Shown piece by piece: positions 1 through 64,000 of a DNA stretch of 64,000 nt. The position numbers and the translations under genes are program-made. The DNA is from Alloascoidea africana (taxonomy: Eukaryota > Ascomycota > Alloascoideomycetes > Alloascoideales > Alloascoideaceae). The stretch covers positions 372,001 through 436,000 of the forward strand of contig JAKTTT010000013.1 in the NCBI GenBank assembly GCA_030581615.1. The letters run 5' to 3'. Position 1 is the first letter of the stretch. Every line of letters starts with the position of its first letter. The notes beneath the pieces are model-generated. The model saw only the letters and a program-made list of their open reading frames with translations, was not told where the DNA came from and searched no databases.

Positions 1-930
1 TAGAGCCTCCAGACTTGCATCGTTAATGTCTTCTAACGTCTTGGCCTGCTGTTGTTGCTTTGTATCGATAACGTTCACAACATGGCCCGCCTTTACGGAT
101 ACAATCGCCAAGATGCCTTCTCGAGATCCTGCTGCTAGCGTTGCTTCATCTTTGCTCAACGCTACTGTGATCCAGGGTGTTTCCAACTTGAAATCCGAGT
201 CTGTAAGCTTGAAAGTATAATTCCCAAGGTAACAATTCCAGCAGATAATTGTGCCATCCTCGGAGGCACTTATCAAGTTGAGAGAATCCAGATCCGCCGA
301 ATTGACAAAAATCCCAGCAGTCGTTTCCAGAGAATGGTTGAACCCAGACATGACTTGCTCGATAGCAGGCTCTAAACTGTAGCACCAAACAGACCCGTCC
401 TGTGCTCCAAAGGCAAACACAGGCTGTGATGGATGAATACTGAGCCAGGTAACCTCTTCAACAACGTCCAGGGACCCTAGAAACTGCCATTGCTGGCCCC
501 GTCGCAGAGCCTTCCATGATCGTACTTTACCAGCCATATCTCCAGTTATCAAATAATTTCCACACGATGTGAAACCTCCCGCGATCACAGACTCCTGATG
601 ATTTGTCAGCTGTGTCAAAATCTTGGGTGGGTTTGAATTTGTGGTCCACAGGTACCCCGTATTGTCTCCTCCTCCAGTGACAACCACAGGCAGAGTAGGA
701 TGGGTCCGGACCATAAAGATCGAATCGGTGTGCTTGTCGAAATAGCTCGAGCTGTTGTTTTCCATGTTTATTTCAATGTAGTCCTCTTCTCGTTCGTCCT
801 CATCCATTTGCACATCCTCTCCTTCCTCTGGTGCATTACCTGATCCTTCAGCTGTGTCCAGGATTTCTTCCACGTCATTTGGATCTATGAATTCTTCGTT
901 ATCGCTGTGGTCTTCTTCACGGACTACCAT
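1..930 (-). CDS. SQT1: Ribosome assembly WD40 protein Sqt1 (5' part, truncated by window edge)
   Basis: The frame is open from an ATG at 930 down to base 1, giving the first 310 residues; the C-terminus lies outside the window. An acidic N-terminal leader (EED, EEGED, DEDEREED runs) is followed by SYFDKHTDSIF, TGGGDNTGYLW and AFGAQDGSVWCYSLE, which I recognise from yeast Sqt1 and its AAMP relatives. WD repeats begin near residue 55. In S. cerevisiae Sqt1 is a dedicated cytoplasmic chaperone for ribosomal protein uL16 (Rpl10) in late 60S assembly; the acidic leader probably contributes to binding the basic client. No intron is visible in the part seen. A TTACGTAA palindrome and a TTACCCGG (Reb1-like) site lie within 110 bases upstream. 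Confidence 0.93.
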   Translation of the reverse strand, partial: MVVREEDHSDNEEFIDPNDVEEILDTAEGSGNAPEEGEDVQMDEDEREEDYIEINMENNSSSYFDKHTDSIFMVRTHPTLPVVVTGGGDNTGYLWTTNSNPPKILTQLTNHQESVIAGGFTSCGNYLITGDMAGKVRSWKALRRGQQWQFLGSLDVVEEVTWLSIHPSQPVFAFGAQDGSVWCYSLEPAIEQVMSGFNHSLETTAGIFVNSADLDSLNLISASEDGTIICWNCYLGNYTFKLTDSDFKLETPWITVALSKDEATLAAGSREGILAIVSVKAGHVVNVIDTKQQQQAKTLEDINDASLEAL

Positions 931-1010
931 TCTGAAAAAAAATGATTTGAAATGTTTATCACTTGTCAAAAAAGTGAAAAAGCAGAAAAATACTGAAAAA
1001 AGATTTGGGA

Positions 1011-1018
1011 TTACGTAA
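1011..1018. promoter_or_regulatory. TTACGTAA palindrome (Yap-type bZIP site) upstream of SQT1
   Basis: A perfect 8-base palindrome lies about 80 bases upstream of the SQT1 start. This is the overlapping Yap/bZIP recognition sequence of yeasts. Function here is inferred from position only. Confidence 0.4.
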
Positions 1019-1030
1019 CGGAGTGTATGG

Positions 1031-1038
1031 TTACCCGG
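1031..1038. promoter_or_regulatory. Reb1-like site (TTACCCGG)
   Basis: TTACCCGG matches the Reb1 general regulatory factor core TTACCCG. It is about 100 bases upstream of SQT1, the expected place for a nucleosome-free-region organiser. Confidence 0.5.
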
Positions 1039-1655
1039 TTTGTATTTTGATGTTGAGGAATTTTGCTTTCGAACTAACGTAGTTCGCCATCGAAAGCCTT
1101 ACAAGTGATATGGCTTCACACATATGAGAATTAGTTTACTACTCGCCACGATCAAACCTGCCTTTTATTAGCTCACCTTTTTTTTCTGAATAGTTCTGTC
1201 TAGGTAAGAAGAGCCATTTTCTTATTTCTAATAAACTCCTTACAAACTAGGTTCCGTGCTTCAGCATATATAATACCAACAGCAGAGTATCGAAATGCTG
1301 TATCTAATCAAGACCAGTAGTAGTAATATTCCATCCATCTTCAGTAGGTGTTATAGACCAAGGGTGTGGTGGATTACACAATGAGTACCAATTATCAATG
1401 GCATCTCCCTAGCGTCAGATAAGAGATGGGAGAAAACCTTGTCCATAAAGGTCCATATTTCCAAATCCTGTCTCATAATGAGCTTCAATTAATCCGGGAT
1501 CTTTCTGGATGTTGATGTTTGATCTTGTGTGATGGCCTGGATAGCTAGAAGACGTTTGATACACGTTGTCTAAGATTTACAATTCTAAAGGAATAAATTG
1601 GGTGGCTTTTCGTTGGTAAGTTATGGTATATAGCAAAACATTGGTCATAACATGT

Positions 1656-3140
1656 TCAAATCATTAAAAAGAATCCCAAAACGGACACTAAAAGCGTGGA
1701 AAATGAGAAGCTAAAATTGGATGCGAGATCTGTACTCCTTGAGATTGTGGAATTGGCGCCGGCGGTCTTGGGGACACCGTCTTTGCCTGCCCGGATCTCC
1801 TCAATGTTGGAGCTGCCAGACCCCATCCTTGCGGTTGCAAGATGAATCTCGTTATTGTCGAGATCATAAACAATGTAAAAGTTTCTCAGAAAGTTTTGGC
1901 CGAGTATTGTATGGTTTATATCTTGCGGTACAATTGTCAAAACAGTATCATTTTCTCCTGCATTTTCCCTGTAAGTGTCGGGGATCAAAAAGCTTTGAAT
2001 AGGCACGTCTACCGTCAAATCTGAACCAAGATGAAAAGAGATATGGGACACATCCAGATTGCCGGCCAACCCACCAGAGATGTAGTAAGCGTTCATGGAG
2101 GAGGAGTATTTGGCGCCTATACTTTTTGCTAACTGCCTAAGTTCATAATTGGGCATCAAACAGTAATTAGCTCCTGAATGGAGCACCGCGTTCATAGATC
2201 TCTTCAAACTAGTGAGAGACTTATTGCTATTCTTCGGCCAGACGTCGAGACCTCGCAGCTCAACTTGGAGCCGTGTGTAACCGTAAGTAGAATTAGGGAC
2301 TATGGGCACAGTCTTGAGTTCGCCAGTGTACTTTTCATGGTCGACTGCACCAAATAGCAAGGTGCCAGAGTCTTCCTCCCAGTTGTCGAGATACAAAGAG
2401 TAGGCATTTGAGTTAATGATGCCGGCGTTTACAAGCGCTCTGGGGAAATTCGGATAGGTATAAGGCACCCTATTTCGTGATGATTCCTGATTGGACGCTT
2501 CAAACTTTTCATATCCAATGCCGAAGAATCCCACCGAGGAGGATACGCTGGTTGCGATTGCTATTTGGTAGTCTTCAAGCTCAATGCCGCCAAACTTGAT
2601 AGTGTCTGTACCCCAGTGACCACGGACAGTGAAGGGGAAATCTTTGTAAGAGAAGTAATAGCGGGAGTTGTTGTATTTGTACGTAGACGACCATGCTCTC
2701 GTAAAGGTTCCATAATCGTCGCAGTTACCATTTCCCCAATCGCAGTAATAGTTTTTATTGGACATTAACAGCAAGTCTGAGTAGTCAGTATCGAGGAGAA
2801 GCTCAACCTTCTGCGGCGGAGTGCCTACCTCCACCTCAACGGAGTAAAACGAGCCTTCATTCTTGAGTTGTACGATCTCCACGTCCGAGTCTTTGCTTTC
2901 GTCTCTGTCGGCGACCTCCAGATGCTGGAGAGCTGAACGACTTGTGTAGTTCCTCTTGGACTTGCTAAAAGAGGTTTTGAAGAACTTTCCTTCTGGAGCT
3001 GATCTTTTCACTTTGGCGGCGGGGGCGGGGTTAATAGCAGCGTCGACATTGTCATGGAGAAAAGAATAGATGTTCTTGGAGTCAACAGCGAGAGTGGATA
3101 GCGCGACGAGGATAGAAAAGATAGACTTGTTCCAAATCAT
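1656..3140 (-). CDS. Yapsin-like GPI aspartyl protease with altered active site
   Basis: The 494-residue protein has the yapsin layout: signal peptide (residues 1 to about 20), a propeptide with basic pairs (KR at 45-46 and 62-63), a pepsin-fold body, and a Ser-rich tail ending in a hydrophobic GPI-attachment signal (about 475-494). Yapsins are wall or membrane-anchored proteases that cut after basic residues. The first active-site motif reads D117-T-D-Y instead of DTGS/T. The second, normally D-S/T-G-T, reads H321-S-G-A, so the second catalytic aspartate is missing. Fold-conserving motifs such as ILGQNFLRNFYIVYD (412-426) are intact and the frame has no break, so this looks like a maintained, probably inactive, protease homologue rather than a pseudogene. 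No YPS number is assigned because the paralogues cannot be told apart by eye. Confidence 0.9.
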   Translation of the reverse strand: MIWNKSIFSILVALSTLAVDSKNIYSFLHDNVDAAINPAPAAKVKRSAPEGKFFKTSFSKSKRNYTSRSALQHLEVADRDESKDSDVEIVQLKNEGSFYSVEVEVGTPPQKVELLLDTDYSDLLLMSNKNYYCDWGNGNCDDYGTFTRAWSSTYKYNNSRYYFSYKDFPFTVRGHWGTDTIKFGGIELEDYQIAIATSVSSSVGFFGIGYEKFEASNQESSRNRVPYTYPNFPRALVNAGIINSNAYSLYLDNWEEDSGTLLFGAVDHEKYTGELKTVPIVPNSTYGYTRLQVELRGLDVWPKNSNKSLTSLKRSMNAVLHSGANYCLMPNYELRQLAKSIGAKYSSSMNAYYISGGLAGNLDVSHISFHLGSDLTVDVPIQSFLIPDTYRENAGENDTVLTIVPQDINHTILGQNFLRNFYIVYDLDNNEIHLATARMGSGSSNIEEIRAGKDGVPKTAGANSTISRSTDLASNFSFSFSTLLVSVLGFFLMI

Positions 3141-5279
3141 ATAGTATTGGGAAGATACAGGGTTTTATTTTTGCTCCGAGTTTAAAAGCAAGTGGAAGTT
3201 GAAGATCCGAAAAGGAGAAATTTAATAGAAGCGCATTATGAGTACGCAGGGATAGGCAAGGCTGACTGGACCTGCATCTGTATCGCCCACCTCTTGTAAA
3301 AAAGCAGCTTCTTTGAAGCGGAAGCTCTGTCCCTTGCCTCATTTCATGCTTCTATTTCATTTTGCCCTCACAATTGACACTCTTCACCCTCGTAAAAGAA
3401 AATGCGTTATCGCACTCACTTCATGTTTTTCATCTTCATCTTCAGCTGCAACATTTGTTCCCCGCCCGCTTTTATGGGCAGAATCTTCCAAGATGTATGC
3501 AGCTGAGATGTAGTCACAAAACACACATCATACAACGTGTCATTCCTGCCCAACATCACAATAATCCTCAATGTTCAAGCTAGTATTTCTGTTTTCATCT
3601 TTAATGCCTTTGTTAGTTCCTCTGCTTCTAGAGTCTTTGCAACAAAGTAAGTACAGCTAAGCAGAGATAACCGTTCAATCTTGTTCATGCAAAGCATATG
3701 CTTTGGAAGGTAGCCACAGAAAGAAAAAGAATACTTTTCTTGAAGTCATTCGGCATGCAGTGGTCCTGCCAGCCGCTTGGAGAAATCATTTTAAGATAAA
3801 GACCAGCTTAAGTAAAAATCATATTTAAGGGAGAGAGAAATATTCCTTTCTTCGGTCGTTTCTGAAAGCTTCCTCAGTTCATCTTTCAACCTTTCCGATA
3901 AAATCCTCGAATCTAACTCGGTTATTTCTACAGAAAGTGAATCAACAGCTGCTTCTACTTGTTCCTGTTTAGAAGAATCACTCCTGCCCCATCCTGGTTT
4001 TCCGCTTCCTGAACATTTGTTCCTTCCTTCCTCCAGTTTGGTTTTGTATTGTGCGAGACTTCCCAAGAGGGACGAGAGAATTAGCAAGATAAGGTGATGA
4101 GATTAGATAAGTTTGTCGATCGTTTTAAGATTAGGGAATAGTTTAAATTGAGAGACAAATGCCTCTTTATTCTTTTCCCTGTAGAGAAATTCTCTTTTGG
4201 TTGTCACCCGAAAGAATTCTGCACCGGTTTCCTGGTGGCTAGAGCTTTTTCTCTCGCTCCCACAAGCTCACCCTTTCAGCTGTGTTCAACAGTTGTTTGG
4301 GAGGAAGTTCTTGCATCAGATAGTGGTTGCAAACTTTACTCTTCTCTTCTTTAAGCCACACCAAACAACCTGCTACTGTTGGTTCTCTTCTTCAAGCCAC
4401 TCCACCATTACAGGTTCTCTGCTTCAAGTTAACAACAAATGGAAGAACACCTATCATCTAAGCTACACAGAGTGACCTTCAATTAATTGACCTACAAGTA
4501 ATAACGTATTAGAACGAAAAATATTGCAATGATAGTATGTGAAGCAGATGAAGAGGTGGTTGGAGCAATGTGATGGAGTGATATTGCATACTTATCTTTC
4601 TACGAAGTTTTGGGGCTATTATATACGTCTCAAAAGACATCTTCGACCTTATATTAGGGCAAGCTTTTATAGTCTCAAGCAATGGTTTCATTCTTCCAAG
4701 ATTAAACCCCTTTAACACCTATGACAGCTCTGTCAATGTGTAGCGTGTGCGCGCGAGGAAAGACGGTGAGAGGAAGGTCATGCTAATTGATCGAGGAGGA
4801 TTCAAACTTGTTGATCTGCTATCTAGCAAATACATTCTCTATTTGAGTGAAGTTATGTTTTGGGGTGATACGAGGTCACATCTGCGAGATTGAGTAAATC
4901 TACGAAGGAAAGAGTGTAGCGGTTGTTTGGGGTCTTGCGAAGTTTAGAATTGAAACGTTGATATTAAACATACCTTCAAATCGGGCTACGCCTATTGTCA
5001 TAGTGGTCCTTTGGTATATCAAATCGGCACATACAGTCTTGGTTCTCTCTCCGTCAGGCTCGGATTTTGTTCCACTGGGACAGATTCAAAATAAACAAGC
5101 TCAGAATTTCATGGTGAAAAATTACAATAATTACCATACATTTATGCTGAACTAGATATCATGAAAAGATATCTGGAGGTATACGGATCCTGGAAGACTT
5201 CTGGACTTTAAATTCGCAAGTCCAAAAAGAGCCACTAGCTGAACAGCTGGTAGAAATAAATCTGTAAGCCCTACTTTTC
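3141..5279. other. AT-rich gene-poor tract
   Basis: The first 150 bases are the presumed promoter of the yapsin-like gene. Beyond that I see only short frames without family resemblance. The longest, on the minus strand at 3791-4087, has no ATG start. I support no gene here. Confidence 0.5.
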
Positions 5280-6000
5280 AAGAATTGATAGCTAGTCTTT
5301 TATCCAGTTGTCCATCTCAGATGTATTATCGGAAGCTATTGCATTTCTGAGTCCCATCGGACACCTTCAATATACTTCAGTTTCACAGAGTTTTATCAAT
5401 CCTGCCAGTTACTTTCAACACATTCTAGCCGAGAGTCTTAAAGACCATCTGGAATCAGTCTCCATATTCATATATGACCTAGGGATTCTTGGAACAGAGC
5501 TTACAACGGCCTTCGACACTACACAAACAGTAACTCCAGAAACCAAAGCTTACTTGGACACTATTATACGTATCTTAGACACTTTGTGTCGAAATGGACT
5601 CAAATTGAATCTAATAAAACTATCTATAGGTCAGAGCGAAGAATCCTTCTTGGACCACCCCATCAAAGAGCGAAAATGGTACATATTAAAAGTGAATCTT
5701 TATAAAATCTTGGAATTCGGTCAACCCAAAGATGAGACAGCACTCCGAACTCTCATGGCACGTTTAAATTGCTATCGGACAACCACTGAGTGACTGATTT
5801 GCTTGGAAATTATTGATTATTGGACAAGCCAACACCGGATTTTGCTGAATGAGCTCAGGCCAGCACTAGCTCCTGAGATTTCTAAACTTGAGCACGATAA
5901 GCATATAATCCTGCGTACGCGTGCTTCAGTCAAGGCTTGGGGATTCTCCCTTTGCAATTTGGACAAACACTTTTCAGCTCTGCATTTTCATTAGACTTGT
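5280..6000 (+). mobile_element. Fossil Ty3/gypsy-like retroelement pol fragment (reverse transcriptase to RNase H)
   Basis: Two adjacent plus-strand stretches resemble the Ty3/gypsy pol polyprotein. The left part (about 5285-5790) looks like the palm and thumb of reverse transcriptase, including NPASYFQ-like and GLKLN-like positions. The right part (about 5800-5990) looks like the start of RNase H, with APEISK and a degenerate TDAS-type segment. The order, RT then RNase H directly following, suits Ty3/gypsy rather than Ty1/copia. No gag, integrase or terminal repeats were recognised. The copy is a truncated remnant, clearly broken (at least three breaks), and old judging by how far the motifs have drifted. 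Confidence 0.6.
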
Positions 6001-6982
6001 TGATCTAAAAGCGTGATGGCTCAAATACTGAGTATCAATTATTAGTATATCTCAACACCCAAGAGCCAAAGAAAAAACGATTCTTGTACTAGAACGAGCT
6101 TTACTAGAGCAACTTGTTTCAAATTAGCATGAGTATAAGGGGATTCCACCCAGTCTGGCTGTCTCTCAATGCCCTTTGATTGACAGTCGATTCAATCAAG
6201 GTCCAGAATACTGAGTTTTCGGTCTCCTAAGCTACCTTGAAGAGTCATTTTATGTGGGTTAAGATTGGATGGAGTTGTAAACAACGGCTCTTTCGTTGGT
6301 GAGCTACACGACAAAGTGAACTGCGAGGCAAAGTTCCAGGTTCAAAAAAAAGTGAAATACACTGGGAAAATAGTTTCTTGTAATGGCTGTTTCTATGATG
6401 AGCACAGCTGCTTACTCTAATATCTGGCTTCAATTTCATGTATGCTCCATGTAGTGCATTAAAAACGGTTTCTAAAAGTGCTTCTCTAGAAACTCGTATA
6501 AAAAGTGAAATCCCACAACTTTTTAGAATAACTGGACAACGTAATCGTCTCAAGAATACTCTACCACTCTAAATGATCTAGACTACCCAAACTCCCAAAT
6601 ACATCTCCAAAGCTCTATGGGTGAACTTGAACCAACAATTAAGCAAACTTGATTTTCAAATTATATACACACAACAAACGTATAAACAGTAATGCTAGAC
6701 AAAATATATCAAAAAACACATGTCACGTCACTCGAAAAAAGGCAACAAGAGCTTGGCACAGTAACCGGGAAGACAACCAAAACCAAAACCATTAGCAACA
6801 TCTAAACCAAACGAAAACTGGTTATCAACCAGTACGCTTTCTCAGAAAAGAAAAAAAAAATTACCCCGAAAGAAAAAAATAAAAAAAAAAACAAATAGCA
6901 ACATCAAAAAGGCAGTACAGACAGGAACAGTGATATGAACAGTTGCAAAATAAAAGAGAAGGTAAAATAAGAAAAGGCAATA
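6001..6982. other. AT-rich intergenic tract beside the retroelement fossil
   Basis: No gene is supported. Remains of the retroelement may extend into the first 250 bases but are not recognisable. Poly-A-rich sequence near 6848-6900 is the 3' flank of MET30. Confidence 0.5.
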
Positions 6983-9463
6983 TCACTCAAAACAATACAT
7001 CCTAACCGTCCCATCATCACTGCCACTTGCGACTCTGCTATCGCTAAGTCCCACACATAATACAGCAGCAGTATGCCCACCAAAGGTGTGCATACATTTA
7101 CCACTTGCCAAGTCCCAAATCTTGGTCATCTTGTCATGCCCACCACTCACTATGCGGAAAGTATCCGCTGCAATGTCCCATACTCCTTCAACATGTCCAT
7201 ACAGAGTGCGAAGACAACGCTTTGTTTCAACGTCCCAGAGCTTGATAGAGGCATCCAACGAACAGGTAAGTAGATACTTTGGGGTACGATGGCTAATAAG
7301 GCTTGTCGTATCCGTTTCTGTATCCTCTTCACCAAGGGAAATAGGAAGGGCTGTTCGGATTCGGTCTCCATCTCCTGGATTTGCAACACAGGAGGGCAAT
7401 TGTTGTTCACATTGTTCTTCTCCCTCACCATCTTCTTCTTCACGTTGTCCGTTCCCTTGAATCTCTTCAAGAATGTTATCACCTTCCAAATGATTAATGT
7501 TTATAGGAATAACGCATTGAACAGGACCAATGTGTCCTCCTCCTCCAGGGCCGCTTGTCTCGCTACCGCCACCAAATACCCTAATACATCGGTTTGTGTC
7601 CAAAGCCCACATCCGAACCGTGGTATCCTCAGACGCACTGAACAGGGTATTACTGGGGCCGTGGATTTTTACGCTTGTAACCCACTCTGTGTGCCCCCGG
7701 AGGGTAAAGCATTGGCGGGTTTGGACATGCCAAACACGAATAGTGCAATCTGCAGAGCCTGAGACAATTGTCATGTCTTTAAAATCAACGCAAGTAACTG
7801 CTCCACTGTGGCCCTTGTAGGTCGAGATGCACTCGCCAGTATGATAGTTCCACACCTTGACGGTATGATCCAAACTGCCAGAAATTAGTTTTTGGTTATC
7901 GAAACAGAGAGCCCGTAATGCGCGTTTATGCCCGACTAAAGTGCGGATGCATTCGCCAGTGTTGATGTCCCATACTTTGATGGTTGTGTCGTAAGAGCCG
8001 GTGATTAGGACTTTGTGGTCAAACTTTAAGCATGTTACACCGTCGGAGTGACCTTTGAATTCCGTCAAGTTTCTAATGACACCTTTCCTCCAATTTGTCT
8101 CAACTCTAAATCGTTCGCAGTAGACCTCTTTCCAAGGCCGAGTTCGTCGTCTGGGTCGCATGGGAGTGGAGTCAGACCATGATCTGAACTTTTTGATAGC
8201 CACTTTGACCAATGGGTCGTTTTGCTTCCGCTTATTTCCGGAGCTTGTTTCTGGTTCTTCAGTTGATACGACAGCCTCGTCACCGTTTGTATGAATATTA
8301 TTATTATTGTTATTATTGTTGTTGCTGGGTCTGTTTCTCGTTGTCGCAACATGGGCAGTTAAAGCGGAAGAGGAGGTTCTATTTTTAATAGCCCTTTGAT
8401 GTTGGATCTGGTGCTCTTGTTCATATCTCTCCACCTGCTCCTGGGTCGGTTTGTATTCTCTGTATCTCATCATGTGCATCAGGGGCAAACCCCATCCGCA
8501 GCGGGGGCATTTCCGATCAATGTGCTGTATGCATAGTTTGTGCCAGACTCTGTCGTCGTCAGCCAGTTGTTTCCATCTTCTTGAGACACCCGCAGCTCTG
8601 CAAACGGAACGGGAATCCAGATAACCCAGAATTTTTAGAGAAATTTCGGTGGGCAAGGCAGCCAGAAAGTCGATTTTGATCAACTCGTCGAGGGATTGGG
8701 AAACGTAGGATAGCTGGGGGAAACAACACTGGCTCAACAGGCCCTTGAGGATGAGTCTTCTTTGGGAGGGAGGAGCCGCAGAAAAGATTGACCAAACATG
8801 GGTGATTGCCTGCTGATCTCTTTTCGGCAGGGCGTCTAGAGATTGTTGAATTTCCTCCATTCTGCTCTCGTCTGCTTTCCTGTTACAGGTGAAGGCCGGG
8901 TCGTGTCTATAACAGTACTTGTGGTTATTTAGCGGTCTGCCAATGTCCAGCATGCCGTCGCTTGGCGGTGAGGGCACATTGGGAGCTGCAGTAAGCACAG
9001 TGGAGAGAGAAGACTTGTCTTCCATGATTTTTGAGAATGTGAGAACGCCATCGTCAAGAGTCAGTTCATCTGAAGGATCTTCCGGATTGTTGTGTTTGGT
9101 GGTGGACTGTGTGTTTTTGGAAGGATCGGTCAGATGATGGGACAGAAAAGGAGTGATAACCTTTTCCGAATTTGCGGATGTGAGATCTTCCACCGACTCG
9201 TTGGTAGGGCGGTTATCGCAAGATATGGAGAGGTCGATGCCAGGCATGGATACTGGCACGCTGGAGGCATTTGACGGAGTTGTTGTTGTAGTTGTTGTTT
9301 TTGCATTTCGCTCAGAGGGTTGCGGAAGAGTTGTTGTGCCCAGAGGGTGTGGCTGTTGCGTGCCCTGGTGGGTACTGGGCAGGGGCTGGTCCTGGAGCTC
9401 GCGAGGCATGTGCAGGAGGTCGCGGTACGGCGGGGCCTGGTTCGAAGTCAGACTCTGGGGCAT
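6983..9463 (-). CDS. MET30: SCF ubiquitin ligase F-box/WD40 subunit Met30
   Basis: This 826-residue protein opens with a long Ser/Thr/Pro-rich region. The Met30/SconB signature follows: CYRHDP at about 184, KADES, then WSIFSAAPPSQR and QCCFPQLS. The F-box (LPTEISLKILGYLDS) spans about 265-310, then HIDRKCPRCGWGLPL. WD40 repeats run from about 470 to the end (GHSDGVTCL, TGSYDTTIKVWD, SGSLDHTVKVW). These motifs separate it from Cdc4. Met30 recruits Met4 to the SCF complex for ubiquitination, repressing sulphur assimilation when methionine is plentiful, and also answers to cadmium. An acidic loop of about 80 residues interrupts the blades (about 655-740), and an Asn run sits in the pre-WD linker. 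A CACGTG lies 119 bases upstream of the ATG. Confidence 0.95.
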   Translation of the reverse strand: MPQSLTSNQAPPYRDLLHMPRELQDQPLPSTHQGTQQPHPLGTTTLPQPSERNAKTTTTTTTPSNASSVPVSMPGIDLSISCDNRPTNESVEDLTSANSEKVITPFLSHHLTDPSKNTQSTTKHNNPEDPSDELTLDDGVLTFSKIMEDKSSLSTVLTAAPNVPSPPSDGMLDIGRPLNNHKYCYRHDPAFTCNRKADESRMEEIQQSLDALPKRDQQAITHVWSIFSAAPPSQRRLILKGLLSQCCFPQLSYVSQSLDELIKIDFLAALPTEISLKILGYLDSRSVCRAAGVSRRWKQLADDDRVWHKLCIQHIDRKCPRCGWGLPLMHMMRYREYKPTQEQVERYEQEHQIQHQRAIKNRTSSSALTAHVATTRNRPSNNNNNNNNNIHTNGDEAVVSTEEPETSSGNKRKQNDPLVKVAIKKFRSWSDSTPMRPRRRTRPWKEVYCERFRVETNWRKGVIRNLTEFKGHSDGVTCLKFDHKVLITGSYDTTIKVWDINTGECIRTLVGHKRALRALCFDNQKLISGSLDHTVKVWNYHTGECISTYKGHSGAVTCVDFKDMTIVSGSADCTIRVWHVQTRQCFTLRGHTEWVTSVKIHGPSNTLFSASEDTTVRMWALDTNRCIRVFGGGSETSGPGGGGHIGPVQCVIPININHLEGDNILEEIQGNGQREEEDGEGEEQCEQQLPSCVANPGDGDRIRTALPISLGEEDTETDTTSLISHRTPKYLLTCSLDASIKLWDVETKRCLRTLYGHVEGVWDIAADTFRIVSGGHDKMTKIWDLASGKCMHTFGGHTAAVLCVGLSDSRVASGSDDGTVRMYCFE

Positions 9464-9581
9464 CGTTCGTCTTGCAAAGCAATGGAGTGAAGGGCACGGG
9501 AAGAGAAGAGAAGAGAGAGAAGGAGCGGGAGAAAAAACACTGGCATTATATCATTATTTCCAGCTCCAAGTGGCCGAATAG

Positions 9582-9587
9582 CACGTG
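9582..9587. promoter_or_regulatory. CACGTG (Cbf1-type E-box) upstream of MET30
   Basis: The core palindrome in GCACGTGATG context is the Cbf1 binding sequence. Cbf1 with Met4 activates sulphur genes in yeast, and MET30 itself belongs to that regulon in S. cerevisiae, so a feedback role is plausible. It is only a six-base match, so this is inference. Confidence 0.5.
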
Positions 9588-9828
9588 ATGTGGCGTTAAG
9601 CTCGGCGGACCGGGATGTACGCTGGCGTTCCCAAGTGTACGCGCGGCCACGAGCCACTTTCCTCCGCCACCGCGCTGCATGGCGTGCTGGCGGGCGGCCA
9701 TGACTGGAAAAGAGCCTGCGACGAGAGATCAGGGAGGTCGCAGAGACCACGGGGCGAGAGAGGAGCGAGAGAGGACGTTCTAGGGGTCCTGGGTCCTGGT
9801 CGGTGGGCTCTTCTCTGCAACTACTCTG

Positions 9829-9861
9829 GTAGCCCACTGGTAGCCCGCTGGTAGCCCGCTG
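9829..9861. repeat. 11-base tandem repeat (GGTAGCCCGCT), about 3 copies
   Basis: GGTAGCCCACT is followed by two copies of GGTAGCCCGCT. It is non-coding and lies in the MET30-MFS intergenic region. Confidence 0.75.
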
Positions 9862-9910
9862 CCGAATTCCTCTCCATCTCTCGCAGTGACCGTGCAAGAT
9901 GGGCCCAGCA

Positions 9911-9962
9911 GGCCAAGTAGGTCCAGTAGGTCCAGCAGGCCCAGCAGGCCCAGCAGACCCAG
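9911..9962. repeat. 9-base tandem repeat (GTAGGTCCA / GCAGGCCCA), about 5 copies
   Basis: Two units of GTAGGTCCA grade into two of GCAGGCCCA and one GCAGACCCA. It is a non-coding minisatellite between MET30 and the MFS gene. Confidence 0.8.
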
Positions 9963-10181
9963 TCGGGACGGCTTGGAACGGAATGCCGTTCGCTTGTCCC
10001 TTCAGGCAGGACCAGGACCAGGGCCACCAGCATTAGCACTTAGTACCAGGAGCATTAGTACCCGCATCTGACCAGATCGCACGCTGGGCATGCTCCCAAC
10101 GCCCAGGCCGCGGTCAATCGCTGGCAAGTAGGCGCCCAGTGCTGCTTTCATCCACCTCTGTGCTCGTAGTGCGAGCCCCGT

Positions 10182-10216
10182 TGGCCATCGCGGCCATCGC
10201 GGCCATCGCGGCGGCC
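10182..10216. repeat. 9-base tandem repeat (GGCCATCGC), 3 copies plus partial
   Basis: Three exact GGCCATCGC units are followed by a GGCGGCC stub, upstream of the MFS gene. Confidence 0.8.
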
Positions 10217-10363
10217 GGTGCTGCGCTGCGCTGTCACTAACTTTACTGGGCGTCGCTCTCCATCTCCAAAAAACCCACTTCTTCCTCTCTCTCTTCCCTT
10301 TACATCCCAGACAAAAATAAAAAAAAAAAAGAAAATTAAAAAAGAAGAAAAAAAAAAGAAGGA

Positions 10364-12089
10364 ATGTTATACCCTAATCGGTTCAAGCGCCCTCTATCTC
10401 TCTTCGCTTGCTTTTGCAACGGTATGAATCAAATTCTAAATCTCCAGATCGTCTCATGAGCGTCCTTCTACTTTTTCATCCTATAGATCTTGCAGAAGTA
10501 CGAGCGCAAGCTCACGCTTCGCAACCATCCTATTTTCACTTTTATCATCTCTCCTCGAAACACAAAATAGACTAACTTTTCTTTTCTTTGCTTTGGTATT
10601 TTTTTTTTATTCAAGGTCTGATATGTGGCACCATGTACCTATATTCGGCGTATGGGCCCCAGCTTGCTGCCAAACTTGGGCTATCGACCACCGACAGTTC
10701 GACGCTCGCCATGATAGGGTCCATGGGAATGGCACTCGCGGGCCCGTTGGCAGGTCTGATCGTGGACAAAAAGGGCTTCCTCCTGCCGACCCTCATAGGC
10801 GGAGTTGGCATTTGTTTTGGATACTACGTGTTGAGACTGGTCTATATTGGGAGTATCCGCGGATCTTACTCTTTACTCGCGTTTTCTCTCATGATCATCG
10901 GAAGCGGTAGTACTCTGTCCTCTGCCGCAAGCATCAAATGTGCCGCTACCTGCTATCCTGAAAAAGTAAGCAAGAATGTATTGAACGAATGTGAAAAGGG
11001 CAGCGATGATAATTAACACTGGTACCCTCATCTAGCGAGGACTGGCCACCTCGATGCCCTTGGCGGCCTTTGGCCTCAGCGCCTCGTTCTACTCTTTCCT
11101 CGGCGCAATACTGGCCCCCGGAGATACAGCCGAATTTTTCAAGATCCTGGTGATTACGTCTTTTGTGGTGACTGCCATGTGTATGGTTCTGATTCGTGTC
11201 CCCTCGACCACTCATAGCACCTATATCCCGGCCGTTGGAACGGAGCACGACTGGGAAGTCGAGTTGCAAACGATAAGCCTATCTCCAACAATGCCCAGGC
11301 TCGAGACAGAAACAAAGATCCAAGGTGAGTAAATTTCACACACTTTTCTTTTCTTTTTTTTTCGTTTGACATTTCCACTAATTCTATCTATCTATCTATC
11401 TGCCAGCAGACACAGAGGAACTGGACGTGGCGCAAACGCTAAAACTGCGCATTTTCTGGTGCTACTTTCTGATAATGGGGATAATGACAGGACTGGGCCA
11501 AATGTACATTTACTCCTGTGGATACATTGTGACCGCACTATCGGCGAGTCAGAAGGACACCACGCAATTCGTCCCCGATACGGTCCAAAACACACAGAGC
11601 TACCATGTGGCCATAATCTCGATTCTGAGCTTTGTAGGAAGGATAGCCGGTGGAGGTCTCAGCGACCTGGTGGTAGAGTACAATTACAGTAGGAACTGGC
11701 TGCTGGTAATCCCCAGCAACTGTTTCCTCGTTGCGCAGATTCTTGGCAAATCGATCCAGAACCTCGCCCGCTTGCCAATTCTATCAACACTGGAAGGGTT
11801 TTCCTACGGCTTCACATGGGGATTATACCCTTCGCTCGTGAGTGACAGGTTCGGCATGAAGTCGTTCAGCCAGACGTGGGGGCTCATCGGGCTCTCGCCC
11901 ATCGGCTTTTCCTACCTGTTCAACACGCTCTTTGGCCGCGTGTTCGACTCCAACACCGCAGAGCAGCAGGACCACACCTTTGTCTGTCTGCTGGGCTCTG
12001 CCTGCTACGCCCAGGCCTTCCAGTACACGCTCGTCGCCTCTGCCGTTGCGGTCGTTCTCACAATTTATGTGCCTGCCCGACTGGTTTGA
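10364..12089 (+). CDS. Nodulin-like/monocarboxylate-type MFS transporter, four exons
   Basis: I model exons 10364-10421, 10616-10965, 11036-11324 and 11407-12089, giving 459 residues. Intron 1 has donor GTATGA and branch GACTAAC (10570-10576). Intron 2 has donor GTAAGC. Intron 3 has donor GTGAGT and branch-like CACTAAT. Phases agree, and joining exon 1 (MLYPNRFKRPLSLF) to exon 2 restores a continuous first helix ending GTMYLYSAYGPQLA, typical of the Nodulin-like/YMR155W group of MFS proteins. About 12 membrane segments are expected, with a cytosolic loop between the halves near residue 225. The substrate is unknown. The intron 3 acceptor is a CAGCAG tandem that could add or omit one alanine-type codon without changing the frame. 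Exon 1 is the least certain part. Confidence 0.85.
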
Positions 12090-12164
12090 GCGTGTGGGGT
12101 GCACGGGTGTCCTTACACACATACACACGAAGAAGGGCAGGGTAACCAGCACACAATCCGCGAC

Positions 12165-12171
12165 CGGGTAA
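12165..12171. promoter_or_regulatory. Reb1-like site (CGGGTAA)
   Basis: CGGGTAA is the reverse of the Reb1 core TTACCCG. It is in the intergenic region upstream of the RING gene, about 325 bases from its ATG. Confidence 0.45.
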
Positions 12172-12189
12172 CTGTAATATGAGTATTTT

Positions 12190-12195
12190 CACGTG
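12190..12195. promoter_or_regulatory. CACGTG E-box upstream of the RING gene
   Basis: A second intergenic CACGTG, in TTTCACGTGCCAC context. The factor is unknown; Cbf1 is the usual binder in yeasts. Confidence 0.35.
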
Positions 12196-12203
12196 CCACA
12201 CAT

Positions 12204-12275
12204 TTGCGCTTGCGCTTGCGTTTTTGTTTTCGTTTTCGTTTTCGCTTGCATTTTTGCTTGCTCTTGCGCTTGTTC
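12204..12275. repeat. Degenerate non-coding hexamer repeat (TTGCGC / TTTTCG)
   Basis: Hexamers of the form TTGCGC, TTTTCG and TTGCTC follow one another for about 70 bases in the promoter region of the RING gene. The strand is strongly biased (nearly adenine-free). Confidence 0.75.
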
Positions 12276-12496
12276 CAGCCAATCGGCGGCGAGTGCGCGC
12301 GCAAACGAGTCATTTTTGCTTTTTGCGCAAATGGGCGCTCGCGCTTTTTTCCGCAAGTGCATTCTCCTTTCACTTTCACTCCTTGTCTCTCTTCCTCCTC
12401 CTAAATAGTCCTCCACTGCCTCGACGGTCCAGCGTCTAGTCTAGCATTTAGCCATAGGAAAGCTTCGATCCGGGCTTCCAGTAATATCAGATCTTC

Positions 12497-15412
12497 ATGA
12501 GCACGATAACCGTCCGCTTCCAGGACCCCCATGGCAGAGACCACGACGACGAAAATGACCTGGAGCTGCTCAGCGTCCAGCCACTTGTGGCTCCCGAGCC
12601 CTCTGAATCGACTCAAATCCTCCCACAGCCACAACCACCACAACCACCAGCTGACCGTCTCAGACGAGGAACACGACACCCGAATTCCACAACCTCCTCT
12701 GCCCCAGCATCAGCTCCAACAACTACAATTTTGGCGCATATTCAGTCAACTTCAGACAGCGACAGGGCGAGCGCGAGTGCGAGTGCAAGTGCGAGTACCA
12801 ATGCCAACACCATCACCAGCGCTAGTACCGGTGCGAGACCACGACGACTCCTTCGCTCCCATACTCGGCGCCAGCCTCCAGCCGTGAGCGGGAGCGGGAG
12901 CGGGAGCGGGAGCGGGAGCCAATTACACGCCCAGCAAAGCACGTCTCCAGTTCGGGGGGACCGTGCGGAAAGTAGCCAGAATGCCGTTGCTACACGACCA
13001 GGTTTAAGCAGGAGCGCGAGATCGGCCAGCAACAATGAAACCAACTCCAACCGCGAAGACCAGGACGATATCGTGGTTATAGCAGAAAACACAGTCTCCA
13101 GTAATTCGGCAGAACGCGCTATCAACGAGTTCTTGAGAAGCATGACACATCCCCAGGAAGATGGACCTACACTTCCACCAGCTGCTGCTGCTTCTTCAGA
13201 ACATCCCCCAGAGCCGCAATCCCAAACACTACCTGCTCAAGTGTCTTCTGTCTCCACTGCTGCCTCATCCAGCTCCTCCTTTTTTGCTTCTGGAATGGCC
13301 GCTACTTCAAGTGTGCGTGCACAAATTGCTGCTTCACGCGCTGCTTCCTTGGCCGAAACCCAGAACCGTTCAATCTCCGGTTCCTCCCACGCTATCGGTA
13401 CAAATAGATCCCACTCTTCCTCCCCACAGATTGCTGCAACTACCCTGGAGAGAACTAGTGAACTGATTTCCCTTTTGAACCTCGAATTGATCCATTTGAG
13501 AGTCCAGGTAACCGTTCTATCCATGGAACAAGACGACACGATCCAAGAAATCGAGGCCGTGAAATCCCAACTCCGAACCCTTGTCAGAGACGAGTCTTTC
13601 GACCATCCCAGACTGCTTAGAAGTAGCGATACCACTAGAAGAGAGAGAATTCGTAATATCCAAGAAGCCGTGGATCATGACACAATAAACGATCTGGAAG
13701 AAAGACTGGCGGAGTTGGAGGACATTCGCGCAGAAACAGATGTTCGTCTCTTGCGTTTAGTTAGAAGAAACCGTGCAATTGTCGATTGGCTAGGAGATTT
13801 GCGACAACTTATTCAAGTCACAATGTCTAACGATTCCAACAATAACAATCAAAGTAGAGAGAGACGCGCAACACGATCCAACACAACAAATGCCACCGCT
13901 CCTTCCAGAACAATTGCAGAGGATATTAGACGGGGTCTTATGGAACGAAATATATATTTTGACGAGGATGCAGATGCCGAAGAAGATGAAGATGGTGAAC
14001 AAGGTCAAGATACTCACAACTTTGATTCGTATATTTCCTCAGATGAAGAGCCTTCGGACATAGATTATGCAGACGAAGACTACGACGATGAAGATTTTGA
14101 TGAAGAGGATGATTACGATCAGGAATATGATCTTGATCTTGATATCGATCTCGATCTGGAACCTTCGATTACTGGCAGTATGAGATCTGGGCGTCGCCCT
14201 CGTCGACTCCCAAGTACTCGCGATAGCGGATCCGAATCGGATCCTGACCACGAGCACGAATACGATTATGACAATTTTCTTTTACGCAGACAGTCAGAAA
14301 ATGATTCTTTATCATATCCTGTTTTTGACGCTTCTTATTTGGGCCGAAGAGTGGGGAGCGGATTTGATGATAACGTACAATCAGATTTGGCAGACATGCT
14401 TAGCGGAATTCATGAAGTCAGGTATCAACTGGTAAGAGACCGCGACTTACGTACAAAAAGAGTCCAACAATCCGTGGAAAAAATTAAAGACAAAATGGAA
14501 AAGAAACTGGGAACTGTGGGACCCGGATTTTCCTTATCCACTTGTAAAAACCCCCTTTGTGTCTTTTGTGGAGTTGAACTTGGGGTCGGATTACCAAAAC
14601 AAAAAACAGCTAGTATTGCTAACACAGTGGATAAAGATTCTCAGAACAGCCTGAGTGGCTCGTTGGATTCCCAAGAGACTACGCCTAGTCCGTTTTCAAG
14701 TTTCAATACACAACTAACTTCAGTTTGTGAAAAGGATGACGACTTATCAAAGGAAAATGATAAATCCAGACTTCCAGTACCTGTGGATCGTTTTCCTCCA
14801 AGTCTAGCTTTGGCAAAGCAAGCCTCGTTCCATTTTGAGGGTCATCGCATGATTACACAATCGCCACTAGGTCAGCTTGTACCGGCAAATTCTACCACTA
14901 CTACTGTGCTTACGGAACCGATTATCCCATTTCCATGGGAAGCCACAAAGCAATATTCTGCAAATGATATTGCACTTTCAAAAAGAACTTTTTTCTCTTG
15001 TTGTGGCCACGTTTATTGTGGAAGATGTGTTAGGACAGTTCGAATGCAACGGGTTTTGCACAAAAAGTTAAAGAACTTGAGGGAATTGAAAGACGAAGCG
15101 TTCAAATTGAAACTGGTGAATGATAGTAAAGCTAAATCCCTATCAATATCTAGTTTGATCAATCCGCTCGTTGATAAAGAAGAGGTTTGTCAATTATCAC
15201 CGAGTAATACTAACTACGACCAGCAAGGGTTAAAAAGAAGAAAACTGAACAATAACGACAGCAAAGGTAAGCTAGAGAAGAAAATTAGAAACCTTGAAGC
15301 ACAGATCGAAAAAATAGGAGAACGTGATTATCGTGTTCCCTTGGGCTGTGTGGTCCCCGATTGCATTAGAGATTTGAATCAAGTTTCAGAGTTTCGGGAG
15401 ATTTATTGGTAA
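12497..15412 (+). CDS. Large acidic protein with split C-terminal RING-type zinc module
   Basis: A single exon encodes 971 residues. The N-terminal third is disordered and contains dipeptide repeats (SASASA, then GSGSGSGSGS near 132-140). A helical, possibly coiled-coil segment spans about 320-450. A strongly acidic stretch follows (about 480-555: DEDAD, DYDDEDFDEEDDYD). Zinc ligands are scattered: CKNPLCVFCG near 682, CCGHVYCGRCV near 834 and CVVPDC near 949. CGH-Y-C-C is the heart of a RING finger, so I read this as one RING whose first ligand pair is separated by about 150 residues and whose last pair by about 110. An E3 ubiquitin ligase role is an inference. I do not recognise a named S. 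cerevisiae orthologue. Confidence 0.8.
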   Translation: MSTITVRFQDPHGRDHDDENDLELLSVQPLVAPEPSESTQILPQPQPPQPPADRLRRGTRHPNSTTSSAPASAPTTTILAHIQSTSDSDRASASASASASTNANTITSASTGARPRRLLRSHTRRQPPAVSGSGSGSGSGSQLHAQQSTSPVRGDRAESSQNAVATRPGLSRSARSASNNETNSNREDQDDIVVIAENTVSSNSAERAINEFLRSMTHPQEDGPTLPPAAAASSEHPPEPQSQTLPAQVSSVSTAASSSSSFFASGMAATSSVRAQIAASRAASLAETQNRSISGSSHAIGTNRSHSSSPQIAATTLERTSELISLLNLELIHLRVQVTVLSMEQDDTIQEIEAVKSQLRTLVRDESFDHPRLLRSSDTTRRERIRNIQEAVDHDTINDLEERLAELEDIRAETDVRLLRLVRRNRAIVDWLGDLRQLIQVTMSNDSNNNNQSRERRATRSNTTNATAPSRTIAEDIRRGLMERNIYFDEDADAEEDEDGEQGQDTHNFDSYISSDEEPSDIDYADEDYDDEDFDEEDDYDQEYDLDLDIDLDLEPSITGSMRSGRRPRRLPSTRDSGSESDPDHEHEYDYDNFLLRRQSENDSLSYPVFDASYLGRRVGSGFDDNVQSDLADMLSGIHEVRYQLVRDRDLRTKRVQQSVEKIKDKMEKKLGTVGPGFSLSTCKNPLCVFCGVELGVGLPKQKTASIANTVDKDSQNSLSGSLDSQETTPSPFSSFNTQLTSVCEKDDDLSKENDKSRLPVPVDRFPPSLALAKQASFHFEGHRMITQSPLGQLVPANSTTTTVLTEPIIPFPWEATKQYSANDIALSKRTFFSCCGHVYCGRCVRTVRMQRVLHKKLKNLRELKDEAFKLKLVNDSKAKSLSISSLINPLVDKEEVCQLSPSNTNYDQQGLKRRKLNNNDSKGKLEKKIRNLEAQIEKIGERDYRVPLGCVVPDCIRDLNQVSEFREIYW

Positions 15413-16508
15413 CCCCATTTCTTCTTTTGTTCGATTGATCCGCACAAAAGAAATCCCAGTTATGACTTAGTGACTAATACACCATGTACAGTCTTCTACT
15501 TTTTATTCATGAAAAGATTGTGCTACTTTTGCTGGCCATTTTGCTTTGCGACTCTGTTCATTTTTTTGAACACAGTGCATTCTTTTATCGATTAAAGCTT
15601 TTTTTTTTGCACGCGTGCGTCATGGCACTCTATCAGGTTCTTTTGTGTTTGCATGTTGAATGTATCAAATTTAAGACCGGTCTGTGCACAGGACTTGAGC
15701 TGGAACTATTTTTATGGACCACTATTAAGTTTGTTTTTGTATCAGCATCCTTCTTTCCTGCTTCGGCAATAAAAGAAACAATTACAAACCTTTTTTTTAA
15801 ACAAGTCGGATGAATATGCATTTCTCTCTCTTTATTTATTTTTATTTGTTGCATATCGTTGGGAATATAAAGAATAGCAAAACAGGAAGCATTTTGATGA
15901 ATTATGGGAATAACTGTTTGAGGAACTATGCTTTATACTACTATCTTACAGTCTATATATCTTCTTTCTGCTTGTTTATTTTGTCTGTCAAGAAAGAGAT
16001 TTGGTGGCTCTATACTGTGTTGATGTTTGCCTTGTGGAGATTATCCATTGTTTTGCGCAATATGAAATTTATGAAGTTTGAATTACCATTTCTCTTTCGT
16101 TCTTTTTTACTATTATTGGTATTCATACCAGTTACTCCTTTGGGCCAAAAGTGTTATTAAGGATCTTGAATTTGTGATAACTTCCTTTTTTGTTTCAGTT
16201 GTGGTGATGTTTAGCTAGCCGCGGAAAGGATGTACTATTTTAATCTGAGTTAGGAACAATATCTGAATCTTTGAAGGCAAGAAGCAGCAGATTATCTGCT
16301 CTATATAGCTCAACTCACAAGAGTTCTAATACAAATTAAAAACGTTTATGTAGATCTAGACAACTTTTTGTTTGAGTAACTGGTATCGCGCGGTTACCCC
16401 GCCTTTCAAGAACAGGAGCATCGGCATCTTCATAATCATCATCGTCACCACCGACACAGCTAGATTGTGCCACACCCGATACCATAATCCACCAGAATCA
16501 CGGCCACA
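15413..16508. other. T-rich intergenic region upstream of VPS68
   Basis: Two plus-strand frames (15484-15813 and 15810-16160) are rich in Phe, Leu and Tyr only because the DNA is T-rich. They match no family and share no splice link. The sequence CGCGGTTACCCCGCC near 16389 could be a weak general-factor site. Confidence 0.5.
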
Positions 16509-17287
16509 ATGGAGGAGGAGCATCTATTCAGAATTCATCCTTTCAGTTGTATACATCTTCCATCATCAGCCTCTCTTCGGACTGCTGGAGTTTACTTATC
16601 TGGCGCTCTTGTACGTTCCGCTGTGTCTGCACACCAATAGTTTCCAGATCTCACGGAGCATTTCCGTATTTATTGGAGATTAATGATTCTCTTTTTGTCA
16701 AGTTTCGAATTTTAATCATTATGCTAACTTATTGGGAACAAAATGCTCCTGATCTGACCCAGAAACATGGGTTGGGAATCGAGCGTTTGTTGATCATTTC
16801 GTTGCCTTAGTATGCAATTGGATTTTGGAGCTTTATAGACGCCGCGGTGTTTTCGAAAACCGTTAATGGCTCTTTTGTGCATATCACGTTTGTGGATTGG
16901 ATCCCTGCTATATGTTCATCATTTGGGATGCTCGTGTAAGTGTATTTGAACTGGTCTCAACAGTAACATGGTCTAACAAGCTTTTCAAATAGTGTCAGCT
17001 CAATCGACAAGTCAAGACTGCTTAACGATAGCTTCACTTCTGGATCTTCAACCACATGGCAAGCACGCCTGATTCTGTTTTTTGGATTTTCACTCTTGGC
17101 TGGGGGTCTTGCAGGATCTGTGATTGTGCTTATTATGAAGTTTATCGTTAGAGATTTCACAAAGTTCCCTACACTGCTGATGGGATTGAACAATGTTATT
17201 TGCAATGCCTGTATCATGCTCAGTTGTATCATACTTTGGATCTCACAGAACTTGGAAGATGAATATTCTTATTCCTTGACACTTTAG
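16509..17287 (+). CDS. VPS68: Vacuolar sorting membrane protein Vps68, three exons
   Basis: Exons 16509-16610, 16811-16935 and 16993-17287 encode 173 residues. Introns have donors GTACGT and GTAAGT; intron 2 has branch TCTAAC just before the acceptor. The joined protein reads LFRIHPF near the start, then GVYLSGAL joined to YAIGFWSFIDA, VDWIP, SSIDKSRLL, and ends NLEDEYSYSLTL, a line-by-line match to my memory of yeast Vps68 (184 residues). Four membrane helices are expected. Vps68 works with Vps55 in late endosome to vacuole traffic. The start is the only ATG in exon 1 that gives the MEEEHLF leader. RPL25 follows 503 bases downstream on the same strand, an order shared with S. cerevisiae (YOL129W, YOL127W). 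Confidence 0.93.
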
Positions 17288-17611
17288 AATGTGCTGGAAA
17301 TGAGAGAGATAAAGCGACATAAGCACATGAGGCTTTCCTTTTTTTGTTCTGTTTCTTTTATTTGGTCCTGGATTTCCATCTTGTTGATTTTGCTGTTGCT
17401 AATTGATAAACAGCTTATCAATCTGAATATGAACAGATGAGACGATTTCTGTACTTGCCATTGCAAAGTGTGTCACTGGATACTATAGAATGAGATTGAG
17501 AGGTGCGTGTTAAATGAGATTATAAATAAAAACGAATACTGAGACTAGTTTCTGTCCGATATATATAATTTCTGTAAGAGGCTTCATTTTGTGAGTTCTG
17601 CATCTTAAAGA

Positions 17612-17619
17612 TAGGGTTT
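17612..17619. promoter_or_regulatory. Tbf1-like site (TAGGGTTT) upstream of RPL25
   Basis: TAGGGTTT resembles the telomere-repeat core bound by Tbf1, the factor that serves ribosomal protein promoters in Candida and many non-Saccharomyces yeasts. It sits 12 bases from a Cbf1-like site and about 170 bases from the RPL25 ATG. Confidence 0.5.
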
Positions 17620-17630
17620 GATTTTGTTTG

Positions 17631-17638
17631 CACGTGAT
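17631..17638. promoter_or_regulatory. Cbf1-like site (CACGTGAT) upstream of RPL25
   Basis: CACGTGAT lies 153 bases upstream of the RPL25 ATG and next to the Tbf1-like site. This pairing is the known architecture of ribosomal protein promoters in Candida albicans. Confidence 0.55.
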
Positions 17639-17790
17639 ATTGATTAGGGCAATCTTCATATAGTACACCCAAACATCATCAAATGAGCTTCCTAAATGGG
17701 TAATTGTCACAAGAGAAATTCTCGCAACCAACTTTCATGGAGATACTGAAAGCATAGCAGACCAGAACGACACACCAGGCAACAACAACA

Positions 17791-18455
17791 ATGGCTCCAG
17801 CAAAGAGTATGTAGATAAAAGTGTTCGACACTACTTTTATTGCTTTTCGGCGACAGTTGCAGTGGCTAGAAGTAAGATAGAGAGGAGCACGGATCAGAGA
17901 CTTGGATACAGAGTTACAATGAGACCTTGTACCTTTCTCTCGGAACACGAGCTGTTGATCTGTCGCCTTCTCCATTTTTTCTGCCGGGGATCGAACAAAA
18001 CGTCTAGAACTGTTTTCTCTAACTGAAATTGATTAGCAAACAAGGCTCTTTCTGCCAAAAAGGCCGCCCTCAAGGGTGTACACTCCTCCAAGAAGCTGAA
18101 GGTCCGCACTTCCACAACTTTCCGACGACCCAAGACTCTGAGGCTTGCCCGTGATCCCAAATATGCCCGCAAGGCAGTCCCACATTACAATCGTCTGGAC
18201 GAGTTCAAGATTGTTGTTGAGCCATTAACTTCCGAGACTGCGATGAAAAAGGTTGAGGACTCCAACACACTGGTTTTCATCGTCAACATTAAAGCCAACA
18301 AGCATCAGATCAAGGCTGCTGTCAAGAAATTGTACGACGTTGAGGCTGCACAGGTGAACACTCTGATTAGACCTAATGGAACAAAGAAGGCTTACGTGAG
18401 GTTGACTGAGGACTACGATGCTTTGGATGTTGCAAACAAGATTGGATACATTTAA
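17791..18455 (+). CDS. RPL25: 60S ribosomal protein L25 (uL23), two exons
   Basis: Exon 1 is 17791-17806 (MAPAK plus one base) and exon 2 is 18037-18455, giving 144 residues against 142 in S. cerevisiae. The intron (230 bases) starts GTATGT and ends TCTAACTGAAATTGATTAG. The protein reads [47 protein letters not shown], and ends [14 protein letters not shown]. uL23 sits at the peptide exit tunnel and binds SRP, and the basic N-terminal arm is its import signal. Conserved leucines of the family are encoded by CTG here, which shows the standard reading of CUG. The intron carries an 8-base inverted repeat (17849-17856 with 17960-17967). Confidence 0.97.
17849..17967 (+). repeat. Inverted repeat inside the RPL25 intron (GGCGACAG / CTGTCGCC)
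   Basis: A perfect 8-base inverted repeat with about 103 bases between the arms lies between donor and branch point. A shorter GAGAG/CTCTC pair lies inside it. It may fold into a stem that shortens the donor-to-branch distance. Confidence 0.55.
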
Positions 18456-19475
18456 ATTCTTAAACAGAGTCATGGAGTCCTAATTCTATTTGCATCAAAG
18501 GCCAAAAAGTTATATAGATCAACTAAGAGGAGTGCATATCTCCAAAAAAAAGATAAAAAAACTGCCATGTTTAGAAATGACAGTTTTTTCGGATATGCTG
18601 GAACTATAATGTAGAATACCTTTTGTGTTTTGCTCAAACATTTAAAGAAAAAAACAACGACCCTAATACATTATCCTTGATATTTCAATTCCCGCCTGTA
18701 GTATTTGTTAGGAGTGTTTCGTACTGTTATTAACCGTTTTTGTGTAGCCGCTTACATTTGCTTATCACTTCTATCAACTGTACCTGACGAATTTATAGTA
18801 TGACTATTTGGAAAGAGACAGTATGGTGAAGTGACACCCTTCAGGATAAACTATTTCAGGAAGAAATAGCAATAGAATAGATCGCGGGTAGGGCTTTTCT
18901 TAATCAAAAGTTGCAATCGAATAAAATGGCTATTTAGCAGAATTGTGTTTCAAAGCTCTACGATAAGAATGGATGGGGGTCAAAATTCTAGAAATGTCAA
19001 CGTGTTTCAAGGTGCTCCAGTTTTCATATTGACAAGGCAATAGAAATGATGGGTTTGAACTATTACTAATAAAATCATAGCGTTCATTGCACATTTGAAC
19101 ATTTTTGTTGCACTCAACTGTTCCTGTTAGTTTGCAATCGCTTTGCCAGCGCGGCCATTTTCTTTAGTCGAGCAACTTGTTTGAGGGAACATCATAGCGG
19201 TTTTTGCTATGATGTTAAATTGAAGTCAAACAACGTATCGCCCTGTGTGCTAGGATCAAGAACAAAACTTGTAGGCGTCTGATCTTAATTCTTCAAGGCT
19301 CATTGAAACCAACCACGTAAGTTCGTAATTAGGATTCTCATTTATAGCTTTATGAAAAATTCGGGAGATGATTTAAAAGGACCCCGAATCCCTTTTAAAT
19401 ATCCAAACAGTAAAAACAAATCATCAACTTTATAGCTGGATCTATAATTTATTTCTTTTCTTTAACTGATCAAAA
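18456..19475. other. AT-rich intergenic region
   Basis: RPL25 3' flank and promoter of the secreted protein gene. I see no gene, tRNA or repeat. A TTTAAATAT element near 19394 could act as a TATA-like box. Confidence 0.5.
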
Positions 19476-20114
19476 ATGAAATCCATCATCATTACCTTTA
19501 CACTCACTTTGTTCCTTTCTGCTTCCCTGTCTCTTGCCTCACCGGAAAACGAAAACTCGCCCAGACATCGAGACGACAGACACAGAGTGCATGAGGGTTC
19601 CAGTTTATCTTCAACAAGCAGCGCCGTTCAAACAACAGTCTCTACTTTGTACACGTCTTCGAGCACCACACTTGTTGCTTCTGCTACACCTTCATCCAAT
19701 GTGACTTTTGCCGATTCTGGGGTTTCACAAAAAGATCTCTTGGATATAACATCACTGGCGTCAGAATGCGTTTCCAACGGGACGATTTCGGATTCTATGA
19801 GCACTTTTGTCACATCTTTAGTTAGCTCGATTTCTTCATCACTTACTTCTGGTTCCGGATCAAGCGTTTTTGCACAGCTGGTTTCAGATCTCAGCAGCGG
19901 GTTTGAATCTTTGTCATCTTCATCATCCATAAGTTCAAGTTTCTCCGGTCTGTTTTCGGATCTTGTTGATTTCATATCGTCTGGAGATCTAGATCTTGGC
20001 TCGGGTCTAGAAAATATTGGAGACGCACTTAAAGAGCTTCTTGATTTGGATGACATTGCAGACAATTTGGAGACTTTTGGACTCATTATCAAGTTGATTG
20101 CGCTTCTTGCTTGA
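19476..20114 (+). CDS. Small secreted serine-rich protein
   Basis: The 212-residue protein starts with a clear signal peptide (MKSIIITFTLTLFLSASLSLA). A short charged segment (about 24-40, ending HRDDRHRVHEG) is followed by Ser/Thr-rich sequence with Val and Leu at regular spacing, suggesting amphipathic helices (DLLDITSLASECV, FAQLVSDLSSGF). The tail is helical and hydrophobic (about 185-212, GLIIKLIALLA) but lacks a typical GPI cleavage site. There is a single cysteine. Function unknown; a wall-associated or secreted surface protein is likely. I recognise no family. Confidence 0.7.
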   Translation: MKSIIITFTLTLFLSASLSLASPENENSPRHRDDRHRVHEGSSLSSTSSAVQTTVSTLYTSSSTTLVASATPSSNVTFADSGVSQKDLLDITSLASECVSNGTISDSMSTFVTSLVSSISSSLTSGSGSSVFAQLVSDLSSGFESLSSSSSISSSFSGLFSDLVDFISSGDLDLGSGLENIGDALKELLDLDDIADNLETFGLIIKLIALLA

Positions 20115-20585
20115 GGTGAACAAAGCCAATATTGGAGCTTTTTACGAACTAGTATTGTCACTTTACTTTAATATGTAATCACACAGTAATTTGTTATAGT
20201 TGGAGCGTCAAGATAGAATCTGGTTTGTATTTCTAAGGAAATAGGTACAAAGATGGTCTAAGCTGAGCTTGGTCTCTTCACTAAAAGGGGAACAAGCCTT
20301 ATTTACATATTCTTCTGGGGCTTTCCTTTTTAGCCTTTTCCTGTGAGGTGAGATAAGTTTGAGGGCCATTGTATGTAAGTAACCTGCTCATAGCAAGCTT
20401 ACAGCTTTACTCTCACAAAACAACTGTTTCCATTCACCCATAACATTTATCAGTAACTACATAGTTCATCCAAGAAAAACACAAATGTCCACGAAGCAAA
20501 ACAAAACAAAATCATCAACAAAATCAAAAACAAAATCAAAAAGCGTAACAAGCAAAGAAAAAACACAACGATCGTAATGGGCCTA
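20115..20585. other. Convergent intergenic region
   Basis: The 3' flanks of the secreted protein gene and of the DSF2-like gene meet here. It includes an A-rich stretch with short AAAACAAAAC-type repeats (about 20480-20545). No gene was seen. Confidence 0.55.
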
Positions 20586-22955
20586 CTAAAGATACTTTTC
20601 TTTATATATCCAGCTGTTTCCAAACATCACATTTCCTCGCTTTTCAGCTAGTCTAAACCAAGCAGCGCTTCTTTTCAAATCTTTTTTTTTCTTCCAGTTT
20701 CCACTACTGTTTTTTTTCATCCAAACAATTCCTGCTTGAACCATTGCGTCTGTATCGCCCATCACAGCACTCATCTCTAAACATCTCACAGCGAGTCTAT
20801 TTGCTTCTCGACTTTGGTTTATATTTATATATGACATGCCAATTTCAAAAAGCGAGGTGGATAGTTGTGAATTGGAGGACTTTAATGGGATTGTGTCCTG
20901 CTTTTCTAAAACCTGGGGATCGATTTCTTCTTCCCCACCCTCGTTAGCCTTTTTAGATAAAGGTTCATTTTGACTGTGATGAAGATGAAGATGTAGAGTG
21001 TGTTCTCCTTTTGGGTCTTTGTTTTTCCTATTGCTTAGCTTTTTGTCTAGATGGGCAAGATCAATGTCTGCTGCTTTTTCAAACCATTCGATAGCCTTTG
21101 CGGGATCTTTCCTGACACCCCATCCATTGCGTAATGATAAACCGTATAACATCATTGCAGCTTTGTCGCCTTCCAAGGAAGCCATTTGTAATTCATAGGT
21201 TGCCTCTGCATAGTTCCCGTCTTCTTGTAGTTCCAGTGCTCTTGTGACTCTATCGTAGGTGGTTGGGTTAGCTACCAATGGGACAGATTTCCGCTTTGAG
21301 TAGTAGGAAGAGTATCTCTTGTTTCCGCTACTGGCGACACTGTAAAAAGAGGGTCTTTGCTTTTGAATGGTGGCAGACAAGGAAATCTGAGAATATGGTC
21401 TATTTTTCGGTTTATCAAGGGAAGCTCTGGAGGTATCACTCCCGTTAGTGGTAACAGTAGTGAGATGGTTGTTGGTACCGGTGGTACTTTCTTCAGGGGC
21501 CACTGTTGAGATATCGGCGTGCATCTGTCTCGCCTGTTCTTCACAAATTTCCATATTTTCGACAATTTGTTTCTGAGCGACTGTTTTCAAGTCTTGTACA
21601 TGGCCTCCAAGATCCAAAGATGAGGTGCTGGGTGTTATTGGTGGAGGAGAAGTACTTGGCTGTGTGAAAAGTAGGAGACTTTGTCTTGAAGAGTTTAAGG
21701 ACTTTACCATCAAATCGTCCGAGGTGCTTCTTGTAATTCTGTTACGGGTGACATTATTACTGGCGGATGCAGAAACTGCGGATGAAAAGAACTTGCGATC
21801 CAGTGGGCTTGTCAAGGGCGCGTTTACCGAGGAGACGGAGTAACTCTGAGATTGGTACAGAGGAGGCTTTTTCAGGGGAGCAGAGGAGGGCTGGCAGATT
21901 GGGGATCTGGAGCTGGAACGAGGTTTAGAGGAAATGCCAGTACTCTCAGATGCAGATGCAATTAACGGCTCTTCATCCTTTATTGTTGTCAAATTGCTGG
22001 GAGTTTTAGGGCCATTTGAGGTTGAAGATGATTGAGGAAGACTGAAACCTCTAGGGGTTTTAGAGCCTCCAACGACTCTGAAACCAGTGGTAGGCGAGGG
22101 TTTGTCGATTTCGACCTTATCGTGTTTGCCCAGCATACTTAGCCGTTTTTTAAACTTGGTACGCATTCTCATGAGGCTGGCGCTCTTTGTCAAGGCAGCA
22201 CCTCTTGCTTCTCTGGGCCCAGTTTCGGAGACATGCGCCAAGGAGGACTGCGAGCCAGGGGTCGAGCCCGATCGCGGTTCCTTTGTGGTAGCGGTAGGAG
22301 AAGAAGAGGAGGACGAGTGTTCACTGGACGGTGAGAGGCCAGGGGTAGCTGTGGTGGTGGTGGTATTATTGTTATTGGCAGCAGTAGGAGGAGGGCCATG
22401 GGGCAGGATAGCAGGGTCCAGATCCAGATCGGGGGAAAAAGAGTTTGCAGGATTTTTGAGTTTTTTAGAAGCAGTATCAGTGTTGCAGTTAGCCTGGACA
22501 TCGGGACCATAGAGCATGTAGAGGTTTTTGGGGTCGTTCAACAGGGCCTCGAAGCTCTGCTCAAAGTCGAGTTTCTTGAGCAGAGGCTCTTCGTACTGGT
22601 CGGAGTGGATGGAGTCTGTCAGGCTGGCTTGGCGCAGGGGTCCTCCTTTATGACACTTTCTGTTGATGGCACTGCTCGCCGAGTCTGGGGATGGTTGGGC
22701 CTGCTCTGGGTCCTGTTCGCGAGCGGCTGGGGGCTCTTGCTCGTCTCGGGGGTCTCGGGGGTCTCGAGGGTCTCGAGGGTCCCTGGCGTCTTGATTAGGC
22801 AAAGAGGAAGAGGCTACGGAAGAATGGCCGCTGCGGGAGTCACTCGGAGAATCTGGCAGGTGTACGGAGCGGCTGGGGACAGACGGGCCCTGGGCGGCGG
22901 CGGCGTGGGCAGGCAGCTCGGGGCCGGGGCGAGAGGTCGCGGGCTGGGGGAGCAT
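20586..22955 (-). CDS. Sel1-repeat protein of the Dsf2/Nif1 type
   Basis: From the ATG at 22955 the protein has 789 residues; an in-frame extension to 23060 has only a GTG and is unlikely. Residues 1 to about 560 are disordered, Ser/Pro-rich, with a DPR tripeptide repeat near 55-70. The conserved core begins near 590: RVTRALELQEDGNYAEATYELQ, then Sel1 helices (MMLYGLSLRNGWGVRKD, AIEWFEKAADID) and a last block ending GNSWIYKEKYL, which I associate with S. cerevisiae Dsf2 and S. pombe Nif1. Nif1 restrains the mitotic kinase Nim1; the Dsf2 role is less clear. It diverges from the zinc-cluster gene across only 239 bases. UGA2 and KAP104, its neighbours on S. cerevisiae chromosome II, are also in this window. 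Confidence 0.8.
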   Translation of the reverse strand: MLPQPATSRPGPELPAHAAAAQGPSVPSRSVHLPDSPSDSRSGHSSVASSSLPNQDARDPRDPRDPRDPRDEQEPPAAREQDPEQAQPSPDSASSAINRKCHKGGPLRQASLTDSIHSDQYEEPLLKKLDFEQSFEALLNDPKNLYMLYGPDVQANCNTDTASKKLKNPANSFSPDLDLDPAILPHGPPPTAANNNNTTTTTATPGLSPSSEHSSSSSSPTATTKEPRSGSTPGSQSSLAHVSETGPREARGAALTKSASLMRMRTKFKKRLSMLGKHDKVEIDKPSPTTGFRVVGGSKTPRGFSLPQSSSTSNGPKTPSNLTTIKDEEPLIASASESTGISSKPRSSSRSPICQPSSAPLKKPPLYQSQSYSVSSVNAPLTSPLDRKFFSSAVSASASNNVTRNRITRSTSDDLMVKSLNSSRQSLLLFTQPSTSPPPITPSTSSLDLGGHVQDLKTVAQKQIVENMEICEEQARQMHADISTVAPEESTTGTNNHLTTVTTNGSDTSRASLDKPKNRPYSQISLSATIQKQRPSFYSVASSGNKRYSSYYSKRKSVPLVANPTTYDRVTRALELQEDGNYAEATYELQMASLEGDKAAMMLYGLSLRNGWGVRKDPAKAIEWFEKAADIDLAHLDKKLSNRKNKDPKGEHTLHLHLHHSQNEPLSKKANEGGEEEIDPQVLEKQDTIPLKSSNSQLSTSLFEIGMSYININQSREANRLAVRCLEMSAVMGDTDAMVQAGIVWMKKNSSGNWKKKKDLKRSAAWFRLAEKRGNVMFGNSWIYKEKYL
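22749..22790. repeat. 9-base coding repeat (GGTCTCGGG/GGTCTCGAG) encoding Asp-Pro-Arg
   Basis: About four copies of a 9-base unit lie in the 5' part of the DSF2-like gene and give consecutive D-P-R tripeptides on the minus strand. Confidence 0.75.
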
Positions 22956-23194
22956 GGCGGGCTCGAGGGCAGCGTGGAGACGGGGACGGGGACGGTGACT
23001 GGACGGGACGAGGACGAGGACCAGGACCAGGACGTGGAGGTGAAAAGTGCCCGGACACAAAAGCTGCGGCGCCTGCAGCCGTCAGAACGAGGTGTCTGCG
23101 CCGGGGCTCGTGACCTGTCGCCGGGTGTGTGGGTGTGGGCTCTGTCCGGAGGAAGCCTCAGCGCAACTTCTCTCACACCCTCCAGCCTCCAGGC

Positions 23195-26100
23195 ATGTCT
23201 GCTCCCCACGGTTCCGGCCCCGGCCACCAGCCCTTCCAGCCCGTGTACTTCGGGCCCGTGCCGACGTACTCCCAGCCCTCCTACCCCGTCTACGCCCCCC
23301 AGCCCATCCCGCTGGCCCTCCACGACCCGGGCGTGGGTGTGGGCGTGGGCGTGGGCGCTGCGCCCGCGGCCGCCGGGCCCGGCCGGCTGCACCAGATCCC
23401 GCAACACCACCACCAACATCTCCAGCACGAGCACCAGGCAGGCCAGGCCCATCCTCTCCGCGACCAGTCGCAGCGGCGACAGTCCCAGTCCCAGTCCCAG
23501 TCCCAGTCCCAGTCCCAATCGCAATCGCAAGCGCAATCGCAATCGCAATCGCAGTCTCAATCCCAGCCGCAATCCCAGCCGCAGTCTCAGTCGCAGCCGC
23601 ACCAGCCCCCCGTCCCCGTCCCAGTGTTCCAGCAGAAACCCAAACCTTCCAGCACCTACAAAAAAGTGCCCCCGAATAAACGGCAGCGCGTGGCTCAGGC
23701 CTGTGGTCGTTGCAAGCGCCATAAGATCAAGTGCGACGGGAAACAGCCTTGTGCCAGCTGTGCAAAACACAAACAGCACTGCCGTTATCTCGAAGGGAAG
23801 CTGCCCCATCTCCAAACCCTGCATCCCAGAGACCATTTGACGAAGCCTGCGGCTGGCCCATACCACCACCAAGAGCCTGGTGCAAGCGACCTCGCAAAGC
23901 CCCTGGTCCAATTACACCACCCCCAGCCCGTACCGACAGGAGTGCCAACGGGTGTGCCGGCGGGCGTGCCCTTTCTGGCCTCGCCATTGTCCCAGGTCCA
24001 GGGCCTGCAAAAGCCAGATCGCAGCGACTCCGTCGTGAGCGCCATCACCACGCCAAGCTCCAGCCTGCATATCCCTCCTCCTCCCTCTCAACAGCCTCTC
24101 GGCCCAATTGCACAGATCATCCAGGACCAAAAGCCCTCGACCTCTCCAGCTGCAAGCGTCCAGAGCGAAACAAACTCCGTGTCCAATTCGCTACCAGAGT
24201 GTCAAGACTCAAGGGCTCCCCCAGCCCACTTTTTTCAACCCGAAATGCAATCCTCTAATACGAGAAGGCCAGCAGGAGACCCCTTTAACAATGCGTATAA
24301 CCAAAGTGGCAGAGTACTTGGTAGCAATGGTTCGACTAGTGCGGGTGCTTCCTCGGGTGGCTTGGTCAACGTGCTGTTAGACCGTATTTTTACTCTTGAA
24401 AGAGAGCTTGAGAGAACTCGACACGGTGGTGGTCAAGGCGGAGCCGCCCCCAACATGTCTGCTAGGTATCCAAATGACGAATGGAGAACCGCTCCAACGT
24501 TGCCCTCTGAAGCGAATCTGGCGATTGAGATTTTTGATAAATCGGAAAAAGGCCGAATGCTGCGTCGATCTCAACAGGTATTTACTCCTTGTTTAGGGCA
24601 TTACTTGCACAATACGCTGAGTGAGGAATCGAAAAAGCTTTTCAAACCGCCTAGGCTTCAAGGCTATGGATATAATTTGTGTGGGAGACACTATATCCGG
24701 CCCCGCAAAATTGGCTCGATTACTGGGTTCAACCAACTTTCGCAACAGGAAACCGAGGCTCTTGTAAAATATTACTTTGACAGTGTGAATCCGTATTTCA
24801 CCATTTTGCACAGGGAGATTTTCTTGGGACAGTACAAACATACAATGAAGACGTATCCTCCAACAGCAAACAGCACACTCATTCTTTTCTATGCGATTCT
24901 GTCCCTGATTTGTTGTATAGCGATACGGTTTTTGGAGACAAATGACCCTGAAAGTGTAAAGCCGATTCCTGGTTTGGAGGAGCTCATGTTTGAAGAAGCG
25001 TATACGGTAATCAACCAACTTTCATTTGAATGGGAAAGCGTTGAAATCATACAGGGCTGGCTACTGTGTGCATTTTATCTTCGGCTTAGCCATCGTCAAA
25101 TCTCTTGTTTTGCCGTAATGGGCAACGCGACAAGAATGTGCAGAGGGTTATCTCTTGGATTTGACATGAAAATCTTTAAAAGCATTTTAACCTATCAACG
25201 GATGAAAATGAAGAGGATTTTTTGGACTTGCTACACCATGGACTTGTTTTTCAGCAATGATTCCTCTCGTTATGTAAACTACCATGATTCTGATATTGGA
25301 TTGCAATTTCCGGAGAAGGAAATGTGGGAAGATGAGCTTCGAGAAGGATGGTGTAACCCGATTTGTTTAGCGTTGATCCACCTGGCTCGGGTCATTAATC
25401 GGCTTAAAGCATTGTATATGCCACAAGATAACACTGAAGAAGAGCTTATAGAGGTTCAACAGGCAATGGATGAATTGGCCAGTTGGAGCGAAAGATATGG
25501 AATTCATTCTGACTCTGTGCTTGACAAGGCAACTGGCAATCTTCCTCCAACCATTGTTGCGCATTATAGGTTGCAATATCATGATACAATTCTGGCAATA
25601 CATAACCGATGTCTGTTCCCCTTGATGCTGAACAAAGAGACGGGCAGTCGACCAGTACGAAGCCCTTGGAAATGTCTTGAAGCGAGTGAAGGGATTATAT
25701 TGACAATGGAGACACTCCGAAAGCTTAATCCTCGACATTTGATGGCCCCATGGTGGAACTATTTACGATCTGTATATGACGCAACCATTATCGCATTGAT
25801 TTTCTCTAGTGCGAATATGTATGGTGACAAGGCTTCGGAACTGGTGACTAGGGGTATTGATATTATCACGTTTTATAGTAAAGACTGCAAAGAGCTTATG
25901 ACATCTAGCGTTAGCGGCAACAAGACGGACCGCGAGCCGGAGGTGTTCCGAATGGCGCCGGAGTGCGAATGGGCAGTAAAGTCTCTTAACCATATGGTTA
26001 TTGTTCGATTGAGGGAGCAAAGCTCAATGTTGGAGCAGGCGGGAGTTGAAGTTGGACCTTCTGCTTTCAACGATGTACATTTCCACCAACGAGGCCGGTT

Positions 26101-26605
26101 TGGACTGACTGGGGCTTTACAAGAGGAGATTGCAGAGCCGAATCCCAACGATGGTAAGCCCACGTCTCCCTTACCAGTTGAAACGCAAAACACTAGTGGG
26201 AGGTCGAGTGCACATTCTGTGGATGACATTGACGGTAATGGAGATGCGGACAAATATCAGCAGGAGCAGCAGCAGCAGCAGCAGCAGAATCCGCAGGTGT
26301 CGAGCACATCGTCTCTCCATGCTTTGCTGCACAACGCGCCTCCGAGCACGGAACGGGACGGGATTCTAGGCGGATCGTCGTTGGAGGCCGGAGAAGGAGA
26401 GGGCAGTTTGGACATGGAGGCGATTTCTCAGCTGCACAGGAATTCTGATGCTGTGACGGTAAAACTTGATCCTAATGAGGGCGGGGCGAATTTGGAGTGG
26501 TTCAACAACTGGTGTCTTGATGTGAGTATGAACATGGATGGAATGGCGACGGGTTCAAACTGTTTCCCAGTTCAGTACATGGTTGAAAGTAATGCCTGTG
26601 AGTAG
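23195..26605 (+). CDS. Zn2Cys6 fungal transcription factor
   Basis: The first ATG of the frame is at 23195 (MSAPHGSG), giving 1136 residues; the frame is open further upstream but without ATG. A Pro/Tyr/Gln-rich head contains a long Ser-Gln repeat (about 96-135). The binuclear cluster ACGRCKRHKIKCDG, then CASC and HC, lies near 167-195 with the usual C-X2-C-X6-C spacing. A fungal-specific regulatory domain occupies about 500-870 (YYFDSVNPYFTILHREIF, MCRGLSLGFDMKIF). A Gln run near 1025 and an acidic C-terminus could be activating. It should bind DNA as a dimer through CGG triplets. I cannot place it with a named regulator; neighbours do not suggest a pathway. Confidence 0.85.
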   Translation: MSAPHGSGPGHQPFQPVYFGPVPTYSQPSYPVYAPQPIPLALHDPGVGVGVGVGAAPAAAGPGRLHQIPQHHHQHLQHEHQAGQAHPLRDQSQRRQSQSQSQSQSQSQSQSQAQSQSQSQSQSQPQSQPQSQSQPHQPPVPVPVFQQKPKPSSTYKKVPPNKRQRVAQACGRCKRHKIKCDGKQPCASCAKHKQHCRYLEGKLPHLQTLHPRDHLTKPAAGPYHHQEPGASDLAKPLVQLHHPQPVPTGVPTGVPAGVPFLASPLSQVQGLQKPDRSDSVVSAITTPSSSLHIPPPPSQQPLGPIAQIIQDQKPSTSPAASVQSETNSVSNSLPECQDSRAPPAHFFQPEMQSSNTRRPAGDPFNNAYNQSGRVLGSNGSTSAGASSGGLVNVLLDRIFTLERELERTRHGGGQGGAAPNMSARYPNDEWRTAPTLPSEANLAIEIFDKSEKGRMLRRSQQVFTPCLGHYLHNTLSEESKKLFKPPRLQGYGYNLCGRHYIRPRKIGSITGFNQLSQQETEALVKYYFDSVNPYFTILHREIFLGQYKHTMKTYPPTANSTLILFYAILSLICCIAIRFLETNDPESVKPIPGLEELMFEEAYTVINQLSFEWESVEIIQGWLLCAFYLRLSHRQISCFAVMGNATRMCRGLSLGFDMKIFKSILTYQRMKMKRIFWTCYTMDLFFSNDSSRYVNYHDSDIGLQFPEKEMWEDELREGWCNPICLALIHLARVINRLKALYMPQDNTEEELIEVQQAMDELASWSERYGIHSDSVLDKATGNLPPTIVAHYRLQYHDTILAIHNRCLFPLMLNKETGSRPVRSPWKCLEASEGIILTMETLRKLNPRHLMAPWWNYLRSVYDATIIALIFSSANMYGDKASELVTRGIDIITFYSKDCKELMTSSVSGNKTDREPEVFRMAPECEWAVKSLNHMVIVRLREQSSMLEQAGVEVGPSAFNDVHFHQRGRFGLTGALQEEIAEPNPNDGKPTSPLPVETQNTSGRSSAHSVDDIDGNGDADKYQQEQQQQQQQNPQVSSTSSLHALLHNAPPSTERDGILGGSSLEAGEGEGSLDMEAISQLHRNSDAVTVKLDPNEGGANLEWFNNWCLDVSMNMDGMATGSNCFPVQYMVESNACE
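23480..23600. repeat. Hexanucleotide coding repeat (CAGTCC/CAATCG) encoding (Ser-Gln)n
   Basis: About 20 units of a CAR-TCN hexamer in the zinc-cluster gene give alternating Gln and Ser with a few Pro or Ala replacements. Confidence 0.85.
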
Positions 26606-26963
26606 TAGAACTACAAAAAAAAAGAAAACACTTTTTTAAATGTATACGATGAAGACACTTTATCAGTGGTATATTGATCTAAATTTAATGACTTTTTGCC
26701 TGTTTCTTAATATAATAATTTATGGATTTTTTGATGATTTGTTAATTGACGTAACCAGCATTAGATTTTAAACTTTTTGAAGAACAATAAGCTTAAAAGT
26801 GAGACTTGTCATTTTTTTTTGTTTCTGGATTCGATTTCAACCTTGCACCTCTTCATCTACCACCTCCACATTTTGCATTTTGCATTTTGCATTTTGTACC
26901 CCTTAAGACTTTTCTTTTTCTTTTTCTTTTTCCCTTTTTAGATTAGGATTACTGTATTTAAGC
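26606..26963. other. Intergenic: promoter of the SH3 gene
   Basis: Holds a 7-base repeat (TTTTGCA, about four copies, 26871-26896) and a pyrimidine-rich CTTTTT run just upstream of the SH3 gene. No coding sequence. Confidence 0.6.
26871..26896. repeat. 7-base tandem repeat (TTTTGCA), about 4 copies
   Basis: Exact TTTTGCA units run head to tail about 70 bases upstream of the SH3 gene ATG. Confidence 0.8.
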
Positions 26964-28808
26964 ATGGTTTCGATATCGGCCGCACTGAGCAAAAAGCGCA
27001 AAGTTCCCTCGGGATTACAGAGTGTTTCATCAAGTGATTGCGATTCTGTTGTCGGGGGGTGTGAAACGGGGGCTGAAGATAGAAATGGAGCAGTGGAGCA
27101 GGGCCAGCGAAGCGGAAGCCCCGGTGGGATAAAAATAGAAAGCACGAGGCGCAAGAACCGACACTTTTCTACGCAAAGGGAGACAGAACGAAACAGCAAC
27201 GATAACAATAATGGATCTGGGTACAGGGGCAGGAACATTGTGGGGATGAAAAGTACAGGGCAAACGAGGAGTAAGCCTAATGGGACGTTGCCGTATCCGA
27301 GACGAAAGATGTCGGAGGATATGGACGGGGAGAGGAAACTGAGTTTGACGATTCAAACGGAAAATGGCAAGAGCAGTGGCAGTGGCAGTAGTAAGAAAAA
27401 TGGAGGCGGATCTGGTACGAATGGTACGAGCCAAAGAGGCGATGACCACGGTGGCAGTGGCAGGAGTGGTAATGAAGAGAGTATGGAAGTGTCTGGGGCA
27501 GAACAGATTATAAAGCCGCGGAGACGATCAATAATCGATGGAATTGACGGTATGGCGGGGACAAATGGTGTTGGAAGCCGAGCAGCAAAAGATGAAGATT
27601 ACAAGGACGAATTCAAAGAGGATGAACAGTACGATGATGATGAGGAGGAAGAGGAGGAGGATCCTTTTGAGTACTCAACACCTAGTCCACCGCCAGAAGA
27701 CATCAAACAGCAATATATCTACGCCTTGTACGACTTTATAGCGACGGATCCTTCACATGCAACGACGATAAAAGATGACGAGTTGATACTGTTGGATGAT
27801 TCTGATTCGTACTGGTGGCTGGTACAGAATGTGAGAGAGGGGTCTATTGGGTTTGTACCTGCGGATGCGACAGAGATGCCGGGGGAGAGGCTAGCGCGGT
27901 TGAACCGATGGAAGAACGAGGAGTTGGAGCGACAGCAGAAGCTAAGCAGTGGGAACGAGGAAGAGGAGGAGGAGGAGGAGGAGGAGGAGGAGGAGAATGG
28001 AAATCATTTGAAGCCGCAGTCGGTGGTGAAGAAGGTGTCTTTCAGCAGTCCGACGTATTTTTCTGCGAGCGATGGGGAAGGAGAAGGAGATGAAGAGGAG
28101 GCGGAGGAGGAGGAGGAGGAATATCTGGATCCGGAGAACGGCAGCGACAGTGAAGAGTTTGTGGAAAGTGTGCACATTGAAAACGAAAGCGAGTCTGAGA
28201 GCGAGGGCGGGATCCATGCCCAGTACCGGTTAGCGAACGTGAACCAGGCGATTTTGGAGAAGCGAGGGCCCGGGATGGAGACAGAGACGGAGATGGAAAT
28301 GGAAATGGAAATGGAGACGGAAACAGAGACGGAGACGGAGACAGAGACTGGGGATAAACGGTACTCGACGAGCAGCATGGAGCGGTATGGGCGGCTATCG
28401 ATCGACTCGATCGAGTCCGATCTGAGCAAGCAATTGCAGGACCTGTCTACGCGGCTGGACCAGTTCAGGGAGTTTCACGAGGAGAATGAGAACGGGCACG
28501 GGGAGGACCAGGAGGAAGATGGAGACGAGGAGAGCAGCAGCAGCTGCTCGTCCAACTCCAACTTTTCGGTCCCGCGGTCGTCGCTGGACGACACCAACAC
28601 GGAACACGACGGCGCGAATGCGAACGTGAACGCGAACGCGAACGTCGAGCCGGACAAGTTCCGAGGAAAGGGTCTCGACACGGGTCTTGACACGGGTCTC
28701 GACCCGCGGGTCGCGGCGCTGTACGCGGGCGTGTTCGGGCGGCTCGGGCGGCTGGAGGCGGCGCTGGCGCAGGCGAGCGCGCTGGCCGGGTTACGGCGGG
28801 GGGAGTAA
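26964..28808 (+). CDS. SH3-domain protein of Bud14/Tea4 type
   Basis: The 614-residue protein has a basic disordered head and one SH3 domain at about 250-310 (ALYDFIATDP, DDSDSYWWLV, GSIGFVPAD), directly followed by GERLARLNRWKNEELE. SH3 plus an ERLARLN tail is, as I recall it, the hallmark of the Bud14/Tea4 polarity proteins, which bring protein phosphatase 1 (Glc7) to cell tips and control formins. After it come Glu-rich runs (about 330-345 and 375-390) and a Glu-Thr/Glu-Met dipeptide repeat from hexamers near 28277-28350. A KVSFSSP segment near 357 is a candidate PP1-binding RVxF-type motif. The C-terminus ends in a GC-rich segment with LDTG repeats. The family call is by memory, not alignment. 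Confidence 0.6.
   Translation: MVSISAALSKKRKVPSGLQSVSSSDCDSVVGGCETGAEDRNGAVEQGQRSGSPGGIKIESTRRKNRHFSTQRETERNSNDNNNGSGYRGRNIVGMKSTGQTRSKPNGTLPYPRRKMSEDMDGERKLSLTIQTENGKSSGSGSSKKNGGGSGTNGTSQRGDDHGGSGRSGNEESMEVSGAEQIIKPRRRSIIDGIDGMAGTNGVGSRAAKDEDYKDEFKEDEQYDDDEEEEEEDPFEYSTPSPPPEDIKQQYIYALYDFIATDPSHATTIKDDELILLDDSDSYWWLVQNVREGSIGFVPADATEMPGERLARLNRWKNEELERQQKLSSGNEEEEEEEEEEEEENGNHLKPQSVVKKVSFSSPTYFSASDGEGEGDEEEAEEEEEEYLDPENGSDSEEFVESVHIENESESESEGGIHAQYRLANVNQAILEKRGPGMETETEMEMEMEMETETETETETETGDKRYSTSSMERYGRLSIDSIESDLSKQLQDLSTRLDQFREFHEENENGHGEDQEEDGDEESSSSCSSNSNFSVPRSSLDDTNTEHDGANANVNANANVEPDKFRGKGLDTGLDTGLDPRVAALYAGVFGRLGRLEAALAQASALAGLRRGE
28277..28350. repeat. Hexanucleotide coding repeat (GAGACG / GAAATG) encoding Glu-Thr and Glu-Met
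   Basis: About 12 units of GAR-ACG or GAR-ATG in the SH3 gene. Confidence 0.8.
28671..28706. repeat. 12-base coding repeat (GGTCTCGACACG) encoding Gly-Leu-Asp-Thr
   Basis: Three near-identical 12-base units lie at the 3' end of the SH3 gene. Confidence 0.75.
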
Positions 28809-28868
28809 CAGCACCGCTGGGGCATAGTGTTACACACCATCTCTCCCAGCACCCTTTTCCGTAGAGGC

Positions 28869-31800
28869 ATGAGCTCGTGGGAACCCGACCTCTCTGTGCT
28901 GGCCCAGCTGGCCTCCATCCTCCTGGCCTCCGTGTCCCCCAGCTCCTCCGCCAGAGCGGCCGCCCTCCAGGTATGTGTGCTCCCAGCCCTCGCGGGCCCC
29001 TGCTTCTGCTCCCAGTCCTGTTCCATTCTGTTTTTGCATCCGCATTCCCCCCCTTTTGGTCCTCAACCTCGACCTCGACCTCGACATCTGCTCCTGCCCT
29101 CTGCTTCCACTATATATATATATATATATATAATCTCACACTATACACCTTTCCCTTGCCTTACCTCCCGTCTCTAACCTAGCCTTAGCAACTCGACACC
29201 GCAAAATCTTCTCCCGACCTCCCATGCTACCTCCTCCATATCCTCCTGTCCCCCCAATCCCAGGATCTACAACTACGCTGCTCCGCTGGCCTCTGTCTTA
29301 AAAACTCAATTCTTTCCCCCCAAGTCGCCCAAACCTTGTCCCAGAAACAAAACTTGCAACTTTTCCTGAAAGAAAACGTCCTCCAGGGCCTTGCAGACCC
29401 AATCCCCTTGGTCAGAAACATCACTGGATCCGTCATATCCGCCCTTTTCCTCCCGCTCTCTTGGTCCTCCCTCCTGCCCCAACTCGTCGACCAGGTCGCC
29501 AAAGACGAATCCTCAACTGCTTCCCAAGGTGCCCTCTCGGCCTTGACAAAACTGTGCGAAGACCATGCCCTCACTCTCGCAACTTCCAACTCAAACTCCT
29601 CAAACTCTAGCAACAACAATAACACCAATAGTCCCTCCTCCAACTCCTCCACTTTTGTCCAATCCCTCATTGCCCAGTTCCTCTCCTTTGCACGTGATGC
29701 CTCCTTGGACACCACCAAAGCCACAGGCCTCTGCTGTATAAACCACTTTTTGGCAATTCCTAAACAGCAGAAAGAACTGGGCTTGATCTCCCTCTACGGC
29801 AACATTGACAACCTACTGGACACAATATTTAAATTGGCCACAGACGTTCCCGCTCTCGACGTCCAGAAACAGGTCTGTCTCACTTTTTCTCTTCTCATCG
29901 AGTCAAGACCCTTTTTGATCCTCCCCCATCTCGAAGGCATTGTTCGCTACGTTACCCATACAATAAACTCAAATGCCCCATCCAAAGATCCCAATGCTAA
30001 TCAATCCACGCAGGAAGACAAGAAGAAAGAACTCGCTTTGGAAGCTGCAAAAATCTTTTTGGCTCTGGTGGAACGCAAACAGGAGGAAATAGATCCAAAC
30101 CGCTACATTTCTCCACTTTTGGATCAAATCCTGCCCGTTGTTTTGAACAACATGGTCTATTCCCAAGATGAAATTCTGGCCCTCGAGTCTAGAGAGGAGG
30201 ACGATGCGGATCTCGATGATAAATCCGAAGACATAAAACCTTCAAATGCAAGATCAAAAGAGTCCCATCGAAGCGCTCTCAATAATCATGATCTGTCGAA
30301 ACTTAAACTAAAATCCGCTTTCAAGTTTCATCCTTCATCATCGGATGACACTAAAAACTCAACAAATCATGTCAATAATGACGGAAATTCAAATGAGAAG
30401 GAAAATGAAGACGAGGACAGAGATGAAAATGATGATGATGATGATGATGAAGATGATGATGAGCTGTTATCACAGTGGAGTTTACGACGGTGTTGTGCTT
30501 CCTCTCTCGATGCACTAAGTCTAAAACTGCCAGAAAAAACTTTTGAAATCTCAATGCCTTTTTTAAAATCGAGCATTGTTTCCGAAAACTGGGCAGTAAA
30601 AGAGGCTGCAATTCTGGCGTTTGGCGCTCTTGCCACAGGATGTTTGGAAATTGCAAAACCACAATTGCCAGAACTCGTTCCGTTTCTGGTCCAAACCCTC
30701 GAAAATGACCAAAGGGCTCTTGTAAGACAAATCGCTTGTTGGACCATGGGGAGATATTCGCCCTGGGTCTGTGAAGAGGTAAGAGAACAGGGACCCCAAT
30801 CCAATTATTTCGAACCAGTTTTACAATCTCTGATCAAACATGGTCTGGATCGTAATAAAAAAGTGCAGGAATCGGCTTGTACCGCTCTAAATCTTCTGGT
30901 TGAAGATGCTGGTCCAGATCTACTGACCCCGCATATGGATCTTTTAATCTCCCATTTTGGCCAATGTTTCACAAAGTACAAAACCAGAAACCTCATGATT
31001 CTCTACGAAACTGTGCAGAGCTTTGTGGAAGCCGCTGGGAAAGAAATAATGGCCAAAGATGACAGATATGCCTCTATCCTTTTACCCCCGCTGTTGGAAA
31101 ATTGGTCAAATTTAAAATCCGCAGATGATCGTGATATCTGGCCCCTGTTGGAATGCCTAGGATCCATTTCTTCTGTCATTGGGAAACATGTTGCTCCGTT
31201 TGCAGTGACCCTTTTCGAACCTACAATATCAATCTTGGCTTCCACAATCGTTCAAGAGTTTAAAGATGACAAAAAATCATCCTTGTTAGAAAGAGAAAGA
31301 GATGAGGAAGAGATAGAAGTCGACAGAAACTTTATCATCACAGCCGTGGATCTTATAGATGGACTTGTTCAAGGTTTACAAGACATGTCCGGAGAACTGA
31401 TCAAATCCGTACGTATTGAAGATATCCCAACAACTATTCAAAACAGAGATGAGGCAACAACTTTGATGGAATTGATCCTCTACTGTTTAGAAGACGTTTA
31501 CGAAGAAGTACGTCAATCCGCTTATGCTCTTTTGGGTGACCTTTCCATATACGCTGCTCAACAAATTGTGTTCCCCTATGCTTCCAAAATTGCTGACGCA
31601 ATTACGAGAGAAACAGACTTACGCTCCGAACGACCAAGCCCCGTTGTGAACAATGCCACCTGGTGTTTAGGTGAACTTGTACTTCGGATGGGTTCGGGTT
31701 TCCCTTCCGAATACATCCAAGAACTATGTGCAATATTTGTCAGTTTGATTGCAAACATAAATGCTCCAGTTTCAATACGAGAAAACAGTGCAATTACTCT

Positions 31801-32215
31801 GGGCAGAATAGGTATTTCTTTCCCCGATCATGTTGGGAGATGGTTTCATAATGTCTGTCCCTATTGGTGTCTTGCTGTTTTCAACTTGCCAGAAGATGAA
31901 GAGAAGGAATCCTCTTGTAAAGGTATATGTGAAGCAATCATGCAAAATCCAGAAATCATGAGTAAACGTTTGTCACAAGAGGCTTTGCAAGAATTACAGC
32001 TTTCCGAATTGCCGAATCCTTTGAATCTGATTGTGTTTATAAAGTTTTGCATCGCGAAATATGAACAACCGAGTAATGAACTACGAGATACATTCCAAAA
32101 AGTTTTGTTTGGTTTTAGAGATTTCATGGGATTTCAAAATTGGCAAACCCAGATTCTGGACGCTTTAAGTGATGATGACGCAACGATAAACCGATTAAAA
32201 GAGTACGGATTGTGA
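28869..32215 (+). CDS. KAP104: Karyopherin beta-2 / transportin Kap104, two exons
   Basis: Exon 1 is 28869-28970 (MSSWEPDLSVL to AAALQ) and exon 2 is 29189-32215, giving 1042 residues. The intron starts GTATGT and ends TCTAACCTAGCCTTAG. The join gives ALQ-QLDTAKSSPDLPCYLLHIL and then RCSAGLCLKN, matching the first HEAT repeat of transportin. Downstream motifs such as RQIACWTMGRYSPWV, GLDRNKKVQESACTA and ISHFGQCFTKYKTRNLMILYETVQ are Kap104/TNPO1. It imports mRNA-binding proteins with PY-type signals (in yeast Nab2 and Hrp1). The H8 acidic loop is enlarged (about 371-461, including DENDDDDDDEDDDE), which explains a length above the usual 900-920. The intron holds a TA microsatellite and a CGACCT hexamer repeat. 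Confidence 0.93.
29061..29085. repeat. Hexamer repeat (CCTCGA) in the KAP104 intron
   Basis: Four CCTCRA units lie inside the intron. Confidence 0.7.
29111..29132. repeat. (TA)11 microsatellite in the KAP104 intron
   Basis: Eleven uninterrupted TA units lie about 56 bases upstream of the acceptor. The length is likely to vary between strains. Confidence 0.9.
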
Positions 32216-32523
32216 TTGTGATTGTTCATCAAGGGCTTTTAATGTGTTTAGCCTTTGTTGAATAGTATAAAGATTGTCAAACTTTTTGTTATAATTCTTT
32301 TTTTGTCCTATTTTTTTATGATGGATCAAACAATATATAGTATATAGTGTTTACTTTCATTTCTCTTGATTTGAATTGTTAGCTCGATCGAATCCCCCAA
32401 AATAGGCAATTCGTTCCTAAATTGTGTTTATTCTTTCCACTATTTACACAATGCGTATTAATCGGTAACTAAAAGAAAATGGAAAAAGTATATGGTGTTT
32501 ATATATGCTAAAAATGGTGAACC
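32216..32523. other. Convergent intergenic region KAP104/DAL1
   Basis: AT-rich 3' flanks of two convergent genes; nothing else was seen. Confidence 0.6.
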
Positions 32524-34085
32524 TCATTCAAATCTTCTTTCCACAATCAACTTGCCAAATGGAACACTGGAATGTCCTTTCCCATATGCAAAAGTTCCAT
32601 GGCCTCCACAAATCGTCTCAACAACCCGACCAGTCAGCTTTCTCCCGTTGTATGCAGTCAACTTGTTTTTGAAATAACTCTCCTCATTTGTAACAACCCA
32701 TTCAACGTTGGGATCAAAAACAACCAGATCAGCACATTTTCCAACTTTAATACTGCCTTTACAATGTAACAACCCCACTTGCTTTGCCGTGTTGTAAGAG
32801 ATCCAGTTCATAATATCTACAATTGTAATCTTTTGCGGGCTTCGTTGCTTTGCCTCTGTCCAGAGAATCGAAAGTCCATACCCAACTCCCGAAATCCCAC
32901 CCCAGGCCTGCATATAGTCTCCAGTCTCCAATTTTTTCAAATTTGGTGTACAGGGAGAATGGTCAGAAACAACTGTTTTTATGATCCCTTTTTGTAAACC
33001 ATCCCAGAGCTGATCCTGGTTGCTTTGTGACCTAATAGGCGGACAGCACTTGTAATAGGTGGCTCGGTCCGGGATACTCTCGGATGCAATTGACAAATAA
33101 TGGAAACAAGTTTCTACTGAAATCGGCAAATTCAGTTCCTGCTGCGCTTTCACAAGTGGAGCTATGCCCAAAGCGGTCGAGAGATGGACAATGTGAAGCG
33201 GCACAGTAGGATTGCATTTGGAAAGATCTATAACCTCTTCGATCGCAGTTGTTTCGTATGCATCGGGCCGCGACTCGAGATAATGTTTGTATTTTATAGA
33301 ATCTTCTTCTTTTGGCTGACTCTTGTGGCCGCCACAGCCGCAGCATGAGCCATGAGGCATCATCTCGGCATGGAACATCATCAACGTCTTTTCCCCTTTA
33401 AGCTTTTCCATTGCCAAATCCAAATCCGCTCTGTTAACCGCGGGAAATTCATCAACCTTATCGAAAACGCGTTAGTCCGAAAATTTGAGGAAACGAACGA
33501 GAACAAAACATTAGCATACTCCGGATTCTATAAGAAAACATTTAAAGCCTCTTACACCAGCATTGATAAGAGGAACCAAATCATCCTAGAATTGAAGCAA
33601 TTAGTTTAATGGTCAATGGAAAACCCAAATCATATCTGTAATCACACCTCATTTCCAGGGATAACACCTCCCCAAAATCCAACATCTGTCCAACACTGTC
33701 CTTGAGCTGCATCGATTTTGATATACAAATTTTTCAAGGTAGTTGTAGGCGGGATTGCATTCAAGGGCATGTCGATAATAGTAGTAATTCCGCCCGCTGC
33801 TCCGGCTTTTGTACCAGTTTCAAACCCCTCCCATTCGGTTCTTCCTGGTTCATTCAAATGAACATGAGTATCCACCACGCCGGGCAGAATATATAGATCG
33901 CCCAAATCTCGATATCCTGTGGCTGGATCGATGGCATACTTTGTGAAAATGGGGCTAGAAGGGGGTAGAACTGAGTCTTCGATATGTATGATCGTGCCAG
34001 TTATCGTGGAAAAGATTATCGTTGCCGGTTTTAAAACTGACTGCCCATCCAATAACACGTTTGAGGAGGAAATCGCTCGGGACAT
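32524..34085 (-). CDS. DAL1: Allantoinase, three exons
   Basis: Exons (minus strand) 33648-34085, 33520-33585 and 32524-33456 give 478 residues (S. cerevisiae Dal1 has 460). Introns are 62 and 63 bases; the first has the unusual donor GTGTGA and branch-like ACTAAT, the second has donor GTATGC and branch ACTAAC. Family motifs are LPGVVDTHVHLNEPGRTEWEGFETGTKAGAAGG, with the DxHxH metal ligands, then after splicing GFKCFLIESGVDEFPAV with the metal-bridging lysine, FHAE, HIVHLST and SDHSPC. It opens the allantoin ring to allantoate in purine nitrogen use. A Cys-rich insert (SCCGCGGH) follows FHAE. GATAAG sites upstream suggest nitrogen catabolite control. No other DAL gene is in the window. Confidence 0.95.
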
Positions 34086-34286
34086 TGTTTTTTTTTTGAC
34101 GCAGAAGTATTTCGTACCGATAAGCGTTGGTGTAGGTTTCGAGGATTAGGTTTCCAAGTTGGCGTTTGAAGGAAGAAGAGAAAGAAAGAGAGAGAGAAAG
34201 CGAAAGAGAGAGATCGGTGTAGGAGACAAGTGAGAAAGCCAGTTCGGCATTCGTTTTCTACACACCCTTGGATCTGAATGACCTGT

Positions 34287-34292
34287 CTTATC
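34287..34292. promoter_or_regulatory. GATAAG site (minus strand) upstream of DAL1
   Basis: CTTATC on the plus strand lies about 200 bases upstream of the DAL1 start. GATAAG is the Gln3/Gat1 recognition core typical of nitrogen-catabolite genes. Confidence 0.4.
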
Positions 34293-34398
34293 ACCACGGT
34301 CCCGTATCTGTGTTTTTCTCTTTGCCTTGGAACTCAAAATGCCCAAGCCTAAAACAGAAAGCGATAGCGCTCTTGCACGCGGGCTCGGATCTCTCCGA

Positions 34399-34404
34399 GA
34401 TAAG
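34399..34404. promoter_or_regulatory. GATAAG site upstream of DAL1
   Basis: A second GATAAG, about 315 bases upstream of the DAL1 start, within the divergent DAL1-CDC7 region. Confidence 0.35.
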
Positions 34405-34714
34405 CGAAGCGGCGGGCGGGAACTGCACTTGCAAGCCAGAGAGACCCCAGGCCGTCCGCTGGAACGGCCGCTGGAACGGCCGCGGTGCAAACAAATTCTT
34501 TCTTCTGGTCTTCAGAAGTCCACACCGTGTATGCCTTTTTTTCATATTTCACCTAACAGACACAAAAACACAAATCAAGGTTGCAAATACATATGCGTCT
34601 GGATTACCCGGCGCAGACGGCGTGCCCATTCCTTGTTCCCGGATGTTTTCCTCGCAATCTTCCGGGATAGGTTTGCTTACTTGAAAGTATCCACCCTCGC
34701 GTCCTCTCATCACA

Positions 34715-34906
34715 CTACATTTGTCGCGGCTGGCCTTGGTTCTTGGAAAGCACAGGCTGGTATATTCTGTCGGTTGGTTTGGGACACAAAAAGCCTTGGG
34801 CATAGAAAGATCTCATCTGGAGCTGTTCTTGGAAACGCCATCGGGCTGCTGTTGCAAAAGAAGCGTTAGCGCTGGATGTTGTAGTAGTACCGTTTGAACC
34901 TGACAT
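34715..34906 (-). CDS. Possible small protein (63 residues), weakly supported
   Basis: An ATG-started frame reads MSGSNGTTTTSSANASFATA, then a basic amphipathic stretch ARWRFQEQLQMRSFYAQG and KPTDRIYQP. The composition is more protein-like than other frames in the DAL1-CDC7 gap, and the start context (TACTATGTC) is reasonable. I know no family for it. A splice donor-like GTAAGC lies just downstream in another frame, so the end is uncertain. It may be noise. Confidence 0.25.
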   Translation of the reverse strand: MSGSNGTTTTSSANASFATAARWRFQEQLQMRSFYAQGFLCPKPTDRIYQPVLSKNQGQPRQM

Positions 34907-35040
34907 AGTATATTGCACTGAGCATTTTAACCACGATTCAGCCAGATGGTATGAACCCTATTGTTTTTTCAACTGATCCTATAGCTCGTCCAAGTCCTGT
35001 AGTGTTAACCTAGTGGCTTTAGGGCACCGTTTGTGAACAA

Positions 35041-36961
35041 ATGTCGCCAATACCGACACATCACTGTTCAGAGAGTCTAGGCGACCATATAACCTCAGGA
35101 AACTACGAACAATATCTCGAAGAAGGAATAACCCTTGATAATACCACAAAAGAAGCAAGCGAGAACTTTCAAGCACCGGTGTTGAATACCGACGTTCTTA
35201 TTGATAACGAGGAAACTGTGGAACTTGATGTTGAGGCGATATCAGATTCAGATCAACTAGAGCATTCGGCTCTAACAGCAGAAATAAAGGGAAATGGTGT
35301 AAGCTCGGTGTTACAGAAAGAATTAAGAAATTACAATGAAATCACTACTCAGGAAAACTCCTATGGGTTTGATGATGAAGGCAATCCCCTTGTTCGCATT
35401 GATACTGAGCTTGCAAGGGTGATTGAAGTACAGAGAGAAACAAGTGAAAATACTGTCGAAGGGGAGGAAAATGAGGAGCAAGAGCAGGGACAAGAAGGTG
35501 ATGGAGCTAATGATAATGATAACGATAATGACGAGGATGGATATGCAGACTCTTCTGATGAAGAGATTTCTTCTGAAATTGTGGATGAATTGGAAATATT
35601 TGCAGACTCTTTCAAGGGCCTAAGGAGTAGGTTTCGGTTAATCAATAAAATCGGAGAAGGCACTTTTTCATCTGTTTACAAGGCAGAAGATCTTCAGACT
35701 ATGGGCTCAGTGTCTAGCCCCTATGATTCGCAATGGTCGTCCCCGCCACTGAAAAGACAACGAATTTCGACAAATGGAAAGCCATGCAAGAAAAAGGGGA
35801 GAATAGTTGCTTTGAAGAGAATATATGTCACATCGAGCCCTCAGCGAATTTATAACGAACTGAATCTATTATACAAACTCTCCGATTCACCAAATGTGGC
35901 TCCACTGTATGACGCAGTCCGGTATCGTGATCAAGTCTTGGTGGTTCTACCGTACTACAAGCACTATGATTTTCGAGTATGTCTTTTCCTATTCTTTTCA
36001 TCGTGTTTTTATTAACCATGCTAACACTAATTATGTTGATAGGATTACTTCCGCACAATGCCTTTGGATGATATTCGAATATACATGACAGAACTGTTTC
36101 GAGCCTTGGCATTCATTCATAAACATGAAATTATTCACCGTGACATAAAGCCCACGTAAGTTACACCTCCATTTTCTGTTTTTCGCCCTTAGATTCTGAC
36201 TTTTTTTTTTAGCAACTTTCTGTATGACCCTTATAGGAAACGCGGAGTCCTGGTAGACTTTGGCTTAGCAGAGAAGCAACATTTTAAAGAAAGCTCTGCA
36301 TGTCCTTGTCTTACGAACCCAACAGGAGGACGAAGGCTGGACATAAAACCGGTGTCAGGCTATCCCAGAGATGATTGTAGGCCGGGACGGAGAGCAAACA
36401 GAGCAGGCACGAGAGGCTTTAGGGCACCAGAAGTGCTCTTCAAATGTTCAAATCAATCGACTAGTGAGTTTACAGATTTTTAATGGATTGGAAAACATCA
36501 TTAACAATTTGTTTCTAGAAATTGATATTTGGTCTGCAGGAGTGATATTGCTAACTTTTCTAAGTCGGCGATTTCCATTTTTTAATTCACCAGACGACGT
36601 TGAAGCGCTTATCGAGATATCAACAATATTTGGTAAAAGACGGATGCAGAATTGCGCAATGCTTCATGGTTGTGTTTTTGAGGTGACAATACCTACGATC
36701 CACGAGAGCGAATATCAGCTTGACGAGATTGTAGAATGGGCGTTATCTGCCGAAAGGAAAAAGCAACATGGTTCTTCAAATATACCCCCTAGTTTCAAAG
36801 AGACTTTCCCCGATGAAGAAACAGAGAGCCAAACGTTTGAGTTTTTAACAAAATGTTTGGAGCTGGATCCAAGTGACAGATGCACTGCACAGCAAGCTCT
36901 TGAATCGCCATTCGTAGAAGGCGTTCAAAAGAAGGAAAGCGATGTTATTGTCATAACTTGA
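35041..36961 (+). CDS. CDC7: DDK protein kinase Cdc7, four exons
   Basis: Exons 35041-35976, 36043-36155, 36213-36463 and 36519-36961 give 580 residues. Introns are 55 to 66 bases with donors GTATGT, GTAAGT and GTGAGT. The kinase core starts near 197 (FRLINKIGEGTFSSVYKAED); after splicing it reads IIHRDIKPTNFLYD, VLVDFGLAEKQ, RANRAGTRGFRAPEVLFKC and STKIDIWSAGVILL, all diagnostic of Cdc7. With Dbf4 it phosphorylates MCM to fire replication origins. Short kinase inserts follow the glycine loop (about 220-255) and DFG (about 405-435). An acidic N-terminal extension of about 195 residues (EEENEEQEQGQEGD, NDNDNDNDEDG) is longer than in S. cerevisiae. Each intron junction restores a conserved kinase motif, so the model is well supported. 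Confidence 0.94.
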
Positions 36962-38035
36962 AAATGTAAATGGAGTGCAGAGCTAGGTCATCTTTCGGAG
37001 GGAAAGGAGAAGACACTCCAAAACAAAATTTATGCTGCGCATAACTGTTCTCATTTTGAGCAACAGCTAGAAAACTATGAACTATAGATATTTGCATGAA
37101 CAGATTTATTTTCTTTGCTTAACAGCAGTAGTATAAATAATGCATACTTTAATGAAAATTAGAAAAGTTTTGTAACGTTTTAACTTGTGTTTATACGAGA
37201 CTGTTCAACCTAAACTCGCAATTCAATACAACCGGCAGCAAGATCAAATGTCAATCTTTAGATTGTTCACTTCTCTCAAGTTACCGGTTAACTTTATTCT
37301 TGAATGAATGACTGGATTACAAGGATCAGAATTTCTGACAGTTTTCACCTAACACTGGAAATCTTCACACTCAAATATTAGATCTCTGAGATCACGTACG
37401 TCAGGAAGAAAAAATGTCGCGGCATGTTTTCTTGCTTGTTTCTCTGAATAAATGAAGAATGAGAAAGTAGTATATAAAACTTTTAAAAAAAATCAAGAGA
37501 TTAAGAAAGCAAATTTTTCATCCTGGATAGTTGCATGTGTAACGTAGTTGTAGATGACATTCTGTTTCTACCTCTCGGTTACCACAGACAAGCAATTAGA
37601 AAATACAGGTTTTCTCATAATTGCAAGGATTTCAAGAATGTGACTACCACGAAAAATAGTGGAGTATTGAGTAGTTTTTCCCCATAAAGTTCGATTGTTG
37701 TGTTTCACGAGTTTGAGTTTATACTTTGGTGCCCTGAAAACTATAAATGACATAGAAGGTTGTGAAAAGTCCATAAACAGGCCACTCGCCATGGGCGAAT
37801 AGTGAACACAGAGAAACAGATTGGGGATGAGCACTTTGAAATAAAAAAACACCCAGGAAAGTTTGTTTTTCATTCTTAATTCACATCTATTTATGTGATC
37901 CCAGAAGAGTTTGCCTTGTAAGGAGGATTTCCCGTGTGTGTGGAGCCATTTGTATAAACAAGCTTATAAATTTAACCAACTGCTCGTCCTCACCTTTCTG
38001 CTTTCCCCAATTTCAACATAATCAAAATAATACGA
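36962..38035. other. AT-rich intergenic region
   Basis: CDC7 3' flank and promoter of the UNC93-like gene. TATATAAAAC at 37471 could be a TATA box but is far from the next ATG. No gene supported. Confidence 0.5.
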
Positions 38036-39529
38036 ATGACTGAAAAACCAGTACATGAAACATTAGAGGAGGACGGCAGCAGCCAAAATCCCCCAAGCAC
38101 AAACGAAATGACTGTTCCTCCCGAGGAAAACTTTGAACATTCCAACAAATGGTACGACAAAGGCCTGACAATTTTTGGGTACGAATGCCTTCCTTACTCA
38201 AATACGTATATTCAAATTGTGATGGTGTCTTTTGTATGCTTCTTTTGCCCTGGCATGTTTAACGCTTTGAATGGTCTTGGTGGTGGTGGACAAGTAGATG
38301 GGCACGTAACAGATAATGCAAACGTTGCTCTCTATAGTACTTTTGCTGCTTTCGGGTTCTTTTCAGGTACAATCTGTAACAAAGCTGGTATTCGTTTCTG
38401 TTTATTTGGAGGCATTGGATATGGAATTTATTCTGCTTCTCTGCTCTGTTATAACCACACGCAAAACTCTGGCTTTGTCATCTTTGCAGGTGCTTTTCTA
38501 GGTGCCTGTGCAGCTTGTCTTTGGTCTGCGCAAGGAACTATCATCATGTCTTATCCCTCTGAGGATACCAAAGGGCGAGCAGTTATGGTATTTTGGGTCA
38601 TTTTCAACTTGGGTGCTGTCATTGGCGCACTTGTTCCTCTTATTGAGAACTTGCACTCAGATACTGCAACTTCCGTTGGAGATGGAACATATGCTGCTTT
38701 CCTTATTCTCATGTTCATTGGCGCTGTCATTGCTTTGCTTTTGCTGCCAATCAATAAAGTCTGGAGACCTGATGGAACCAGAGTCATTACTCAAAAAAAC
38801 CCATCTTGGAAATCCGAGCTTCTTGCTCTGTTTGTCCTCTTGAAGAACTACCCATACATTGTTTCTCTCTTCCCCATGTTTTGGGCTTCCAATTGGTTCT
38901 ACACCTACCATTTCAACAACGTCAACGGTGCAAAATTCAACATTAGAACCAGATCCTTGAATTCGTTACTCTACTGGTTATTCCAGATGTTCGGTGCAGG
39001 TATCATGGGATACATGATGGACTGGAGCAGATTTAACAGAAAAACAAGGGCAAGAATTGGTTGGGCTTTTCTTATGGTTGTAACCCTGGCAATTTGGGGA
39101 GGTGGCCTTAAATTCCAATTGCCATACACAAGAGAAGATCCTGGAAAGATGTACGATTTTAAAGAAGGAAGCTATATTGGGCCCATGTTCCTTTACATTG
39201 TTTACGGAACTTACGATGCCATGTACCAGACTTACTCTTACTGGATTATGGGTGCTTTGACCAACTCTGCCAGAAAAGCTGCACTTCTTGCTGGATTTTA
39301 CAAGGGCATTCAATCTGCCGGCGCTGCTGTGATTTGGCGAATTGATGACAGAAAAGCTCCTTATATGAACATTTTCATCTCAACCTGGGTTTTGCTTGTT
39401 GCATCTCTTATCATTGCTATTCCTTGCATTTTCTTTAAAGTGATTGAAAGCACTGACGCAGAAGAAGATTTGAAGTTCAGTGACGCCACAATCGAGGATG
39501 TAGTTGACAAGAAGGAGGGAGAAGCCTAG
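38036..39529 (+). CDS. UNC93-like (DUF895) major facilitator membrane protein
   Basis: The 497-residue protein shows the fungal UNC93-like pattern: an N-terminal cytosolic tail, then FVCFFCPGMFNALNGLGGGGQVD, ALYSTFAAFGFFSGTICNKAGIRFCLFGGIGYGIYS, and LWSAQGTIIMSYPSEDTKGRA. About 11 to 12 membrane helices are expected, with a loop near 245-260. The family is widespread in fungi and its substrate is not known; animal UNC93 proteins regulate channels or traffic. No intron. Convergent with the OPT gene, with 271 bases between the stop codons. Confidence 0.88.
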   Translation: MTEKPVHETLEEDGSSQNPPSTNEMTVPPEENFEHSNKWYDKGLTIFGYECLPYSNTYIQIVMVSFVCFFCPGMFNALNGLGGGGQVDGHVTDNANVALYSTFAAFGFFSGTICNKAGIRFCLFGGIGYGIYSASLLCYNHTQNSGFVIFAGAFLGACAACLWSAQGTIIMSYPSEDTKGRAVMVFWVIFNLGAVIGALVPLIENLHSDTATSVGDGTYAAFLILMFIGAVIALLLLPINKVWRPDGTRVITQKNPSWKSELLALFVLLKNYPYIVSLFPMFWASNWFYTYHFNNVNGAKFNIRTRSLNSLLYWLFQMFGAGIMGYMMDWSRFNRKTRARIGWAFLMVVTLAIWGGGLKFQLPYTREDPGKMYDFKEGSYIGPMFLYIVYGTYDAMYQTYSYWIMGALTNSARKAALLAGFYKGIQSAGAAVIWRIDDRKAPYMNIFISTWVLLVASLIIAIPCIFFKVIESTDAEEDLKFSDATIEDVVDKKEGEA

Positions 39530-39800
39530 GGGATGAAAGTGAACTTGAAGTTTCGCCTGCAGTTTGATTTATCAAGTCCAACTCCATAAATTGGCTAATG
39601 AGGGCTATCTCTAATGATTACGAATTATTTATGCTTCTTGTACTAATATAAATTGTTTGTTAATAATGATAGTTTAATTTTAAATGATCATGAAATCAAG
39701 AAGTACGAGTTATATTAAACTATCGACTAATCCATATAATAGTGCATACTAGAGTGGCAATAAGGAAAAACCAAACACAAAAGGTGCCTTTACTATCGTT

Positions 39801-42119
39801 TTACCACAGACTTGTAGGCCTAACCAGGCTGCTAATGTCTTTGTAAGGACAGCCAGAGGCATCGCAACCCTTTGTATACACCTCGGTACCCCACCACTTC
39901 AAATGGTCGCTGGCGCCGGTGTAAACCACACAAAAGTAAATGATGATAGCCGCAATTGCCAGTCCACAATCAAGAGCAACAGCAGCAACCAGGTTGTACT
40001 TTTTCCACCATTCGTGGTATTTCTTGTGGATAACATAATTGAATGTAAAAGCTGTAACAATCCATGTAGAAAAGTTGATTCCGTTAACTTTAGGAATTTG
40101 GGCAGCCCCACCGAGGAGTAAGGTTGGATTAATTCTTCGCCAGAAACTGTTGGGATATATTCTTCTTAGGACATAGGAGGCAATAGACAGTAATCCGCCC
40201 ACCAAGAAGAACCACATAACAAAAGAGTACCTTCCGCCAGCTGCAAAAACGTGGTTTCCAATCAGACCCCAAATTAGATGCGTATTAAACTGTGTGTTTG
40301 AGAATCTGCAGATCATATTGTTCTTGGCTTTAGGTGTACACACATCCTCGATATGGTAGAGAATATAGCCAGTAACTGCTGAATTAACCACTGCCGCCCA
40401 GATTCCAGAAATGCCTATAATAATCATAGACAATCTTGGGGGAACCTTCATATAATGACCAATCTTTGCGGACTGGAGCATGTGCATAGCGTGCTGTAGA
40501 GTGGAGAAACCAAAGGTATAAAAGTACAAAAGAGCCATTGGTTCTCCGTTGAACCAAAAAGCACTCACAATGTTGAAAAATGGACCAATGCTGACGCTCA
40601 TTGTTGCTCTTGATTCGATTGTGGCGAGAGGCGCAAACATGACAAATCCTATGATCATGGATACTATAAAACCATAAGATTTGATTTGAAGATCATGGTC
40701 CCAGCCTTCACAGAAAGCAAAACCAAGTGCCAGACCAATCACAATAGCGCCAACATAAAAGCCCCAGTGAAGCTTCTTGTATTTTCTGAGTATGACGTTG
40801 TGAACATCCTCCTGAATCGTAGTTAGTGGTGTAATAACATCATCCTTGAAACGAAGAATAAAGTTGACCATAAGAGAAGAAAAGACACCAAGACCAAGAG
40901 CAATGTTCATGATAAATCCGATGGGCAGCATGATTGGAGAATACTTTTGATATTTGTCCAGATCAAACCGCCAGTTTTCGTCAACCACGTTTTGTGCCTT
41001 GTAACTTTTGCCCTTGACATCAAAGATCTTGTTGGTCATAATTGGGAAATGAGCAACTTGCCAGTGGTTCTGATAGTACAATCCAGGCATTACAATCCAA
41101 ATCCAGAACAAGAAAGATCCAAAAATACAACAGGCGGCCCAGAAGGGAGTCATCAAGGGATTACTGAGAGAAGATATTTGGGACCAATCCAGAGTCAAGG
41201 GAAAGAGACCCAATCCTGTTTGCGTTCCAAACACTTGTGCAAGAACTGCTGAATCAGGTTTAATCCAGGAAATCCAGGCCCCGATGTATGAGAGGAAGGG
41301 CATAATCAAATCTGGGAACCAGTACCAGACAAAAGAGCAGCCAAAGACAACTCCAAAGAAGCCCAATCTTGAAATTTTCCAGTTTCCAGCAGGCTTGTTT
41401 TCATCGTGATGAAGTGTCTTGAAGAGAGCACAAGAACCTAGGACGCCGGGCCATACCATATTCAGTGGGTAAATTAGAATAGGAAGGAAAAGACCTGCCC
41501 ATCCAAAAGATTGCAAGTAGCAGGACATGTTAAATAGGATCGCACGTTTAATGCCAAAATCAACTTTGAAGAATTTGATCTGTTCAATAATCAGCGAGTT
41601 GACAAGTCTGGCAGAGATGCAAATGTTTATGAAAAGATAAGTACCAGCATGCTCCTTCTTGGTAAATCTTCCTGGATTCAATGGAATCTTTTTACCCCCA
41701 AACCAGGGAATGTTCCATTTCGGAACAATGATAGACCAGGCGACGCCACACATGTAGGATACCAAAAGGCCAACAATTGCTCCTATCGAGACAGAAGGGA
41801 ATCGCATCAAGAAGTACGAATCGACACCTGCAATGACCGATGCAACAACAAAAGATATAACCCACATCCGAATTGTATTAGCCTCCTCATTTTTATCGTC
41901 GTCTTCGACCGTTGCCACGGCGTTTACATCCTCTGGTGTAATATCAAAGTCATCGCTTTCATCGCTTGAATTCTTATTTGATTTGGACTCTGTGGAAGCG
42001 CTGTCGGAGGCACGAGACTTTTCAAAAGCTTCGGAGTCTACCTCTGGTCCATTAGTTGTAGACTCTGCTTTGGAATCTTTATCTTCCTTTCTCAAATAGG
42101 ATAGAATTTTGCTTCCCAT
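39801..42119 (-). CDS. OPT-family oligopeptide transporter
   Basis: From the ATG at 42119 (MGSKILSYL) the protein has 772 residues; the frame continues upstream without a good start. An acidic, Ser-rich tail of about 85 residues precedes roughly 14 to 16 membrane helices. OPT features include the PLNPGRFTKKEH motif after helix 2-3, QSFGWAGLFLPILIYP, and FGSFLFWIWIVMPGLYYQNHW. OPT proteins are proton-coupled importers of tetra- and pentapeptides, glutathione or metal chelates at the plasma membrane. The subfamily (Opt1 or Opt2 like) is not resolved by eye. No intron. Confidence 0.92.
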   Translation of the reverse strand: MGSKILSYLRKEDKDSKAESTTNGPEVDSEAFEKSRASDSASTESKSNKNSSDESDDFDITPEDVNAVATVEDDDKNEEANTIRMWVISFVVASVIAGVDSYFLMRFPSVSIGAIVGLLVSYMCGVAWSIIVPKWNIPWFGGKKIPLNPGRFTKKEHAGTYLFINICISARLVNSLIIEQIKFFKVDFGIKRAILFNMSCYLQSFGWAGLFLPILIYPLNMVWPGVLGSCALFKTLHHDENKPAGNWKISRLGFFGVVFGCSFVWYWFPDLIMPFLSYIGAWISWIKPDSAVLAQVFGTQTGLGLFPLTLDWSQISSLSNPLMTPFWAACCIFGSFLFWIWIVMPGLYYQNHWQVAHFPIMTNKIFDVKGKSYKAQNVVDENWRFDLDKYQKYSPIMLPIGFIMNIALGLGVFSSLMVNFILRFKDDVITPLTTIQEDVHNVILRKYKKLHWGFYVGAIVIGLALGFAFCEGWDHDLQIKSYGFIVSMIIGFVMFAPLATIESRATMSVSIGPFFNIVSAFWFNGEPMALLYFYTFGFSTLQHAMHMLQSAKIGHYMKVPPRLSMIIIGISGIWAAVVNSAVTGYILYHIEDVCTPKAKNNMICRFSNTQFNTHLIWGLIGNHVFAAGGRYSFVMWFFLVGGLLSIASYVLRRIYPNSFWRRINPTLLLGGAAQIPKVNGINFSTWIVTAFTFNYVIHKKYHEWWKKYNLVAAVALDCGLAIAAIIIYFCVVYTGASDHLKWWGTEVYTKGCDASGCPYKDISSLVRPTSLW

Positions 42120-43393
42120 TCTTTGGTATTGGTTGTTGGAAAATAAAACATTGAAGAAGAGCAAAGGAAAGAGTTTATATTTTGTCTGAATATGCGTCAA
42201 GATCTTTTTCTCCAGACTTGTTAGCGTCGTACGGAAAACGTCTTAAATGTAGTGGAGCTTTACACACTTCTAAGTTAGACCTGATATGTCATGCATCTGC
42301 ACAAGTCGAGAAGGGAAGCGGTCTTTCATTTTACCAGGAGCATCTCTCTGTAAATAATTGATTGATAGCTGTAGTAATTTTTCTAGTTATCGTCGACTGC
42401 TTAGTTGGATTTTGCACAAGATATTGTCCATATATGAAGGCTTTGATTATTTCGCTTGAGAAAAGGAACTTGTTGCTATTGTTTGGGTTTTACAGTCTCA
42501 GAAAAGGTTGAACATAGTTATGCAGGTTCTGGAACAATACAATGGCATCTCATAAACATATGATTGCTAGACCATGATAGCATGATGGAAGAAAATACTC
42601 GCAAGTCTCCTTCATTTTTGTTAGCCACATTCAGCAAATATAAAAAGTCGATGTCGTTTCGTTTACATTATCAATTTTGAAAGATCTGAAAGATCTGAAA
42701 GGTTGCAAAAGCTATAGTGAACCATCTATATTTTGTTCCTCAGATTGGTAATTGAAGCTAATGGATACTTAGAACCTGCACAAAAGCTTAGACTATATAT
42801 GCTTAATACTTTGAGAAGTGGCATGGGAGCCAGGTCTTCTCCTCCGAGGCCGTGCGATCAATCAGATAAATGTAAACCTTTTTAAACAGAAAAAACTAGA
42901 AATAAGTTTATAAAACTATCCTTTTCAGAAGCAAAATTTTCTTGATTTTCGAGACCGCCAAAGGAACTAATTTCCGAAACGCCGTTAGTTTGTCCGGATA
43001 ACGGTTTGGCTTCGATTTTAAGCAATGAATGCGCTGCAATGCATATGCCAGTGCCCAACATCTAATCTTTTAGATCTAACGTTATTGTAATTTCGGAGAT
43101 ACTCTGCAATCGCTCCAGCATTGGGACACACTGTGCATCCAGTATCGGAATTCCAACAAAGTCAATTACAGAGCTTTTTTTCTTCAGCAGTAGGAGTCGG
43201 TAACACTGATGTCTAGCTCAAAGATCGAGCCCACGTTAATGCTACTCTCCACCAGAAAACGGACTAGTGTCAAACGTCCCCTCTGTATGGAAAGAGAGCA
43301 TTACTATTGTACACCGTGTGATAGAACTAAATAAAAAAGTTTTGTATTCTGAAAGTATTTGGCATATTTTATAGAAAGGCTCAAAAATTCTCA
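42120..43393. other. Intergenic region upstream of OPT gene
   Basis: About 1.27 kb without coding signal. It holds a short AAAGATCTG tandem repeat (about 42679-42701) and a CGGATAACGG pair of CGG triplets (about 42996-43005) of the kind bound by zinc-cluster proteins. Confidence 0.5.
42679..42701. repeat. 9-base tandem repeat (AAAGATCTG), 2-3 copies
   Basis: AAAGATCTG AAAGATCTG AAAGG in the intergenic region upstream of the OPT gene. Confidence 0.7.
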
Positions 43394-44722
43394 TTATAGT
43401 GTGGCACCGGCGCTGCTAGATACCTTACTTGCAACACTGCTGGCATCAATCAAATCATAGGAATAACCAACGGATGAGAGTGAACCAGCATCACAAGTGT
43501 TTTCACCGCTTCCAAAATCGTTTCCATTGGCAACAGCGTATCCTTCGCCATCAACAGAATAAAGAGGCTTAGAGGCTCCAACAAAGACATTGTTTTCGAC
43601 CAAAAGCTGGGCTCCTTTTCTAGCATTGATACAATCAGACATGCCATTATAGTAGTTGTTGTAAATATGACCAGTACCGAATCGGAAAGAGGGGCCACGA
43701 GAGTTTAAGTTCTCAAAGTAGTTGTAGGCATAAGTGACAGTCAAATGACCACTATCCTCAGATTCGTTGCTGTCACTATGGCCGACAAGCGAGGCCTTGT
43801 AATGATCGTGCATGTGGCAGTAAGAAATGGTAATGTAATCGCAAGCATGGGTAACATCAATAAGACCGTCGTAATAATCTTTACCGCTGTTTTTGTCAGA
43901 TGACACATCACAATGGTCAACCCAAACGTTGTTACTCTTTTGGATTCCAATGGCATCACCGTCATCAGCCTTGACCTTTTGAATAACAAGGTTTTGAAGA
44001 ATCACATTTTTGGCATTCTTGACGGAAAAGCCGATTCCGCTAATGACGGCTGAACTGGCACCAATGATTGTTTTGTCAGATGAAACTGAAACGCGGCCAG
44101 ATCCGCTAATAGAGCTGGCGATAGTGATGATGTATGGAGAATCGGAGCTGGCATATTCTTGTAACTCGGAAAGGGAAGACACGGAAACGGAAGAACCCCC
44201 AGATCCGCCCGTTGTCCCTCCGTTTAATGAAGCATATCCAAAGGCACTTCCTGTTGATCCAGAAGAGCCGGAAGAGCCCGATGAACCCACTGATCCAGCA
44301 GACCCAGAGGAAGAGGAACCAGTTGTGGCTACTCCAGCGGCTGTTGCAATTGTGGAACCTGCCTTAGCAATTGTGGAATCATCTGATCCAACATCTTCAG
44401 CAGCCGAAGTAGTCTTTTTAGAAGTTTTGGTTTTAGTGGTTTTGGTTTTTGAAGTCTTAGTTTTTGAAGTCTTAGTTTTTGAAGTTTTGGTCTTAGAGGT
44501 TTTGGTTTTTGTAGTCTTCGTTTTATCATCATCATCGTCATCATCACGTTTATAACGATAGAGAGTTTCCATAGTCTGATGAATTGATGTGGTTAACGGA
44601 GCTACCTCTGTGAAAGCAACTGGAGCTGTGGCTGCTGCTTCGTCTGCTTCATCGAACAGAGCTAGAGACCCAGTCGCAAAAAAGATTGCTAAAGCGCATA
44701 AAGCTTGATTTTTTAATAGCAT
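43394..44722 (-). CDS. Secreted pectate lyase (PL1 family) with acidic and Lys-Thr linker
   Basis: The first ATG (44722) gives 442 residues starting MLLKNQALCALAIFFATGSLA, a signal peptide. Near residue 57 comes YKRDDDDDDDK, a likely Kex2 site (KR) exposing an Asp run, then a Lys-Thr-Ser repeat (KTKTS units, to about 105) and a Gly/Ser linker. The catalytic parallel beta-helix (about 165-430) contains NNVWVDHCDVS, DGLIDVTHACDYITISYCHMHDH, and SRGPSFRFGTGHIYNNYY with the catalytic arginine region. PL1 enzymes cut polygalacturonate by calcium-dependent beta-elimination. Pectate lyases are uncommon in budding yeasts, so acquisition from bacteria or filamentous fungi is possible but not shown. 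A TATATAAA lies about 110 bases upstream. Confidence 0.93.
   Translation of the reverse strand: MLLKNQALCALAIFFATGSLALFDEADEAAATAPVAFTEVAPLTTSIHQTMETLYRYKRDDDDDDDKTKTTKTKTSKTKTSKTKTSKTKTSKTKTTKTKTSKKTTSAAEDVGSDDSTIAKAGSTIATAAGVATTGSSSSGSAGSVGSSGSSGSSGSTGSAFGYASLNGGTTGGSGGSSVSVSSLSELQEYASSDSPYIITIASSISGSGRVSVSSDKTIIGASSAVISGIGFSVKNAKNVILQNLVIQKVKADDGDAIGIQKSNNVWVDHCDVSSDKNSGKDYYDGLIDVTHACDYITISYCHMHDHYKASLVGHSDSNESEDSGHLTVTYAYNYFENLNSRGPSFRFGTGHIYNNYYNGMSDCINARKGAQLLVENNVFVGASKPLYSVDGEGYAVANGNDFGSGENTCDAGSLSSVGYSYDLIDASSVASKVSSSAGATL
44415..44520. repeat. 15-base coding repeat (Lys-Thr-Lys-Thr-Ser) in the pectate lyase gene
   Basis: On the minus strand, units of AAG/AAA-ACT-AAA-ACC-TCA type are repeated about seven times and give KTKTS pentapeptides. 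Confidence 0.8.
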
Positions 44723-44830
44723 GTTGGGAATTTTCAAAAATCTTGAATTGAAGGTTGAATTTGCAAACGATTCCAGACCGTTTTGCCGTTTGTTAATGAT
44801 CGAAATGTACTATGCCGTAGAAAACAGAGG

Positions 44831-44838
44831 TTTATATA
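44831..44838 (-). promoter_or_regulatory. TATA box (TATATAAA) of the pectate lyase gene
   Basis: TATATAAA on the minus strand, 109 bases upstream of the ATG, a usual yeast distance. It suggests an inducible promoter. Confidence 0.55.
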
Positions 44839-46724
44839 GTCCTCTCTAACATTCAAAAAGGACACAAAAATAACAGCTTCGCCTTCAAAAAAAAACTGCT
44901 TTGGTCTTTTCCACCAATTGAGAGACAAGGCAAACTGAAACAAGAAGCTGCTAGAATGCAGGATACCTAGACCCTAAAATGCATGCTCATTCTTTCCATT
45001 TCGTCATAGAGAGTTTATATAATTTTGATTTTTGATGAGATCAATTATTAAACATCTTAATGTAGAAAGCCTTGCAGCCCTTTTTTCCAGGAAACAACGG
45101 AAAACCTTAGCAAAGGAATTGTACACAACTAAATCTGATTCTGGAGAAGTTTTGAACCCTAAAGTAGAGTATTCTTGGTCAGTCTGCCCCCGACTGTACT
45201 TTTTGAAATCTATAAATGAGCTTAAACAATAGAAAAACCATCGGATTTTTTTATGCACTGGAGGAGATTCGGCATATGCGAAGATGTTTGAACAGTTTCA
45301 ACTTCATCCGCACTCTTTCAAATAGCGCTATAAAACATACTCGCTTCCGGCACAATGAAAAGCTGACTTGTTCCCAACAAGGGCTAATGAAAAGCCGAGC
45401 CTGGTTCTAATGTTAGTTTTACTATGGCTAAGGAAGAATATACCCTATGATGCTCAAGTGCTTCACAGTAACGCGACCCTTGGTACATATTAGCTCTCCG
45501 ATTCGAATTGCCCTGAGCGAAACAATAATTCAGCAGTTACGATGTGTGCCCTTGCTTCCTGCTATTCCTTGATGACCCTTAATTTCTTATCCTCCGGGAT
45601 TAACTCTTTGCGCTTAACATCGATGGCTGGCGAAAAACACATGCAGGCACTTGAAACCAATGAAACAAAACAAGAAAACCAGACCCAAACATGCTTGGAA
45701 TAGGGCATAACACTAGATGCTCTGCAAGAACACATTGTTGATAATACCTGTAAGTTCACGTTGAAAGCGCCTTTAGTCGGTTTCTGAGCAGTTATGGCAC
45801 TTGCCTTCAATATCTGTCGATTAAATAAACAGCTTACATCAAGGAGCGGAATTTATCATTTACTTTGTTTGATTTGCTTGTAATCATATGTACAAGGGCC
45901 TTCAATGACGAAATGTATCTAGTAAACAGAAGAGTACATGTGTTGGCCCAAGACAACTCCTTAGAAAACATCACAATGACCATACTGGGTGCGCCTCTTT
46001 GCTTCGGATATACCTTTTTCTCTCCATAATGGGTTCTGCTTGAGATACAATGCCGTATTTTCCAGTTTGCATAATTTCTCAGTTGGATTGAATTGGTTTA
46101 CTAAATTGAAAAGGCAATGAGGTCTAGAAAAAGGAGAACTTAATTATGAGGCACAACCAGAAACTGTAAATGCTAGAATAACTGAATGGCTCATGGTGTA
46201 GGGATAGATCACTTACTGTTTGCCGCAAACTTGAAAGAAATGGCCATCATCGAGATGGGCAAGTCAGATTTTGAGAAACTTTTCACTGAGCGGCTCTTTT
46301 GGTAGTGCTTTCTCGTTCTGTTAGAAAATCTTTGTCTTGACATGGCCGTTTTTGCCGCCAGGATCTGGGCGGGTATTAAGCATTTCCGTACATGAAAATC
46401 TGGGGTAGGCATGAGGGGGAACATCAGATCAGTTTGGAATAACCGCCATTGCTGACACTCACGATTCCCAGTTCCAAGTCAGAGAGCATTTTATCGTGGT
46501 CTTGAAACCGGGCTTTCAGGCCTGTGAACACGTTTCCATCTTAGCTTATCCAAGAATCAACGCGGAATAGCGGCAAAAAGTGTATGGGACATAACCCACC
46601 GCTTGAGCCATATTCCGCAAGAAAACAAAGATTTGCTTCGCTAACAGTGGAGAATTTGATTAATCCGGCATCTGCTGATGCTTCTGCAAGGGAAAATCAG
46701 GACGAAGATCGCTTTTACAAAGCA

Positions 46725-46732
46725 TATAAAAG
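46725..46732 (+). promoter_or_regulatory. TATA box (TATAAAAG) of UGA2
   Basis: It lies 56 bases upstream of the chosen ATG at 46788 and inside the longer open frame that begins at 46584. Its position argues that transcripts start downstream and that the ATG at 46788 is the real start. Confidence 0.55.
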
Positions 46733-46787
46733 GGTATACTTCTCAGCTTCCTGTTTAACAAAACAGTCTCCACTTTCCAAACACAAG

Positions 46788-48242
46788 ATGGTGAAACTAA
46801 ACGATCCGACTCTTCTCAGAAGTGCAGCCGTCATTAATGGCGAATGGGTTACCTCCGAGTCTAGTTTTGATGTCATAAACCCCGCTACATCTGAGAAAGT
46901 CGCATCAGTTCCAAACTTGGGTCTCCAAGATCTAACATCCGCTATTGATGCTGCTAGTGAAGCATTTACCAATTACAAAACAACAACTCCGAGACAGAGG
47001 GCAGGACTTGTTCGCAAATGGTATAACCTCATGATGGAAAACATCGATGACTTGGCAACGCTTCTGACTTTGGAGAACGGAAAGCCATTGCATGAAGCAA
47101 AGGGGGAAATAGCCTACGCTGCTTCCTATCTTGAGTTTCTTGCTGAAGAGGCAGCAAGAGCTTATGGTGAAACCATCCAGCCAACCAATCCAGCCAATCG
47201 AATTTACACCGTGAAACAGCCCATTGGCGTTTGTGGGCTTATCACTCCTTGGAATTTCCCATCGGCCATGATAACCAGAAAAGCCGGGGCTTCTGTTGCT
47301 GCTGGGTGCACTTGCGTTATCAAGCCTGCCTCTGCTACCCCGTTAAGTGCTCTAGCTTTGGCTGTCCTAGCTGAAAGGGCGGGGTTCCCCAAGGGCGTGA
47401 TCAATGTTGTTCCCACCAGGTCGCACGATGTGGGAATGGAATTGTGCCGTAATCCAATTGTCAAAAAGGTTTCCTTTACGGGATCAACAAGCGTAGGCAA
47501 ATTGTTGATGAAAGAGGCTTCCTCGACAATGAAAAAATTATCGTTTGAGTTAGGAGGTAACGCGCCGTTCATTGTATTCGAGGATGCTGACATTGAGAAA
47601 GCGATTACGGGTTCGCTCATCGCAAAATTCAGACATACTGGGCAGACATGTGTTTGCGCAAACCGAATATACGTCCAGGAAGGAATTTATGACAAGTTTT
47701 CGAAGCGATTGGTAGAAGAGGTGTCAAAATTTAAACTTGGGGACGGGCTTAATCCCAGCACGACTCATGGGCCATTGATAAACGCGTCTGCAGTTAAAAA
47801 AGTGGAAGAACATGTCCAGGACGCTGTGTCCAAAGGAGGAAATGTTCTAATTGGGGGTAACAATGTCCCTAATCTTGGTCCGTCTTTCTACGAGCCGACT
47901 GTTGTTGGGAATGTGACCCCAGATATGAAAGTGTGCCACGAGGAGACTTTTGGGCCACTTGCTCCTCTAGTCGCATTCAAGACAGAAGAAGATGCGGTTT
48001 CGCTCGCCAATAACACTCCGTTTGGACTGGCTGGGTACTTTTACACAAAAGATATTAGCCGTGCTTATAGGGTTGCTGAAAAGTTGGAAGTTGGAATGGT
48101 TGGCATCAACACTGGAGTTATTTCCGATGCCCTATTGCCATTTGGGGGCATTAAGGAGAGCGGGTTCGGCAAAGAAGGTTCTATGTATGGGTTAGAGGAG
48201 TATATGATCACAAAAGCAGTCACTGTAGGGGATGTGATTTAA
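46788..48242 (+). CDS. UGA2: Succinate-semialdehyde dehydrogenase
   Basis: The ATG at 46788 (MVKLNDPTLL) gives 484 residues (yeast Uga2 has 497). The frame is open upstream to an ATG at 46584, but a TATA box lies between, so the shorter form is preferred. ALDH motifs are intact: TPWNFPSAMITRK, FTGSTSVGKLL, the general base in FELGGNAPFIVFEDAD, and the catalytic cysteine in GQTCVCANR. The HTGQTCVCANR and GLAGYFYTKD context is SSADH-like. It oxidises succinate semialdehyde to succinate, the last step of GABA use, and is linked to oxidative stress tolerance in yeast. No mitochondrial presequence is evident in the short form. Confidence 0.92.
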   Translation: MVKLNDPTLLRSAAVINGEWVTSESSFDVINPATSEKVASVPNLGLQDLTSAIDAASEAFTNYKTTTPRQRAGLVRKWYNLMMENIDDLATLLTLENGKPLHEAKGEIAYAASYLEFLAEEAARAYGETIQPTNPANRIYTVKQPIGVCGLITPWNFPSAMITRKAGASVAAGCTCVIKPASATPLSALALAVLAERAGFPKGVINVVPTRSHDVGMELCRNPIVKKVSFTGSTSVGKLLMKEASSTMKKLSFELGGNAPFIVFEDADIEKAITGSLIAKFRHTGQTCVCANRIYVQEGIYDKFSKRLVEEVSKFKLGDGLNPSTTHGPLINASAVKKVEEHVQDAVSKGGNVLIGGNNVPNLGPSFYEPTVVGNVTPDMKVCHEETFGPLAPLVAFKTEEDAVSLANNTPFGLAGYFYTKDISRAYRVAEKLEVGMVGINTGVISDALLPFGGIKESGFGKEGSMYGLEEYMITKAVTVGDVI

Positions 48243-48387
48243 CAGAATGCGTATACTGCTATCAGAGATCAACCCAAGAATAAGGAGTTAGTCAATAGGT
48301 AATGAAGCACACGATTTATTTTAAGACGTAAATTAAAAGTTACAAAAGCAAATCAAAGGTCAGAACTATCAAACATCATATTATCAA

Positions 48388-48891
48388 CTAAAGTCCAAAC
48401 AACACAGATCCAGCAATTAGCATTCCCGTCAACAAAAATGACGAACCATGGGAAGCGCTGGCGCCAGAATCGGTTGAGGTTTCATTGCCCGAGCTAGAGC
48501 CTGAGGCCTCAGCTGATTCGGATGCTTCACCAGAGGCAGTCTCAGAGGCCTTGCCAGAACCTGAGGCCTTTGCAGAGCCCGAAGCGGAACCAGTCGCAGA
48601 GGCCGATCCAGACTCCTCCTCAGAAGAGTCGTCTGAAGCTTGGCTAGTGGCCTTTGGCTCCTCAGTCTTCTCCTCAGTGGACTCATTGGGGTTGGATAGG
48701 GAGTATTTGCTGGTGTAGGAAGTAAAGTAGGAGCCAATGGCAGAGTCTTCAGAAACAACTGAGAGAGAATGGGCAGTCTCCATTGACAAAACAGACTTGT
48801 CTGTATGCGTAATGTATGGGACCGTGCTGTAGGTCGTGGTGACAGCAGCGAGGGCTGGGGCAACCATAAAAGCGACTGTTGAGTACTTCAT
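48388..48891 (-). CDS. Small GPI-anchored Ser/Ala/Glu-rich wall protein
   Basis: The ATG at 48891 (MKYSTVAFMVAPALAA) gives 167 residues with a signal peptide, an N-terminal 60-residue segment containing TTTYSTVPYITHTDKS, then an acidic Ser/Ala/Gly-rich stalk (about 85-145, SGSAKASGSGKASETASGEAS type) and a hydrophobic tail (SSFLLTGMLIAGSVLFGL) suited to GPI attachment. Such stalk proteins are heavily O-mannosylated and become linked to glucan. An in-frame extension upstream has no ATG in good context, and a TATA element lies 115 bases upstream of the chosen start. No specific family was recognised. Confidence 0.8.
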   Translation of the reverse strand: MKYSTVAFMVAPALAAVTTTYSTVPYITHTDKSVLSMETAHSLSVVSEDSAIGSYFTSYTSKYSLSNPNESTEEKTEEPKATSQASDDSSEEESGSASATGSASGSAKASGSGKASETASGEASESAEASGSSSGNETSTDSGASASHGSSFLLTGMLIAGSVLFGL

Positions 48892-49882
48892 TATTAAGAG
48901 AGTGAACAAGGAAACTGATATTAGGGATGGGGAAAAAGAGCAAGAAATATTAGTGCTGGAGCGATAAGTGTGAGTTGAGGAGGAAAGAGAAATGAGAGAA
49001 GGGTACTTTTTATATTCGTTATGGTCAGCCTGCGTGAAAAAAATACTCTTCCTAGTAGTGCATTTCCGTAAAACCACCAAAGGACTTGAAAGATTTCAAG
49101 GCGGATGATTATCAAACCACTTGCTGGCTCTCATCAAAATGAAAGTTCGATCAAATGATAGCGCCTAACTATGCGTGCCCTTTGCTGGTGTATCAACTAT
49201 TACTATTGTACAAGACTCTGGTGCGGACCATGCATTTTGTCTTTGAACCTTCAAACAGGTTGATTAACCCTGCTGATTAGTAGATCTCTAAGTTGGATGT
49301 CTCACAGAACTTGAATAAAATTACGCAATAGATAAGGAAACACTCACCATGGAGCTGAAAGAACATGTTCAAGTCTAGCAATGAATAAACATAGGATGTG
49401 GTTTAGACCCAGTATGCACATCAACCGGGTGGAGGGAATATGCTACTCGAGCAAGACCCAATCAAGAAATCATAGAACTCCCTATCGTGCGAAAGCCTCT
49501 TTAACCAATAGAGCAGTGGAGCAAAGTGGTGACTTTTGAAGGCATCTTTGTAACTAGATCGGCTTTTGAAAACTGTGCTTGCAATAATCAATTTACCATA
49601 GAACCAGTTATTCTTCTGATAGTGATGTTCTCGGATCAAGCCGAACCCGAATTCAATATACACAGTACGTCTCTGATAGAATTAACCCAGAAAAATCGTC
49701 GAACAAGCTATAAGAATATATTATGACACACCTCTTCATAGGAACATATGTTGACAAGAACGAAACCTAAAGAATTAAAACCAAGAAACATCATAAATAT
49801 TGAAACAGAGCTAGATATTAAAACTAAAGTCAGCTTTTATACAATAACAGGCGAATGAGCAATGTTTGACTGGTAGCGCACT
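48892..49882. other. Intergenic region
   Basis: Promoter of the GPI protein gene and 3' flank of the unknown gene at 49883. No gene seen. Confidence 0.5.
49006..49014 (-). promoter_or_regulatory. TATA box (TATAAAAAG) of the GPI wall protein gene
   Basis: The element is on the minus strand about 115 bases upstream of the ATG at 48891, which also disfavours a longer coding region starting at 49080. Confidence 0.5.
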
Positions 49883-51256
49883 CTAAGACTTGAAAAGATA
49901 AGATTGAAACACTTGCTTCATCAATCTAGTGGATGGCTTCCTTTTCCTACCATTTTTTTGTGTCTTTTCCTTTGAGTCCGAATAATCGTGACTAGTGTTT
50001 GCGTCTCCAGAAAGGGTCACCTCACTGCCATTTGCTAGACCAACATTAATAGGTGGTATTGACGCCGCATTCTCTCTTTGGATTCTTTGAACATTCACAG
50101 ATGATCTACCAGTTTCTGTGTCGAGGCCACGATTTGATCTGTGAATAGGGCCAGAATGCTTGGGGTTTTCCACTATAGGATCGAAAGCTCTATTTCCTCT
50201 GGGCTGTTTAACTTTCGTATTATCATGATCCAAGATTGGGTATTTTGGACTCACACTTGAAGAAACGGATGATACCGTAGAAGCAGAATAAACTGTTGAT
50301 CTTGCGGAAGGAGTGTTACTGAAGCTGAAGGACGAAGTAGTTGTCGCTGAGTGAAGCCCTCGAGGATCTTCAGGAATCTTTGCGTTTACACAATAATCCA
50401 AGGAATTAACTTCGTTATTGGACCAAGCGTCAACCACTAAAGGAGGTTTGGACTTTTCTGAGTGTGCCTTTTTCTCGGGATCGGAATCTTGTGGAGATAG
50501 AATGTCATCAAACTGCACCACAAATGGAGAAAAAGGAGTGAAGTTTGAGTTGTTAAACGAAGAGTTGATTACCTTCTCAAAATCTGTCAAAACATTTTCA
50601 TCTATCGTAGTGATATCTTTTGCTTTTTCCCTGGATTTTTGCCTCAGCTTCTTAGACTTTGTATGTTTGACAACATTCGCCGTAGAATCTTCATGCCTCT
50701 CAAATTGAGGACTACTTTTATACCTCCTAATTACCTTCTCTTTCTGTTCCCGAACCTGCTCAGTTGCCGAGCTATTCTTGCCTTTAAAACTCCTGAACTT
50801 TGAAGAAATGGCTTTCACCGGCCTTTTCTCAGAGTCTATTGAGTTTGTAGTTTCCTGTTCCACAAAAGATTCAGCATTATCTAGTGCCTCCATTCTGTTA
50901 TCAATTCCAATTACCTGGCTTTCACTGTAAGGATTGCCCATGAATAAGTATGATTGCGGTCTGGAAACTTTTGCGTCAAAGGGAAAGAAAACATTCTGGG
51001 GAGTTGCAACAGCAGATTTTCCATATTCTGATGTAGAAGATATGGATTCGGCAGAGCTGGAGTTTTTGATTTTGAATCGTACAAGTTCGAATAAAGATTT
51101 CTTTCGCGAGAGTTTCTGGTTACTATTTTCTCTCAACCGTAATTCTGAGGCTCTCTCACTTGAATCTAAAACATTGATGCTAGGCAAACCATCTGCGGCT
51201 TGTACAGCATTTCCAGAAAGAGTCTGGGGTTGTGCAACCAAAAGATTATTCTCCAT
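49883..51256 (-). CDS. Unknown serine-rich basic protein
   Basis: The 457-residue protein (ATG at 51256, MENNLLVAQPQ) is predicted to be mostly disordered, with Ser-rich and basic patches (KKLRQKSREKAKD at about 203-215; GRKRKPSTRLMKQVFQSYLF at the C-terminus). Possible short motifs are RKKSLFELVRFKIK near 52-65, which could be an amphipathic membrane or kinase-target segment, and many SP/TP sites. No domain, signal peptide or membrane helix was seen, and I do not recognise the family. The frame is long and uninterrupted with sensible codon use, so it is probably a real, fast-evolving gene. Confidence 0.7.
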   Translation of the reverse strand: MENNLLVAQPQTLSGNAVQAADGLPSINVLDSSERASELRLRENSNQKLSRKKSLFELVRFKIKNSSSAESISSTSEYGKSAVATPQNVFFPFDAKVSRPQSYLFMGNPYSESQVIGIDNRMEALDNAESFVEQETTNSIDSEKRPVKAISSKFRSFKGKNSSATEQVREQKEKVIRRYKSSPQFERHEDSTANVVKHTKSKKLRQKSREKAKDITTIDENVLTDFEKVINSSFNNSNFTPFSPFVVQFDDILSPQDSDPEKKAHSEKSKPPLVVDAWSNNEVNSLDYCVNAKIPEDPRGLHSATTTSSFSFSNTPSARSTVYSASTVSSVSSSVSPKYPILDHDNTKVKQPRGNRAFDPIVENPKHSGPIHRSNRGLDTETGRSSVNVQRIQRENAASIPPINVGLANGSEVTLSGDANTSHDYSDSKEKTQKNGRKRKPSTRLMKQVFQSYLFKS

Positions 51257-52291
51257 ATCCAAAAGTAATCAATAGTGTAGAAAAGCAAGAAGAACAGTTG
51301 CAATTGAGCAGTTAAAGAGTCATGGAAGAATATCTTTTCTAGATTCCTTTAATCATGATTCTTCGACTCGTGATATCTTTTATTTGAAAAAACCTACATC
51401 CGCCTTGCGGCAAGAAACCGAGCTATGGAAAGCGTACAATAGGACTGAGCCTTCTACTAACAAAAAAGCTTTTTCCCATTTTATTATGCATTCATAGATT
51501 CCCTCGCAAATTCTACTATCGAAAAACATAAATTCTATACAAGGTCCAATTTACCTCTGTCTTCGCCTGATGAAAAGCTATTTGAAATTGTCTTCTCATT
51601 ACAGTCGAGAGCTCACTAGCAAGCAACTCATAGAAGTAGTGGAGAGGATACGGGGACGTGCATCAATATTTGGCAGACAGCTCAAAACGCAAGCTGTAGC
51701 TCATTTCTTCTAGAGACAATCTTGCATTGCCTATAAGAGCAGAATATTATGAATGGTAGCAAATACAGGTATCAAAATCTTAAATGAGCTTAGACGCTTT
51801 AACCTTTGGAATATTGCATTAATTCCCGAAGCAATTCAGAGCGAAAAAGAAGTAAAGCTTTTATTGCATGCTTCTTACTAGCAGGGAAACTGTCAAGTTA
51901 GGCATGACAGGAACAATTCTAACTTCTTAACCGCGATCGCCTGGCTTTAGTATCGATGACAATGACCTTTACACAATGATTGACGCGATGTCAGCAGCAG
52001 TTATTCGCGTTCTGTCCGTCGTTTCGCGAATTTAAGTGAAGACTGTAAACCTGAAGGTTTCCGACAATGCCCATTGGTCTTGCCAACACTTGAATTCATT
52101 AGAGCCAAAGCAACCTTTTTTATCCGTTCCTTTGTGAGAATGGGAATGGAATGACTTTCGCATTGAATCATTCACAGAGAAGGCTAGCGTCTTCCCACGC
52201 CCTATAGCTCTGGTGATTCGTTCTGAAATATACGCACCTGTTAGCCTCCAATCCAACCTAAACGAGACCTTGTAGAGTAGGTACAAACGAA
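51257..52291. other. Divergent intergenic region
   Basis: About 1 kb between the unknown gene and NRK1; no coding signal, tRNA or clear repeat. Confidence 0.5.
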
Positions 52292-53038
52292 ATGGCGAAA
52301 AAAGTGATACTGGTTGGAGTGAGTGGATGCTCAAGTTCAGGAAAGACCACTGTTGCTCAACTCTTGTCTACTCTTTTCCCCAATTGCTTCGTGCTGCATC
52401 AGGACGACTTTTATAAACCCGATTCAGAGATCCCGTTTGATGAGGCCAGAGGTGAAGCCGACTGGGACTGTCCCGAATCGATTGACTTTGACAAGTTTAC
52501 CGAGATTATTAGTCTACTGAGGAATAACAAAGATATCCCCGATGACTTTGTTTCATTAGAAGAAAAAGAATTGGCGTCAAACAAGAATGCCCAGATTTAC
52601 AGCAAAGCGGATGTTGAGGAGATACGGGCTGAGATAGCAGCAACAATCAAGAGCAAAATGGGTCTGGAGAGCAGCGAGGTCAAGTTTGTATTTATAGACG
52701 GTTTTATGATCTACCACAGCCCGAAAATCATGGGCTTACTGGACATTCTGCTATTTCTTAGAGCGACATATTCTACGCTGAAGAGAAGACGAGAGAGCAG
52801 ACCTGGGTACACCACAGTTGAAGGGTACTGGGTCGATCCGCCTGGATATTTCGACAAGATGGTGTGGCCGGGATACGCCGCAGCGCACAGACACCTCTTT
52901 TCGGACGGGGACGTGAACGGCCGGCTCAGCCAGGCTGCTATCCAGGAGCTGGGCATCGAGGACTTTGAGTCCTCGGACGACAGCTCTGTCCAGGACATGG
53001 TGGTGTGGGCCGTGACCACGATTCTCCGGCGCCTATAG
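52292..53038 (+). CDS. NRK1: Nicotinamide riboside kinase
   Basis: The 248-residue protein has the P-loop GCSSSGKTT at 12-20, then LHQDDFYKPDSEIPFDE and WDCPESIDFD, which bind the substrate in the family. Later come FIDGFMIYHSP, the lid-like LKRRRESRPGYTTVEGYWVDPPGYFD, and the C-terminal helices. Order and length match yeast Nrk1 (240). It phosphorylates nicotinamide riboside (and nicotinic acid riboside) to the mononucleotide for NAD salvage in the cytosol. No intron. The next gene starts 136 bases after the stop on the same strand. Confidence 0.94.
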   Translation: MAKKVILVGVSGCSSSGKTTVAQLLSTLFPNCFVLHQDDFYKPDSEIPFDEARGEADWDCPESIDFDKFTEIISLLRNNKDIPDDFVSLEEKELASNKNAQIYSKADVEEIRAEIAATIKSKMGLESSEVKFVFIDGFMIYHSPKIMGLLDILLFLRATYSTLKRRRESRPGYTTVEGYWVDPPGYFDKMVWPGYAAAHRHLFSDGDVNGRLSQAAIQELGIEDFESSDDSSVQDMVVWAVTTILRRL

Positions 53039-53174
53039 CTGCGTAAACTGTGTACTGACCCCCCATACATAACTCGCGAAACGGCGCACGAGATGTGCCT
53101 CCATACACCCCACAGTACAGTCCCAGTCCGCGACTCCAGCCAGCGCTCTGCCCTGCTCACCAGCTCTATCCCCC

Positions 53175-54962
53175 ATGACAGATCAGTCCAATACCAACGC
53201 CGGCCGCAGCTCGGCAAGAGGAGGCGGGCTGAACGCAGAGTCGACGGAAGGGCTGCTTGCAAGACCCCGGTATCCAGCGCTTCCCAATTTTTCCACGCTC
53301 GCAGAGTCCACAGGCAGCTTGTGGAGGAGAAGGCGAAGGAGGAGGAACGCACCCATAAGAGCATCTTCTTTGGCGCTTCTTCTAAACTACATGGCCAACG
53401 AAGAGCTTATAGATAATGACATGTCCTTGAGGAGGCGGTTAGGCGATGCTCTATTTACGGGCGTTAGCGCTGATGAGGATGAGGAGGACTTTGAATTTCA
53501 AATAGACGAAAACAGCGGCTCTTCTAGCGACCCAGAAAATTATCATGACCATGACCACGAACGTAGGAGCGGGAATGAACCTGCAAGAGCCGCCAGCGAA
53601 GTTTATGGCCAGAGCGATGCGGCCGCCCAGACTGGCGAAGATGCTCTTCCTACCAACCCTGTTAGAGAAGAGAACGAGGAAGCCGGAGATCTAAGATCAA
53701 CAACCAGGTCACTGGCAACAATACTCCAACGGGTAGAAGAGTTTGATGGGCTGTTTACCCAGCTAGGGAACATGGCCCCAGCCGACCACGACGATCTGGA
53801 TAGCAGTGACCCCGAAGAGGACTTGATGAGGGATGCACATCCTTTAGACGACAGCGATAGCAGCGAGCTCTCTATTGGACGAAGACAAGAAACTGTGGCA
53901 TATGAAATACCACCCCTTAGAAGAAGAGAACGAGAAAATGAAAACGAAAATGACGACGAAGAAGGTGCTGATAATAAGCCTCTGGCGAAAAAGAGAAAGA
54001 TAGAGTCTATTGAGGAAGAAATGGACCGTTTCCTGGCCCGGCAGAAGCAACATTTGGGCACAAGCCAGTGTGCCACAAACAAACTCTCAAGCCGGCCACA
54101 CTTTGTGGACAGCTACTGCTCTTTTCTCACTCCTGGGTGTGTCTTCCGTCCGACTGCAGAGAAGGAGAGCAACTTGTTCATGGCCACCCTCTTCAGCAAA
54201 CAGTTTTCCATGGCCATCGAAAATGTAAACTACAACACTGGCCAAGTATCAATTACATTAAAATGCAGCACAAAGATGGCTTCAACTTATTTTTATTCCA
54301 TTTTTAAACCTGATGACAACGCAAACAGGGACAAGGGGGCAAACAGCAAAGAAGACGAAGATCAAAACCAAGTGTTTGAATGCCAGGGCTCAATAGTAGA
54401 TTTTAGAAACAATGACCTGAGGTGGCTGAAGCGGACGAGGTTTCCCAACAGAAGGCTACGAAGTACGAGAATTCGAAGAAGTAACAAACTAGAAGAGTGT
54501 AAAGTATTGTCGCAGTTAGCAGTTTGGCGGCAAATAGACCCTTTTCGAGCAAAATCAAGAGAGCAGCTTGTGTCTGATCTGGTTTCCAGAGAAGGCGTCC
54601 AGAAAATTCAATCAAACTACGTGCTTGTAACGCTCAAATGCTCCTATGCAAACAGAAATGGTAGCATGGCCGGAACAGGCTCAAGTTCAAGCCGCCAAAC
54701 CGAGGCTTTCTCGACAGAAGGGAATGACTCGAATAAAAACCACGACACCATTGCTGTTCTTTCAATCCACAGATCTTATGGAATAGCTTCCTTGTACATT
54801 TCAGACATAAGTTCAAAAGCTTTATACCCTAATCAAAGGCTGAGAAATTTTGGAAATTGGTGTCGCTATAATGTCCAACAACCTGGCTTTGTGTCAGTCC
54901 CTTTAAGTTTGGCCCCTGTATTGAATAATGGATATTCAAAACAAAGTTTTGAGTTCAGATGA
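53175..54962 (+). CDS. Gid4/Vid24-family degron receptor with long acidic N-terminus
   Basis: The 595-residue protein has a disordered acidic N-terminal half (DEDEEDFEFQIDE; SDPEED; ENENDDEEGADN) with a basic KKRK patch near 270. The C-terminal 300 residues follow the Vid24 pattern: SYCSFLTPGCVF, FECQGSIVDFRNNDLRW (cf. LEGEIIDFNNHTLE), WRQIDPF, and a last sheet AVLSIHRSYGIASLYISDISSKALYPNQRL (cf. GxIEGLYYxxxSxPYQxL). Gid4-like proteins are substrate receptors of the GID/CTLH ubiquitin ligase and read N-terminal proline-type degrons. The conserved part is divergent with two low-complexity insertions, so this may be the Gid10/filamentous-fungal branch rather than Gid4 itself. The ATG at 53175 is the first in frame. 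Confidence 0.7.
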   Translation: MTDQSNTNAGRSSARGGGLNAESTEGLLARPRYPALPNFSTLAESTGSLWRRRRRRRNAPIRASSLALLLNYMANEELIDNDMSLRRRLGDALFTGVSADEDEEDFEFQIDENSGSSSDPENYHDHDHERRSGNEPARAASEVYGQSDAAAQTGEDALPTNPVREENEEAGDLRSTTRSLATILQRVEEFDGLFTQLGNMAPADHDDLDSSDPEEDLMRDAHPLDDSDSSELSIGRRQETVAYEIPPLRRRERENENENDDEEGADNKPLAKKRKIESIEEEMDRFLARQKQHLGTSQCATNKLSSRPHFVDSYCSFLTPGCVFRPTAEKESNLFMATLFSKQFSMAIENVNYNTGQVSITLKCSTKMASTYFYSIFKPDDNANRDKGANSKEDEDQNQVFECQGSIVDFRNNDLRWLKRTRFPNRRLRSTRIRRSNKLEECKVLSQLAVWRQIDPFRAKSREQLVSDLVSREGVQKIQSNYVLVTLKCSYANRNGSMAGTGSSSSRQTEAFSTEGNDSNKNHDTIAVLSIHRSYGIASLYISDISSKALYPNQRLRNFGNWCRYNVQQPGFVSVPLSLAPVLNNGYSKQSFEFR

Positions 54963-55387
54963 TGACATTTGAAAGTTTTTAATATATTAGTCTTTTTGTT
55001 TGTTTTCTCTGTCGTTCAGGTTGCATGGAAGGATTTAGTTTGACAGCTTGGGGCTTTTGACGACGGTATCCCTTTTTTTCTAATGATATACTTTATAATT
55101 GCGTACAAAAGGATTTACAAGGGTTTTATTATTTGTAGAGGCTGGAGAGATTATTCAGTGAGACCATCAGTAATTTTGCTTATTGCAAGAATAGAGTATT
55201 TGCAACATTTTCATGATTTTTAATCTATCTGGCTGCATGTGAATACACTTATATTAATTTTGTTTTGTTACTTTTCAAAGAATTAATACTACATTCAAAA
55301 GATAACTTTGCAGTTAAACCATTATAAACACGAACTTGAACATGGCGGTAGACAAAATAGTTGCGGTAAGCAAACAAGTTGAAAAAT
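54963..55387. other. Convergent intergenic region
   Basis: AT-rich 3' flanks of the Gid4-like gene and GBP2; nothing else was seen. Confidence 0.6.
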
Positions 55388-56903
55388 TTAATTGACTATT
55401 TCCATGTCATTGTTGTTATCTGGCACAATGTCTGCGCCAGACGACAAAGGACCTTGGTCTTTGGGAAACGAGTCTTCACCTGAAGGATCGGAGTAGGTAC
55501 AGTAGCTCAGGTTGAGACGTCGATTTCCATAGTTATAACCTGAAAACTTTTTAATCGCAAGATCAGCAGTTTCTTGAGTATCAAACTTAACAACGCCGGT
55601 GCCACTGGATCTTCCCGAAGGCTCATACTTGATCTCAGCACGATCAACATTTCCAACAGTTACAAACAGCTCGACCAAATCCTGGTTCGTAGTAGACCAT
55701 GGCAGGTTCCCGACAAATATGGTGTCACTAGGTTCACCTTCGCCTCTAGCATTATCAGTAAAGTCATTCGGAGGAATTGGTTCTCTGCCACCAAAGCTTC
55801 CTCCAGAAGGTGGGCCTCCACGAAATCCACCAGAGCCACCATCAGCGAATCTGTCCTCGCGGACCTCAATTCTCCTTCCATACCATTCATAACCATTGAA
55901 TCTGTCGATGGCATTATTTGCATCCCCAATTGTTTCAAAAACAACAATGCCATTGCCTTTTGATCTTCCATTGTGCAATGTGTTGACATCCGCTCGTACT
56001 ACATTTCCAGCTCCACGGAAAAGATCTTTGAGCTGTCTCCAGTCCACACTGAACGGCAGATTACCAATAAACAGCTTTGTTCCGCTCTCGGCGTGTACTC
56101 TGGCACCATTGCTGCCTCCCCTAGGAGGATAAGAATTGAAGGGTGGAGGACCACCACTACTTCCGCTGCCACCACCGAATGGTTGCACGCGGTCCTACAT
56201 ACTAGTCAGTAATCCCGACTTTTAAAAGAAACGAGAACATGGCATACCTCACGAACAAAGATTTGACGGCCTAGTAATTCGGTGTTCGTCAACGTATCTA
56301 CAGCGCGTCTGGCATCGGCTGCGGAAGCGTATTCAACAACACTAGGCGGTTCGAATTAACAAAAATGTTTGCAAAAAACCAGTTTCTTTTCAACTTACCC
56401 ACAACCCTAAAAGAACGCGTTGGTTAGATGCCTCACGAGAACAAGAGTGGATGCCAGCATACCTTTGACCTCCCACTATAAGATTTCAAAACATCTGCGT
56501 GGACAACTTCGCCAGCTAGAAAAGGTGTCAGCGGTGGTTTTGAAGCTCAACCTCCAGCGATAAACAAATACCTTGTCGCATGTGATCCTTCAAATCCGTC
56601 CATCTCACTGAATACGCCAAATTACCAACATAAACCCGCTTTTCCAGGTCGCCTCCTCTAGGAGCCCTTTCTTCACGATAGGATGTATATCGTCTGTCAG
56701 AACGACGAGGGGACCTGGATCGAAGACGAGGGATAGAAGATTCTCTTGGCGGAGAACGGCTATAGCCTCTCCTTGGCGACCTGTCTCTGAAACCACGCGA
56801 ATCTCTCTGTTGTTGGTCAGCATATACAAACGCATTTCAATTCTTTCCAAATTACACGCACCTCTCTCGAATAATCAGCTAGATTCAGTTGGAACCTCCC
56901 CAT
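55388..56903 (-). CDS. GBP2: SR-like mRNA-binding protein Gbp2/Hrb1, six exons with an 8-nt microexon
   Basis: Exons (minus strand) 56862-56903, 56572-56806, 56463-56515, 56399-56406, 56248-56341 and 55388-56194 give 412 residues (Gbp2 has 427). An RS/RGG-like head (DRSPRRGYSRSPP) is followed by three RRMs: RVYVGNLAYSV, TKLFIGNLPFSV and DTIFVGNLPWST mark their RNP2 strands, and GRSKGCGVVEY, GRSKGNGIVVF and GRSSGTGVVKF their RNP1 strands. Gbp2 and Hrb1 bind spliced mRNA via THO/TREX and give export quality control. The 8-base exon supplies the Gly-Cys-Gly of the first RNP1 and is needed to keep the frame. Introns are 53-57 bases except a 55-base first one with donor GTGCGT, the least certain. 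A Gbp2 identity over Hrb1 is favoured by the neighbours (UPF0357 gene and BUD3). Confidence 0.92.
56399..56406 (-). other. GBP2: 8-nt microexon of GBP2
   Basis: Minus-strand context is TTCTTTTAG, then GGTTGTGG, then GTAAGT. A TCTAAC branch point lies 19 bases before the acceptor. The exon joins ...TCA AAG to T GTT GTT GAA and encodes G-C-G in RNP1. Flanking introns are 56 and 57 bases. Confidence 0.85.
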
Positions 56904-57318
56904 ATTAGCTACTCTCCTCCCAAAACCAAGTTCCCACCTCCTACTTACACATGATGCTTTTGCAGTTGCTGCTGATGATTGAAAGCTGAACCAAAAAAGA
57001 ACCACATTTAGTACTCAACGTGTATCGGACGAAACAAGACCAAGAAACAGTTGGAAAAGGAGAACCAGGACCGCCTTTTGACAGGCAAACGTGGTAACTT
57101 TTGCCGTTGAAATGCACTTTGCTCTCATCATTCTCCCGTCACACATCGCCATCTCTGAATCTCCTCCTCTCCTAACAAAAGCAAAAACTCAAGCGAAACA
57201 AGCTCAATCGCACGGAAAACTTTGCAACTCGCCATCTTCTTCTCGACACATACCCTCTCTTCCCTGAAGTGCTCACTTTCTAGATAAGCCTAACCAAGTG
57301 TTTGCAAATTTTTGAAGC
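56904..57318. other. Divergent promoter region GBP2/MoaE
   Basis: About 415 bases. On the minus strand an ATGTGTAAGTAGG near 56950 could be the donor of a 5'-UTR intron of GBP2, but no clear branch point follows. CT-rich on the plus strand near the MoaE start. Confidence 0.5.
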
Positions 57319-57933
57319 ATGGCATTGTGGCCCAACCGCGACAACTGCGCCGCAGATATGCTACACCCATACACCCAAATTGATGCTAAGAAAACCTTCT
57401 CGAAATGGCCCACAAAGAGAAGCGAAATGGCAGAGAGAATCTGGCGGCCGCCTTCTAACGTCCTGGACGATGCCAATGTCGATGTCTTCTTGACCAGGGA
57501 TGCCCTCGAGCCGGACTACTTTCTCAACTTTGTGCGGAGCAATCGTGCTGGCGCGGTGATCTACTTTGGGGGAACCACCAGAGACAGCTTTGCCCAGAAG
57601 GAGGTCCTTTCTCTTGAGTACGAGGCTCATATCCAAATGGCTCTTCGGACGCTGACCAAGATTGTGAAAAAGGCCATTGCATCTTCTATAGACACAGACC
57701 AGAAGATTCACAGAGTGGCGATCGCTCACCGTCTAGGGACTGTTCCTGTGGGTGAGGAGAGCATCATAATCGCGCTCAGCGCCACTCACAGGGAGGAAGG
57801 CTGGAAGGCTGCCCAGTGGATTCTAGAAGAGATAAAATCAAAGGCCGAGATTTGGAAAAATGAGCAATACGGCGATGGGACGTCGTCTTGGAAAGAGAAT
57901 GAAAATTCGGAAATCAGAGCTTCCTCTCAGTAA
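57319..57933 (+). CDS. Molybdopterin synthase catalytic subunit (MoaE/MOCS2B type)
   Basis: The 204-residue protein has an N-terminal extension of about 50 residues, then a complete MoaE domain (about 53-185): GAVIYFGGTTRD, LSLEYEAHIQMA, VAIAHRLGTVPVGE, ATHREEGWKAAQWILEEIK. The two active-site lysines of MoaE are kept with exact spacing, K173 and K180 (IKSKAEIWK). It transfers two sulphurs from the thiocarboxylated small subunit MoaD onto precursor Z to make molybdopterin. S. cerevisiae lacks this pathway; yeasts that keep it are mainly nitrate assimilators. No other Moco gene is in the window. It is divergent from GBP2 and convergent with MRPL2 (47 bases apart). No intron. Confidence 0.92.
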   Translation: MALWPNRDNCAADMLHPYTQIDAKKTFSKWPTKRSEMAERIWRPPSNVLDDANVDVFLTRDALEPDYFLNFVRSNRAGAVIYFGGTTRDSFAQKEVLSLEYEAHIQMALRTLTKIVKKAIASSIDTDQKIHRVAIAHRLGTVPVGEESIIIALSATHREEGWKAAQWILEEIKSKAEIWKNEQYGDGTSSWKENENSEIRASSQ

Positions 57934-57980
57934 TAGGACATGTTGTAATACTATGTACATAAAAAAGTACTTCTACCATC

Positions 57981-59158
57981 TCATTTGGTCTCTTCCCATT
58001 GTACCACCTTGGCAAGATCATAATTCCACCGCTTGTTAATCTTTTGAGGGCTGTTGCTTACAACCAGACTCAAAAACTTTTTCTTCAAGTGTTCTCTGTG
58101 CTTCTTTTCGACAAACCGAGATTCATTCTCAATCACCTTGATAATCTTACGCTTCTTCTCATCGATATTGGCCTTTTTCGCAATAACTAGAGCTTCCAGT
58201 TTTGTAATCATGGACTTGAGCAGCTCGTCTTTCTCTTCCTGTGATGTAAGTTTGCATAGATTAAAAAAGGCATCAAACTCTACTGCACCTTCAAGTTTAT
58301 CGGCAACTTTGAGGTACTCCTGTTTTTGCTGTTCATACTCAGCTTGGCCCAGTTTTTCTCGCTGAAACTCCACTGCCAGGGCCGAGGGATTGTAGTACTT
58401 GGCCAAGGAGTAAGCTTCATTTTTCTCGCGACCACTAATCAACAAATCTCGTACAGCCAACAGGTGATCCAGAGCAATGCTCTCCTCTTTTTCGTTTAGT
58501 TCAATGAGGCCTTTTAGCAATTCCGACATGTTTGCTTTTGTTGCTTCGCGAGTTTCAGCTCTCTTCTTCAATACATCCTGGATCATACTAGTTTTGTTGT
58601 AATCCAATCGACTCAGGTTTTCAAGTTCTCTCTTGCGAGCAGATGGATCTGTCAATGCTCTGTATCCAAATCGACGAACTGTAGGCTCAAAATGGGGGGT
58701 CGGAAGCTTGACATTTCTATCCAGACCAACTCCTACAAATGTTCGCTTTGGGTGAAATGGATCTAGGTAGAACCGAACCACGCCTGGCTCGAGAGCATAA
58801 AGCGTATGGTCTCTGCCAATAGACACATTCTCTCCAGGGTAAAAAAGCGTTCCTCGTTGTCTAACAAGAATCTCGCCAGCAATGACATCAACGCCTAGTC
58901 AACAAATCGTTAGAAGCAGTAAATCACGCCGAAAAGAATAGCCATACCATCGGCTCGCTTTACTCCTAGACGGCGCCCAGCAGAGTCCTTGTTGCTAGTT
59001 CTGGATCCGGCAACCTTTTTTGTGGCCGTTCTCACAATGTTTACCTGTGCAACAAACGGAACATGTCGCTGAAGCCCTGAAAATGATAGGCCTGTTAACC
59101 ACGAGCAACATACACCAGAGGCCTTCCTGCTGGCAGAAACCGAGCGAAACACAGACAT
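57981..59158 (-). CDS. MRPL2: Mitochondrial ribosomal protein bL27m, two exons
   Basis: Exons (minus strand) 58948-59158 and 57981-58894 give 374 residues (yeast Mrpl2 has 371). The 53-base intron has donor GTATGG and a possible CTAAC branch. The basic, Ser-rich N-terminus ([15 protein letters not shown]) is a mitochondrial presequence. The bL27 core reads [27 protein letters not shown] joined to [45 protein letters not shown], followed by [10 protein letters not shown]. The long helical C-terminus is typical of fungal bL27m. It belongs to the large mitochondrial subunit near the peptidyl transferase centre. Divergent from RER1 over 143 bases. Confidence 0.94.
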
Positions 59159-59301
59159 GCTTGACTTTTCAATCGACGTAGGCTTTGGTGAAAACTTGAT
59201 TGGGAGGTGGGTGGATCACACCCATACACCCTCCACCTCTGCTCCATTTTCTGCTCCTTCACCAGTCGCACTCTCTCGCAGTAGCCACGTCTCACTTAAA
59301 C

Positions 59302-59889
59302 ATGGAAGATCCTCTACACTCCTCGAGCGCGAGCTCGCCACTTGATAACGCTCGCCGCTACGCCTACAGCCTCAGCATAACCTACCAAAAGTATCTCGAT
59401 TCCGTGACGCCCTTCAAGCTGTATCGATGGTTGGCGTTTGGCGCGTTGCTCCTCATCTTTTTCACGAGAATACTCCTGGCTCAAGGATGGTACATTGTTT
59501 GTTACACATTGGCTATATACTTGTTAAGCTTGTTTCTTGCTTTTCTTCAACCCAAATTTGACCCTGTTATGGAACAGGAGTCTGCGGACAACGAGATTGA
59601 AGAAGGTGGATCTAGCTCCAGTTTCCTCCCGACTTCAAACGACGATGAATTTCGACCGTTTATCAGGAGGCTTCCTGAGTTCAAATTCTGGTACCGTGCC
59701 ATTCGTGCAACCGTATTGACCCTTTTCTGCTCGTTCATCCCAATATTTGATATTCCCGTCTTTTGGCCTATTCTATTGATCTACTTTGTGGTACTTTTTA
59801 CGCTTACTATGAGAAGACAGATTGAGCATATGATAAAGTACCGATACCTTCCCTTTGATTTGGGAAAAGCAAGATATGGCAAGAAATAA
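59302..59889 (+). CDS. RER1: Golgi-to-ER retrieval receptor Rer1
   Basis: The 195-residue protein (yeast 188) contains YQKYLDSVTPFKLYRW, a pair of N-terminal membrane helices, LQPKFDP, EFRPFIRRLPEFKFWYRAIRATV, a second helix pair, and MRRQIEHMIKYRYLPFDLGKARYGKK, the last part being the signature of Rer1. It has four membrane segments, resides in the early Golgi, and returns ER membrane proteins by COPI. The ATG at 59302 gives the expected short N-terminus. No intron. Confidence 0.97.
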   Translation: MEDPLHSSSASSPLDNARRYAYSLSITYQKYLDSVTPFKLYRWLAFGALLLIFFTRILLAQGWYIVCYTLAIYLLSLFLAFLQPKFDPVMEQESADNEIEEGGSSSSFLPTSNDDEFRPFIRRLPEFKFWYRAIRATVLTLFCSFIPIFDIPVFWPILLIYFVVLFTLTMRRQIEHMIKYRYLPFDLGKARYGKK

Positions 59890-59971
59890 GAGCAAACATG
59901 GAAGAGTATAGAATACGCATTTAATTCAAATGCCTCTGCTATCGAAAAGTATCATATCTAAACATGTGTCA

Positions 59972-60568
59972 TCAGCTAAAGCAGATGGCTCTGGGGTCCA
60001 AAGGCATACCATCAGGTCCTAAATAAATGTAACAGTTAGCGAAAATAATAATAGTACTATATACCAAGAAACTTACCAATCCCATTTTCCATCATTTTCC
60101 TCCTGGTATATATCAGCCTAGCCTCATCGAAAGATGTTCCCGGTCTTTGCCGTATTATTATAAGGATATCATTTTTCGAGTCCTCCGCCAGTCCCATCCT
60201 CGTTTCGCCAGGATCAAGGTTGTTGGTCGCTAGATCGAAATTGGACGATGTAAGCCCCAGGCTCATATCTTCTACAAAGCTAATTCGGCTTCGTGTGTGG
60301 CGCCTATAATGATCTAATCGCTGGATTGAATTCGCTTCAGGAACAATACAGGCGATACTTTCTTTTGCAATCGAAGGCTCCATTGGCATGACACACAAAC
60401 CGGGAGAAACGTGAGAAGTTCTAGGAGGTCTACCTTTGCCCATTCCCCTGCCTCCTGCCTTGAAACTAAATCCCATTACTGTAATAGATGAGGTTAAATG
60501 GCGAATCAAAACCTCTGAGCCATCCAGATAAACTTACTTTTTCGATAGCCGTTGACAAATGAATCCAT
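59972..60568 (-). CDS. UPF0357 (DUF2015) protein, YCL012C-like, three exons
   Basis: Exons (minus strand) 60538-60568, 60077-60478 and 59972-60018 give 159 residues. The last intron (58 bases) has donor GTAAGT and branch GCTAACTG; the first has donor GTAAGT. The conserved C-terminal part reads GLAEDSKNDILIIIRQRPGTSFDEARLIYTRRKMMENGIG joined to PDGMPLDPRAICFS, which matches my memory of S. cerevisiae YCL012C (FDEARLIYFQNSL, AKNGISKEGMPLDPKA). Function is unknown. The last 15 residues exist only after splicing. Exon 1 (MDSFVNGYRK) is less secure because the N-terminus is not conserved. GBP2 and BUD3, its neighbours in S. cerevisiae, flank this region too. Confidence 0.85.
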
Positions 60569-61120
60569 GTTTATGATATTACTCAAAAGATGCGATTATG
60601 TTTCCAGTCTCTGCTGTAAAACTTTATGAAATGAAGAAACGATACTGGTAAGAGCGAGTGACAGTAAATTTAAAGACTATTACGAGAAAAGAAAACCTTG
60701 GAGGCTGTGAGGAGGAAAGAAAAACAAATTTGGATGGAGATAAAAAACAAAAAATAAGAAAGACAGGAATGCGCATAAAGTTTTAACAAAGTCAATTATA
60801 ATAGATAACCAACACTATCACCACTAGAAATAGATTTTGCAAGAATATTTATATTTATTGCTTTATGGGGTAAGAAAATCAAGCCATATCTTGAACAGGA
60901 AGCTCAGTAACACAAGACAAATTTAAAAAAGTAATTCAAGCCCTGCACATACATGTACAAGTTAATATACATAAGAAATGCAAATGAGACTAACAAAAAC
61001 ATGAATGGTATAGTCACAAATAAAAACAAAAGATGTGAACAGGTGAAATCATATATATGAAAATAGAACAAAGCAGGCCAACCTGCACAAGAGGCGTCAA
61101 AAATAAACTCACTACCATAC
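60569..61120. other. Intergenic region, AT-rich
   Basis: The 5' flank of the UPF0357 gene and 3' flank of BUD3; no gene seen. Confidence 0.55.
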
Positions 61121-64000
61121 TTAATCGTCATATCCAATGGTCCCAATTTTCGTTATTGCATCTATTAGGTAGCCATAACTTGCCAACTCAGAGTCCTCTC
61201 GTCGAGCATGCTGCTTCTTTACCGAATCTTCGGGACCTTGTTTAGAAGCTTCCGTTCCATTATCAGGAAAACGAGCTTCATTTTGCACAAGTTCGTCACC
61301 AAAATCGGAGTCTGTGGCATCAGAACCAGAATCAGTGACCCAATCAGAACTGTAAGAGTGATAACTGATGGTTCTTGAAGGCCCCTCCGTTGGTTTTCCA
61401 GCCAAGCGAATTGTATTGTCTTCAAAGTCTTCCACAGGATCTTGATAATCCGCAAAGGTGGTCGAAATGGCCTCGTTTTTGTTTCTGGCAAGGCCGTGAT
61501 CCTCAAAGCTTTCTCTCTTGGATGGGAGATATGCCGATTTGGATCTATTTGATACTTCTTTGGGAGCCAGTGCAGAAAGACCAAACCTATGGATATCAGT
61601 TTCGTTTCGTTTCCGGTACTGGCCTCCTCGAGTAACTGCATTCTCCTCCAGAGGAACGCGTGTCGGGGAAATCTGACCAAACAACCTTCTATGCTCAGCT
61701 GGATTTGCAGTTTGTAAAAAGCTTAGACTCTGATCTACAGTCTCGTCAATAGAGCTGGAGTGCTCGTTAGAAGAGAGAGAAGATAGAGAGCCGGAGATGG
61801 CATGCGCATATCCTCCATCTTGATGTATTTCACCCTTCATGGTTGTATCACCATCCTCAGTACCCTCGTCTTCAAATGACAAAGTTGTCTCAATTGGTTG
61901 TGAAACATGTGCGGAACCATGAATGGTGTCATCATCATCACTAAACCCCAAAATCTCAATGTTTGAGGTGTTTACATAAGAGACTGCTTTCCCTTTATTT
62001 TTTGCAAATGTTGCATTTCTAACAGCAGAGGAAATTATTGCTTCATTTCCAATAGTTCTACCATTACTGTTACCAAGGCCAAGACCCAGTCTATTGAATG
62101 GCTTCTGGCTAGCAGCGCAAGCTGAATTAGTAACGGTAGACGAGGTGGAGCTGGGTCTATCAATGCTCGTAGCGTTAGTGGTGCTGCTTCCAGAGCTGAA
62201 ATCACTAGCATTTGTACAACCGCTAACAGGACGATCGTCAACTCGAACTTCAAAAGTCTTTGACTGTGCCGATACAGGCTGGCGGTTTACACCTGCTGGG
62301 ACGTTGAACCGCTCATTGGTTGCAGGATTAGGCACACTAGAGTACCTCAGTTTGGAAGGAGAGTAATTTGTTCCCAAAGCTGCCGGCATGCTATGGACTC
62401 TGTTTGAAGCTGTGCTGGAAATAGACTCTGTTCGCAATTTTTTCTTTGATGGCTTCAAAAGTAGGGAGCTCGTAGAAGTGAGCACTTTCTTCCGCTTGCT
62501 CAGTTCAAACTGAGACAGATGCGAACCAGCGGTTGCACCAGCGTTGTGGTACTGGAAATCGGCAGCGTTTAGGGAACCACGGGAAGAACTAGAATCAGAT
62601 TTGGATTGACTCTTTTTTCTAGAAAGTGACATTGCAAAAAAGCTCTTAACTCTGTGGAACAACGGTACAGACTTGCGGAACCCAGAAGTTCTAGCCTTCG
62701 AACTGGTGGTGCTTAGAGCGTGAGATTCTACAGGCACAAATGAATCCTGTGAGTGAAGTTGAGGCGACGATAAAACAGATGATTGGAAACTGGATCTTTG
62801 ACTAGAATATCCAGATCCAGTAGCAACACCGACATCAACAATAGTAGTTCCTGTCACTGGCTGAGCAAAAGCGTCTACATCCGATGCAAACCTAACACTG
62901 GAGCGTTGGGATACATTACTTGTCACTCTTGAGAATGCAGACAAGTCAGTAGAGTTTCTCATAGAAGACCCATTTGTCTTTGATGGCTTTAAAATCCTGG
63001 AATTGTTTTCAAACTGCCACAATACCTGGGCACTCAAAAAGTCAGTGACAGAACCTTGTGCAGAGATCAAAGAGTCAACAATTTCATCGTTTGACGGAGA
63101 CAAGTAGAGCGAATAAGCATTTGATATTTCTTTTGCAAGTTCGGTGGCAAGTGAGCCTTTTGTAACTATCCTTCTAGTGATATTCCCTGCCCTCGTCAAC
63201 CCCATTAACTTCACATTGCGCGTATCATCATTCTCAGTATGGGGCTCCAGTTCTGCAGTATCTTCAAAAACGTGCTCTACTGTAAAGGAGAGAGAATAGC
63301 AAGCAAATAAACTGTGTTCTTCTAAAAATTGCTTATCAATTTCCATGTTTAGCAAAACGGCAACCGGGAACTTTTGTTCCTCCTTCAGATACCCGCTCAG
63401 CTCATGCGCTGTAGAAAATAGCTTAAATCCTTCCTGAGACATTTGAAACAGATGTAGAGGTTGTGTTTTACTCAATACTTTGGCCTTATTGACTAGCTCG
63501 GTAAACCTCTTGGCATCGTTGAAACTGTTTGGGTTCTTCAAACGAAACATTCTCAAATTTTCAACATCAGGCTCGCTATCTCCATTGTCAGCTGGAATGC
63601 TGATCCCTTTGCCTTTAACAAAAATTTGCAGAGACTTTGAGTCGTTGTATTCAGAAGCATACACATCTTGGATTGAACACCAACCTAGAACTTTGAGCTT
63701 TGGCAAATGCTTCAATGGTTTTTGGTTGATGAGAGAATGCATCAACATATCAGCGACACTGGGATTATGAACTGTATCCTTGAATCCCGAAAAAAATGAT
63801 GAAGCAGAGAGATTTAGCTTGCTTTTTGGTCGTCGATTGTCCTGCTCCAATTGAAGAAACAGTAAACTGTCACTAAACAGAATAATAATTTCGTAATCCT
63901 CCTCTTTGGTGCCTTGAGTCCTGGAGTTGGATGCCAAGAGCTTCCAAGCGTCTACTATGGTAACTACCCGTCGTGAAACCCACCCATATTGAAGCTCTGC
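61121..64000 (-). CDS. BUD3: Bud3 axial bud-site/Rho-GEF protein (C-terminal part, truncated by window edge)
   Basis: The frame is open from base 64000 to a stop at 61121, giving the last 959 residues. The first visible residues, LQYGWVSRRVVTIVDAW, and the following ILFSDSLLFLQ, ADMLMHSLINQKPL, LPKLKVLGWCSIQDV, LVNKAKVLSKTQPLHLF and FSTAHEL match the PH-like region after the DH domain of yeast Bud3. The DH domain and start codon lie beyond the window. The C-terminal 600 residues are disordered and Ser-rich with basic patches. Bud3 marks the axial bud site at the septin ring and activates Cdc42 in G1. Its position next to the UPF0357 gene is the same neighbour pair as YCL014W/YCL012C. Confidence 0.93.
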   Translation of the reverse strand, partial: AELQYGWVSRRVVTIVDAWKLLASNSRTQGTKEEDYEIIILFSDSLLFLQLEQDNRRPKSKLNLSASSFFSGFKDTVHNPSVADMLMHSLINQKPLKHLPKLKVLGWCSIQDVYASEYNDSKSLQIFVKGKGISIPADNGDSEPDVENLRMFRLKNPNSFNDAKRFTELVNKAKVLSKTQPLHLFQMSQEGFKLFSTAHELSGYLKEEQKFPVAVLLNMEIDKQFLEEHSLFACYSLSFTVEHVFEDTAELEPHTENDDTRNVKLMGLTRAGNITRRIVTKGSLATELAKEISNAYSLYLSPSNDEIVDSLISAQGSVTDFLSAQVLWQFENNSRILKPSKTNGSSMRNSTDLSAFSRVTSNVSQRSSVRFASDVDAFAQPVTGTTIVDVGVATGSGYSSQRSSFQSSVLSSPQLHSQDSFVPVESHALSTTSSKARTSGFRKSVPLFHRVKSFFAMSLSRKKSQSKSDSSSSRGSLNAADFQYHNAGATAGSHLSQFELSKRKKVLTSTSSLLLKPSKKKLRTESISSTASNRVHSMPAALGTNYSPSKLRYSSVPNPATNERFNVPAGVNRQPVSAQSKTFEVRVDDRPVSGCTNASDFSSGSSTTNATSIDRPSSTSSTVTNSACAASQKPFNRLGLGLGNSNGRTIGNEAIISSAVRNATFAKNKGKAVSYVNTSNIEILGFSDDDDTIHGSAHVSQPIETTLSFEDEGTEDGDTTMKGEIHQDGGYAHAISGSLSSLSSNEHSSSIDETVDQSLSFLQTANPAEHRRLFGQISPTRVPLEENAVTRGGQYRKRNETDIHRFGLSALAPKEVSNRSKSAYLPSKRESFEDHGLARNKNEAISTTFADYQDPVEDFEDNTIRLAGKPTEGPSRTISYHSYSSDWVTDSGSDATDSDFGDELVQNEARFPDNGTEASKQGPEDSVKKQHARREDSELASYGYLIDAITKIGTIGYDD

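Follow-up and report, generated by a model that had tools for sequence, protein, structure and literature searches.

We studied a GBP2/HRB1-type gene of Alloascoidea africana, an intron-bearing ascomycete yeast, which appears to contain an internal exon of only 8 nt, GGTTGTGG. Taken together with its two short flanking introns, this exon (exon 4) gives the only open reading of the stretch that restores both the conserved RNP1 motif of the first RNA recognition motif (RRM1) and the whole 412-aa frame. Judging from the DNA sequence, we consider it likely that the exon is constitutively included and that its introns leave the transcript singly. All positions given below refer to the window, i.e., the whole stretch of 64,000 nucleotides that was analysed.

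The gene occupies positions 56903-55388 on the minus strand and has six exons separated by introns of 55, 56, 56, 57 and 53 nt. With exon 4 included, the spliced frame amounts to 1239 nt with the stop codon and encodes 412 aa. Three stretches of this product matched Pfam RRM_1 (E 5.4e-57), the number of RRMs expected of Gbp2/Hrb1 SR-like proteins, and the translation showed an RS-rich N-terminus at roughly residues 12-65, corresponding to the N-terminal SR/RGG region by which these proteins are defined (PMC8541090, PMC11476243). Among PDB chains, the protein matched HRB1 RRM3 (E 3.9e-19), GBP2 RRM3 (E 1.6e-14), HRB1 RRM2 (E 2.4e-14) and HRB1 RRM1 (E 6e-10); the best-scoring chain overall was a poly(A)-binding protein (E 1.2e-20, two stretches), as is expected because the query is a many-RRM protein. 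Residues 288-376 aligned to positions 9-97 of HRB1 (2mzt), in an alignment that includes the N-terminal extension of the third RRM, and to positions 10-98 of GBP2 (2mzq), a match given as a range and not as a printed alignment. The third RRM is therefore of the atypical, extended form; such an N-terminal extension of RRM3 is a hallmark of the Gbp2/Hrb1 SR-like proteins, whose family traits also include binding to THO/TREX and to GGUG RNA. The gene was taken as a putative Gbp2/Hrb1 orthologue. Several other fungi, among them Fusarium graminearum, Aspergillus nidulans and Candida albicans, are reported to have a single orthologue each (PMC9605648), and Gbp2/Hrb1 take part in nonsense-mediated decay as well as acting on transcripts that contain introns (PMC8541090). 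A search for relatives of the 268-aa protein encoded by exon 6 gave 6 pattern stretches in viral contigs and 91 in genome contigs, 0 of them confirmed, in a collection that is non-fungal and uninformative on yeasts.

We inferred the splice structure, all on the minus strand, from the conservation of the encoded protein and from splice signals. Exon 1 (56862-56903, 42 nt, MGRFQLNLADYSRE) was assigned by the open frame that joins it to exon 2 and is the least certain exon. Intron 1 (56807-56861, 55 nt, GTGCGT...TGCTGAC...CAG), for which the open frame was the only guide, is followed by exon 2 (56572-56806, 235 nt), with the RS-rich N-terminus and the start of RRM1 (VYVGNL) recognized by Pfam RRM_1. 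Intron 2 (56516-56571, 56 nt, GTATTT...CGCTGAC...CTAG) was placed by its position inside RRM1, and exon 3 (56463-56515, 53 nt), placed by the spliced frame, ends in ...GRSK in phase 0. The splice signals of intron 3 (56407-56462, 56 nt) read AAG|GTATGC...ATCTAAC...TTTTAG, with the branch 17 nt from the 3' end. Exon 4 (56399-56406) would provide the Gly-Cys-Gly of RNP1 and passes from phase 0 to phase 2; it was assigned by RNP1 and by the enumeration and shuffles described below. Intron 4 (56342-56398, 57 nt) has the donor TGG|GTAAGT, the acceptor GCCTAG and weak branch candidates. Exon 5 (56248-56341, 94 nt) encodes the remainder of RRM1 (VVEYASAADARRAV...), again recognized by Pfam RRM_1; intron 5 (56195-56247, 53 nt, GTATGC...TACTGAC...GTAG) was drawn from the open frame only, and exon 6 (55388-56194, 807 nt), with Pfam and PDB matches, carries RRM2, RRM3 and the stop codon. 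An alternative first exon, ATGT with a GTAAGT donor at 56948 (56952-56803), leads to open proteins via six acceptor choices, the first of which gives a protein that starts with MYSRGFRDRSPRR; the GBP2-type protein perhaps has two start forms. The uncertain first exon has no effect on exon 4.

An initial annotation of this DNA had proposed an 8-nt exon flanked by two introns of 56-57 nt, preceded by a TCTAAC branch and a TTTTAG acceptor and followed by GTAAGT, and all these elements were found on the minus strand. Taking a microexon as an internal exon of up to about 30 nt, exon 4 belongs to this class: it is internal, 8 nt long and flanked by canonical GT-AG introns. Its inclusion gives the reading ...GRSKGCGVVEYAS..., in which the exon builds the RNP1 of RRM1 (K-G-C-G-V-V-E-Y), as had also been proposed. 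RRM1 with exon 4 matched positions 1-69 of the Pfam RRM_1 profile over 69 residues with 66.6 bits, and the score fell to 50.0 bits when the three exon 4 residues were removed. Positions 3 and 5 of the RNP1 consensus are usually aromatic. The description of this motif as a proper RNP1 holds for its pattern, but the two positions are occupied here by Cys and Val. Gly-Cys-Gly is a known form of RNP1, since human hnRNP M, a solved relative found in the PDB search, has NGKSKGCGVVKFE as its RNP1 (the printed alignment is to RRM2 of the GBP2-type protein). The function of exon 4 appears to be the encoding of the Gly-Cys-Gly of RNP1 and not the making of an isoform.

We enumerated the possible readings between exons 3 and 5 in which the frame runs uninterrupted to the usual stop codon. 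A single intron had to be at least 35 nt long with a GT or GC donor; in two-intron readings, each intron had a GT donor and a length of 40-130 nt, with 1-60 nt in between. There were 113 open two-intron readings and the RNP1 pattern was present in just one, the exon 4 model; it was present in 0 of the 21 open one-intron readings. When the 121-base insert was dinucleotide-shuffled 20,000 times, with the first 6 and last 3 bases fixed, an exon of at most 30 nt that restores the frame arose in 2736 shuffles (13.7%), one with a donor consensus in 227, and one with both donor and upstream branch consensus in 86 (0.43%). An 8-nt exon that also gave RNP1 occurred in 0 of the 20,000. The coincidence of exon 4 with RNP1 is more than chance.

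The strength of the splice signals was scored with matrices made from 10 other introns in the window: three from the GBP2 gene, two from a DUF2015 gene, one from a mitochondrial L27-type gene, two from a CDC7-like kinase gene and two from an allantoinase-like gene. The matrix is crude, as the reference introns are themselves inferred, 5 of the 10 from the open frame alone, and their branch sites were hand-picked; 5 of the 10 (GBP2 intron 2, DUF2015 intron 2, the L27 intron and both kinase introns) lie inside a Pfam-matched stretch of the spliced product. The donors of introns 3 and 4 scored 10.0 and 7.9 bits (leave-one-out reference mean 6.2, range 4.9-9.3), and the intron 3 branch site ATCTAAC scored 7.6 bits (reference mean 6.5, range 2.2-8.8). 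No good branch site is present in intron 4, where the top candidates reach 5.2, 4.5 and 3.5 bits; three of the 10 reference introns had branch scores no better than the best of these (2.2, 2.2 and 5.0). The acceptors gave 6.6 bits for intron 3 and 2.5 bits for intron 4 (reference mean 3.4, range -0.1 to 6.1). The signals bordering exon 4 are thus good and above the reference means; the branch region and acceptor of intron 4 are weaker. The expected failure is therefore retention of an intron and not skipping of the exon.

We also derived the products of such errors. Skipping of exon 4 shifts the frame and truncates the protein, as the initial annotation had stated: the product, ...GRSKCC*, is 112 aa long and is cut inside RRM1 by a stop at the third codon past the junction. 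Single retention of introns 1 to 5 brings a stop after 28, 106, 119, 113 and 157 residues, respectively, and in the case of intron 4 the frame is closed by a TAA at donor positions +2 to +4, i.e., the stop lies within the intron's own donor. Transcripts with an early stop are likely targets of nonsense-mediated decay, and the retention and skip transcripts of GBP2 likely meet this fate.

The gene would be spliced by intron definition, one of the introns beside exon 4 being recognized at a time. The removal of introns 3 and 4 would be sequential because eight bases are too few for splice complexes to sit at both ends simultaneously. Once the first flanking intron is out, exon 4 would be fused to an exon of normal size and the second intron could be spliced as usual. 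Intron 3 would probably go first, since it is transcribed earlier and has a better branch site and acceptor than intron 4, which would probably go second. Errors would leave intron 4 (or intron 3) in the transcript. Retention as the likely failure agrees with the fission yeast work of Romfo et al. (2000), in which skipping of the cgs2 microexon reportedly could not be induced and retention was observed instead.

The weaker signals of intron 4 could make inclusion inefficient. According to one possibility, retention is homeostatic: inefficient removal of intron 4, together with steric crowding at exon 4, would yield an unproductive share of transcripts that Gbp2, as a guard of splicing, senses or sets. 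The branch region and acceptor of intron 4, below the reference means, and the stop inside its own donor would suit such a device, as would the roles of Gbp2/Hrb1 described above. A looser G-rich motif, GNGG, which is that of Npl3 RRM2 (PMC10630445), occurs twice in 56342-56462 and 36 times in the gene. Against this, the Gbp2 core motif GGUG (PMC11476243, PMC10630445), with 10 occurrences in the unspliced coding span, has 0 in the 121 bases of 56342-56462, and the Hrb1 motif CuGCU (PMC10630445) is absent from the same interval. The weak branch region is also shared with the three reference introns noted above, and the predicted RNA fold of 56300-56515 is ordinary (z 0.83; 159 of 200 shuffles gave an equally good or better fold). 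The stem 'autoregul' was absent from the available portions of two Gbp2 reviews. We regard homeostatic retention as unlikely.

A related proposal, which we hold to be quite unlikely, is that exon 4 acts as a built-in sensor of splicing capacity: as its two flanking introns cannot be handled simultaneously and the branch region of intron 4 is weak, a variable share of GBP2 transcripts would keep intron 4 and be destroyed, and Gbp2, which guards against incompletely spliced mRNA, would adjust this share on its own transcript. Some further sequence features of the region were noted. The microexon's own GGUUG is close to the Gbp2 motif and is one of two occurrences in the unspliced coding span. 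The junction of exons 4 and 5 forms the only GGUGU in the mRNA, which we judged ordinary; the GGUG count is 10 in the spliced and unspliced forms alike. A regulatory RNA structure at 56300-56515 was considered and rejected on the fold statistics given above. An Rfam search gave 0 matches at the gathering threshold in the window, and its one match in the gene region (E 0.47) was far below the gathering score.

Regulated skipping, in which exon 3 is joined to exon 5 and the 112-aa protein or the decay of its mRNA controls the amount of Gbp2, is in our opinion very unlikely. The small size of exon 4 and the stop that follows its omission would fit a control of this kind, and exon skipping does exist in Yarrowia, where it affects 4 of the at least 88 genes that have variants (PMC2911113); Xlr2 of Trichoderma provides a regulated microexon whose length is not a multiple of three (PMC11121469). 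Skipping, however, requires that donor 3 bypass a stronger and nearer acceptor in favour of the farther one of intron 4, which is weaker itself and has a weaker branch region. In Yarrowia, the frequent skipping of one exon has been attributed to suboptimal bordering sites (PMC2911113), the opposite of the borders of exon 4, and the Xlr2 study saw no read that joins exon 1 to exon 3, so the regulated form there is not a simple skip (PMC11121469). The cgs2 result mentioned above likewise speaks for retention. Moreover, the skip leaves no usable isoform, which is often, though not always, required of switch-like regulated microexons, and inclusion is the productive form of exon 4, whereas in autoregulation by a poison exon inclusion makes the mRNA unproductive. 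The initial annotation had considered a splicing-coupled switch or autoregulation; this idea fared poorly, given bordering signals above the reference means, no GGUG in exon 4 or introns 3 and 4, and an ordinary RNA fold.

It is most improbable that there is no separate 8-nt exon and that a single intron with another junction runs to 56342, e.g., from the donor GTGAGG at 56436 or a GC donor at 56454, the one-intron readings closest in protein length. Both junctions stay open (...RSKVCWHPLLFSVVEY... and ...RSKVCCVVEY...), but the RNP1 pattern is in neither product and, with 3.2 and -0.2 bits, their donors fall outside the reference range of 4.9-9.3. A nested, stwintron-like intron with all 121 bases excised in two steps might come to mind, as the two short introns lie almost back to back and complex introns of this type are known from Lipomyces, a genus of yeasts (PMC7138796). 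We give it practically no weight, because excision of the whole insert gives a frameshift (SKCC*, with the stop at the third codon past the junction) where a stwintron leaves the frame intact, and would discard the 8 bases that hold conserved RNP1 residues.

Inspection of the window gave some additional observations. The 9-mer TGTTCTCGT occurs exactly three times (56443-56435, 56239-56231 and 33505-33497), each copy inside an intron with a GTATGC donor, namely GBP2 introns 3 and 5 and intron 2 of the allantoinase-like gene. It may point to an intronic element or origin that these introns share; a common origin is not claimed, as the observation is post hoc and 27 of 2000 shuffled intron sets also share some 9-mer among at least three introns. 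The best pair alignments among the introns were not above those of shuffles. The CDC7-like gene has an apparent third short intron at 36464-36518 (55 nt, GTGAGT...ATTAAC...CTAG), between ...CSNQST and IDIWSAGV. Adjoining GBP2, positions 57319-57933 encode a MoaE family protein (molybdopterin synthase large subunit; Pfam E 7.6e-32), i.e., a molybdenum-cofactor gene, and the DUF2015 gene (59972-60568, minus strand) has two short introns, the second inside the conserved domain. The gene at 17791-18455, which from its sequence we take to be that of a ribosomal protein uL23 (L25)-like protein, has a 16-nt coding first exon and an intron of ~230 nt (17807-18036), compared with 53-66 nt in the other scored genes. 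ARAGORN found no tRNA in the window.

Constitutive inclusion of exon 4, the reading that we prefer, makes this gene a natural test case for the splicing of an exon too small for two splice complexes in an organism with short introns, and one with a built-in check, as RNP1 arises from correct splicing only. It is also a warning for gene finders: an 8-nt exon is easily overlooked, and a conserved gene would then be wrongly truncated. A regulatory role of exon 4 is unproven, and the sequence argues against a skipping switch. A literature search combining gbp2 and microexon, with poor coverage of subscription journals, found no report of this exon. No yeast microexon appeared in the accessible portions of PMC4651352, PMC10853796 or PMC3990503, and GBP2 was unmentioned in those of PMC4022394, which gives general intron numbers of a budding yeast.

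That exons this small are rare in yeasts, as initially proposed, is plausible. Exon 2 of YALI0B15598g in Yarrowia lipolytica (39 bp) is, like exon 4, a small internal exon in a budding yeast, but its length is a multiple of three, its sites are suboptimal and it is mostly skipped, whereas exon 4 has good borders and its skipping breaks the frame (PMC2911113). Comparable sizes were annotated in the P450 genes of Phanerochaete chrysosporium, with exons as short as 6 bp and frequent introns of 45-55 bp (PMC1184071); this, however, is a white rot fungus and not a yeast, and the P450 genes are a gene family other than GBP2. The 20-nt microexon of Trichoderma virens Xlr2 resembles exon 4 in being fungal, in having a length that is not a multiple of three and in completing a nucleic-acid-binding motif (PMC11121469). 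It was reported to be regulated by glucose, whereas the sequence of exon 4 gives no sign of regulation; as one fungal microexon followed experimentally, this reportedly regulated case may count by analogy against constitutive inclusion of exon 4. The same paper notes that work on fungal microexons is limited, with experimental tests previously in S. pombe only (PMC11121469).

Outside the fungi, the single-nucleotide exon of Arabidopsis APC11 is constitutive and, like exon 4, tiny, and its authors suggest that the two introns are removed in succession (PMC4674806); the APC11 exon is from a plant, 1 nt long and experimentally shown, whereas exon 4 is from a yeast, 8 nt long and inferred. In humans, microexons of less than 10 bp whose length is not a multiple of three are constitutive in five genes: MPC1 (4 bp), TNNI1, KSR1, TMEM237 and MUSK (PMC9929638). 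These share with exon 4 a very short length not divisible by three, an internal position and a loss of frame upon omission. They differ in context: human MPC1 has long flanking introns and its authors argue for exon definition (PMC9929638), whereas the introns of 56-57 nt beside exon 4 make intron definition more likely. Exon 4 thus shows no sign of a new mechanism, as very short constitutive exons are already known in humans and plants.
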